A stretch of 36,873 nucleotides of DNA. It comes from Actinomycetes bacterium (lineage in GTDB: Bacteria; Actinomycetota; Actinomycetes; S36-B12; GCA-2699445). Where the stretch lies: NCBI GenBank assembly GCA_022599915.1, contig JAHZLH010000032.1, positions 1 through 36,873 on the forward strand. Direction: 5' to 3'. Of the stretch, positions 1 to 36,873 are shown one piece after another (positions within the stretch are counted from its first letter, which is position 1; every line of letters starts with the position of its first letter). The notes beneath the pieces were generated by a model that saw only the letters and a list, made by a program, of their open reading frames with translations, was not told the DNA's origin and did no database searches. Position numbers and translations under genes: made by a program.

Positions 1-22
1 CCAAAGATGTGCGGCCCATCGC

Positions 23-42
23 CTCGGCCTTGCGGCCGTGAG
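23..42 (-). terminator. Possible hairpin terminator after glnA
   Basis: A GC-rich stem (CTCGGCC pairing with GGCCGTGAG across a one-base bulge, loop TTGC) lies just past the glnA stop codon. There is no clear T tract on the minus strand, so it may be a weak terminator or only a stable mRNA end. Confidence 0.3.
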
Positions 43-57
43 TCCGGAAACTTCGAC

Positions 58-1497
58 TTAGATGTCGTAGTACATCTCAAACTCGTGCGGATGCGGGCGC
101 AGCCGCATCGGGTCGATCTCGTTGGTTCGCTTGTAATCGATCCAGGTCTCGATCAAGTCCGGGGTGAACACATTGCCCTCACCTAGGAAGTCGTGGTCAT
201 CCTCGAGCGCGCTGAGCACACCCTCCAGCGACGACGGCACCTCCTTGATGTCAGCAGCCTCGTCCGGCGGCAACTCGTAGAGATCCTTATCGACCGGGCT
301 CACTGGCTCGATCTTGTTTTTGATGCCGTCAAGGCCAGCCATCAACATCGCGGAGAACGCGAGGTACGGGTTGCTGGATGGGTCGGGCACGCGGAACTCG
401 ATCCGTTTCGCCTTCGGGTTGGAGCCCGTGATCGGGATCCGGATGCAGGCGGAACGGTTGCGCTGCGAGTACACCAACTTCACCGGCGCTTCGAAGCCCG
501 GCACCAAACGATGGAAGGAGTTCACCGTCGGGTTGGTGAATGCCAACACTGCCGGAGCGTGCTTGAGCAGGCCACCGATGTACCAGCGGGCCGTATCAGA
601 CAGGCCGGCATAACCGAGCTCGTCGTAGAACAGCGGAGAACCGTCTCTCCACAGCGACTGGTGGCTGTGCATACCGGAACCGTTGTCGCCGAACAGCGGC
701 TTCGGCATGAAGGTCGCAGTCTTGCCAGCATTCCAGGCAACGTTCTTGATGATGTACTTGAAGAGCATCACCTCGTCGGCCGCGCGCAGCAGGGTGTTGA
801 ACTTGTAGTTGATCTCCGCCTGACCAGCGGTACCCACCTCGTGGTGAGCACGCTCCACCTGGATGCCGACATCAGTCAACGTGCGCGACATCTGGTCACG
901 CAGATCTGCGTAGTGGTCAACCGGCGGCACCGGGAAGTAGCCACCCTTATAGCGGGTCTTGTAGCCCTTGTTGCCGCCCTCTTCTTCACGACCGGTGTTC
1001 CACTGACCCTCGATCGAATCGATGTGGTAGTAGCCAGCGTTGGTCTTGGTCTCGAAACGAACGTCGTCGAAGACGTAGAACTCGGCTTCGGGGCCGAAGA
1101 AGGCCGTGTCAGCGATCCCACTGGATTTGAGGTACGCCTCGGCCTTTGCGGCCACCTGACGAGGGTCGCGGCTGTAGGGCTCGTCGGTGAACGGGTCACG
1201 GATGGAGAAGTTCATCACCAACGTCTTTTCCGCACGGAACGGGTCGACGTAGGCGGTGGCCGGGTCCGGAATCAGCTTCATATCTGACTCGTGGATCTGC
1301 TGGAAGCCACGAATAGATGAGCCGTCGAACATCTGACCGTCGGTGAACAGCGCCTCATCCACGCTCTCGACCGGAACGTTGAAGTGCTGCATGACGCCTG
1401 GCAGATCGCAGAATCGCACGTCAACGAACTTGACGTCCTCATCCTTGATGTACCGCAGCGCGTCGTCCGCATTGTTGAACTCCGGGCGCTTTGACAT
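58..1497 (-). CDS. glnA: Glutamine synthetase, type I (GlnA)
   Basis: Makes glutamine from glutamate, ammonia and ATP in the cytoplasm; the main ammonium-assimilating enzyme. The 479-residue length fits the GSI-beta type. Visible signatures are the FDGSS latch region (about 57-61), the metal-binding FFGPEAEF stretch (about 133-140), the ATP-site [12 protein letters not shown] (about 266-277), NRSACIRIP (about 347-355), and KDLYELPP with Tyr407. Tyr407 is the tyrosine adenylylated by GlnE in this family, and glnE is a near neighbour. The start is set by a strong GAGGAGGG ribosome site three bases upstream of the ATG. It is divergent from the RDD gene, an arrangement common in actinobacteria. 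Confidence 0.97.
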
Positions 1498-1726
1498 TAA
1501 CCCTCCTCATAGGTCCGGAACCGTTGCTGGCGACTTCGCACTGCAACGGCATTGGGGACAGTCTGCCCCCCGGTAATAAGGAGACAATAGGCGGGGTCGA
1601 TTTCCCGGTCGTGTCCCAAATGTTTCCGGGAGGTTACGTCGAATTCAATGTTGTTCGGCACGCCTATCACCGCGGTACCGGCTAGTCAGAGGGGCGGAAT
1701 TGAGGACTCGAGGGTACGGTTGAGGC
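1498..1726. promoter_or_regulatory. Divergent glnA / RDD-gene control region
   Basis: This 229-base gap separates two divergently transcribed genes and must hold both promoters. A strong Shine-Dalgarno sequence for glnA lies at 1501-1508 on the minus strand. No convincing GlnR or AmtR operator could be identified by eye, so nitrogen control here is only expected from the family. Confidence 0.4.
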
Positions 1727-2191
1727 GTGGACAGACGCACGCTTGGTTCGTGGCTGATGACTCCGGGGCAGTCCCCCGAGTTGCTCGCCGAACCGCAGGA
1801 CTATCGAGGTCAACGGCTCGGGCTGCCGCAGGAGGGTCCAGGGTCGATCGCGCCGTTCGGTCGTCGGCTGGCGGCTTTGATGGTCGATTGGTTCGCCTCA
1901 CTGTTGGTTGCCAGTGTGGTGGCCGGGCTCATCGGTGATCCCGATTTTGGTCTACTCACCCTCGGAATCTTCTTCGTGCAGATCACCCTGCTGCAGTTCC
2001 TCACCGGGTCCTCATTTGGTCAGCGTCTGCTGTCTTTGGCGGTCATCCGCACTGACAATCGGCCCCCGGGTCTGTTGAGTTTGCTACTGCGCTCGGCCCT
2101 TATTTGCCTCGTTATTCCGCCAGTGGTCTGGGACCAAGACACTCGCGGTCTCCACGACAAGGCGGCAAAGACTGTGTGCGTTCGCCGCTGA
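1727..2191 (+). CDS. RDD family membrane protein
   Basis: A 154-residue protein beginning at GTG. After a soluble N-terminus comes the RDD-family core: GRRLAALMVDWFASL (the Arg and Asp of the signature), two hydrophobic segments (about 48-65 and 72-90), the FGQRLL motif, a further hydrophobic segment (about 117-132) and a closing DTRGLHDKAAKTVV-like motif. RDD proteins are small polytopic membrane proteins of mostly unknown role, some linked to ion or solute transport. Its place beside glnA is conserved in actinobacteria, but no function in nitrogen metabolism can be read from the sequence. It ends three bases before the convergent glnE stop. Confidence 0.85.
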   Translation: MDRRTLGSWLMTPGQSPELLAEPQDYRGQRLGLPQEGPGSIAPFGRRLAALMVDWFASLLVASVVAGLIGDPDFGLLTLGIFFVQITLLQFLTGSSFGQRLLSLAVIRTDNRPPGLLSLLLRSALICLVIPPVVWDQDTRGLHDKAAKTVCVRR

Positions 2192-2194
2192 CCG

Positions 2195-5182
2195 CTAGCC
2201 CCCGTCGTAAAAGATTCGCTCCATCACCCGGCGACTCCTGCGGGTGACCCGGCGATAGTCCTCCAGCAACTGCCGGGCAGCTCCCGGTCGGTAGCCCAGC
2301 AAATGCGCCACAATAGCCAGTGAGCGTTCGTCCTGCGGCAGCACGTCTGCCGGTCGACCAGTGGCCTGCATAATCGCGTTACGAATCCGACTGGCTAGTT
2401 GCCAGGATTCCAGCAGCACTTGCTCGTCCTCGCTGCCGATCAGACCGCTAGCACCCGCCGCCCGAAGCACAGGCAGTGTCCGTGTGTCACGCAGTTCCGG
2501 ATGGCCAGCTCCATGCTGCAGTTGCAGCAGCTGTGCGGTCCACTCCACATCAGACAGCCCACCGGGTCCCAGTTTCACGTGCCGAGAAGGATCAGTTCCC
2601 CGCGGCAACCGCTCTGATTCCATTCGCGCCTTAAGTCGCCGCATCTCCCGCAGGTGCTCATCGGCAAGACCGTCCGCTGGGAAACGCAGCGGATCAATAA
2701 TTTCGGTGAAAGCGACCCCGAGAGCGGTGTCTCCAGCCATGGGCCTGGCACGGAGCAAAGCTTGCGCCTCCCACGGGGACGACCACTTGTCGTAGTAGGC
2801 GGCATAGGACTCCAACGACCGCACCATCGGCCCGTTGCGACCTTCCGGCCGCAAATCGGTGTCTAGCGCCAACTCTGCATAGGAGGACGGCAGCGCGAGT
2901 AGCCGGCGAAATTCCCCGGCTAAGGCCCGGCTCTGTCTCTCAGCCGTGGCCGCGTCCGTGCCGGGGAGTGCGTCGTACACCAGCATGGCGTCGGCGTCAG
3001 AGGCATACGACATTTCACCACCGCCGAGGCGTCCCATCCCCATCACGAGGAAGCGGATGCCCAGCTTCTCACCGGCAGCCACGCCCAGTACCGCGGCTTG
3101 CAGAGCGCCGGACAACGTGGCACCAGCCAGGTCCGACAACTCGCTACCGACCTGTTCGATGTCTGCTAACTGCAACACATCACTGACGGAGATCCGCAGC
3201 AGCTCGCGGCGCCGAAAGGAACGTAGCGCGGTCATGGCGGAATCAGCTTCCTCGCGACGATTCACTGCCGACAGCGCCGCCGACTCCAATGCAGCCCGAT
3301 CTCTGGCAGCTAGGTCGTCCTCGGAGCCCAACAGCGCGACCGCCTCGGGGGTACGGATAAGTAGGTCGGCGGTGTAGCGACTGGAGCCCAGCAGTTCTGC
3401 GAGTCGCTCTGCCGCTACCGATTCGTCCCGCAATAGCCGCAGATACCAGGGGGTCGCTCCCAACGCGTCACTGACGCGGCGGAAACTCAACAAGGCCATA
3501 TCCGGGTCGGGTTTGTCTGCGAACCAACTCAGCAGTACCGGCAGCAACGTCCGTTGAATGGCCGCGCGGCGACTCACTCCCGAGGTCAACGCCATCAGGT
3601 GTCCTAACGCGGCCTGCGGATCAGTGAAACCCAGCGCCGTAAGCCGCTCACCTGCTTGTTCCGGCGAGAGTCGAGCCTCCCCCGGATCCAACCGGGCCAC
3701 TGCCTGCAGCAATGGCCGATAGAACAGCTTCTCGTGCAGTCGGCGAACCTCAAGTTGCTCATTTCGCCAGGCGGTGTCGAACTCTGCTTCTGGATCCACC
3801 CGAAAACCTAAGGAACGGGCTACTCGCCGCAGTTCACCAGGATCGTCGGGGACCACGTGCACCCGGCGCAGCCGCCATAACTGCAGTCTGTGCTCCAATG
3901 TGCGCAGGAATCGATAGGCACGCGCCAGTCCGCCAGCATCCGATCGCCCCACGTAGCCGTAGTTCGACAGTGCCTCCAGCGCGTTGATGGTTCCAGGGCT
4001 GCGCACCAGCGCGTCTTCGCGACCGTGCACCATTTGCAGTAGTTGCACCGAGAATTCGACGTCACGCAGTCCCCCAGCCCCGAGCTTCAACTGCCGTTCC
4101 GCGGCTTTGCCCCGAAGTGATTCCTCCACCCGGCGACGCATCGCCTGCACGTCCTCAACAAAGTTCGGTCGGCCAGCCGCCTGCCATACGAATGGGGCCG
4201 TCTCCTGCTCGTAACGCTGTCCCAGTTCAGCATCACCGGCGGCCGCTCGGGCCTTAAGCAGTGCCTGAAACTCCCAGGTGTCCGCCCACCGTTCGTAGTA
4301 GCCAATATGACTGGGCAGCGTGCGCACCAACGCCCCAGCTTTGCCTTCCGGTCGCAGGCCAGCATCCACTTCCCACAGCGCACCCTCGGCGGTTTCGGCG
4401 CTGCACGCCTTCATCAAACCGCTAGCAAGTTCGGTGCCGACCCGCACCGCAGCCGCATCGTCGTCGCTGGTGGATTCCACTACAAAAATCACGTCGACAT
4501 CCGACACATAATTCAGTTCTTGCGCGCCACACTTACCCATGGCGATGACAGCAATGCGACATTCCTTGGCGACCGGTCCCACTTGGGCCCGCGAGATTGC
4601 TAGCGCCGCCGCTAGTGCCGCATCAGCTACATCACTCAAGTCCGCAACGGTATGAGCGTAGTCCTCCGCTGCCACCAGGTCCCGGCGTGCGATGGCCAGC
4701 AGTTGCCGCCGATACGCGAGCCGCAGTTCGATGAGGGCCTCCGCGTACGGCAGCGTTGCGGTAGGCGCCCCATCGGCCGGGTCAGCGCCGACCGCAGTCA
4801 GCAGATTGTTGATGACCTCATTGCGAGAGATCCTGGCGCGCGGACCCAGCAACTGCCAGTCCTCGGGATGCCGCACGAGGTGGTCGGCCAAAGCCTGCGA
4901 TGCGCCCAGTACACCGGCAACCCCACGCCGGATTTCCTCATCAGACAGCAGCGCATCGCCGAAATCTGACAGCATTCCGGCAGCCTCTGCGGCATCGGCG
5001 ATCCGGGTCAGTGACAGGAGTGCGGAATCTGGATCGGCCGCCTCAGCTAGCGCGGTCGCGGTCTCGGTGCTGATCTGCGCGGCAGCAGGAGCCGCTGAAA
5101 TCAGGTCAATGGCGCGATCGGGATCCTGAAATCCGAGTCGGGCGAGTTGGGCCGACTCGGTGCTGCGTCGTGCGTCGCTCAC
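2195..5182 (-). CDS. glnE: Bifunctional glutamine synthetase adenylyltransferase / adenylyl-removing enzyme
   Basis: Adds AMP to, or removes it from, a tyrosine of glutamine synthetase, switching its activity with nitrogen status. About 995 residues, the usual length. Two nucleotidyltransferase halves are visible: the N-terminal removase half with GKCGAQELNYVSDVDVIFV ending near residue 234 and GGLRDVEF near 370-377, and the C-terminal adenylylase half with YASDADAMLVY near 726-736 and GGLSDVEW near 874-881. The start chosen is the GTG whose last two bases lie in the TGA of glnA2 (GTGA overlap), implying translational coupling; a start 60 bases upstream is possible but would run far into glnA2. 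Confidence 0.95.
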   Translation of the reverse strand: MSDARRSTESAQLARLGFQDPDRAIDLISAAPAAAQISTETATALAEAADPDSALLSLTRIADAAEAAGMLSDFGDALLSDEEIRRGVAGVLGASQALADHLVRHPEDWQLLGPRARISRNEVINNLLTAVGADPADGAPTATLPYAEALIELRLAYRRQLLAIARRDLVAAEDYAHTVADLSDVADAALAAALAISRAQVGPVAKECRIAVIAMGKCGAQELNYVSDVDVIFVVESTSDDDAAAVRVGTELASGLMKACSAETAEGALWEVDAGLRPEGKAGALVRTLPSHIGYYERWADTWEFQALLKARAAAGDAELGQRYEQETAPFVWQAAGRPNFVEDVQAMRRRVEESLRGKAAERQLKLGAGGLRDVEFSVQLLQMVHGREDALVRSPGTINALEALSNYGYVGRSDAGGLARAYRFLRTLEHRLQLWRLRRVHVVPDDPGELRRVARSLGFRVDPEAEFDTAWRNEQLEVRRLHEKLFYRPLLQAVARLDPGEARLSPEQAGERLTALGFTDPQAALGHLMALTSGVSRRAAIQRTLLPVLLSWFADKPDPDMALLSFRRVSDALGATPWYLRLLRDESVAAERLAELLGSSRYTADLLIRTPEAVALLGSEDDLAARDRAALESAALSAVNRREEADSAMTALRSFRRRELLRISVSDVLQLADIEQVGSELSDLAGATLSGALQAAVLGVAAGEKLGIRFLVMGMGRLGGGEMSYASDADAMLVYDALPGTDAATAERQSRALAGEFRRLLALPSSYAELALDTDLRPEGRNGPMVRSLESYAAYYDKWSSPWEAQALLRARPMAGDTALGVAFTEIIDPLRFPADGLADEHLREMRRLKARMESERLPRGTDPSRHVKLGPGGLSDVEWTAQLLQLQHGAGHPELRDTRTLPVLRAAGASGLIGSEDEQVLLESWQLASRIRNAIMQATGRPADVLPQDERSLAIVAHLLGYRPGAARQLLEDYRRVTRRSRRVMERIFYDGG

Positions 5183-6519
5183 AGCAGCGGCAGATAGCGG
5201 TCCAACTCGAACTGGGTCACCTGTTGGCGATACGCCGCCCATTCGGCGCGCTTATTGCGCAACAAGTAATCAAAGACCTGTTCCCCTAAGGTGTCGGCCA
5301 CCAATTCGGATGACTCCATCACGTCCACCGCTTGACCTAAACTGCCGGGCAATGGATTCATTCCCAGTGCTCGTCTTTCCGCCGGGGTGAGTGACCAGAC
5401 GTCGTCCTCAGCACCAGGCGGCAGTTCATAGTCTTCTTCGATACCTTTCAGCCCGGCCGCTAACACCACCGCGAATGCGAGGTAAGGATTGCAAGCAGCA
5501 TCGAGAGTGCGCAGTTCCATCCGAGTGGAACCGCTCTTGTGTGGCTTGTACATCGGAACTCTTACCATCGCGGAGCGGTTGTTATGCCCCCAACACACAT
5601 AGGCCGGTGCCTCACCGCCGCCGTGGATGCGCTTGTAGGAGTTCACCCATTGGTTGGTAACCGCACTGATTTCGGCGCCATGGCGAAGGAGGCCGGCCAT
5701 GAACGATCGGGCCACCTTCGACAACTGGTAGGGAGCACCTGGCTCAAAGAACGCGTTGCTGTCCCCCTCGAACAACGACAGGTGCGTGTGCATACCGGAG
5801 CCGGGATGGTCCGCCAGCGGTTTGGGCATGAACGAGCCGACCACGCCGTGCTCCAGTGCCATTTCTTTGACCACCAGCCGGAAGGTCATGATGTTGTCAG
5901 CGGTGGTCAGCGCGTCGGCATAGCGCAGGTCGATTTCCTGCTGTCCGGGGCCGCCTTCGTGGTGGCTGAACTCCACCGAGATGCCCATTGCTTCCAGCAT
6001 GGTGATGGTGGCGCGGCGGAAGTCGTGGGCGATGCTGTGCGGCACATTGTCGAAGTAGCCGTACTGGTCGATCGGCTCTGGCGGCGGCCCACCGGGTTCG
6101 TGGGCAGACTGGAAGAGGTAGAACTCGATTTCGGGATGCAGGTAGAAAGTGAACCCGAGGTCGCCGGCCCGTTCCAGGGTGCGACGCAGTACGTGCCGGG
6201 GGTCGGCCAATGCTGGCGAACCGTCGGGGTTGAGGATGTCGCAAAACAATCGGGCAATACCTTTGGTCTCGCCGCGCCAGGGCAGCACTTGAAACGTGGC
6301 CGGATCGGGGCGCACCAACATGTCCGCCTCAGTCACCCGGGCCAACCCCTGAATGGCGGAGCCATCGAAACCGATGCCCTCGGCCAGCGCCCCTTCTAAC
6401 TCTGCTGGAGCCACGGCCACCGACTTCAAGGTGCCCAGCACGTCGGTAAACCACAGCCGGATGAACCGGATGTCTCGCTCTTCAATAGTCCGGAGCACGT
6501 ATTCGGTCTGCTTATCCAT
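5179..6519 (-). CDS. glnA2: Glutamine synthetase GlnA2
   Basis: A second type-I glutamine synthetase, 446 residues, the length of actinobacterial GlnA2. Visible signatures are FDGSAIQG (about 51-58), HPEIEFYLF (about 128-136), MPKPLADHPGSGMHTHLSLF (about 231-250), NNRSAMVRVP (about 313-322) and EEDYELPP with Tyr364 at the position equivalent to the adenylylated tyrosine. The GlnA-type insertion near the active site is missing, as expected for this shorter class. It lies directly upstream of glnE with a four-base overlap, so the two are probably one transcript. In actinobacteria GlnA2-type enzymes are usually secondary to GlnA; the exact substrate here is not shown by sequence. Confidence 0.93.
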   Translation of the reverse strand: MDKQTEYVLRTIEERDIRFIRLWFTDVLGTLKSVAVAPAELEGALAEGIGFDGSAIQGLARVTEADMLVRPDPATFQVLPWRGETKGIARLFCDILNPDGSPALADPRHVLRRTLERAGDLGFTFYLHPEIEFYLFQSAHEPGGPPPEPIDQYGYFDNVPHSIAHDFRRATITMLEAMGISVEFSHHEGGPGQQEIDLRYADALTTADNIMTFRLVVKEMALEHGVVGSFMPKPLADHPGSGMHTHLSLFEGDSNAFFEPGAPYQLSKVARSFMAGLLRHGAEISAVTNQWVNSYKRIHGGGEAPAYVCWGHNNRSAMVRVPMYKPHKSGSTRMELRTLDAACNPYLAFAVVLAAGLKGIEEDYELPPGAEDDVWSLTPAERRALGMNPLPGSLGQAVDVMESSELVADTLGEQVFDYLLRNKRAEWAAYRQQVTQFELDRYLPLL

Positions 6520-6582
6520 AGGACCATCTTGCCTAACAGATCCGCGCAGCGCTCACGGACATGCGCGCAGTAGCCTGACGAA

Positions 6583-8259
6583 ATGGCACCAATTCGTCTG
6601 GCATTGGCCCAAATCAACCCCACCGTGGGCGACTTGGCCGGGAATTCCGCCTTAATTCTGGCCCAGTGCCGGGCTGCAGCGGAAGCAGGTGCTGATGTGG
6701 CATTGCTGCCAGAGATGGCGCTGACCGGATATCCGATCGAAGACCTAGCGCTGCGCGACTCGTTTATCGAAGCCTCCCGAGATGCTGGCTTGGCGCTCGC
6801 CGCCGCGCTGATGACCAACGGCTTGGGCGAGTTGACTGTAGTTTTCGGACTGCTGGATCGCGCCGCAGAAACTCAACCCGGCCTAGGCAGCCCCCGCAAC
6901 GCACCCACCAACGCCGTGTGGGTGCTGCACGGTGGCGAGATCATCGCGCAATATCGCAAACACCATTTACCGAACTACGGCGTTTTCGACGAATACCGCT
7001 ATTTCGTTCCGGGTGATCAGCCCGGCATCATCGAGGTCGCTGGCCGAACGATCGCGCTAGCGGTGTGTGAGGACTTGTGGCAGTCCGGGGGTCCGGTGGA
7101 TTGGGCGCGGCAAGCCGGTGCGGAACTGCTGCTGGTGCTGAACGGTTCCCCGTATGAGCAGGCTAAGGACGATGTCCGGTTGGAGTTGTGTCAGCAGCGA
7201 GCCGCCGAGGCTGGTTGTGCGGTGGCCTACGCAAACCTGTTCGGCGGTCAAGATGAGCTCGTTTTCGACGGCGACAGTCTCGTGGTGTCCGCCAACGGCA
7301 CGCTAATAGCCCGCTCCCCTCGTTTCCAGCCGGATCTGCTGATCGTGGATATGCCGGAGTCCGGGCCGCCAGTCGCCATCACCCCCATCCCCGCGCCGCT
7401 GGATACCGAAGCGGAGATCTGGGCGGCACTCGTGCTAGGGCTGCGCGACTATGTCCGCAAGAACGGGTTTACCTCAGTGGTGTTGGGACTGTCCGGTGGG
7501 ATCGACTCTGCGGTGGTAGCCGCGCTAGCCTGCGATGCCCTCGGCCCAGACCACGTGCACGCGGTGTCGTTGCCCAGTTCGTATTCCTCGCAACACTCGC
7601 AAGATGACGCAGCGCTGCTCGCGGAGCGCACTGACTTGCAGTTCCGCACCGTACCGATCGCCGACATGGTGGCAGCGTTTCAAAATTCATTGGGACTCAC
7701 CGGCTTAGCTGAAGAGAACCTGCAGGCGCGGGTCCGCGGCGTGACACTCATGGGAATCTCGAATCAAGAAGGCCACCTGGTGTTGGCTACCGGCAACAAG
7801 ACTGAACTGTCGGTCGGCTACTCGACGATCTACGGCGATGCGGTCGGTGGCTTCGCTCCGATCAAGGACATCCCCAAAACTCTCGTGTGGGGACTAGCTC
7901 GCTGGCGCAACGAGCAAGCTCGCCGTGAGAACCAGCCGGAGCCAATTCCGCAATCCAGCATCGACAAGCCACCGAGTGCGGAACTTCGCCCAGACCAGTT
8001 GGACTCCGACTCACTCCCGGACTATGCGGTGCTCGACGACATTTTGGATGACTACGTGGAACAGGATCGTGGTGTTGCGGAACTCGTCGCGCAAGGTTTC
8101 GACGCTGCACTAGTCCGCGACGTGGTGCGGATGACCGATTCTGCCGAGTACAAGCGGCGCCAGTACCCACCTGGTCCGAAGGTAAGTCTTCGGGCGTTTG
8201 GTCGGGATCGGCGGCTGCCGATTACGAACCGCTGGCGGGAGGCGACTTCGGATCAGTAG
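6583..8259 (+). CDS. nadE: Glutamine-dependent NAD(+) synthetase
   Basis: Last step of NAD biosynthesis: amidates nicotinic acid adenine dinucleotide using ammonia from glutamine and ATP. The N-terminal nitrilase-type amidase domain shows the Glu-Lys-Cys triad: Glu44 in LLPEMALTGYP, Lys126 in YRKHHLPNYGVFDEYRYF, and Cys162 in VCEDLW. The C-terminal synthetase domain has the PP-loop SGGIDSA (about 304-310) and the TGNKTELSVGY motif. The length (558) is that of the two-domain enzyme. There is no clear Shine-Dalgarno before the ATG, so it may be leaderless. Its 3' end overlaps the convergent exporter gene by 38 bases. Confidence 0.95.
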   Translation: MAPIRLALAQINPTVGDLAGNSALILAQCRAAAEAGADVALLPEMALTGYPIEDLALRDSFIEASRDAGLALAAALMTNGLGELTVVFGLLDRAAETQPGLGSPRNAPTNAVWVLHGGEIIAQYRKHHLPNYGVFDEYRYFVPGDQPGIIEVAGRTIALAVCEDLWQSGGPVDWARQAGAELLLVLNGSPYEQAKDDVRLELCQQRAAEAGCAVAYANLFGGQDELVFDGDSLVVSANGTLIARSPRFQPDLLIVDMPESGPPVAITPIPAPLDTEAEIWAALVLGLRDYVRKNGFTSVVLGLSGGIDSAVVAALACDALGPDHVHAVSLPSSYSSQHSQDDAALLAERTDLQFRTVPIADMVAAFQNSLGLTGLAEENLQARVRGVTLMGISNQEGHLVLATGNKTELSVGYSTIYGDAVGGFAPIKDIPKTLVWGLARWRNEQARRENQPEPIPQSSIDKPPSAELRPDQLDSDSLPDYAVLDDILDDYVEQDRGVAELVAQGFDAALVRDVVRMTDSAEYKRRQYPPGPKVSLRAFGRDRRLPITNRWREATSDQ

Positions 8260-9973
8260 CGGGCGGGGTCGAGTCGGTTTTAGCCGCCAGACCCTCTTCC
8301 GCCAAAACCTCTTCGCTGGTGTCTCCATCCTCGTCGTCCCAAGTGTCGGTTGGAGATTGATCCCCCTGTTGTGGCGGCTTGATGGCTGGTAGCAGCGTGA
8401 ACACCAACACCACCGCCACCGTCACGCTCACGGCGCTCAACAGCATAGTGGCGTGTGAGGCCGACACAAATGCCTCATAGGCGGCCTGCCGCACCTGCTC
8501 GAGCTGCTCAACAGGGAGTCCTTGTTGCGACTCCAGACCGGTCAAGATGGCTTCGGTGGCAACCACTGATTGCTCGGCTTCATCCGCCGGGAAATCCGCG
8601 GGCAGATCGGCGAATGCTGGTGCCACATTGTCGGCGTAGCGGGAACCCAACACACTGCCAACGACCGCAACGCCCAACGCACCAGCTAGTTGTCGCACTG
8701 TGTTTTGCACCGCCGAGCCGGCACCTGCACGGCTCAGCGGCAGAACGTTCTGCATAACGGCGGTGGCGGGCGAGATCACCGATCCCATGCCGAGTCCGAA
8801 AAGGAAGAATCCCAGCAGCAGCAACGGGATACTAGACTCCAGATCCAACTGAGTCATGGCATACAACGTCACCGCCACGAAGATCAGCCCTGTTCCCATC
8901 ACTGCTTTGTAGCCAAACCGGTCCACCGCTTTCGCACTGCGGGGCGCAGAAATCAACTGACCGACCGCGAACGGGAGGAACATCAGCCCGGCGGTTAACG
9001 TGTCGAAACCGCGCACGATCTGTAGGTAGAACGGCAGCGTAAACGTCAAACCCATCAAGGCAAAGAACGCCAGGCACACCGCTGTCAGACTGATCGCATA
9101 ACCGCGGTTGCGGAACAGCGACACGTCAAAGGACTTGTGCTCACTACGGGATTCGTAAAGCAGGAACCCCGCCAGGAGTGCGATACCGGCCACGACGGGC
9201 ACGATCACCCCGGCAGTCAACCATGCGGTTTCAGCCGAGGAATGAATGATGCCGTAGACCAGGAGCAACATCCCGACGAAACTCAATACGAGGCCGATTA
9301 AGTCCAGCGGTGAGGGTTCTGGGTTTCTGGTTTCGGGCACCACACGCAGCACTCCGATCAGACCGATGATCACCACTGGCACGTTGATCAGGAAGACCGA
9401 TCCCCAGTCGTTGCCAGTCAGCCAGTTGCTCCATTCTGGGTGTTGCAGCAGTAGCCCACCCAATACCGGACCCAGCGCAACAGCTCCGCCTACCGCAGCC
9501 GCCCAGATTCCGATGGCTCGCCCCCGCTCAGCGGGCGGGAACACAACGGTGATGATGGCCAGCGTGACTGGCATGACTGCAGCACCACCGATCCCCATGA
9601 TGCCGCGAGTGACTACTAACCACTCCGGAGTTGGCGAGAACGCCGACAATGCACTAGCTGCCCCGAACACCAGCAATCCAATAATGATGATGCGTTTGCG
9701 GCCGTACCGGTCGCCAAGCACGCCCCAGGTGTAAAGCAAAGCAGCGAACACCACGATGTAGGCATCGACTGCCCACACCAACTCACTCTGGGTCGCTTGT
9801 AGATCCTCTTGGATGGTGGGCAACGCGATATTCAGCACCGTGTTGTCCAACACGACGATCAGCAAACTGACCATCAGCACCCCAAGGATGGCCCAACGCC
9901 GCGGATGGCCGGTGCCGTCAGTCATCCAGGCGTCATCGGTGGACCGGCGTACTTCCGAACTGCTTTCGGTCAT
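8222..9973 (-). CDS. MFS drug exporter, DHA2 family (14 TM)
   Basis: A major facilitator of the EmrB/QacA type, an inner-membrane proton antiporter for drugs or other small molecules. Hydrophobic segments fit 14 helices. Typical motifs are LDNTVLNIALPTI in helix 1 (motif D1), the loop 2-3 motif LGDRYGRKRI (motif A), and the antiporter-type helix 5 glycine-rich stretch GGAVALGPVLGGLL (motif C). The start taken is the ATG giving MTESSSEV; the open frame runs 68 codons further but the extra residues are Arg/Pro-rich and unlike an MFS N-terminus. The acidic, Thr/Pro-rich C-terminal tail is poorly conserved. Substrate cannot be told. Confidence 0.9.
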   Translation of the reverse strand: MTESSSEVRRSTDDAWMTDGTGHPRRWAILGVLMVSLLIVVLDNTVLNIALPTIQEDLQATQSELVWAVDAYIVVFAALLYTWGVLGDRYGRKRIIIIGLLVFGAASALSAFSPTPEWLVVTRGIMGIGGAAVMPVTLAIITVVFPPAERGRAIGIWAAAVGGAVALGPVLGGLLLQHPEWSNWLTGNDWGSVFLINVPVVIIGLIGVLRVVPETRNPEPSPLDLIGLVLSFVGMLLLVYGIIHSSAETAWLTAGVIVPVVAGIALLAGFLLYESRSEHKSFDVSLFRNRGYAISLTAVCLAFFALMGLTFTLPFYLQIVRGFDTLTAGLMFLPFAVGQLISAPRSAKAVDRFGYKAVMGTGLIFVAVTLYAMTQLDLESSIPLLLLGFFLFGLGMGSVISPATAVMQNVLPLSRAGAGSAVQNTVRQLAGALGVAVVGSVLGSRYADNVAPAFADLPADFPADEAEQSVVATEAILTGLESQQGLPVEQLEQVRQAAYEAFVSASHATMLLSAVSVTVAVVLVFTLLPAIKPPQQGDQSPTDTWDDEDGDTSEEVLAEEGLAAKTDSTPPATDPKSPPASGS

Positions 9974-10195
9974 GTCGGTCCGTCTCCGATCTCGGGGGCT
10001 CCCCTGAACCATAGTCGCCCCCGCGCAGTTAGGCCGCGAGCGATACCTGCTGAGCGGGAACTCAACCGTCGGATTCCGAAGCGGCCGAACCCGACACTCC
10101 AATCGGGTTGGTAGGTATTGCGGTACGCCGACCCGAAATGTCACACTTTCGGTGTCGCGGTGACCCGAACGAGGCATCGACGATGTGGAGGCATC

Positions 10196-11035
10196 ATGTC
10201 ATCCGATTCGCCGTCTTCAGTTTACGGCAGCATCACCGGTCGCCGGATTTCCATTACTGATCTCGCTCGCGCGAAAGTCGCTGAGGAGAAGTGGACCATG
10301 GTCACCGCCTACGACGCGCTGGTCGCCGGGACCTTGGAAGAGGCTGGTGTACCAGTACTACTCGTAGGCGACTCTGCCGCGATGGTGGTTTTCGGTCACG
10401 ATTCCACGCTGCCGGTCACCTTGGACGAGATGGTCATGCTGACCGCGGGGGTGGTCCGGGGCACCCAACGCAGCCTGGTGGTGGCAGACCTGCCCTTCGG
10501 CAGCTACCAGGAATCACCGGAGCAGGCGCTGCGCTCCGCCACCCGGTTGATGAAGGAAGCCGGCGCGCAAGCGGTCAAATTGGAAGGTGGCGAGCGGGTC
10601 GCGCCACATATCCGGCTACTCGTGGAATCCGGTATCCCAGTGATGGCACACGTGGGGTTGACACCGCAGTCGGTGAATACCCTCGGTGGCTACCGCGTGC
10701 AAGGGCGCGGCGAAGCAGGACACCAACTGCTAGATGACGCCCTGGCAGTGCAAGAGGCGGGCGCATTTGCTGTCGTCTTGGAGGTCGTGCCGCGTGATCT
10801 CGCCGAGCGGGTCACCAAAGAGCTGGACATTCCCACCATCGGGATTGGTGCGGGCCGCGGAACTGACGCGCAAGTTCTAGTGTGGCAGGACCTTTTGGGT
10901 CTGACTCCAGGCAAGAAGCCGAAGTTCGTGCAACCCTATGCCGACCTACGCGGCGTGATCGTCGACGCGGTGCAGGCCTGGCGGCAGGACGTCACCGACG
11001 AGGTCTACCCCGATATCGACCACTCCTACAGTTAG
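10196..11035 (+). CDS. panB: 3-methyl-2-oxobutanoate hydroxymethyltransferase
   Basis: First committed step of pantothenate/coenzyme A synthesis: transfers a hydroxymethyl group from methylene-tetrahydrofolate to 2-oxoisovalerate. A 279-residue TIM-barrel protein with the family signatures MVTAYDA, LLVGDS (metal-binding Asp), VKLEGG, MAHVGLTPQSV and GIGAG. The start is the ATG giving MSSDSPSS, preceded by GTGGAGG five bases upstream; an upstream in-frame ATG would add 26 atypical residues. No other pan gene is adjacent. Confidence 0.95.
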   Translation: MSSDSPSSVYGSITGRRISITDLARAKVAEEKWTMVTAYDALVAGTLEEAGVPVLLVGDSAAMVVFGHDSTLPVTLDEMVMLTAGVVRGTQRSLVVADLPFGSYQESPEQALRSATRLMKEAGAQAVKLEGGERVAPHIRLLVESGIPVMAHVGLTPQSVNTLGGYRVQGRGEAGHQLLDDALAVQEAGAFAVVLEVVPRDLAERVTKELDIPTIGIGAGRGTDAQVLVWQDLLGLTPGKKPKFVQPYADLRGVIVDAVQAWRQDVTDEVYPDIDHSYS

Positions 11036-11076
11036 CCGACCAGTCGCCTAGACCGCTGGTTCCGGGGCAACACAAC

Positions 11077-11775
11077 CTAGTCCACGTCAGTGATGCGAAT
11101 GCCTGCGTGCGCCTTGTAGCGGCGATTGATCGAGATCAGGTTCGCAGTTAGCGCTTCGATCTGGGCACAGTTACGCAACCGTCCCCCGTAAATGCCCCGC
11201 ATCCCGGGGATGCGACCGGCGAGATCTTGAACCGCGTCGGTGGCTTCCCGCTGGTCACCCAGCACCAACGTGTCGGTGTCGACTGTCGCCAGCTCCCGAT
11301 CTCGCAGCAGAACGGAACTCACGTTGTGAAATGCTCCCACCACCGCACTACCGGGCAGCAGTTGCTGGGCCTGCTCTGCCGCTGAGCCTTCCGGCACCCG
11401 CAACGCATAGGCGCCACGCTTATCGAAACCGAGCGGGTTCACGCAATCAATAACGATCTTGCCCGCTAGTTCCCCGGCCAGATCCGCCAGTAGCGCTTCG
11501 TGACCACCCCAAGGCACCGCCACGACCGCGACGTCACAAACTTCGGCGACGGACGTATTCAGACCGCCAGTGACACCGGCACCTAGCTCGGCAGCCGCCT
11601 CGTGCGCTCGCGCATCATCTCGGGATCCGATCAGCACCGAGAGACCAGCTGCTGACCAGCGGTAAGCCAGCCCGAGACCTTGATCGCCAGTACCGCCCAA
11701 GATTCCAATCAACGGCTTATCCGGCAGTTCGGCTAGTTGGATCCCATCAGGTGCGTCGGCCATGGTGGCGCTCAC
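11077..11775 (-). CDS. npdG: F420-dependent NADP oxidoreductase (NpdG-type)
   Basis: Moves hydride between the deazaflavin cofactor F420 and NADP. The N-terminal Rossmann signature is GILGGTGDQGLGLAYRWSAAG (about 23-43), followed by SRD at the end of beta-2, matching NADP rather than NAD use. Further family features are VVAVPWGGHEALL, DCVNPLGF, GAFHNVSS and a C-terminal helix ending NRRYKAHAGIR. The 232 residues fit the family. The GTG start overlaps the stop of the upstream CoA-transferase gene by four bases (GTGA), so the two are translated together. It implies that the host makes F420. Confidence 0.92.
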   Translation of the reverse strand: MSATMADAPDGIQLAELPDKPLIGILGGTGDQGLGLAYRWSAAGLSVLIGSRDDARAHEAAAELGAGVTGGLNTSVAEVCDVAVVAVPWGGHEALLADLAGELAGKIVIDCVNPLGFDKRGAYALRVPEGSAAEQAQQLLPGSAVVGAFHNVSSVLLRDRELATVDTDTLVLGDQREATDAVQDLAGRIPGMRGIYGGRLRNCAQIEALTANLISINRRYKAHAGIRITDVD

Positions 11776-12914
11776 TCGTCCTCTCCCCCGGCAACCCGCG
11801 TCGCCAGCTCCTCATCAATACCCCAGTGCTGCAGGGCCTGCTTGCCATGCGCCATATCCGCACGCGGCACTGCCTGTCCCGGAGTACGCGACAGTCGGGG
11901 TGCTGGTCCCGGTTGCAACGGATTGGTCGGCAACAACGTCTTTCTTGCGGCCAGTTGCGGATGCTGCGCCGCTTCGGTGAGGGAGCGCACCGCGGTGACA
12001 CACGCATCGGTGCCCGCAAACTGCTGCTCCCAGTCATCCCGTGACCGGCTGGCGATCCGGTAGGTGAAAATCTGCCGCAGGTCCGGCCAGCGCTCCCGGT
12101 CGTACTGCTGGGGCAGGTCGGTCTCAGTCAGCTCCAATCCAGCTATGAACTCCGCGTAGAACTTCGGCTCGAGGCAACCCACTGCCAGATAGCCACCATC
12201 GGCGCATTCATAGACGTCATAGAACGGTGCACCGGTGTCGAGCAGGTTTTCCCCTGGTGCTGTGGCATCCCAGAGACCTTGACCGGCCATCGAATAGACC
12301 AGCATCATCAAATAGGCCGCGCCATCCACCATCGCGGCGTCCACAATTTGGCCCTTGCCGGACTGCTGCCGTTCCCAGAGCGCAGCCAACACCCCCACCA
12401 GCAGGAACATGGCACCCCCGCCAAAATCGCCAGCAATGTTGACCGGCGGCACTGGGGCCTGCCCGGAACGGGCGAAACTGCCGAGGGCTCCTGCGGCAGC
12501 AATGTAGTTAATGTCGTGTCCCGCCTGTTGAGCCATCGGGCCGTCCTGACCCCACCCGGTCATCCGACCGATGATCAACTTGGGGTTACGCGCCAGCAAC
12601 TCCTGTGGGTCCAGTCCGAGGCGTTCCATGACGCCAGGTCGATAACCCTCCAGCAGCACATCGGCACGGTCGGCTAATCGGCGAGCAACCGCCAGTCCAT
12701 CCGGATCTCGCAGATCGACAGTTACCGCTGACCGGCCGCGCAGGTGAATAGCGCTATCGGCATCGACAACCCCCAGTTGCGGTCCCGGCGCCTCAATCCG
12801 CAGAACATCCGCACCTAAGTCAGCAAGTAGCCCACCCGCAAACGGCACCGGACCAATCGCGTTCATTTCCAATACCCGCAGTCCCACAAGCGGGCCAGTA
12901 CGTTCCACAGTCAC
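11772..12914 (-). CDS. CoA-transferase family III protein (CaiB/BaiF; AMACR-like)
   Basis: A 380-residue family III CoA-transferase or racemase. It resembles alpha-methylacyl-CoA racemase: VGLRVLEMNAIGPVPFAGGLLADLGADVLRIE at the N-terminus, DLRDPDG, LLEGYRPGVMERLGL, the GWGQDGP loop, and the GQIVDAAMVDGAAYL stretch carrying the conserved catalytic-region aspartates. Racemases of this family act on 2-methylacyl-CoA in branched fatty-acid oxidation, but transferases of the same fold look alike, so the racemase call is inferred. It starts at GTG and is coupled to npdG by a GTGA overlap. Confidence 0.88.
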   Translation of the reverse strand: MTVERTGPLVGLRVLEMNAIGPVPFAGGLLADLGADVLRIEAPGPQLGVVDADSAIHLRGRSAVTVDLRDPDGLAVARRLADRADVLLEGYRPGVMERLGLDPQELLARNPKLIIGRMTGWGQDGPMAQQAGHDINYIAAAGALGSFARSGQAPVPPVNIAGDFGGGAMFLLVGVLAALWERQQSGKGQIVDAAMVDGAAYLMMLVYSMAGQGLWDATAPGENLLDTGAPFYDVYECADGGYLAVGCLEPKFYAEFIAGLELTETDLPQQYDRERWPDLRQIFTYRIASRSRDDWEQQFAGTDACVTAVRSLTEAAQHPQLAARKTLLPTNPLQPGPAPRLSRTPGQAVPRADMAHGKQALQHWGIDEELATRVAGGEDE

Positions 12915-12926
12915 AGTGAGAGTCGA

Positions 12927-13115
12927 CTAGGAATCGCTCGGGGGGCGCCCATTCCACTCGTCCTCGTCCCGGTCCCATTGCTCGTTGCGCTCCCGAGCAA
13001 TCTCCAGGGCGTTAGCCGCCTCTTCTTTGGTGTCGAACGGGCCCAACCGCTCCGAGTTCGGGCAACCCTCGGTCTCCACTCGCTGATGAACCAGGCAATA
13101 CCACCACTGGGACAT
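12927..13115 (-). CDS. Small conserved SPOR-like protein
   Basis: A 62-residue acidic protein with WYCLVH near the N-terminus, a Cys, then LGPFDTKEEAANALEIARERNEQWD. The pattern of a beta strand, 'GPF-T-EEA' turn and a long helix is that of a short SPOR-like domain, and similar small proteins are found near map in many actinobacteria. Start supported by AAGGAGA five bases upstream of the ATG. It lies 13 bases before the CoA-transferase start on the same strand. Function unknown; peptidoglycan binding is not shown. Confidence 0.7.
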   Translation of the reverse strand: MSQWWYCLVHQRVETEGCPNSERLGPFDTKEEAANALEIARERNEQWDRDEDEWNGRPPSDS

Positions 13116-13192
13116 ACGGTCTCCTTACTTAGAACCACCCGCAGCCTATCGGCGCGCACCCCGGTTAGGGCAACCCATGCCAGAATCAACCT

Positions 13193-14068
13193 ATGACTGC
13201 CGCATCCTCACGGGTCCTCGCCCCAGGAAGAATCTCGCCGCGCCGCTCGGTACCAGAAGCGATCACCCGCCCGGAGTACGTCGATCGACCAGCACCAGCC
13301 CCCTACACCGGTCCCGAGGTGAAAGATGCCGAAACGATCGAACGGATGCGTATCGCGGGCCGGATCGCCGCCAACGCGCTGCAGGAGGTAGGGCGGGCAG
13401 CCGTGCCCGGCGTTACGACTGACGAACTAGACCGAATTGGTCATGAGTTCCTGTTGGACCACAACGCCTATCCGTCCACGCTGGGATATCGCGGATTTCC
13501 CAAGTCGCTGTGCACCTCGTTGAATGAAGTTATCTGCCACGGTATCCCGGACACGACAGTTCTCGAGGACGGCGACATCTGCAATGTGGACATCACCGCC
13601 TACATCGGTAGCGTGCACGGTGACACGAATGCCACCTTTCTGGTGGGCAATGTCGACGACGAGTCGCGGCTACTGGTGGAGCGCACCTACGAGGCCACCA
13701 TGCGCGCGATCAAGATGGTTGCGCCAGGTCGACCGCTCAACGTGATCGGCCGGGTCATCGAGTCGTATGCCAAGCGGTTCAACTACGGCGTAGTCCGAGA
13801 CTTCACCGGTCACGGCATCGGCACCGCTTTCCACACCGGGTTGATCGTTCCGCATTACGACAGCCCTGATCTGGATGTAGTCATGGAAACCGGCATGACG
13901 TTCACTATCGAACCCATGATCACGCTGGGAACCCACGAATACGACTTGTGGGATGACGACTGGACCGTCACCACGCAGGACAAACTGCGGACCGCGCAGT
14001 TCGAACACACCCTGGTCGTGACCGGCTCCGGTAGCGAGATCCTCACCCAACCGGACAACGTCGAGTGA
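13193..14068 (+). CDS. map: Methionine aminopeptidase, type I
   Basis: Removes the N-terminal methionine of new proteins. 291 residues including an actinobacterial N-terminal extension with a proline-rich linker. The five metal ligands of the pita-bread fold are visible: Asp in CNVDIT, Asp in GDTNATF, His in GHGIG, Glu in FTIEPM and Glu in QFEHT; the substrate-site His is in VICHGIPD. The zinc-finger N-terminus of some MetAP1 enzymes is absent. Followed 80 bases later by polyphosphate glucokinase on the same strand, a common actinobacterial pairing. Confidence 0.96.
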
Positions 14069-14148
14069 TTGCGAGCATTCCGCCGCTGAGCCTGCAAGAG
14101 TAGCCACCACCAGCCCGCTTGTGCGGGCGTACTCGGAATGGAGCAGGG

Positions 14149-14934
14149 ATGGCTACGAAGTTGCCCGGACAGTCCACTTGGCCGAAGAACGTCAAGACCT
14201 TGGCTGTCGATATTGGTGGGTCAGGTATTAAGGCGTCGGTCTTGGATCGAGATGGCAACATGCTCACCGAACGGGTGCGGGTCGATACTCCTTATCCCTG
14301 CCCGCCGGAGCAGTTAGTCGCGAAAATCCAGCAGCTGTGTGATGACCTCCCGCGCTCGCAACGGGTCTCCGTTGGGTTTCCCGGTGTGATCCGAGGCGGG
14401 AAGGTGCTGCGGGTAACCGCGCTATCGCGGTTAGAGTACGGCGGGCCCACCGATCCCGGTATGGCGGCGCACTGGCACGGCTATCCACTGGCGAACAACC
14501 TGGCCGAGATGTTCGAAACCCCCACAAAAGTCGTCAACGATGCCGACATGCAAGGGTGTGCCGTCGCGGAGGGGAACGGCTTTGAGTTTGTGATGACCCT
14601 GGGTACCGGCGTGGGAACCGCAGTGTTCAACGACGGCGTCTTGCTCCCGCACATGGAACTATCCCACGGCTCTTTCCGCAAGGGCCTGTCGGTGGACATC
14701 GCCCTAGGAAACGCCGCTCGCAAGCAGATCGGGAAGAAAAAGTGGCGCAAGCGAGTGCTAGAGGCCATCAACTGGTTTGACGCAATGTTCTTGTACGACA
14801 CCATTTACATCGGTGGCGGCAACGCCAAACATATGCTGACTGAATCTCTCCCCGACAACGCAAAAGTCGTACCCAACTCTGCTGGCATCACCGGTGGAGT
14901 TCGGGTGTGGGACCTCGCCACTGAGACCAGCTGA
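14149..14934 (+). CDS. ppgK: Polyphosphate glucokinase (ROK family)
   Basis: Phosphorylates glucose with inorganic polyphosphate, usually also ATP. 261 residues, the length of actinobacterial PPGK. It shows the phosphate-1 motif LAVDIGGSGIKASVLD, a RVSVGFPGVI stretch, NDADMQG with the catalytic Asp, and the nucleotide/polyP site TLGTGVGTAVF; the basic KQIGKKKWRKRV run is typical of PPGK and rare in ordinary glucokinases. The start is the ATG of MATKLPGQ, with GGAG five bases upstream. The classic ROK zinc cysteine cluster is absent, as in other PPGK proteins. Confidence 0.94.
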   Translation: MATKLPGQSTWPKNVKTLAVDIGGSGIKASVLDRDGNMLTERVRVDTPYPCPPEQLVAKIQQLCDDLPRSQRVSVGFPGVIRGGKVLRVTALSRLEYGGPTDPGMAAHWHGYPLANNLAEMFETPTKVVNDADMQGCAVAEGNGFEFVMTLGTGVGTAVFNDGVLLPHMELSHGSFRKGLSVDIALGNAARKQIGKKKWRKRVLEAINWFDAMFLYDTIYIGGGNAKHMLTESLPDNAKVVPNSAGITGGVRVWDLATETS

Positions 14935-14948
14935 CCACTAGCTGCTGG

Positions 14949-14964
14949 GCTGGTCATGACCAGC
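14949..14964. repeat. Perfect 16-bp palindrome
   Basis: GCTGGTCATGACCAGC is a perfect inverted repeat with no spacer, just after the ppgK stop. It could be a protein-binding site or part of the transcript end; a terminator hairpin follows ten bases later. Confidence 0.5.
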
Positions 14965-14973
14965 TCGCACAGC

Positions 14974-15015
14974 AACGCCCCCGGACCACTCGCTGCTGGA
15001 GGATCCGGGGGCGTT
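14974..15015. terminator. Bidirectional terminator-like hairpin
   Basis: Arms AACGCCCCCGGA (14974-14985) and TCCGGGGGCGTT (15004-15015) are a perfect 12-bp inverted repeat with an 18-base loop. It sits between the convergent ppgK and M15-peptidase genes, so it can serve both. T tracts are short. Confidence 0.7.
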
Positions 15016-15023
15016 GATCGGGT

Positions 15024-15560
15024 CTACTTAAAAGCCACGTGTACGTGGTCGTAGTGACCAGGCGTACAGCCGCCTCGGTTCATAGGACGCCAGTCCTTCA
15101 GTTTCTTCTTGCCGGAACCGGCAGCCCAGTACTTGTTCTCCCAGATGAGATAGCGCACGCCGTGTTTCTTGGCGTTCTTCATCATGTACCTCGCTACCTG
15201 GTCACCGGTCTTCCGGTTCTGGGTACAACTGCCGTTTAGGTTGGTCATCACGTCCAACGCTCTCTCGGCGGACGGATGATGTCCGCCGTACGAACTAATC
15301 AGCTGCACCTTCTTGAACCGGGACGCTGCGCAGCGACCAGCAAGTGTGGCATCAACCGTGTAGCTGAACCGCCGCTCGTTAAACCGCCTGTTGTTCTTGC
15401 AGCCCTTGTAGAAGGGCTTCTTGGCCTTTGCTTTGACCGCCGACGGGGCGGCGCCGGTTTGACTCTCGCCCGCCGTCGATGCGGGGGCGGTCGCGGTCAC
15501 TCCTGCGAACATCGCGCTGGTTGCAAGAATAGTTCCAGCTATGGCGCTTGTTGCTCTCAT
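15024..15560 (-). CDS. Secreted M15-like (ARB_07466-type) peptidase-fold protein
   Basis: A 178-residue exported protein with a signal peptide (MRATSAIAGTILATSAMFAG, cut near Ala-Ser) and a C-terminal domain resembling the VanY/DD-carboxypeptidase fold. Zinc-ligand pattern: His and Asp in HHPSAERALDVM (about 95 and 103) and His in the terminal YDHVHVAF. Between them, GDQVARYMMKNAKKHGVRYLIWENKYW is typical of the ARB_07466-like branch. It probably acts on peptidoglycan peptides outside the membrane. The ATG chosen has GAGGAG ten bases upstream; a GTG six codons earlier is the alternative. Confidence 0.78.
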   Translation of the reverse strand: MRATSAIAGTILATSAMFAGVTATAPASTAGESQTGAAPSAVKAKAKKPFYKGCKNNRRFNERRFSYTVDATLAGRCAASRFKKVQLISSYGGHHPSAERALDVMTNLNGSCTQNRKTGDQVARYMMKNAKKHGVRYLIWENKYWAAGSGKKKLKDWRPMNRGGCTPGHYDHVHVAFK

Positions 15561-15578
15561 GACTTCATCACTCCTCAC

Positions 15579-15971
15579 TCGTCAGTACCGAAGTTCGGCA
15601 CCCAGTGATGATGTGCCCTTCTAGGACCGAATCGCTACATTTCTGCGACATAAGTGAGATAGAGCACCATTGCGGAATCCGTGGAAAACCTGACCCCTGA
15701 CGCTTCGTGCGGAGACACGACCCCGCATTCACGCTCAAATGCAGGCTCTTTGGGGCACGAATGGAGTAATGGTTACTCTTCGTGGTGCTTTTACTGCGAA
15801 AACAGCTGTTTGCGTGACATTCGATTACCGAACATGTCGCACGTATGTCGCAGCCATGTATCAGTTCGTTGCCACGCAAGTCAGTCGATGATCGCGAGTT
15901 AGGTGGTTAGGCGGCCTGCAGTCGACCCGTTCGTGCCACCCCGCCAAGTCCAAGTCTCAACGGCGACCGGC
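15579..15971. other. Intergenic region without a recognised gene
   Basis: About 390 bases between the M15-like gene and rnpB, AT-richer than its surroundings. Short open frames exist on both strands but show no domain, good start site or codon bias. It probably contains the promoter of the secreted peptidase. Confidence 0.5.
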
Positions 15972-16357
15972 GGACGAGTCGGTCTGTAAGCCGGATTCTG
16001 TCCCGGTTGCCCGGGGGCGACCATCCATCTGCGACTGCCGTTGCCGGCAGCCTGATGCAGCCCACCCGCGAACTCGGGCGGGCAGCCCTCAATCGTTCGC
16101 GCAGCCGACGCCAGGCGCCGACCTCTTGGCCTTGCTCCAGGTGGGGTTTACCAAGCCGCCCGGGTCACCCCGGCCGCTGGTGGTCTCTTACACCACCGTT
16201 TCACCCTTACCGCCCGAAGGCGGCGGTCTATTCTCTGTGGCACTGTCCCGCGGATCGCTCCGGATGGGCGTTAGCCATCACCCTGCCCTGGGGAGTCCGG
16301 ACTTTCCTCGATACTTCCGCTAGGCAGAAACATCGCGGCCGCCCGACCGACTCGTCC
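15972..16357 (-). ncRNA. rnpB: RNase P RNA (bacterial type A)
   Basis: Catalytic RNA that matures tRNA 5' ends. On the minus strand the conserved block GAGGAAAGTCCGGACTCC lies at about 16292-16309 near the 5' end and ACAGAATCCGGCTTACAG near the 3' end; together they form the P4 core. The ends are set by helix P1: ACGAGTCGG at about 16347-16355 pairs with CCGACTCGT at about 15974-15982. Other RNase P landmarks are GGGTGAAACGGTGGTGTAAGAG and GGTAAACCCCACC. The length of about 386 nt is normal. Confidence 0.95.
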
Positions 16358-16439
16358 GAGACAAGAATACGCAATTTGCAGTGGCAACCTCTACCACTCG
16401 GACCACGGCAGCCTCAACCAATCCGGGATCCGCCGCTGG

Positions 16440-17165
16440 TTAGCTGGCGTCTCGAATCAGGATGCAGCCACACTCGTCACACCAGACCACCTCGTCGGCA
16501 GCCGCTGCTTCCACCGCGGCAGCCTCAACTGGCGGGATGCTCAACCGACAACCCAGACAGCGACCGTTGACGAACTGTGCCGCGGCGATACCCATGGCAT
16601 TGCGCGACTGGCGATAGGCGGAAATGAGGTCCGTGGCAATGGCTGCCGCTAGCTCCGTGACTGCTTGCTGGTGCTCGTGTGCCGACTGACGTAACTGAAT
16701 CAACTCTGAATCACGATCTGCTTGGGCAGCGGTCATGGCCATCTCGGCATCGGAGACTTGCTGTTCAGCAGTGGCCAGTCGCTCCTTGATCCCTTCTTGC
16801 CGTTCCATCAAATCCAACTCGGCATCCTCAGCATCCGCGATCCGGCGCTGAAGTGCCTGAGCTTCGTGGGCCAACTCTCGCTGCACCTTAGCGCTCGCGC
16901 CGGAGTTCATCGCCTGCTCATCCCGCCGCTTGCGCTGCTGCAGGCGATCCAAATCCTGCTCCGCACGTTTGATTTCGCGCGTGAGATCCTCAGCCTCGGT
17001 ACGCAGCCGGACCAGTTCGGCGCTCAAATCACGCAGCCCGACCGTCAACTCCTCGACACGCACCGCCACCGGCGAACTCTTGATCGCGGCGGCCACCAGT
17101 TCCGCTTCGATCTCATGACGCTGCAACTCCAACAACTGCAACTGCTGTGCTGCCGCCGCCTTCAT
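16440..17165 (-). CDS. C4-type zinc ribbon / coiled-coil protein
   Basis: A 241-residue protein: a long heptad-rich coiled coil (about 5-185, rich in Glu, Gln, Arg, Ala and Leu) followed by a C-terminal zinc ribbon with CLGC and CDEC pairs about 30 residues apart. This matches the actinobacterial/chlamydial CdsZ-like zinc ribbon family (DUF164-like), thought to bind nucleic acid. Its ATG overlaps the stop of the Nif3-family gene (ATGA), a conserved pairing in actinobacteria. rnpB follows 82 bases downstream on the same strand. Confidence 0.88.
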   Translation of the reverse strand: MKAAAAQQLQLLELQRHEIEAELVAAAIKSSPVAVRVEELTVGLRDLSAELVRLRTEAEDLTREIKRAEQDLDRLQQRKRRDEQAMNSGASAKVQRELAHEAQALQRRIADAEDAELDLMERQEGIKERLATAEQQVSDAEMAMTAAQADRDSELIQLRQSAHEHQQAVTELAAAIATDLISAYRQSRNAMGIAAAQFVNGRCLGCRLSIPPVEAAAVEAAAADEVVWCDECGCILIRDAS

Positions 17166-18319
17166 CGATGCCCACCAGTAATGCTGAAGGTCCAAGGATC
17201 AGTGTTGATCTGCGACACCTGCGTCACGATCTGCCCGCCTTCCGATGCGATGCGTTCGATAAGCTCATCTGCTGCTGCCTGCAACCACAACCACTCCCCT
17301 GCCCAATGCGCAATATCCAGCAACGCAATTTGACTGTCAGCCCGAAACTCTGACGCCGGATGGTGCCGCAAGTCGCTGGTGATATAAGCGTCCACGTCGC
17401 TGCGGCGGACATCAGCCAGCAGTGAATCACCAGCCCCGCCACACACCGCCACCTTGTGAATCAGTGCTTTGGGGTCACCTGCAACTCTCACCCCATGTGC
17501 AGTAGCGGGTAGCGCACTAGCCAACCGCTCAGCGAAATCAGCCAGAGTCGCCTCAGCGACCGCTCCGATTCGTCCCAGGCCCCGCTCACCCGGGACAGCA
17601 ACGCCATCGACAACCGTGAAGGCCGGTTCCTCGTAGGGGTGTTCACGTCGCAACGCGTGTACGACATCGCTGATTCTTTCCTGCGGCAAGACCATCTCTA
17701 CTCGCCGCTGATCCACCCGCTCCAACGCCCCTACTTTTCCTATGGTGGGATCAGCGCCCGGCAGCGGCCGGAATTGCCCGGTGCCATCGGTCCAATATGC
17801 ACAGAAGTCGTAGTGGTCGGTCCGACCCGCACCGGCTGCTGCCATCGCCGCGATCAGCGGATCGGTGTGGTCAGCCGCATCGTGGACCACAATCCGAGCT
17901 AGTGGCACCTCCGGCAACGGTCGCAGCGGTACGCGCTCCACTCGCATTCCCACCGCATCAGCTAACGCGTCGTTTACACCGCCGATCGCCGAATCAGCAT
18001 TCGTGTGCATGGTGAGCAAGCCACAACCGGCCTGGATGAGTTGATGGACCGCCCGGCCCTTGGCAGTGTTAGCGGCGACCGAGTGCACCCCGCGCAAAAG
18101 CAGCGGGTGGTGGGTGACCAATAGATCGAAACCACCAGCGGCTGCCTCATCGATAACGGCTGGTAACGGGTCCACAGCGAACAGCACCTTGGTGACCAGC
18201 TGATCCGGGTCTCCGGTCACTAATCCCACCCGATCCCAGTCCTCGGCGATACTGGGATCGAATCGCTGTTCCAGTGCGGCGACCACCTCGGCCAATGACA
18301 GCGCTGAAGACTCGGACAC
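17162..18319 (-). CDS. Nif3-like dinuclear metal centre protein (YqfO/YbgI family)
   Basis: A 385-residue member of the NIF3 family, whose members bind two metal ions and form toroidal hexamers; some have GTP cyclohydrolase I type 2 annotations without firm proof. Metal ligands are visible in LVTHHPLLLRG, TMHTNADSA, and the C-terminal HWAGEWLW. The middle YqfO-type insertion (VVLPQERISDVVHALRREHPYEEPAF) is present, giving the long form. It is translationally coupled to the zinc-ribbon gene. Biological role unsettled in the family. Confidence 0.9.
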   Translation of the reverse strand: MSESSALSLAEVVAALEQRFDPSIAEDWDRVGLVTGDPDQLVTKVLFAVDPLPAVIDEAAAGGFDLLVTHHPLLLRGVHSVAANTAKGRAVHQLIQAGCGLLTMHTNADSAIGGVNDALADAVGMRVERVPLRPLPEVPLARIVVHDAADHTDPLIAAMAAAGAGRTDHYDFCAYWTDGTGQFRPLPGADPTIGKVGALERVDQRRVEMVLPQERISDVVHALRREHPYEEPAFTVVDGVAVPGERGLGRIGAVAEATLADFAERLASALPATAHGVRVAGDPKALIHKVAVCGGAGDSLLADVRRSDVDAYITSDLRHHPASEFRADSQIALLDIAHWAGEWLWLQAAADELIERIASEGGQIVTQVSQINTDPWTFSITGGHR

Positions 18320-18428
18320 GCTGGCAGCCTAGCGCCATAACGGCGGGATCGATGGCGGGTCTGCCAGTCCGAGCGAGGAAACCACACCGGGTGCCTGCCC
18401 ACCGACGGGCCGCAGCGACAATAGAGCG

Positions 18429-19235
18429 ATGATCGAGCGCATTGCCAAGTTGCTGGCCAAAGCGGAACGCGCCGCCACCCCCGCCGAAGCCCAGGCCTAC
18501 TTCGACAAGGCCCAGACACTCGCCACCGCTCACTCCATCAGTTTGGCGAAGGCACGCCTCACCACGACCGAAATCCGAATCTCACCGATCAACAAGCGCA
18601 TCCTGATCGGCGAGCCCCGGCGGCATGCCAACCGGCACCTGATCAACCTGATGTATGCAGTCGCTACCGCTAACGACCTGCAGATGGACATCGCTCACAA
18701 CTCCACCTACCTAATCTTGTTCGGCTTCCCCTCCGACATTGCCGCCGCAGAAATGATGTGGAGTCGGATCTCTACCCAAATGGTTCGCTACGGCGAAGAG
18801 TTCCTTGCCGCCGGGGAATGGCGTGCCGATGTGCGCCTCGTCCGGGACCGGCGACGAACACGAACCGCTCCGATGACTAAGCAAACCGCGCGAGCGCAAT
18901 ACTACGAATCTTTCATTGCTGAGGTACAGGCCCGATTGCACACAGCGCGGGAGCGTGAAATCGCGCAGCAGCGGCAGCGGGAAGCGCAGCAATCACAGAC
19001 CCAGGCTGCGAACGGTCCCACTGCTACTGGCACCGAGATCGCCCTGCGAGAGAAAGCCGCCGAAGTGGCCGACTACTACCAGCAATCTTCCGAAGCGCGC
19101 GGTTCCTGGCGCGGCGGCAGCCGCGTGCAGGGACTGTCACAGGCAGCCGAGCAGGCCGGGCGCCGAGATGCACATCGAGTCGCGTTACCCGGCACCGCCG
19201 AAGTCGCCGGTGGTCATCGGGAACTGCCGGCGTGA
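18429..19235 (+). CDS. DUF2786 domain protein
   Basis: A 268-residue protein starting with a DUF2786 domain (IERIAKLLAKAERAATPAEAQAYFDKAQ), a helical element found in actinobacterial and phage proteins. The middle (about 60-165) is conserved in this family; the rest is Gln/Arg/Glu-rich and probably helical (EREIAQQRQREAQQ). Function unknown. The stop overlaps the start of the following metalloprotease-like gene by four bases (GTGA), so the two act as a unit in actinobacteria. Confidence 0.82.
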   Translation: MIERIAKLLAKAERAATPAEAQAYFDKAQTLATAHSISLAKARLTTTEIRISPINKRILIGEPRRHANRHLINLMYAVATANDLQMDIAHNSTYLILFGFPSDIAAAEMMWSRISTQMVRYGEEFLAAGEWRADVRLVRDRRRTRTAPMTKQTARAQYYESFIAEVQARLHTAREREIAQQRQREAQQSQTQAANGPTATGTEIALREKAAEVADYYQQSSEARGSWRGGSRVQGLSQAAEQAGRRDAHRVALPGTAEVAGGHRELPA

Positions 19236-19711
19236 GCGTCGACCCGCATCGGTCAGCGGTCTACGCGGCGGAGGATCACCTGCGTGGATTGCTCAGCCGT
19301 GGCGGCACCATCGATTTTCACGGCTCACTGCTGGATGTACCGATCGAGCGGCGCTTCGGTGATATCGCTGGAGTCCAGCGGTACTTGGCTGCCGTTCGAG
19401 AGCACCAGTGGGGGCACCCGGATGTGCCGGCGCCACAGGTGAAGGCTAGCCGCGCCACCACCCGAGCCACCTGGACCGAGCCGGACACCATCGCTATCCC
19501 GCAGCGACAGGACTGGGCGATGCGGGAAAGTGTGGCGCTGCATGAGTACGCCCATCACGTGCAATTTCACCGCACCGGAACTACTCGGCACGACCGCGAG
19601 TTTTGCCAACTCCTGCTGGATCTGATCGACAACGCCATGGGGCCGACGACTGCGCTGCTACTCCGCGCCGGGCTCACTGATGGCGGCGTCTTTGCGCAAC
19701 CGCGGCGCTGA
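19232..19711 (+). CDS. Putative zinc metallohydrolase, TIGR04338 family
   Basis: A 159-residue protein with the metallopeptidase motif HEYAH (about 104-108; HExxH) in VALHEYAHHVQFH. The remaining pattern, VYAAEDHLRGLL at the start and DDA-like NAMGPTTALLLRAGL at the end, fits the small actinobacterial TIGR04338 family, which regularly accompanies a DUF2786 gene. No signal peptide, so it is cytoplasmic. Substrate unknown. The GTG start overlaps the upstream stop. Confidence 0.82.
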   Translation: MSVDPHRSAVYAAEDHLRGLLSRGGTIDFHGSLLDVPIERRFGDIAGVQRYLAAVREHQWGHPDVPAPQVKASRATTRATWTEPDTIAIPQRQDWAMRESVALHEYAHHVQFHRTGTTRHDREFCQLLLDLIDNAMGPTTALLLRAGLTDGGVFAQPRR

Positions 19712-19729
19712 TACTGCGCGGCAACTCAG

Positions 19730-20356
19730 CTACTCGCAGCCGATACCGTCACCGTCCCGATCCAGATGCGTACCGTAGCCGGGGTCGCCGCGGTATACCG
19801 GTGCGGCACCGGCAGCACGGGCCGCATCGCAGTTCACGAAGGCCCCGCCGCTATCCAGGTTGCCGCCAGACCCGGAACCGCCGGAGCCGCTATTGTTGTC
19901 GGCTGCCTTGCCGCAGATGTGGTCGGTGCGCTTGTCGAGTCGGTGATACTTGGCCTGCTTGCGGTGCCAGTCGTAGCCGTCAGTGCTGTCGTAGCGAGCG
20001 TTAGCCAGGCCCTTTTTGATCAACTTCGACCCGAGGTCAGCCCCATTGGGTTTGCGGACATACCGCAGCATCCGGTCATAGCGATCCATATTGTCGGTAG
20101 TGGCGGACTTCTTCAGCCGGAAGCCTCTGCTCACGAACCGATCGGTGAACGCCGTGGCGCGCTCGAAGCCACATTCGCCACGTTCTGGGGTGTCCACGCC
20201 AATCACTCGAATTGAGGCGCCGCTGGCGAGCCGCACGGTATCGCCGTCCACTGCCCAGCCGCGGCGCAACCCCGCGTCCGCGGAACCGGCCAACGGTACC
20301 GCCACAGCCACGGCAATAGCCGCGACCAATAGTCGTAGTCGAATTGTCCCCCGCAT
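19730..20356 (-). CDS. Secreted thermonuclease-like nuclease with Excalibur domain
   Basis: A 208-residue exported protein. Signal peptide (residues 1 to about 28, LLVAAIAVAVAVPLAGSADA), then a staphylococcal-nuclease fold: VIGVDTPERGECGFE with the catalytic Asp/Glu region and YDRMLRYVRKPNG with the Arg. A Gly/Ser linker leads to a C-terminal Excalibur calcium-binding motif, DRDGDGIGCE, with paired Cys. It probably degrades external DNA or RNA. A GGGGAAG ribosome site supports the ATG. Confidence 0.88.
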   Translation of the reverse strand: MRGTIRLRLLVAAIAVAVAVPLAGSADAGLRRGWAVDGDTVRLASGASIRVIGVDTPERGECGFERATAFTDRFVSRGFRLKKSATTDNMDRYDRMLRYVRKPNGADLGSKLIKKGLANARYDSTDGYDWHRKQAKYHRLDKRTDHICGKAADNNSGSGGSGSGGNLDSGGAFVNCDAARAAGAAPVYRGDPGYGTHLDRDGDGIGCE

Positions 20357-20537
20357 TACTTCCCCGTTTCAGTCAGTTACCACGCATGCAGCAACTTAGC
20401 CGCCTAGACATTGTCATACCCACGCCGGAAAGCATTTAGACCGTGAGGAGTCTCACAGCCGCCCACGGACCTGTTGAATCCGGCCCACCGGCCACACCTA
20501 TACCGTCCTACTGGCCCCAGTGGCTGCTGACCGGCAA

Positions 20538-21236
20538 CTAGGCACCCCGGTTGGGGGGCCGCAGTCGGATCGTTTTGGCAGGACTGACGCCAGCGTCGTT
20601 GGCAGCGCGCATCCGTAATATCACTGTCGCGTTATCTTTCCGGGCCCCGGTCAGGGACTTGCGTACTTTGTTGGCGCCAGCGAAGTTCAGCCGCACGTTA
20701 TTGGCCGCCGGATCAATAGCGGTCCTGCGCCAGCTGGACCATCCCCCGCTTGTTTCGTTCCAGCTGACCCTTACCCCGAATAGCGAAACGCCAATGAATT
20801 TCGGGTGGTCTCGCGTCTACGTCGCCAAACAATGCCATCTTCAAGCGCAACTTCTTTGGCGTCAGCTGACTCTTGCTCGCTTTCCGCTGCAGCTTGGCCA
20901 GTTGCTGACGTCCGCTGCGACCCCATTCGGGTTGTGAATGCTCTTGCCACTCCCACCTGTTAACACCTGCGCAGGACCAGGCTTTGTGGCCGTGTCACTA
21001 TCAGCCCAGCCGGCGTTGAACATGGCAACTGTGCTGTTGGAGTAACCCGGTACATACATTTCATTATTGGCACCCACTGCAATATTCCGGGCGGAATTGA
21101 ACCCGGTCATCATCTTCAACGGAGCCTCATCACCACCACTCCACGCCGACGCAGTACCCGTTATCCCGGTAGCGAGCAGCGCAGCAACTCCGCCAGCCAT
21201 CAAGATCTTGCTAGTTACTCCACGATTCCGAAACAT
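20538..21236 (-). pseudogene. Broken NHL-propeller / Fn3-like secreted protein
   Basis: Begins with a good GGAGG site, a signal peptide (MFRNRGVTSKILMAGGVAALL ... SAWSG) and one NHL-type stretch (FNSARNIAVGANNEMYVPGYSNSTVAMF). Near 20920 the frame breaks at NPNGVAAD. Homology resumes in another frame as LTPKKLRLKMALFGDVDARPPEIHW (about 20880-20800), breaks again near 20775, and ends in a third frame with VRVSWNETSGGWSSWRR ... RAANDAGVSPAKTIRLR before a TAG at 20538. Most of the propeller is also missing, so there is an internal deletion plus two frameshifts. The tail matches the Fn3-like C-terminus of the intact neighbours. Confidence 0.75.
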
Positions 21237-21414
21237 CAGGACCTCCGTGGTTAGTGCCTGATTTCCCGCGGTGCCGGTGCCAACTGAGAGCAATCTTGCG
21301 CAAATCTTGAGGTTGGGAGCAGGCTGCGCTGAATCACCGCACATTTGGCCATCGCATGAAGCGATTCGACGTCCGCCCATGGTGGCTGTGGATCGCCTAG
21401 TTTGCGTGAGCTGG

Positions 21415-22233
21415 CTACGCCAGTAACTCCATCACCAGTCGCAACGTGGCCGGTTTTACTCCCATGCCGAGGTGACTCCCGCTGACTTCGATATTGGTCG
21501 CACCGGGAACAACACAGGCGCGCCAGTCCACTACCCCCTCCGACTTGGAGTAGATCGATACGAGATCGACTTCGGCGGGCATGGGGGCACGGCTGGCCAC
21601 CATGTAGGGACAACTGCATTCCGGGGTGACACATTGCCGCTGGCGTAACTCCGGGTCAGTTTGGTGGGCCACCCGCAACACCGATACCAACGGTTGCGGT
21701 ACTTCGTAGAAAGCGAACTCGTGATTGAGCGGCGCACCCAACGAAATCACCTGCTCGATGAGTTCCGGATGTCGCGCTCCCAGCCCTCGTCCGAGCAGTC
21801 CACCTCGGCTGTGTCCCACCACCAGCAGCCGTCTGCCCTCGTCGGCAGCTACTGCACGCCGGGCGACGTCGGCGATGCGATCTACCGCACGGTCTGAGCA
21901 GCGGATGTTGGACCAGATCTCGGATTCGACCACGTGGTAGCCGCCGGCCTGCAGCACGCGGCGCATCGGGAAGGTCGACGGGTCACCGAAACCGAAGCCA
22001 GGCAGCACCAGAACTGGTCGCTGCTCACCATTCGGCAGATCCGAGCTGAGCTTTGTTTCTCGACCGAGCAAAGTGGCTTCCCACTCGGCTAGCTCGACAG
22101 CGAATCGAGACTCCGAAGTGGCACGGGCGGCCCAACCAGGGAATCTGCGTAGCCAGCCAGGTAGCCCACGCGGAGCCCACATCTGATGCGGCAGGTGCTC
22201 GTTGAGCCAATCCATATGACGATCATGGCGCAT
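21415..22233 (-). CDS. Alpha/beta hydrolase (PGAP1/lipase-like)
   Basis: About 272 residues. It has LVLPGFGFGD (oxyanion-hole region), the nucleophile elbow VVGHSRGGLLG, an Asp in IYSKSEGVVDW and a His in SGSHLGMG, giving a full Ser-Asp-His set. Two Cys in QCVTPECSC may form a disulfide or metal site. No signal peptide is seen, although the N-terminus carries an amphipathic Trp/Arg-rich stretch (PGWLRRFPGWAARA). Possibly a lipase or esterase. The start is uncertain: the open frame extends to 22359, but that would overlap the trypsin gene's 3' end; ATGs at 22233 and 22215 are more natural. Confidence 0.75.
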   Translation of the reverse strand: MRHDRHMDWLNEHLPHQMWAPRGLPGWLRRFPGWAARATSESRFAVELAEWEATLLGRETKLSSDLPNGEQRPVLVLPGFGFGDPSTFPMRRVLQAGGYHVVESEIWSNIRCSDRAVDRIADVARRAVAADEGRRLLVVGHSRGGLLGRGLGARHPELIEQVISLGAPLNHEFAFYEVPQPLVSVLRVAHQTDPELRQRQCVTPECSCPYMVASRAPMPAEVDLVSIYSKSEGVVDWRACVVPGATNIEVSGSHLGMGVKPATLRLVMELLA

Positions 22234-22309
22234 CACAGCGGTTTGGCCAGTCAGGTTGGCAGTGCTAGTCGTGGCGGAGGAGGTGATGCCGTGTCGTTGT
22301 GCGTTGCCT

Positions 22310-23686
22310 TCAGTGGCGAGTACGGAACTTGATTCGAGCGACATTGCCAGTGCCCTCAAGATTGATCGCCCGCACCTTGACCCGATATCTCGTGCCTGGT
22401 TTCAGTCCGCGGTAGACCAACCGGTACTGACCGAGGCGACGTGTTTCCAGATCCGCCGCGGGCGCACCGGTCCAACGTTGCCAGCGCTTACCTTCCTTCA
22501 TGCGAGCGTCATAGCCAATAATCTCCGAGGTCCCAGCGTCCTTCGGTGCGCGCCACTTGACGATGACGCGCTTGCGCTTGGCTCGGGCCTTGGACCGGGT
22601 AACCCGTCCGGGTAACTGGGCTATTGGTGGCGCAACTGGCTGTGGGGCAACCACCGGCTGCGGATCTACCGGCTGCGGTGTGGGCGTGGGCGTGGGTGTG
22701 GGCGTGGGTGTGGGTGTGGGTGCTGGTGATTGTCCGGAGTTCTCGCTGATCCAGTCTGTGTAGTTGGTGACGCGGGTGTAGACACCGGGGTAGCTCGGAT
22801 CGGCGCAGCCGTATCCCCAACTCACAACCCCGGCCAGGGCATAGGTCCCGTTGTTGTTCACTGCCAGCGGCCCTCCGCTGTCACCCTGACAGGAGTCCTT
22901 CGTGGGTGGGGTGAGGTAGCCCGCGCACAACATGGTGGTGTTCAGGTATTCACTGCCCCAGGGATCTGGGTAGGAACCGCAGGATGCATCCGCCGGATTA
23001 GTCAGCACGTCCACTGTCGCTGCCTGCAGTTGCGCAGGGAAACTCGACCCGTTGGTGGCGGTATTACCCCAACCACTGACTAACGCCGAAGTGCTCGCAG
23101 CAGGCCAACCCGCCCCCAGTACCGCCGGGTCCGGGACCGCAATCGCCTGCTTGGTGGTGCCATCCAGCGTCAACGGCGCGGCTAGTTCCAACAGTGCAAT
23201 GTCGTTGTCCGTCGTGGCCGAGTTGTATCCGGAGTGCACCACAACTTGCGACACCTCGGACCGGGCGACGTTCGGAGAACCCAACGTGGTGATACCTGCA
23301 CCAACCTCCACCGACGCAGGACTGACCGCTGCCCCAGTGTTGCCCACCACGCAATGAGCAGCGGTAATGATCCAATCCACGCTCATGATCGAACCACCAC
23401 AAAACTGTGCGTTGTAATCGTCGTTCGGCACGCTCGCGTGCAACAACGCCACCTGCCACGGCGCCTGATCAACCGTGATCGGTTGCCCATTAATGATCTT
23501 AGTCGAGACACGTTTGTATGGGTCGTCGGCGGCTTGAGCCGATACGCCCAGCGAGCCCAGTAGTAATCCGGCAACCACACCGACAGCCACTGCTAAACGT
23601 CGCGTGACGGCGGAGCCGCGCTGGTGACTCGAGGGGTAACGGGCGTACACATTTCGAGCATGGGCATTCGGTCCCGATTCAGCCAC
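22310..23686 (-). CDS. Secreted trypsin-like serine protease with Fn3-like tail
   Basis: A 458-residue exported S1 peptidase. Signal peptide (about 29-52, LAVAVGVVAGLLLGSLGVSAQA), mature start near KIINGQPI (a trypsin IVGG-like N-terminus after a short propeptide), His111 in TAAHC, Asp162 in DNDIALLEL, Ser270 in CQGDSGGPL. Asp264, six residues before the Ser, predicts Arg/Lys specificity. A Pro-Thr repeat linker (about 322-338) leads to a very basic Fn3-like domain (about 360-458). No ribosome site identifies the start; GTG at 23650 is an alternative to 23686. Confidence 0.92.
   Translation of the reverse strand: MAESGPNAHARNVYARYPSSHQRGSAVTRRLAVAVGVVAGLLLGSLGVSAQAADDPYKRVSTKIINGQPITVDQAPWQVALLHASVPNDDYNAQFCGGSIMSVDWIITAAHCVVGNTGAAVSPASVEVGAGITTLGSPNVARSEVSQVVVHSGYNSATTDNDIALLELAAPLTLDGTTKQAIAVPDPAVLGAGWPAASTSALVSGWGNTATNGSSFPAQLQAATVDVLTNPADASCGSYPDPWGSEYLNTTMLCAGYLTPPTKDSCQGDSGGPLAVNNNGTYALAGVVSWGYGCADPSYPGVYTRVTNYTDWISENSGQSPAPTPTPTPTPTPTPTPQPVDPQPVVAPQPVAPPIAQLPGRVTRSKARAKRKRVIVKWRAPKDAGTSEIIGYDARMKEGKRWQRWTGAPAADLETRRLGQYRLVYRGLKPGTRYRVKVRAINLEGTGNVARIKFRTRH
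22676..22727. repeat. Hexanucleotide repeat coding the Pro-Thr linker
   Basis: About eight units of GGGTGT / GGGCGT lie inside the trypsin gene and encode alternating Pro-Thr. As each unit is six bases, gain or loss would change linker length without frameshift. Confidence 0.8.
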
Positions 23687-23836
23687 TCAAAAGTCGTGAA
23701 ATTGAGCAAGTCTTGAGGTTCCGCCACCCACATGGCCGCAGGAGTATCGCAACGACCAGATGCCCTAGGCTCTACCAGTTAGTTAGACGCCACCCAGGGC
23801 ACGGCAGCACACGTGCTCGGTCACTGGGGCGCGGAG

Positions 23837-24778
23837 CTAGTTACTGGGACGAGGCATCCACCTGTCATGATCGTGCGGCACCTTGGGAAACGTCTGTTCA
23901 TCCCAACGCTGCTTGGCGATTTCGATCACGTCCCGATCGGAGGCGACGAAGTTCCACCAGATGAATCGCTCCCCCACCGGATCACCGGCTAACATCATGG
24001 CCTGCCCAGTTCCGGTCAACTCGACTTCTTCACCAGGTGTCAGTACCGCGAGCTGGCCTTCCGCTAGGGCCCGACCCGCAACCGCAAGATCACCGGCCAG
24101 GCTGATGATGCCGCGCTCGCGATGCTCGGCAGGAATCTGCAACAGTCCGTCTGCCAAAGTCAGGTCCGCCTCCAGCAACTGTGACGACCCCTTGATTGGT
24201 GAGCCCATCCCCCAACCAGTACCTGCTAGCACCCGCACCGTGGCACCTCGCTGTGATTCGGAGGGGATGTCACTTCCGCCGGTATGTTCAAAGAAAGCCG
24301 CGGAGGACTCGGCGTCTTCAGGTAGCGCTACCCAGGTTTGCAGCCCAGCGAGATCAGAGGCACCGGACCGATCCGGCTCCGGTGACCGTTCGGTATGACA
24401 GACCCCGGATCCGGCGGTCATCCAGTTCACTTCACCGGGATTGACCTGTTGCACTGCCCCGGTGGAATCACGGTGCACCAGCGAACCAGCGGTGAGGTAA
24501 GTGAGTGTCGACAGGCCGATGTGGGGGTGCGCAGCAATATCGGCACCGATGCCCGGGTCTAGGTGCTCCGGCCCCATGATGTCGGCATAGATGAAGGGGC
24601 CAATCATCCGTCGCTTTCGAAACGGCAACACTCGCCGCACGGTGGCGTCACCAATGGGCCGCTCGCGCGGATCAATCATCATCTCGATCGCTTGAGGTTC
24701 CATCTCCTCAGTCAACCATCGAAGCTCATTGCACGTAAGCGGAGTCGCCATGTGCCGGGCGACTCCCCTGGTGGTCAC
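23837..24778 (-). CDS. Pirin family protein
   Basis: A 313-residue double beta-helix (cupin) protein. The N-terminal pirin domain has VLPFRKRRMIGPFIYADIMGP and the metal site HPHIGLSTLTYL with HRDS and CHTE (pirin iron ligands His, His, His, Glu). The C-terminal half has GTGWGMGSPIKGSS and FIWWNFVAS, typical of the family. Some pirins oxidise quercetin or regulate enzymes; no partner is visible. The start is uncertain: ATGs at residues 10 and 26 are as likely as the GTG used here. Confidence 0.9.
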   Translation of the reverse strand: MTTRGVARHMATPLTCNELRWLTEEMEPQAIEMMIDPRERPIGDATVRRVLPFRKRRMIGPFIYADIMGPEHLDPGIGADIAAHPHIGLSTLTYLTAGSLVHRDSTGAVQQVNPGEVNWMTAGSGVCHTERSPEPDRSGASDLAGLQTWVALPEDAESSAAFFEHTGGSDIPSESQRGATVRVLAGTGWGMGSPIKGSSQLLEADLTLADGLLQIPAEHRERGIISLAGDLAVAGRALAEGQLAVLTPGEEVELTGTGQAMMLAGDPVGERFIWWNFVASDRDVIEIAKQRWDEQTFPKVPHDHDRWMPRPSN

Positions 24779-24947
24779 CCGATTTCAGGGCTGGACAGAT
24801 TTAGCTCGCATCAGCGGAGTCGAGGCTTTTAGCTTTGGCGGGGGTAGCCGACGTGCCATTAGCCGAGGGTGCAGAGCCGGTGGCGGAACCATCGTCGTTG
24901 ACTTGTGAAACATGGACTCCGTATCCGGTGCCCACCTTCGGCTCCCG

Positions 24948-25069
24948 CTTCCGATGGAGGTGATTGAACCGATATTCGCCGCAAATCCGGAGGCGCGGGT
25001 GATGCGGGTGATCCGCAGACCCATGGTTTCGATAATCTTCCAGCCACCCCAAATTGTGCCGGCTGCTAC
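24948..25069 (-). pseudogene. Fragment of a PiT-type phosphate permease
   Basis: About 40 codons read VAAGTIWGGWKIIETMGLRI then TRITRASGFAANIGSITSI. This matches the C-terminal half of PiT phosphate permeases (GT-GGW-II-T-G ... GFAA), just before the expected STTH motif, which is missing. A stop codon precedes it immediately and the frame afterwards is nonsense. It is a gene scrap of about 120 bases, not a functional transporter. Confidence 0.55.
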
Positions 25070-25092
25070 TTACGGAAGCTTCGGCAGGTGGG

Positions 25093-25302
25093 ATGTGGGT
25101 GCCACCCTCCCACGCCATCGGCCCTGAGGGCGGGGATGCCTTCTTCATTGTTGATCTGTGCTTGGAAAATCTGGCGGTGACTGGCGAACAGGTCGCTCCT
25201 GGCGCATCACTGTTCATCGCCTTCCAGTGGGCTGACATTCCCGAGTTCAAACACATGGCGACCGATCAAAAATCAATCATGCACCAGGGGCATAGTTCCT
25301 AG
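25093..25302 (+). CDS. Small unrecognised ORF (possible gene fragment)
   Basis: From the ATG at 25093, 69 residues beginning MWVPPSHAIGPEGGDAFFIV and continuing with ENLAVTGEQVAPGASLFIAFQW. Codon third positions look coding-like, but no family is recognised and no ribosome site precedes the ATG. The frame is open upstream to a TTG at 25054, where it abuts the permease scrap on the other strand, so it may be the 3' end of a gene cut by the same rearrangement. Confidence 0.35.
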   Translation: MWVPPSHAIGPEGGDAFFIVDLCLENLAVTGEQVAPGASLFIAFQWADIPEFKHMATDQKSIMHQGHSS

Positions 25303-25326
25303 TTGAATTGCTTCGAAGCGCGGTTC

Positions 25327-25926
25327 TCAACCGACACCGAGCACCTCGCCCGCCGGCGCTGTTTTCACCGCGCGTAGGTAGACCTGCGCCACCTCCGCTG
25401 CGGGAGTTCCGCCAGCCGGATCCTCCCCCATGCCTGCGAGCGTCTCGGCTACCCAACCAGGCGACACCGAGTTCACCCGCAATTGCGGTACATCAAGGGC
25501 GCAACTACGCACGAACCCTTGCAAGCCGGCGTTGACCGTGGAAAGGATACTGCTGCCGGGCATCGGTGCATTCGCCAAAACTCCGGTCGATAACGTGATG
25601 GCGCCACCTTCCGCTACCTGTGCGGCACCGAAACGCACCAAGTTGACCTGACCCATGAGTTTGTTGGCTAAAGAAAAAGCCCAGTCCTCGTCGGAGGACT
25701 CCAACAGTGGAACAAACCGAGCGGACCCCGCACACGACACGATCCCGGCCAACGGACCCAATCGCGCGAAGAGGGACCGCACGCCATCCGCGTCCGAAAT
25801 GTCGAGGTGATGATCGGCACCCGATCGGGCCGCCGTGATTACCTCGTTGCCGTCGGCGGCTAAGGCTGCCGCCACCGCACTGCCAATGGTCCCGGTCGCT
25901 CCCACGACCAATACTGGATTACTCAC
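25327..25926 (-). CDS. Short-chain dehydrogenase-like protein lacking the Tyr-x3-Lys pair
   Basis: A 199-residue Rossmann protein with GATGTIGSAVAAAL at the nucleotide site, DISDADGVRSLF, the CAGSARF strand-4 motif, LSTG (position of the catalytic Ser) and RVNSVSPGWV. Where ordinary SDRs have Y-x3-K, this reads LSTVNAGLQGF: Tyr is Leu and Lys is Asn. Such short divergent members exist, so it may be a binding protein or use another mechanism. Starts at GTG with AGAGGG upstream. Confidence 0.85.
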   Translation of the reverse strand: MSNPVLVVGATGTIGSAVAAALAADGNEVITAARSGADHHLDISDADGVRSLFARLGPLAGIVSCAGSARFVPLLESSDEDWAFSLANKLMGQVNLVRFGAAQVAEGGAITLSTGVLANAPMPGSSILSTVNAGLQGFVRSCALDVPQLRVNSVSPGWVAETLAGMGEDPAGGTPAAEVAQVYLRAVKTAPAGEVLGVG

Positions 25927-26029
25927 CCTGATCCCTCTCGTGCAATCCCCAACCTAACTGTGAGACCCAGCAGGAGTCTTTGCGGACTCGGTGTGAATGA
26001 CATACCACCAAGTGTCAGAAACCTACCGG

Positions 26030-26746
26030 CTAGCTGCTGAGCTCAATCGATAGTGAACCCACCCGAACGGTGTGGTCATCGACTTTGGTCATACCCGCGG
26101 ATGTTAACGCTTCGGCGGCTTTCGCCAGATCGGCCACCTTCACCGACATTCCCTGCACCTCTAGCTGCGAGGCGGAAGACACCAGCAACGGTGGGCCTTC
26201 GGAAAAGGTGAACGAATCCTTAGCCTCACGAGGTGCCATGAGCTTGTCCAGCGCATCCCGATGCGCAGCGTCCACACCCACATGTACTGCGGTCACTTGC
26301 TTGATACCTGCCGAATTGTCGGGCGCAACCGGACCGGTGGTGCGGGTGGGATAAAAGGTGTGACACAACTGCAGTGCAGTGCTGCCGGTCGCTAGCGATG
26401 AGATGCCAACCCGGGTGTAAATCGGATGCCCCTGCACCACGACAGCGTCGAACGGGTCGTGTTGGATGCCGCGACTGGCCAGATTGTCAGCCAGCGTGTC
26501 GAGATTTGTCGGCTCGAACGTTAGCCAGTCATCGAGTTTGTTTTGGGTCCGATCAACTGCGCAGATCTCAAGGTTCAGGTTGCCGAATCTGATGCCCGCA
26601 GTAGCAAAGCCTGGCTGTTCCGACAGCGGCCAGCCATTCGTCAGACCCGTGGCAAACAAAGCCTTGCTCATCGAACGCAACTCATCAATATCCAGGACGG
26701 TCGTGATGTGGTCGGCAAAACCGACTACCGAGTCAGATTCAGGCAT
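26030..26746 (-). CDS. VOC/glyoxalase-fold protein
   Basis: A 238-residue protein with two weak beta-alpha-beta-beta-beta modules, suggested by DHITTVLDI, GIRFGNLNLEICAV and, in the second half, VTAVHVGVD and LEVQGMSVKVADLAKAAEALTSAG. This fits the glyoxalase-like VOC superfamily (Glyoxalase_3-like). Metal ligands are not complete enough to name a reaction. No signal peptide. Confidence 0.6.
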   Translation of the reverse strand: MPESDSVVGFADHITTVLDIDELRSMSKALFATGLTNGWPLSEQPGFATAGIRFGNLNLEICAVDRTQNKLDDWLTFEPTNLDTLADNLASRGIQHDPFDAVVVQGHPIYTRVGISSLATGSTALQLCHTFYPTRTTGPVAPDNSAGIKQVTAVHVGVDAAHRDALDKLMAPREAKDSFTFSEGPPLLVSSASQLEVQGMSVKVADLAKAAEALTSAGMTKVDDHTVRVGSLSIELSS

Positions 26747-26961
26747 GCCCCGACGGTAGAGGTCGCAGGCGTGCGACGCGAATTAGCGACGCGGGCACTT
26801 GTGCACCTCGACCAGCAGACGGGTGCGCCGCCCATCTTGGCGCTGCTGTCGACACTCACCTCGCCACCGAAGCCGGCCACTACTAGATTCAGTACCGAGG
26901 GGATTTCCACGAGATAACCACCAGTCCCCAATGTGAATGCTCTGAGGAGGGCCCAACAATC

Positions 26962-27246
26962 ATGGTCAAGATGCTCGTAACAGTAAACATTTCCAAGGGG
27001 TTTGCGACCTGGAAGGAAATGGCAGAAAGGTTGAACCCGGAAATGGAAAAGGCCGGCGTCAACATGGTGTGGGCTGGCACCAATCCCGATGAGAGCCAAA
27101 TCTTCATGGTGGTGGAGATGCAAGATCCCGTTCAGATGAAGACTTTTGGTGAGCGAGAGGACATCGCCAAGGCTCGCACCGAGGCAGGTGCTGACGTTGC
27201 GAGCACGACCATCATCTCCCCTATCGGCCAGGACTGGCTGCCCTGA
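26962..27246 (+). CDS. Small alpha/beta-barrel-like protein (DUF3764-like)
   Basis: A 94-residue protein beginning MVKMLVTVNISKGFATWKEM, with a second strand IFMVVEMQDPVQMKTF and a terminal TTIISPIGQDWLP. The arrangement resembles a single ferredoxin-like/dimeric alpha-beta barrel unit such as DUF3764. GAGGAGGG lies upstream, somewhat far (about 14 bases) from the ATG. Function unknown. Divergent from the VOC-fold gene. Confidence 0.65.
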   Translation: MVKMLVTVNISKGFATWKEMAERLNPEMEKAGVNMVWAGTNPDESQIFMVVEMQDPVQMKTFGEREDIAKARTEAGADVASTTIISPIGQDWLP

Positions 27247-27294
27247 CCGCAAGCGGCGAGATCATGCGCCGCCTACTTGAGCGACCTTCAGCCT

Positions 27295-27347
27295 CGAAAC
27301 GGCTGCACCCTAGTCAACGAAACGGTGCAGTTGGCTGCCCGGTTTCG
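27295..27347. terminator. Terminator-like hairpin between convergent genes
   Basis: CGAAAC (27295-27300) pairs with GTTTCG (27342-27347), enclosing CTGCACC (27303-27309) pairing with GGTGCAG (27324-27330). Lies between the small alpha/beta-barrel gene (plus) and the DUF1254 gene (minus). Confidence 0.45.
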
Positions 27348-27376
27348 TTAAGACCTCGCCCTTGTTCGACCCAAAC

Positions 27377-28930
27377 TTAATCCTGAAGTTCGATTTCGCC
27401 GGGGCGCCAGGTCTTCTCAAACCATGCCTCCAAGGGCCCGTACAACCGAATAATCGCGAACCAGGTCTTCCCGGGTCGAGTTTGGATCCAGTTACCCACA
27501 TTTTCCGCAGGGCGATCCGGGCCGAACGTGAGATTCACGCTGCCGTCCGCTTCGGTGACAAGGTCTGGTCTCATACTGTTGACGCTTGGGAAAGCCTGCT
27601 CCGGCGTTTGGAGCATTGACCGGGTTTGCACGTCGTAAACGACTAGGGACCAGAAGTTTTTCGCAGGTACGTCCGGTGGAATATGCATGGAGTAGTTACG
27701 GTCGCCCTCCAACCAGGCACCGCTACTATCACGAGCGACCGCCGCATACTGCGAACCCACGCCCGGCATCTTCAAGATCATGGCTGGGGTGTTTACGGTC
27801 GCCATGTAATAGAACATCAGGCGCGCGTCGGCGTCGACGCCACCCGCGCCGTCGTTAACCAAGTAGCGGTAGTCATTGCCGTACAGCATGTTGTACCACA
27901 TGCTGTTTTCTTCACCGTATAAATATGCTTCCGGTGCACGGGGAGCGAAAGTAACCGCACGCGCATACGCATTCCCCACCATCACACCACGCTCAAGGAC
28001 TTCACGCTGCCGATCTGAAGGTTCGAACGGTTCACCCTTCCGGATCCCCAGCAGGCTTGCCATACCGAGAATCTCGGGATCAAAGGCTTCCGGCGGTTCT
28101 TTGTCGATAGTCCGGTGGATCTCTTCAAAAAAGGATTCGTGATTGGAGTGGATCGTGTTCACTTCCGCCCCGGACATGTTCTTCCAGATCATGGGAGGGG
28201 GGTTGTCTTTGTCCCTTAACGCATACGATTTGATCCCATTTCGGAACAGTTCGGAAGCGGGTTTGGTGTCACCGTCAACCAACATTCCACGGCACGGTAG
28301 CCAGTTCACGTAGGTCGGGGTGTGGGCCACGAAGTAACTGTCGCCTTCATGTTCTACGAGTTCGCCATTTTCTTTATCACGCAGCGGACCCGAGTAGTCG
28401 GGCCCTAGCACCAAATACTTGCCGCCTTGACCGCGATCGGGCCCCGGAGAACCCATATCAATCACGAAGGAAAATGTTGCATCGTTGATAGTGCTAGGCC
28501 CACAGTTCGGTGGGATTTCTACAACAACAGGTCCCGATTCCTCTAGATCGAGGACGCCGAAGGCGTAGACGGTGTCGGTGTTACCCGTCAGGAACAGACT
28601 GTTGGAATCCATTAAGTCGTCGAAAATCACCCAGCGATTTTCGACCGGACCAGGCTCAATAAAGTCGGCTATGCCCTTGCGGATTGCCTCTAAGCTCGCC
28701 ACGGGAACCATGCTGATGAAGAGCGAAGTGGCTCGATTCATATCCTCAAGGTCATAGGCATCGTTCAGGCTGTCCATAGTGGGAAATCCATCAACAAAGG
28801 ACAGCGACGATCCAGGAAGTTCCAGTGAATCTGATGTCAGCAAATCTTCGGGGATGTCGTTGTTGTAGTTCTGCGTAGGCACGCTTGGACCTTCCTCAGT
28901 TGTTGTGGAGCTATTGCTCAGGCCATTCAA
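27377..28930 (-). CDS. DUF1254 / DUF1214 domain protein
   Basis: A 517-residue protein. The N-terminal half is DUF1254-like (TLFISMVP, SLFLTGNTDTVYAFGVLDLEESGPVVVEIPP), and the C-terminal half is DUF1214-like (SMHIPPDVPAKNFWSLVVYDVQTRSML, NWIQTRPGKTWFAIIRLYGPLEAWF). The combined family is often annotated as a cell-envelope or secreted protein; here no signal peptide is seen, and the N-terminus is polar. Role unknown. Divergent from a MoaF-like gene 208 bases away. Confidence 0.9.
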   Translation of the reverse strand: MNGLSNSSTTTEEGPSVPTQNYNNDIPEDLLTSDSLELPGSSLSFVDGFPTMDSLNDAYDLEDMNRATSLFISMVPVASLEAIRKGIADFIEPGPVENRWVIFDDLMDSNSLFLTGNTDTVYAFGVLDLEESGPVVVEIPPNCGPSTINDATFSFVIDMGSPGPDRGQGGKYLVLGPDYSGPLRDKENGELVEHEGDSYFVAHTPTYVNWLPCRGMLVDGDTKPASELFRNGIKSYALRDKDNPPPMIWKNMSGAEVNTIHSNHESFFEEIHRTIDKEPPEAFDPEILGMASLLGIRKGEPFEPSDRQREVLERGVMVGNAYARAVTFAPRAPEAYLYGEENSMWYNMLYGNDYRYLVNDGAGGVDADARLMFYYMATVNTPAMILKMPGVGSQYAAVARDSSGAWLEGDRNYSMHIPPDVPAKNFWSLVVYDVQTRSMLQTPEQAFPSVNSMRPDLVTEADGSVNLTFGPDRPAENVGNWIQTRPGKTWFAIIRLYGPLEAWFEKTWRPGEIELQD

Positions 28931-29138
28931 TCTAGAGCGTGCGCGATGCAGACACCACTCACACGATCATGGTTGACAGTGAGTTTTCCGCATCTCGAAT
29001 CAAGCGGGAACCCCTCGTCGCATCCCCGCCGGCCGAAGCAAATCGGATGGCTCAGCGAGACGACCAATCACTTGGCTGCAATGAGCAAATCAGTAACCTC
29101 GGATACGGTCGCAACAGGATTTCTTCGGAGGAATAAAC

Positions 29139-29459
29139 ATGACTCAATCTGACGCAATCGGCCACTTCGATGGCAAGACAATCAGCTATACCTATGACAA
29201 TGGCTGGGATTTCAGCAATACCTTCGAGGGCAATATTCGGGTCACTATGAGCCCACGCCGTGGTGAACTACGCGAACCAGTGCAGATTCGCGAACTGCGA
29301 CCGAACGTATTTCTTGTCTCTTGGATAGATGGTGAGATGGGACTGCTCGCCCAAGTCATCGATCTCGACAACCGCACCGTACTCGCCGCGATTCCGTCCG
29401 AGAGCGCACCGACGGAAACCGAGATCATCAAAGCGACGATCTCCGCCTTCGATGAGTGA
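29139..29459 (+). CDS. MoaF-like (lipocalin-fold) protein
   Basis: A 106-residue protein reading GKTISYTYDNGWDFSNTFEG, then VQIRELRPNVFLVSWIDGEMGLLAQVIDLDNRTVLA. This matches the MoaF-related and phenolic-acid-decarboxylase-like small barrel domain. Start well supported by TCGGAGGAATAAAC before the ATG. Members of this domain family bind small aromatic or amine compounds; no substrate can be assigned. A strong terminator lies 150 bases downstream. Confidence 0.72.
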   Translation: MTQSDAIGHFDGKTISYTYDNGWDFSNTFEGNIRVTMSPRRGELREPVQIRELRPNVFLVSWIDGEMGLLAQVIDLDNRTVLAAIPSESAPTETEIIKATISAFDE

Positions 29460-29608
29460 TAGTCCCCGAACATCGGAGTGGCAGCCCGCGGGTTTCAGAC
29501 GACATGGCGATCATCTAGTGAGGACCGGGAACGAAAATGGGAGTGTCGACTAGCGTCGGCTACATGAAACCGGATCGAGGCCTGAGAATCCCCTCTTAAG
29601 GCTCTTCG

Positions 29609-29645
29609 ATCGCCCTACACCTCACGTCGTGGTGTGGCGATTTTC
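29609..29645 (+). terminator. Rho-independent terminator
   Basis: ATCGCC ... ACACC, loop, GGTGT ... GGCGAT followed by TTTTC. Good stem and T run on the plus strand, downstream of the MoaF-like gene. Confidence 0.7.
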
Positions 29646-29742
29646 TGCACTAACTGTTGTTACAGGTACCAGCCACAATGAGACCCCGTTTTAGCATGGT
29701 CTTAACCACCTCAGCACCTGGCTTCTGCTCATGCGGTCCTGA

Positions 29743-31470
29743 CTATCCAGTTCCGGGGATACGGCAGCGCTTCTTTGGCTGATTCTTTACTTTCCACGAC
29801 CGTGACCACTTCTCGGGTTGGGCCCCCAAGAAGTCGGGGAACTTAGCCACGACTTTGGCAGTAAAGGTCAGCCCAACCGTACAACTCGGCTTGATTCTTA
29901 TCGCCTTGCTGCCGGCTGTGCTCTCGCGGCCCTTGCCCTTCTTCTTAGTGATGTCGCAGTTAATCCGCTCGGCTTTGCCGGTTAACCGTTTGCCCTTGAG
30001 GAAACACTTCGCTTTTATCTTCGTCAGTTCGCCGTCAGTGCCTTCCCAGTTGACGATCTGGGTCCGCTTCATGAACTTAATGTCTTTACTCGCTTTCCGA
30101 GCATCCACAATCAGATAAGGCTTGCGAGGTTTCGGAGTTGGGTTGGGAGTAATAGTCGGCGATGGCACCGGTGCGGGACTTGCCGTCGGGCCCGCCGTCG
30201 GATTTACCGGAGGCACAAAGGGTGGCGGCGGGTTAAACGGAATGATGGGGATGATGACGCTGAGACCGTACCGGCGAACAGAGTTTTGGATCTCTTGCAC
30301 GCCAGGATCAGGTATCTGAAAATCTGAATTCGATACCCACAGTCCGCCATTGGGGTCGAATGCGACCGAACCTGGATCATCGATCAAAGTATTGGGCCCG
30401 ACAATGCGAAGGATGGGCTGCGGGTTGTCCGGCCAATAAACGTTCACGGCGTTCGGTTTGGTGTTTGCCACCCAGATGCTGTACGGCTGTTGTAGCTGGT
30501 CGGAACCTGGGCCGATCGTAATGCCTTCTGGTGTGTTTAGACCGGTGCCGGCAGTGCCAGACAACGTCGTCGCCTGGCTGAGGTTGCCTGTGAGCGCGTT
30601 GCCGCGATAGCTCTGCAAAGTCCCGTTTGAGCCAGAAATCCAGAAGGTCGTATCAGTCAATGTTGAATCAGGGACGATAGCGACGCCCCACGGCCGTGAA
30701 GGCACATTACTCGTTGAAGCCGGATCGAGGACCCAGTCAGGCTTTTTGTTGATAACGCCATTGCATCCGGTGACGTTGAACGCCAGGATTTTATTCTCGT
30801 TTCTTGAGCCCTGATTCGGTCCTGGGTTGGCAACCAGAATCACGGTTTGACTGGAGTCGGGATGCACCTGAATCTGTTTCGGATCACCATTTTGTCCGAA
30901 CAGTAGACCTGTCTTGTTCCCAGTGACCTGACAATCGGGCGTGAGGACTTTTGCCGTGTCGCCTCCGCTTAGCGGCAACTGGGACTCGGCGAGCCGCAGT
31001 AACCCAGCATTTTCGGTACCAACCCAGAGATTCCCAGCGGCGTCAAAACTTAATCCCAGCGGTCCTTGGACACGCGTATAGGGGAACTTCACTGCATTCT
31101 TGTTGATTTTGATGGTCGCGGTGGGTGGTTGATTCACCGATCCAAACTGTTGCTGCTCCCCGTAGCTGTACATGGTGATTGATTCATAATCTTGGCGATT
31201 ATTAGCGACCCAGAGATTTCCATAGCGGTCAAAGGCCATGCCATATGGGGCGTTAAGGCCGGTTTGATCATCAGCGAAAGCCCCGACAAAACTGAGGTTA
31301 GGCGCAATGTCCTCGTCGTCCGCCTGTGATGCAGGTGTTCCCACGAACATCACCAGGCTGGCGGCGAGGAGCGAGACGATAGCCATCAAGGCCCAGATGA
31401 TCCGCAACTCCCCTACACTGCGCTCTCGACTCGATGTTGTCGTGGTTTTCGATGGCGTCAGCGGATTCAT
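29743..31470 (-). CDS. Secreted NHL-type beta-propeller protein
   Basis: A 575-residue exported protein. Signal/anchor segment (about 23-50, IIWALMAIVSLLAASLVMFVGTPASQA), then propeller-type repeats such as LNAPYGMAFDRYGNLWVANNR, GPLGLSFDAAGNLWVGT, PWGVAIVPD and DPGSVAFDPNGGLWVSN. A Pro/Thr linker (about 405-445) leads to a basic C-terminal domain with four Cys (CFLKGK, CDITKKK, CTVGLTF, CRIPG). No catalytic residues are seen; probably surface binding. Similar in layout to the broken genes at 20538 and 31560. Confidence 0.82.
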   Translation of the reverse strand: MNPLTPSKTTTTSSRERSVGELRIIWALMAIVSLLAASLVMFVGTPASQADDEDIAPNLSFVGAFADDQTGLNAPYGMAFDRYGNLWVANNRQDYESITMYSYGEQQQFGSVNQPPTATIKINKNAVKFPYTRVQGPLGLSFDAAGNLWVGTENAGLLRLAESQLPLSGGDTAKVLTPDCQVTGNKTGLLFGQNGDPKQIQVHPDSSQTVILVANPGPNQGSRNENKILAFNVTGCNGVINKKPDWVLDPASTSNVPSRPWGVAIVPDSTLTDTTFWISGSNGTLQSYRGNALTGNLSQATTLSGTAGTGLNTPEGITIGPGSDQLQQPYSIWVANTKPNAVNVYWPDNPQPILRIVGPNTLIDDPGSVAFDPNGGLWVSNSDFQIPDPGVQEIQNSVRRYGLSVIIPIIPFNPPPPFVPPVNPTAGPTASPAPVPSPTITPNPTPKPRKPYLIVDARKASKDIKFMKRTQIVNWEGTDGELTKIKAKCFLKGKRLTGKAERINCDITKKKGKGRESTAGSKAIRIKPSCTVGLTFTAKVVAKFPDFLGAQPEKWSRSWKVKNQPKKRCRIPGTG

Positions 31471-31559
31471 GTGTCATTTACTTTCAGTCGAGACAAAAGA
31501 TAAAATACTGGGTTTTCGAATGGGTCTCTAGAGTTCACGCAAGTATTGGTCAATCGAAC

Positions 31560-32035
31560 TAGGGGCAATGACATTTCACCTCTGCAAAACACAGCGACCC
31601 AAGATGTGAGAACAACAGCCCGTCGCTTGCTGGGGCCAACGGTTACCGGGTCCTTGGCACGAACCTCTACGACGTATTTGGTGCCCGTTTGCAGACTCTT
31701 TCCGGGTTTCAGTCGCTTCCAGGTGTGACTGAATTAATTACTCCCTCTGCCATTGCCTGGATTAGTGACGTAGGCGAACTTCCCATTCGGTGCGATAGCC
31801 ACTCCTCATGGCTCTCGACCCACCGTCACGGTGACTATTTGATTCAACTAAGCAGCAATCACGGTCAGTGAACCTGGACCGGTTTCGTCGCCTCGGTTGG
31901 TTGCATCAAGGCATTTGCCATTGGGGCCCACCGCGATCCCTCGTGGTTGGAGTCCGACGTTGTTGATCGTGGCTGCCACGGACTTTGTGCCGGAGTCAAT
32001 GAGCGCTGTAGATGAGCGGAGCGATTTGGGAGGGT
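31560..32035 (-). pseudogene. YVTN beta-propeller / Fn3-like pseudogene with three stops
   Basis: One frame reads TALIDSGTKSVAATINNVGL, QPRGIAVGPNGKCLDATNRG, then LNQIVTVTVG, GVAIAPNGKFAYVTNPGNG, and finally the Fn3-like LKPGKSLQTGTKYVVEVRAKD. It holds three in-frame stops (TAG, TGA, TAA). The TGA stands where the sister repeat has CGA (PRGIAVGPNG versus P*GVAIAPNG), a single C-to-T change. No start codon or signal peptide remains: the 5' part is gone and the fragment abuts the end of the delta-60 gene. Confidence 0.75.
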
Positions 32036-32050
32036 AGACGCAACGTGCGG

Positions 32051-33325
32051 CTATCGGATCTTGGTCCTGACGGTGGTGGCAGGCCCGGGAGCCACATCGT
32101 TAACGGCTCGGACCTGAATCTTGACCTTGGTTCCCCGTGGGTACGTGCGCAAATTATTGACTTTCTGTGTCATCCGGGTGACCCCTGCGCCACTGCCGAT
32201 GGTGCGCCACGGACTCCATTTCGCTGATGCCTTTTCTCCCAATTTCTTGGACTTGGCCTTGATCCGGAAGTCGTAGCTGGTGACTGCGGCACCACCGTCC
32301 TCGGCTGGCGCTTTGATCGTGAGTAGATAACTCCGCTTGCTCTTGCCTTTGCTCTTGCCGGTCTTCTTGACCTTGATCTTTGCCTTGGCGACCTTGCCAG
32401 GGGCGGTCGCTACCGGCGGCGTCGGACCCGCGACCGGCGGCGGACTCGGGGCCGGCGGTGGAATGGTGGCAGGTGGCGTAGGAGCCGCGGGCGGCGGACT
32501 CGGGGCGGCGGGAGGTACCGCAGGTGTCACCCCGGCGGACACGCTCGACGCCACTGATGTGCCGGCGGCGTTTATGGCGGTGGCAGTGAAGGTGTAGCTC
32601 GTGCCATTAGTCAGGCCCGTGACAACGCACGACGTCGATGTCGTCGTGCAGGTGGCCCCACCCGGGGAGGCAGTCGCCGTGTAGGACTTGATCGCTGCGC
32701 CATCATCAGATGCTGGCGCGCTCCACGACACCGTTGCCTGGCCGTTGCCGGCAGCAGCGGTTACGCCGGTCGGTGCTCCAGGAGGTGCGACAGACCACAG
32801 CCGCGCCACCCGGTCGATGTTTGGGTCGCCACCGACATTGGTAATGCCGCCCCCGATCAGGTACTTCCCACCGGTGAGCTCCTTGGCGGAGTAGACCGGG
32901 CCGTTCAGGGTTGGCGGGGTGAAGGAGGTGCCCCGGCTGCCATCGGCATTCAACCGCGCCACCTGATTGGTGAAGCTCCCCCCAATCAGATACTTCCCAT
33001 CACCAAGCTCGGCAACGGCATAGACCAGGGCATTCACGGCCGGCGAGGTGAAAGAACCGTCACGGGTGCCATCAGCGTTCAATCGCGCCACATAGTCGGT
33101 ATTCGCGTCACCACCAGCATCGGTGAAGCTCCCCACGATCAAATACTTCCCATCATTGAGCCCGGCAACCGCTTCGACCGAGCCGACCCCTGCAAAGGTC
33201 GGTGGCGTGAAGGAGTCGTCGCGGGTGCCATCGGCGTTCAACCGCGCCACGTAGTCGGTATTCGCGTCACCACCAGCATCGGTGAAGCTCCCCCAATCAT
33301 CGGCTGATGTCACCGTTATTGCCAC
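32051..33325 (-). CDS. Delta-60 repeat / Fn3 secreted protein, 5'-truncated
   Basis: About 424 codons. The N-terminal third has delta-60 repeats (DGKYLIVGSFT ... YVARLNADGTRDDSF, about 53 residues each). Then a clear Fn3 domain (about 183-268, PGAPTGVTAAAGNGQATVSWSAPASDDG ... TATAINAAGTS), a Pro/Ala linker (about 270-305), and a basic Fn3-like tail with SYDFRIKAKSKK and KWSPWRTIGSG. No signal peptide: repeat homology starts abruptly at about 33294, and the GTG start at 33325 adds only unrelated codons. Probably a 5'-deleted remnant of a surface protein. Confidence 0.75.
   Translation of the reverse strand: MAITVTSADDWGSFTDAGGDANTDYVARLNADGTRDDSFTPPTFAGVGSVEAVAGLNDGKYLIVGSFTDAGGDANTDYVARLNADGTRDGSFTSPAVNALVYAVAELGDGKYLIGGSFTNQVARLNADGSRGTSFTPPTLNGPVYSAKELTGGKYLIGGGITNVGGDPNIDRVARLWSVAPPGAPTGVTAAAGNGQATVSWSAPASDDGAAIKSYTATASPGGATCTTTSTSCVVTGLTNGTSYTFTATAINAAGTSVASSVSAGVTPAVPPAAPSPPPAAPTPPATIPPPAPSPPPVAGPTPPVATAPGKVAKAKIKVKKTGKSKGKSKRSYLLTIKAPAEDGGAAVTSYDFRIKAKSKKLGEKASAKWSPWRTIGSGAGVTRMTQKVNNLRTYPRGTKVKIQVRAVNDVAPGPATTVRTKIR
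33093..33134. repeat. Direct repeat, copy A (42 bp)
   Basis: Identical to 33252-33293 and 159 bases away (53 codons, one delta-60 unit). Identity at DNA level suggests recent duplication within the repeat array. Confidence 0.8.
33252..33293. repeat. Direct repeat, copy B (42 bp), at truncation point
   Basis: Identical to 33093-33134. Homology to the delta-60 family ends right at its upstream edge, so it marks the likely deletion breakpoint. Confidence 0.75.
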
Positions 33326-33455
33326 GGTTAGCGGGCATCAGGAGCAGTGCCGCCACATCTGCGAGTTCCTGTCGCGACAACACCAGGCCCGCCGGCACCA
33401 CGTTTCCTATCCAGAGACGAGCAAGCGACCCCAGGCAGCCGATAGCATCACAACT

Positions 33456-33794
33456 ATGTCCTCACGCAAGACTGCAGCAGCCGACGACAGGTCCTGGTTG
33501 GGAATGATCACCGTTGCCAGCGTAGCTCTGCTCGCCGGTTTCCTGCTCACAGGTTGCAACGCCCAGGACCAGCAAGCGGAAGCAGCCTGGCGACAGATCG
33601 ACTTGGAACAAGGGTTATACGGTTCGTCGCCATGGCGTTACTGCGACCTTCGTAACGGCAAGCCAAAAACCCCAGAATCCCCTCGGTACTTTCGCCTAAC
33701 TGCAGAGGAGAACGGTTTCATGCTCAGCCAAGAAGAAGCGACAGACTGGCTCGATACCGTTTGCACCTACCGCTGGTGGCGAGAAATCGGCTGA
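33456..33794 (+). CDS. Small putative lipoprotein
   Basis: A 112-residue protein with a lipoprotein signal peptide: a polar, basic N-terminus, hydrophobic core (about 19-31) and lipobox LLTGC. The mature part is acidic and Trp/Tyr-rich (WRYCDLRNG, TDWLDTVCTYRWWREIG) with two further Cys. No family recognised. The start is the ATG at MSSRKTAA; the open frame upstream only runs through non-coding sequence. Confidence 0.65.
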   Translation: MSSRKTAAADDRSWLGMITVASVALLAGFLLTGCNAQDQQAEAAWRQIDLEQGLYGSSPWRYCDLRNGKPKTPESPRYFRLTAEENGFMLSQEEATDWLDTVCTYRWWREIG

Positions 33795-34125
33795 CAGGGC
33801 CTTGACCCGGGCTACTCCCCTGACTACACCTTCATCGGTGGGGCTCGAGTTCCCTGCCGCCGTCTACAAGACGAATCCGCCCGCCCCTGGTGTGCGGGCC
33901 CATGACCGGCCAATACGTCGAAATCGGCGGCGGCCATAAGCGACTGCGAGTCAGGAGAGGCCCCTGCGGTCTCCCGTCTTGCGGCTGCTAGTTGGAGTAC
34001 TGGTCAGTCAGGCGACGCAACCCAATCCCCAAACCGGGGATGCTCCAAGTCGCAGTCGACAGCCTGGAGGGTGGCTGCCTCTGCGACGGTTATGACCGCG
34101 ACTCCGTCCGATACCGGCCGAAACA
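33795..34125. other. Gap with only short ORFs
   Basis: No recognised gene. A 29-codon ORF at 33902-33991 (ending RRGPCGLPSCGC) is followed in the same frame, after its TAG, by the 45-codon ORF at 33992-34129. A small hairpin ATCCCC/GGGGAT lies near 34025-34041. Possibly decayed phage sequence; no tRNA or attachment-site repeat was found. Confidence 0.4.
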
Positions 34126-34129
34126 ATGA
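33992..34129 (+). CDS. Small ORF coupled to the HNH-protease gene
   Basis: From TTG, 45 residues including NPIPKPGMLQVAVDSLEGGC. The TGA overlaps the ATG of the next gene by four bases (ATGA), the pattern of a translationally coupled pair. Unrecognised; the weak start and the immediately preceding in-frame stop argue it may be residue of a longer gene. Confidence 0.3.
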   Translation: MEYWSVRRRNPIPKPGMLQVAVDSLEGGCLCDGYDRDSVRYRPKQ

Positions 34130-34944
34130 CCGGCCGCCAATGGGGAGGAAGACGAGCACAACGAATCAGACAACAATTCAAACCATTGATCGAAGCGTGC
34201 GAAGTGGTCTGCCACTTCTGCGGCCGCCTCATCATCCCCGGCCAACGATGGGACATCGACCACATCGAGGCACACGCCAACGGCGGCGGCGAACGCAACT
34301 ACATGGAAAGATTCACCACACAAACATTCAAAGCATCCGTGACCCGAGGCGCAGGTAAACGCGCACCACTGCTCACGTTGCATAACTACAAACAGTTCCC
34401 CGTTGGTAAACCAATCGAATGGGACATCCAACCCGACGGACTGTGGTGCAAGTGGCAGCTCGATCTGAAATCAGAAGCCGGTGCCGAAGCATTCCGGCAA
34501 GCCGACGAAGGCTTCGTCACAGGCCTATCGGTTGGCTTCGCTGCCGGACCCGAAGACCGCGTCGAAGAGATCGACGACCAGTTGCATGTCACCCGAGGCC
34601 CAGCCGAACTACGCGAAGTGTCACTGGTATCCGTACCCGCATACGCAGACGCAACAGTTGAAGCCACCCGAACAGCCACACCACCCAGCAAGAAACCAAC
34701 AGGCAACCTATCCACCAGACTCCGACAACTGAAAGCAAAACAAATAAGCGAACGGGTACTCCTCGCACGGCTAGGACCAGAAGCACGCGCCGACTACGAA
34801 CGAATCACACTCCAACGCTTCCACAAAGAATGCGCTGGACTCCTGTACCAAGGCGACCAGTTGCGGCTCAACGGTGACGGCAGCTTCACGCCATACGGAC
34901 CCAAACGGACACTCATCGCCAAAGCCCTCGACCTCGGACTGTGA
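34126..34944 (+). CDS. HNH (half) / HK97-type prohead protease fusion
   Basis: 272 residues. The N-terminus (about 23-58) is the first half of an HNH nuclease: CHFC, then DIDHIEAHANGG and the Asn of the motif. The usual second half with CxxC and NxxK is absent. Directly after, from about Met60, it reads as a caudoviral prohead maturation protease (peptidase U35/S78): LHNYKQFPVGK with the catalytic His86, FVTGLSVGF with Ser135, and LREVSLVSVPAY. Such proteases trim capsid scaffold during head assembly, so this gene is phage-derived. The C-terminus after about 180 is unmatched. Met60 could be an internal start for the protease alone. Codons are A/C-rich, unlike the neighbours. Confidence 0.7.
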   Translation: MTGRQWGGRRAQRIRQQFKPLIEACEVVCHFCGRLIIPGQRWDIDHIEAHANGGGERNYMERFTTQTFKASVTRGAGKRAPLLTLHNYKQFPVGKPIEWDIQPDGLWCKWQLDLKSEAGAEAFRQADEGFVTGLSVGFAAGPEDRVEEIDDQLHVTRGPAELREVSLVSVPAYADATVEATRTATPPSKKPTGNLSTRLRQLKAKQISERVLLARLGPEARADYERITLQRFHKECAGLLYQGDQLRLNGDGSFTPYGPKRTLIAKALDLGL

Positions 34945-35156
34945 CCACACCACCCCAACATCACAGAAAGTAACCAAAACCAGACGAAAACCAGCACACC
35001 CGTTTTTTGTAGCATGCATGCAAGACCTCGAACTCCCATGAATGAAATAAATCCCCCACACAGGATCGGGGTTCTGGGGCACATCAATCGGGTGGCTACG
35101 CAGAGTGATGGGGATGGCTGGTGGATGGCAGTAGTTGGCTACAGGATTGGAGCGTT

Positions 35157-36536
35157 GTGAAGGTTTGCAGCATTGACGGTTGTGATGGTGTGCATTACGG
35201 CCGCGGCTGGTGTCATCGCCATTATCAGCGGTGGCGTCGGAATGGTGATCCGTTGGCAACGGTTCGGCTTGCGCGTGGTGAGGTGGTGGTTTGTCGGGTT
35301 GATGGTTGTGATGGTGAGCACCGCGCACGGGGGTGGTGCGTTGAGCACTACAGCAAGTGGCGGAATTATGGTGATCCGTTGTGGGTGCGTCAGGTGGAGG
35401 TCTGCAGCATTGACGGCTGCGATAGCAAGCGTGATGCGCGCGGGTGGTGCAAGAAACACTACCGGCGGTGGCAGAAGTTCGGTGACCCGTTGAGGTCATC
35501 GGGGTATCAGTCGCGGGCTGGTGGTTGTGGCGTTGACGGATGCACCCAGCCGGTGATTGCGCGCCGGTTATGTCGTACCCACTACAAGCGGTGGAAGAGG
35601 TACGGCGACCCGTTAGGCAAAGCTGAACCCCCACCGGTCAGGTTGTGCGCCATTGACGGATGCGGCAACGCACATAAGGCGCGGGGATGGTGCCAGAAGC
35701 ATTACAAGGAACTTCATCACTCGGGGTCGTGCGCCATCGAGGGATGCGGCAACGCACATAAGGCGCGGGGCTACTGCAATAGGCACTACGGCCAGTGGCG
35801 CGAGAAAGGACCGTGTGCGGTGGATGGATGCAACCGGAAACAGAATGCGAAGGGCTACTGCAATAAGCACTACAGGGAACTTCGGGACCCTGGGCCGTGC
35901 AGCATTGACGGATGCAACGGTAGGCAGACTGCACGCGGCTGGTGCTTCAAGCACTACATGAGGTGGAAGAACCACGGCGACCCCGAGACAACGAAAGTCG
36001 GAACGCGACCCGACAACGAAACCCCAACGTGGACCTACCTCATCCGGCACGACGGGCACGGGCTGATGAAGGTAGGCATCGGATTAGACGCACGACTAAA
36101 GCAATGGCAGAAGCGCGGATGGAGGGTTGTGGTGGCGGTGAAACCGGAGCGGCAGGACGCTGCAGCGGTTGAGCGGTTGATTTTGGGTTTGTGGCGGGGT
36201 CAGTTTGAGTTGCCGCCAGTTGATAAGGCGATCCAGCCGGAGGGGTTTACGGAGATGGCGGCGTTGGATGTTGATGCGTTGGCGGCTGCTGCGATGCAAC
36301 TGACGCGGTTCGTGGGTCGGGAGACTGTGACGGCGCCGGATGTGTATTTCGCTCGTTACGGGATAGCCCTGGATCGTGGCGCAGGGTGCGGCTATGCGTT
36401 TTCGATTGTTGGCCAGTGTTGTTGCTGCGGGTGGTTTGACCGCGAGTATGTTGTTGGCGCCCGCGGTGGTGTCCGCGGACCAACTGGGAGTGATCGGCAA
36501 GAAGGACAACACGTGTGTGCTAGACCGGGGGGCTGA
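35157..36536 (+). CDS. Eight-zinc-knuckle array fused to GIY-YIG-like nuclease domain
   Basis: About 459 residues from a GTG preceded by GGAG. Eight tandem modules C-x4-C-x9-C-x2-H-Y, mostly followed by an RW-GDP-like motif, occupy about residues 4-275; the first is CSIDGCDGVHYGRGWCHRHY. Then WTYLIRHDGHGLMKVGIG and DARLKQW ... AAVERLILGLWR (about 291-350) resemble a GIY-YIG fold: TYL for GIY, KVGIG for YIG, an Arg in the next helix and a Glu further on. Likely a mobile-element DNA-binding nuclease. The last 48 codons overlap the next gene's signal peptide in another frame and look non-native. An ATG at 35121 is the alternative start. Confidence 0.75.
   Translation: MKVCSIDGCDGVHYGRGWCHRHYQRWRRNGDPLATVRLARGEVVVCRVDGCDGEHRARGWCVEHYSKWRNYGDPLWVRQVEVCSIDGCDSKRDARGWCKKHYRRWQKFGDPLRSSGYQSRAGGCGVDGCTQPVIARRLCRTHYKRWKRYGDPLGKAEPPPVRLCAIDGCGNAHKARGWCQKHYKELHHSGSCAIEGCGNAHKARGYCNRHYGQWREKGPCAVDGCNRKQNAKGYCNKHYRELRDPGPCSIDGCNGRQTARGWCFKHYMRWKNHGDPETTKVGTRPDNETPTWTYLIRHDGHGLMKVGIGLDARLKQWQKRGWRVVVAVKPERQDAAAVERLILGLWRGQFELPPVDKAIQPEGFTEMAALDVDALAAAAMQLTRFVGRETVTAPDVYFARYGIALDRGAGCGYAFSIVGQCCCCGWFDREYVVGARGGVRGPTGSDRQEGQHVCARPGG
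35658..35686. repeat. 29-bp direct repeat in finger array, copy A
   Basis: Identical to 35742-35770, 84 bases (28 codons) away; fingers 5 and 6 share GCGNAHKARG. Suggests recent duplication of a finger module. Confidence 0.8.
35742..35770. repeat. 29-bp direct repeat in finger array, copy B
   Basis: Identical to 35658-35686. The period equals one finger. Confidence 0.8.
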
Positions 36537-36873
36537 TTGCCGCGGCGTTTCGGCGAAATATGAGGCGGAGCACCACGGGAATCTGACGGGAGCGAACTTC
36601 AGTAACGCGAAACTGCACGGCGCGGATTTCCGTGGCGCCGATCTAACTAAAGCCAAAGGCACCTACGCCAACCTGAACCACGTGCAGGCGCATGGCGCGA
36701 AACTGCCCGGCGCGAAACTGCAAGGTGCCAGCCTGAAACATGGCCAGTTTCCTGCAGCGGACTTATCCAAATCCAAGTTCGGGCCGGTTAAGAAGGCAAA
36801 ATCCAAAGGTCGGCAACTACGAGCCAACCCCGGATGCGGCAAGAAATGTAAAGGTGCGGACCTGTCCAACGCG
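36394..36873 (+). CDS. Secreted pentapeptide-repeat protein (partial, runs off window)
   Basis: The frame is open from ATG at 36394 to the window end (160 codons). Signal peptide MRFRLLASVVAAGGLTASML then LAPAVVSA-DQ. After a short region with two Cys (NTCVLDRGADC) come pentapeptide repeats of the A(D/N)LxG type: LTGANFSNAKLHGADFRGAD, KLPGAKLQGASLKHGQF, and a final GADLSNA. Pentapeptide repeats form a right-handed quadrilateral beta-helix; the export signal argues for a surface or extracellular role. It overlaps the finger-array ORF by 143 bases in another frame. No good ribosome site precedes the ATG. Confidence 0.8.
   Translation, partial: MRFRLLASVVAAGGLTASMLLAPAVVSADQLGVIGKKDNTCVLDRGADCRGVSAKYEAEHHGNLTGANFSNAKLHGADFRGADLTKAKGTYANLNHVQAHGAKLPGAKLQGASLKHGQFPAADLSKSKFGPVKKAKSKGRQLRANPGCGKKCKGADLSNA

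Follow-up and report, generated by a model that had tools for sequence, protein, structure and literature searches.

A probable non-functional remnant of a YVTN beta-propeller gene at a rearranged actinobacterial locus

Gene content of the window and the flanks of the relic

The window analyzed here is the whole of contig C32 (36,873 bases), which belongs to a genome (G000) of 2.44 Mb in 75 contigs with an estimated completeness of 98.65%. The genus sample consisted of three genomes, i.e., G000 itself, G001, and G002; another genus of the same family was represented by G003, and the order-level search covered 166 genomes. The window carries a pirin gene (Pfam) with 83% identity to its nearest named match, in a Candidatus Nanopelagicales MAG; going by this one gene, the source is probably an uncultured actinobacterium close to that group. 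The window also contains, on the minus strand at 15971–16354, the RNase P class A RNA, the sole Rfam match over the whole window, with no match at the relic described below. The stretch 34126–36873 is phage-like: a gene for an HK97-type prohead protease with weak HNH matches is followed by a protein with repeated matches to HNH-endonuclease families, and a pentapeptide-repeat frame is cut by the contig end. PADLOC, run on three genes of the window, returned no match, and promoter and terminator scans over 29500–34000 did not rise above the chance level.

The feature under study is a frame on the minus strand at 31545–32039 in which a fragment of a YVTN beta-propeller pseudogene precedes a fragment of a tail module, as judged by the single reading frame and by similarity. 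It is wedged between two propeller-like genes of the same strand. Downstream of it lies an open frame of 575 amino acids (29743–31470, minus strand) for a propeller of the Reg_prop/NHL-like type, whose C-terminal module is a different one. In Pfam, Reg_prop scored above the cut-off and NHL under it. An orthologue with 59% identity is present in G002, and a scan of genome contigs for which the 575-aa protein served as the query turned up no relative. The end of this gene (window 29746–30165) corresponds to a second C-terminal module, common to a YVTN gene on contig C63 and many proteins of the family.

Upstream of the relic, domain matches and a relative on contig C52 identified a 424-aa delta-60 (DUF5122) propeller with an fn3 domain and the tail module (32051–33325, minus strand). 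This gene itself appears 5'-truncated, since the 642-aa C52 relative is longer at the N-terminus: the similarity stops at about 33292, the frame opening just before, and the relative has at its start a signal-like segment (recognized by eye) and additional blades, while no signal-like N-terminus is visible in the delta-60 gene. Two repeats that are 89% alike (33038–33134 and 33197–33293) lie near the truncation, and the truncated gene close to this repeat pair may represent a second decaying gene or an assembly join.

Blades, stop codons, and tail fragment of the relic frame

Reading through the relic on the minus strand from position 32039 gave ...QPRGIAVGPNGK... and then ...EPXGVAIAPNGKFAYVTNPG..., where X stands for a stop. 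The read-through with X at the stops scored 37 bits against the NCBIfam YVTN repeat model TIGR02276 (cut-off 27.85, E = 2.5e-9) and so passed the curated score for membership of the YVTN repeat family. When TIGR02276 was run over the genome, one of the two blades was found in place with 25.4 bits, under the cut-off; Pfam gave a single weak NHL match (E 0.027), also under its cut-off. Against a 68-blade model, built without the loci of the window, the relic in the right frame reached 40.0 bits, the best of 1000 dinucleotide shuffles read in six frames scoring 8.3. The two partial blades were placed at 31752–32020 (minus strand) by two TIGR02276 stretches and by tblastn with the YVTN proteins of the order, the start of the homology varying from relative to relative; they end near 31750.

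The blades are followed by a tail fragment of about 43 residues (31617–31745, minus strand) which the initial annotation had missed. It corresponds to positions 62–104 of 110 in the model of a C-terminal fibronectin-III-like tail module, i.e., to the last part of that module, and contains one TAA. The tail model scored 34.5 bits here (E 4.5e-8) compared with 11.1 for the best of 1000 shuffles, in a test that used a model of four sequences. The sequence expected between the last blade and the tail fragment is missing. The similarity of the relic to YVTN blades and to the tail module is far beyond chance.

Within 39 codons, the frame holds three different stop codons, all read on the minus strand: TAG at 31848–31850, TGA at 31806–31808 directly after a blade proline, and TAA at 31734–31736 near the junction of blade and tail. 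The list of open reading frames of at least 100 amino acids had no entry over the relic on either strand. The earlier reading of this segment as a YVTN-propeller relic with in-frame stops was thus borne out by the model score, the shuffle controls, and the three stops themselves, and so was the loss of its 5' half. The alignments of YVTN proteins mostly start at 32045–31930, just past the stop of the upstream delta-60 gene (32053–32051); the exceptions are two alignments of L033 that reach 32060 and 32096, inside the delta-60 gene in another frame. The relic lacks the start, the signal peptide, and most blades, as well as the beginning of the tail module; instead of a closed propeller in an open frame it offers about two partial blades and three stops. 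The G+C content differed little between the three codon positions of the relic (0.58/0.53/0.57 for 31590–32039) and more between those of the 575-aa gene (0.54/0.48/0.62) and of the delta-60 gene (0.58/0.61/0.71), which is a weak sign of decay.

At E <= 1e-5, the relic matched 26 of the 166 genomes of the order, including G000 and G001 (the latter by the tail only), the best match besides the relic itself having E = 4.4e-9. Aligned by tblastn with the intact YVTN-repeat proteins of the order, as the initial annotation had proposed, the relic matched them over its blades and lacked the start and most of the blades that they possess; L032, for instance, has six motif blades. Relatives of the blades exist in open frames in the order, and every listed order match save the relic was free of stops. 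The relic thus combines homology to intact genes with disabling lesions, as a pseudogene does. It resembles the YVTN family (TIGR02276) in its two blade fragments and differs from it in the stops, the missing start, and the number of blades.

A living gene expressed by stop-codon recoding or readthrough would account for the roughly 130 codons over which the frame has been kept with stops inside. Its probability is nevertheless practically negligible. A recoded gene would be expected to use one type of stop consistently, with conservation in relatives, whereas three different stops would all have to be recoded here, which makes recoding very unlikely; it was rejected on the presence of the three kinds. 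Moreover, irrespective of how the stops are read, the loss of the start, the signal peptide, most blades, and the initial portion of the tail leaves the gene dead. Six further stop-containing matches were examined, a seventh (on G114:C171, with two TGA codons) lying outside this set. In five of the six (L084, L085, L086, L088, and L089) the stop falls at or next to the module end, as an ordinary gene end would, and the TAG of a tail match on contig C48 is likewise the end of the gene. The sixth, L087 of G003 (contig C18, near 73587–73550, minus strand), has a single in-frame TAG that separates a propeller-like frame (474 codons) from a C-terminal module (148 codons) in the same frame. This TAG could be a recent nonsense mutation, an error in the sequence, or a case of readthrough; it is one case, a lead that speaks against a wholly clean picture.

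Relation of the relic to neighboring and related genes

The initial annotation placed a dead gene between two members of the same family and ascribed it to tandem duplication and decay. The dead gene stood up to scrutiny; the flanks as YVTN-type genes did not, as they encode a Reg_prop/NHL-like and a delta-60 propeller. That the three genes are adjacent, on the same strand, and all propeller-like, and that the delta-60 neighbor shares the tail module with the relic, would suit a tandem duplicate that subsequently decayed. The adjacent gene should then be the closest relative, and, judged on similarity searches, it is not. With the relic as a query, its own genome yielded matches on contigs C63 (1.2e-7, 32.6 bits), C69, C52, and C9, and neither flanking gene was matched at E <= 1. 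Pairwise BLASTP gave just 22.7 bits with the delta-60 gene (E 0.013), through the common tail module, and 21.6 bits with the 575-aa gene (E 0.032); a tail of G001 reached 42.4 bits. The search spaces of these values and of the 32.6 bits on C63 differ. As the tail module occurs at 22 places in G000, its presence in both the relic and the delta-60 neighbor is weak evidence of local duplication. With propeller types that differ and closer relatives elsewhere, descent from a neighboring gene by tandem duplication is very improbable, and the proposal was abandoned.

The closest gene of the same genome lies at contig ends, on C69 (31636–31914) and C63 (52045–53041), and seems to be one YVTN gene split over the two ends, a break that its repeats probably caused during assembly. 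The relic resembles the C63 part, with 40% identity over the blades. Unlike the relic, this gene has an open frame and carries, after the blades, an fn3-like part and the C-terminal module of the 575-aa gene in place of the relic's tail.

The TGA had been assigned to a CGA-to-TGA change from the comparison of two neighboring repeats, PRGIAVGPNG and P*GVAIAPNG. The two blades had been aligned correctly; the assignment, on the other hand, could not be upheld. Among 69 blades retrieved with a motif pattern (which dropped blades without the motif and took in several NHL-type repeats as well as one motif from the window's 575-aa gene), the proline was followed by R in just 10, by Y in 8, T in 6, and I in 5; F, N, Q, E, A, W, and G occurred 4 times each, V, K, and L 3 times each, and D, S, and M once each. 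Four blades from C69 and C63 of the same genome have A, A, V, and Y at this position, and a similar motif of the 575-aa neighbor reads PWG. A TGA is one step away from codons for R, W, G, L, or S. Neighboring blades of one propeller are non-orthologous positions, and hence a CGA origin is not assignable. CGA is a possible ancestral codon, arginine being the commonest residue there.

Neither of the two other genus genomes examined yielded a corresponding locus with three intact paralogues, which had been suggested earlier as a check. In G001, a close orthologue of the 575-aa gene is absent: there were four matches, the best with E = 6.8e-10, all within residues 388–570. In G002, the orthologue is preceded by a different gene, presumably for a peptidoglycan-binding-like protein. 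The relative of that gene in G000 (62%) is located on contig C69, which shows that the gene order differs. The 2.49 kb upstream of the G002 orthologue contain neither the relic nor the delta-60 gene, and TBLASTX at this locus revealed, outside the 575-aa gene, two short segments of 11 and 26 residues that were taken as chance. In both G000 and G002, a 15-base match (14/15; E 0.059 in a small search) lies a short distance upstream of the 575-aa gene; it may indicate that the gene's own promoter region was kept and that the rearrangement took place further upstream.

Origin of the relic and the modular propeller family

Altogether, the relic is very likely an ordinary non-functional remnant of a YVTN beta-propeller gene at a rearranged locus. 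Its ancestral protein was probably secreted, and the relic itself very probably yields no product, as far as this can be read from the sequence. Truncation plus nonsense mutation is an established route to bacterial pseudogenes, and the relic is alike in its lost ends, internal loss, several stops, and similarity to live paralogues, with nothing distinctive about it. Deletions would have taken the start, the signal peptide, and most blades, as well as the segment from the last kept blade to the end part of the C-terminal tail module, the three nonsense codons closing the frame. The remnant lies at a rearranged junction, immediately downstream of a delta-60 propeller gene whose 5' part seems to be lost as well. 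This would be decay by deletion and point mutation within a modular, multi-copy propeller family. Literature searches on Nanopelagicales propellers and on YVTN beta-propeller pseudogenes offered nothing that bears on this case, the papers returned by the latter concerning Geobacter sulfurreducens.

We infer that the blades and the tail come from one gene, since both fragments stand in a common frame and follow each other as they would in a single protein. The C63 gene of G000, with its YVTN blades ahead of an fn3-like part and a C-terminal module, provides a similar architecture. However, no gene combining YVTN blades with this tail was found, so that the fragments may derive from two genes whose frames happen to agree (a chance of 1 in 3). 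The blade model (E <= 1e-4, without a positive control) matched none of 30 loci that were drawn from 47 tail matches and extended some 1.5 kb to either side of the tail, and the TAA lies near the junction. A YVTN fragment and an unrelated tail fragment joined by deletion would still make a pseudogene, with a different history; we consider this unlikely, though it deserves real weight.

The relic is known from one assembly of 75 contigs, and repeats of propeller genes could have been misjoined to produce it. The 89% alike repeats close to the delta-60 truncation and the YVTN gene apparently split between C63 and C69 are in line with such an artefact. Misassembly would not, in contrast, create three separate stops, and this explanation is highly unlikely.

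By itself, the relic matters little, as one pseudogene of a multi-copy family. It carries two cautions: the codon from which a nonsense mutation arose cannot be pinned down by comparing the blades of one propeller with each other, and adjacent propeller-like genes are not necessarily recent duplicates. The tail module may merit separate study. At E <= 1e-5, it was matched 22 times in G000 (relic included), 17 times in G001, and 6 times in G002, and in five other genomes of the family it occurred once each in G005 and G006 and not in the other three. Three of the matches fall in the window, at 22313–22612, 32066–32341, and, in the relic, 31617–31745. Its carriers include delta-60 and trypsin-type proteins and, we assume, Kelch-like ones. 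The module is hence frequent in the genus and rare in the rest of the family, and it may be a surface-attachment or sorting domain. In the genus, it sits on several kinds of probably secreted proteins. The relic might even be one unsuccessful outcome of a continuing process that shuffles propeller heads onto this tail, in which case the locus would capture modular recombination and not plain decay, a reading that we hold as tentative and distinctly unlikely.

Follow-up and report, generated by a model that had tools for sequence, protein, structure and literature searches.

An eight-finger zinc-module array joined to a GIY-YIG-type nuclease domain: a putative homing-type endonuclease gene on an actinobacterial chromosome

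Which task might be fulfilled by a protein that carries eight tandem zinc-finger-like modules in front of a small nuclease-like domain and is encoded amid ordinary bacterial genes? The window, i.e. the whole stretch of 36,873 nucleotides analysed here, is for the most part ordinary chromosome, with genes for two glutamine synthetases, GlnE, NAD synthase, PanB and others, and a tRNA search of the window found none. The gene in question is an uninterrupted open frame of 459 codons (35157–36536, + strand) with a GTG start at 35157, an alternative GTG start upstream at 35121 and a stop codon at 36534–36536. A first-pass annotation had confined the feature to 35157–36350; the modules and the nuclease pattern indeed lie inside this span, but the frame itself extends to 36536.

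Architecture and distribution of the finger array

The array consists of two blocks built from the same motif, C-x4-C-x9-C-x2-H-Y...GDP. Fingers 1–4 (35166–35615, +) are connected by long linkers with a spacing of 37–42 residues, and fingers 5–8 (35646–35984, +) follow each other with a start-to-start distance of exactly 28 residues (84 nt). The finger cores start at positions 35166, 35292, 35403, 35526, 35646, 35730, 35814 and 35898, which corresponds to steps of 126, 111, 123 and 120 nt from finger 1 on to finger 5 and of 84 nt each among fingers 5–8. All Cys and His residues are kept in all eight fingers, and the exact spacing reported at first reading was found in each of the eight modules of the frame. 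The label "zinc knuckle" originally given to them is inappropriate, as the usual CCHC knuckle has the spacing C-x2-C-x4-H-x4-C and all eight modules have C-x4-C-x9-C-x2-H. A degenerate DNA pattern of C-x4-C-x9-C-x2-HY has eight matches in the 2.44-Mb genome, all of them in the finger-nuclease gene, and the reversed pattern, used as control, has none in the whole genome; chance is thus excluded as the source of the array.

Two exact 29-bp copies of GGATGCGGCAACGCACATAAGGCGCGGGG (35658–35686 and 35742–35770, +) lie within fingers 5 and 6. They are 84 bp apart and form the longest exact repeat in the array, and the 60-nt cores of the two fingers are 85% identical in DNA. Repeat and similar cores are a plain sign of a one-module duplication. 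Finger duplication, suggested earlier as a way in which copy number may change, is visible in the DNA itself, in the 29-bp repeat and the 84-nt period of fingers 5–8.

The module type C-x4-C-x9-C-x2-H is not contained in Pfam, and neither the window protein nor any of its fingers taken singly was matched by the CapR, DUF4379 and DUF723 profiles. The protein is matched by phrog_5351, a family of finger-array HNH endonucleases, in six stretches (E 7e-62), and no Pfam match to an HNH domain was found in it. Of 14 fingers compared with Pfam Zf_WRKY19, the best resembled it at E 3e-4 and finger 4 of the window at E 0.05, below the cut-off; this may be taken as no more than a lead. TFIIIA, the best PDB match of the fingers (E 0.06–0.55), was rejected as a relative since the likeness rests mainly on the C-x4-C and a His.

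Arrays or single fingers of this type were read in viral contigs, in eight genomes including that of the window, in two plasmids and in the Arthrobacter phage Jinkies, in which a three-finger HNH gene is located between the genes for the capsid maturation protease and the scaffold protein. The visible partner domain, assigned by eye or annotation, is mostly HNH; some arrays stand alone, and the window protein is the only case in this sample in which the fingers accompany the nuclease domain described below. The expectation that fingers adjoin a nuclease fold consequently holds only in part: two arrays (L067, L099) have no recognisable nuclease, and HNH is a commoner partner than GIY-YIG. The fingers are thus to be regarded as a mobile module rather than as a dedicated GIY-YIG partner. 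One of the two arrays, a six-finger C-x4-C-x9-C-x2-H protein of ca. 330 residues, was read on contig C5 of genome G229 (L067).

The C-terminal nuclease domain and its relatives

The C-terminal part of ca. 115 residues (36003–36350, +) contains the GIY-YIG-like pattern with Arg and Glu already noted in the first-pass annotation; it was confirmed in frame with the Tyr in WTYLIRH, the motif KVGIG, the Arg and the Glu. The key residues, numbered from 36003, are Y12, K23, G25, R31, E57, G81 and E84. Over 22 homologues Tyr12, Gly25, Arg31, Glu57, Gly81 and Glu84 are unvarying, and K23-V-G25 of the second motif is invariant or nearly so. In one column of the first helix the window domain has a Trp where at least 90% of the homologues have a His; the missing His is not decisive because Odn of phage ICP1, a T5orf172 domain that cuts a new target by means of a borrowed DNA-binding domain, is active without it (PMC8263062).

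The proposed relationship to the GIY-YIG, T5orf172 and MUG113 families is reflected unevenly in profile searches. When a profile of 21 homologues, with the window row left out, is run against the frames of the window, the domain scores 53.7 bits (E 3e-16); the highest-scoring of 2,000 shuffled controls reaches 7.6 bits, and hhalign of the domain against seven homologues gave 96%. In contrast, Pfam and NCBIfam profiles do not recognise the domain above their cut-offs, and a match to the Pfam profile of MUG113 is not listed. With 12.1 bits against the Pfam cut-off of 20 for T5orf172 (PF10544), the domain does not formally belong to that family by its sequence score. Several homologues taken alone match Pfam weakly, with best E-values of 0.0015 for GIY-YIG and 0.00056 for T5orf172, and some members on plasmids are named "GIY-YIG nuclease family protein" by NCBI.

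An AF2 model of the domain based on a 12-row alignment (pLDDT 70, pTM 0.63; block-mean pLDDT of the core 66–89) has the order β-β-α-β-α, with strands at residues 10–16, 21–27 and 40–46 and helices at 29–37 and 53–68. A model calculated without alignment (pLDDT 37) was set aside. Foldseek against the viral models of BFVD returned eight matches at E ≤ 1e-3, including proteins named T5orf172, MUG113 and GIY-YIG at a probability of 1.00. In a direct Foldseek search against the PDB no match reached E ≤ 0.001, and none of the matches listed was a GIY-YIG chain; after re-alignment to PDB structures (VIA) the GIY-YIG nucleases Slx1 (Z 5.8) and HIGLE (Z 5.5) rank best with modest Z-scores, and the GIY-YIG domains of UPF0213 and UvrC are lower in the ranking. 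A PDB profile search produced only designed repeat proteins, which were rejected as helix matches. A structural match to the GIY-YIG fold, as presumed from the sequence pattern, is thus seen in the predicted strand and helix order and among viral models, and modestly in the PDB. Altogether, membership of the C-terminal domain in the GIY-YIG superfamily is well supported, and within it the domain is of a T5orf172/MUG113-like type.

About 60 actinobacterial homologues of the nuclease domain, encoded on chromosomes or on Streptomyces plasmids, were read; homologues occur in 36 plasmid records, mostly from Streptomyces. A domain search in 166 genomes of the window's order gave one weak relative. 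With a two-row profile, 14 of 395 genomes of the class were positive, the window's own not counted, and larger profiles gave more, namely 25 of 200 sampled genomes of the Streptomycetaceae family and 12 of the 166 in the order. Only one annotated phage carries a homologue, at E 0.01. The literature searches made for this analysis yielded no description of this domain family as a group. The domain tree was discarded as a guide to the donor lineage, since the window row forms a long branch of unresolved place.

In most of the ca. 60 homologues the nuclease domain is preceded by tandem copies of another zinc module, and the C-x4-C-x9-C-x2-H finger occurs in none of those read. The commonest module is "LEPYPG...W.CxCxxCG..V.P...G.GC.YC", which in one protein (L079) falls just short of the Pfam threshold for the CapR homology domain; other homologues have DUF4379 arrays, with seven copies in L049. 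Array-less homologues exist as well, for example in phage Satis (gp177, L096) and on a 192-kb viral contig (L074), where a stand-alone GIY-YIG-like domain is followed by a C-terminal extension; the Satis gene adjoins one annotated as a RelE-like toxin. On contig C221 of genome G067 (L103) two neighbouring genes both encode this GIY-YIG-like domain, and a zinc array is absent from each. In a Nanopelagicales MAG (G066; L080/L030) the zinc-module array is spread over three frames, reflecting either decay or long-read indel errors, and at a contig end of a Flavobacteriaceae MAG (L085) an ssb-like frame continues into the final part of the actinobacterial nuclease domain, probably by misassembly.

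Genomic surroundings

Upstream of the gene lies a phage scrap (34126–34944, +) in which a single frame comprises the first half of an HNH nuclease (residues 29–55) and, fused behind it, an HK97-type prohead protease (residues 58–184). Other phage structural genes were not recognised among the neighbouring frames scanned, nor were relatives of the protease in the phage collection. The finger gene follows a prohead protease, in a position similar to that of the finger-HNH gene of Jinkies.

The end of the frame (36292–36536, +) is encoded by DNA shared with the same-genus genome G004: positions 36292–36578 are 83% identical to it without gaps, and no nuclease precedes the stretch there. The left flank (34820–35073) is 68% identical to another genome of the genus, G003. 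A genome joining the left flank (to 35073) with the right flank (from 36292), and hence representing an empty site, was not found. Between 36292 and 36393 the mismatches to G004 are distributed over the codon positions as 7, 10 and 13, i.e. with no clear coding signal, and from 36394 on the frame overlaps a pentapeptide gene out of frame. Given the DNA shared with the sister genome and the lack of a clear codon signal, the last residues of the protein are probably not original. The overlapped gene (36394–36873) encodes a secreted pentapeptide-repeat protein, is cut by the contig end and has paralogues on contigs C72, C3 and C63. The segment 33309–33392 belongs to a dispersed repeat family in this genome, with related copies close to pentapeptide genes on contigs C3 and C30.

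Proposed function and relation to known nucleases

We consider it reasonably probable that the gene encodes a free-standing endonuclease of the homing type, came from a phage or a plasmid and is lodged in prophage scrap. The most likely function would be that of a homing-type endonuclease with extended site recognition, the latter being what we infer from the length of the array. That the fingers bind zinc and recognise DNA, and that the protein cuts and homes, is likewise inferred. In this scenario each predicted finger would bind one zinc, the fingers would jointly hold a long DNA site and, in analogy to the T5orf172 enzymes and Odn, the array would place the tethered GIY-YIG domain at a chosen site, where it might cut or nick nearby DNA via the Tyr, the Arg and a Glu-bound metal. 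Repair of the break from the gene-bearing copy would then spread the gene, as with homing endonucleases of the T5orf172 and I-TevI types. The protein itself may have originated by exchange, an HNH-type finger array having been joined to a domain that usually stands behind CapR-like or DUF4379 arrays, and the array may subsequently have been lengthened by one-finger duplications.

A nuclease serving conflicts between mobile elements, by plasmid or phage interference rather than by spreading itself, appears unlikely. The homologues on many plasmids (compared with a single annotated phage at E 0.01) and the precedent of Odn (PMC8263062) would suit such a role, but the window gene does not reside on a recognisable plasmid, adjoins the head-protease scrap and gave no defence match in PADLOC. 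Somewhat more doubtful still is a decaying or inactive leftover in the prophage scrap: the intact frame of 459 codons and the retention of every finger Cys and His and of the Tyr, Lys-Gly, Arg and Glu of the nuclease argue against it, even though the phage neighbours are truncated or fused, the first-helix His is replaced by Trp and the window row is a long branch in the tree. The host-type DNA at the C-terminus also implies that the gene may be decaying. Very improbable is a loss of cutting activity that leaves a DNA-binding regulator or a protein binding RNA. CapR, whose origin lies in the binding domains of T5orf172 nucleases (PMC10448857), would be the precedent; the absent first-helix His would agree with such a loss, but the active-site Arg and Glu are invariant in the window domain and the 21 homologues.

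Going beyond the homing-type endonuclease that we prefer, one may speculate, as a long shot, that the array reads DNA modularly with a few base pairs per finger and that lineages retarget one GIY-YIG domain by swapping or duplicating unrelated zinc modules, as a natural counterpart of engineered zinc-finger nucleases. If so, the window gene would show retargeting under way, since it has a module of a third kind and a recent duplication of one finger. The compact eight-finger natural protein offers a direct test case for a modular recognition code. Tandem zinc modules of at least three kinds are joined to a single actinobacterial family of GIY-YIG domains, and finger arrays that elsewhere accompany HNH nucleases can be transferred to it; these findings support array exchange as a general route by which mobile nucleases change their targets. 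The group as a whole is common, occurs both on chromosomes and on plasmids of actinobacteria, has arrays that reach about ten modules and merits a survey.

Among the closest known counterparts are two groups of array proteins. The finger-array HNH endonucleases of actinophages and their relatives (phrog_5351, phrog_1271; Jinkies gp7, L008, L066, L098) share the C-x4-C-x9-C-x2-H-Y...GDP finger type in an N-terminal position and in two to five copies, but their nuclease is HNH and that of the window protein is of the GIY-YIG type. Conversely, the "EPYPG...CxxC" array proteins of actinobacteria and Streptomyces plasmids (L040–L048, L075–L083, L091–L094), some annotated as "GIY-YIG nuclease family protein", have a homologous C-terminal nuclease domain behind as many as about ten zinc modules in an N-terminal array, which are however CapR-like and in no case C-x4-C-x9-C-x2-H fingers.

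Nucleases combining a zinc array with T5orf172 have already been described from phages as modular homing endonucleases; of 229 phage T5orf172 homing endonucleases, 200 carry zinc-finger domains, many of them several, and domain swapping was seen (PMC10448857); the initial analogy to homing nucleases with separate binding modules is thereby substantiated. The window protein shares with those bearing CapR-, DUF723- or DUF4379-type arrays the beads-on-a-string arrangement of one GIY-YIG-superfamily domain and tandem zinc modules, as well as the recombining intragenic repeats and swapped arrays (PMC10448857), and differs from them in a different-looking module, a domain below the T5orf172 cut-off and a location on an actinobacterial chromosome. 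What is new here is a zinc-array GIY-YIG-type nuclease with a third finger type. In I-TevI of phage T4 a GIY-YIG nuclease is likewise tethered to separate DNA-binding parts including a zinc finger (PMC10448857), but there the nuclease is N-terminal, the finger is single and the gene is intron-borne. Odn, a T5orf172 nuclease that acquired a foreign DNA-binding domain, resembles the window protein in lacking the first-helix His/Tyr, despite which Odn cuts (PMC8263062); it differs in its RepA_N binding domain and its target, a satellite origin. The nuclease domain belongs to a widespread actinobacterial group that normally carries other zinc modules, so the protein gives the impression of a familiar type of mobile nuclease whose DNA-binding arm has been exchanged.
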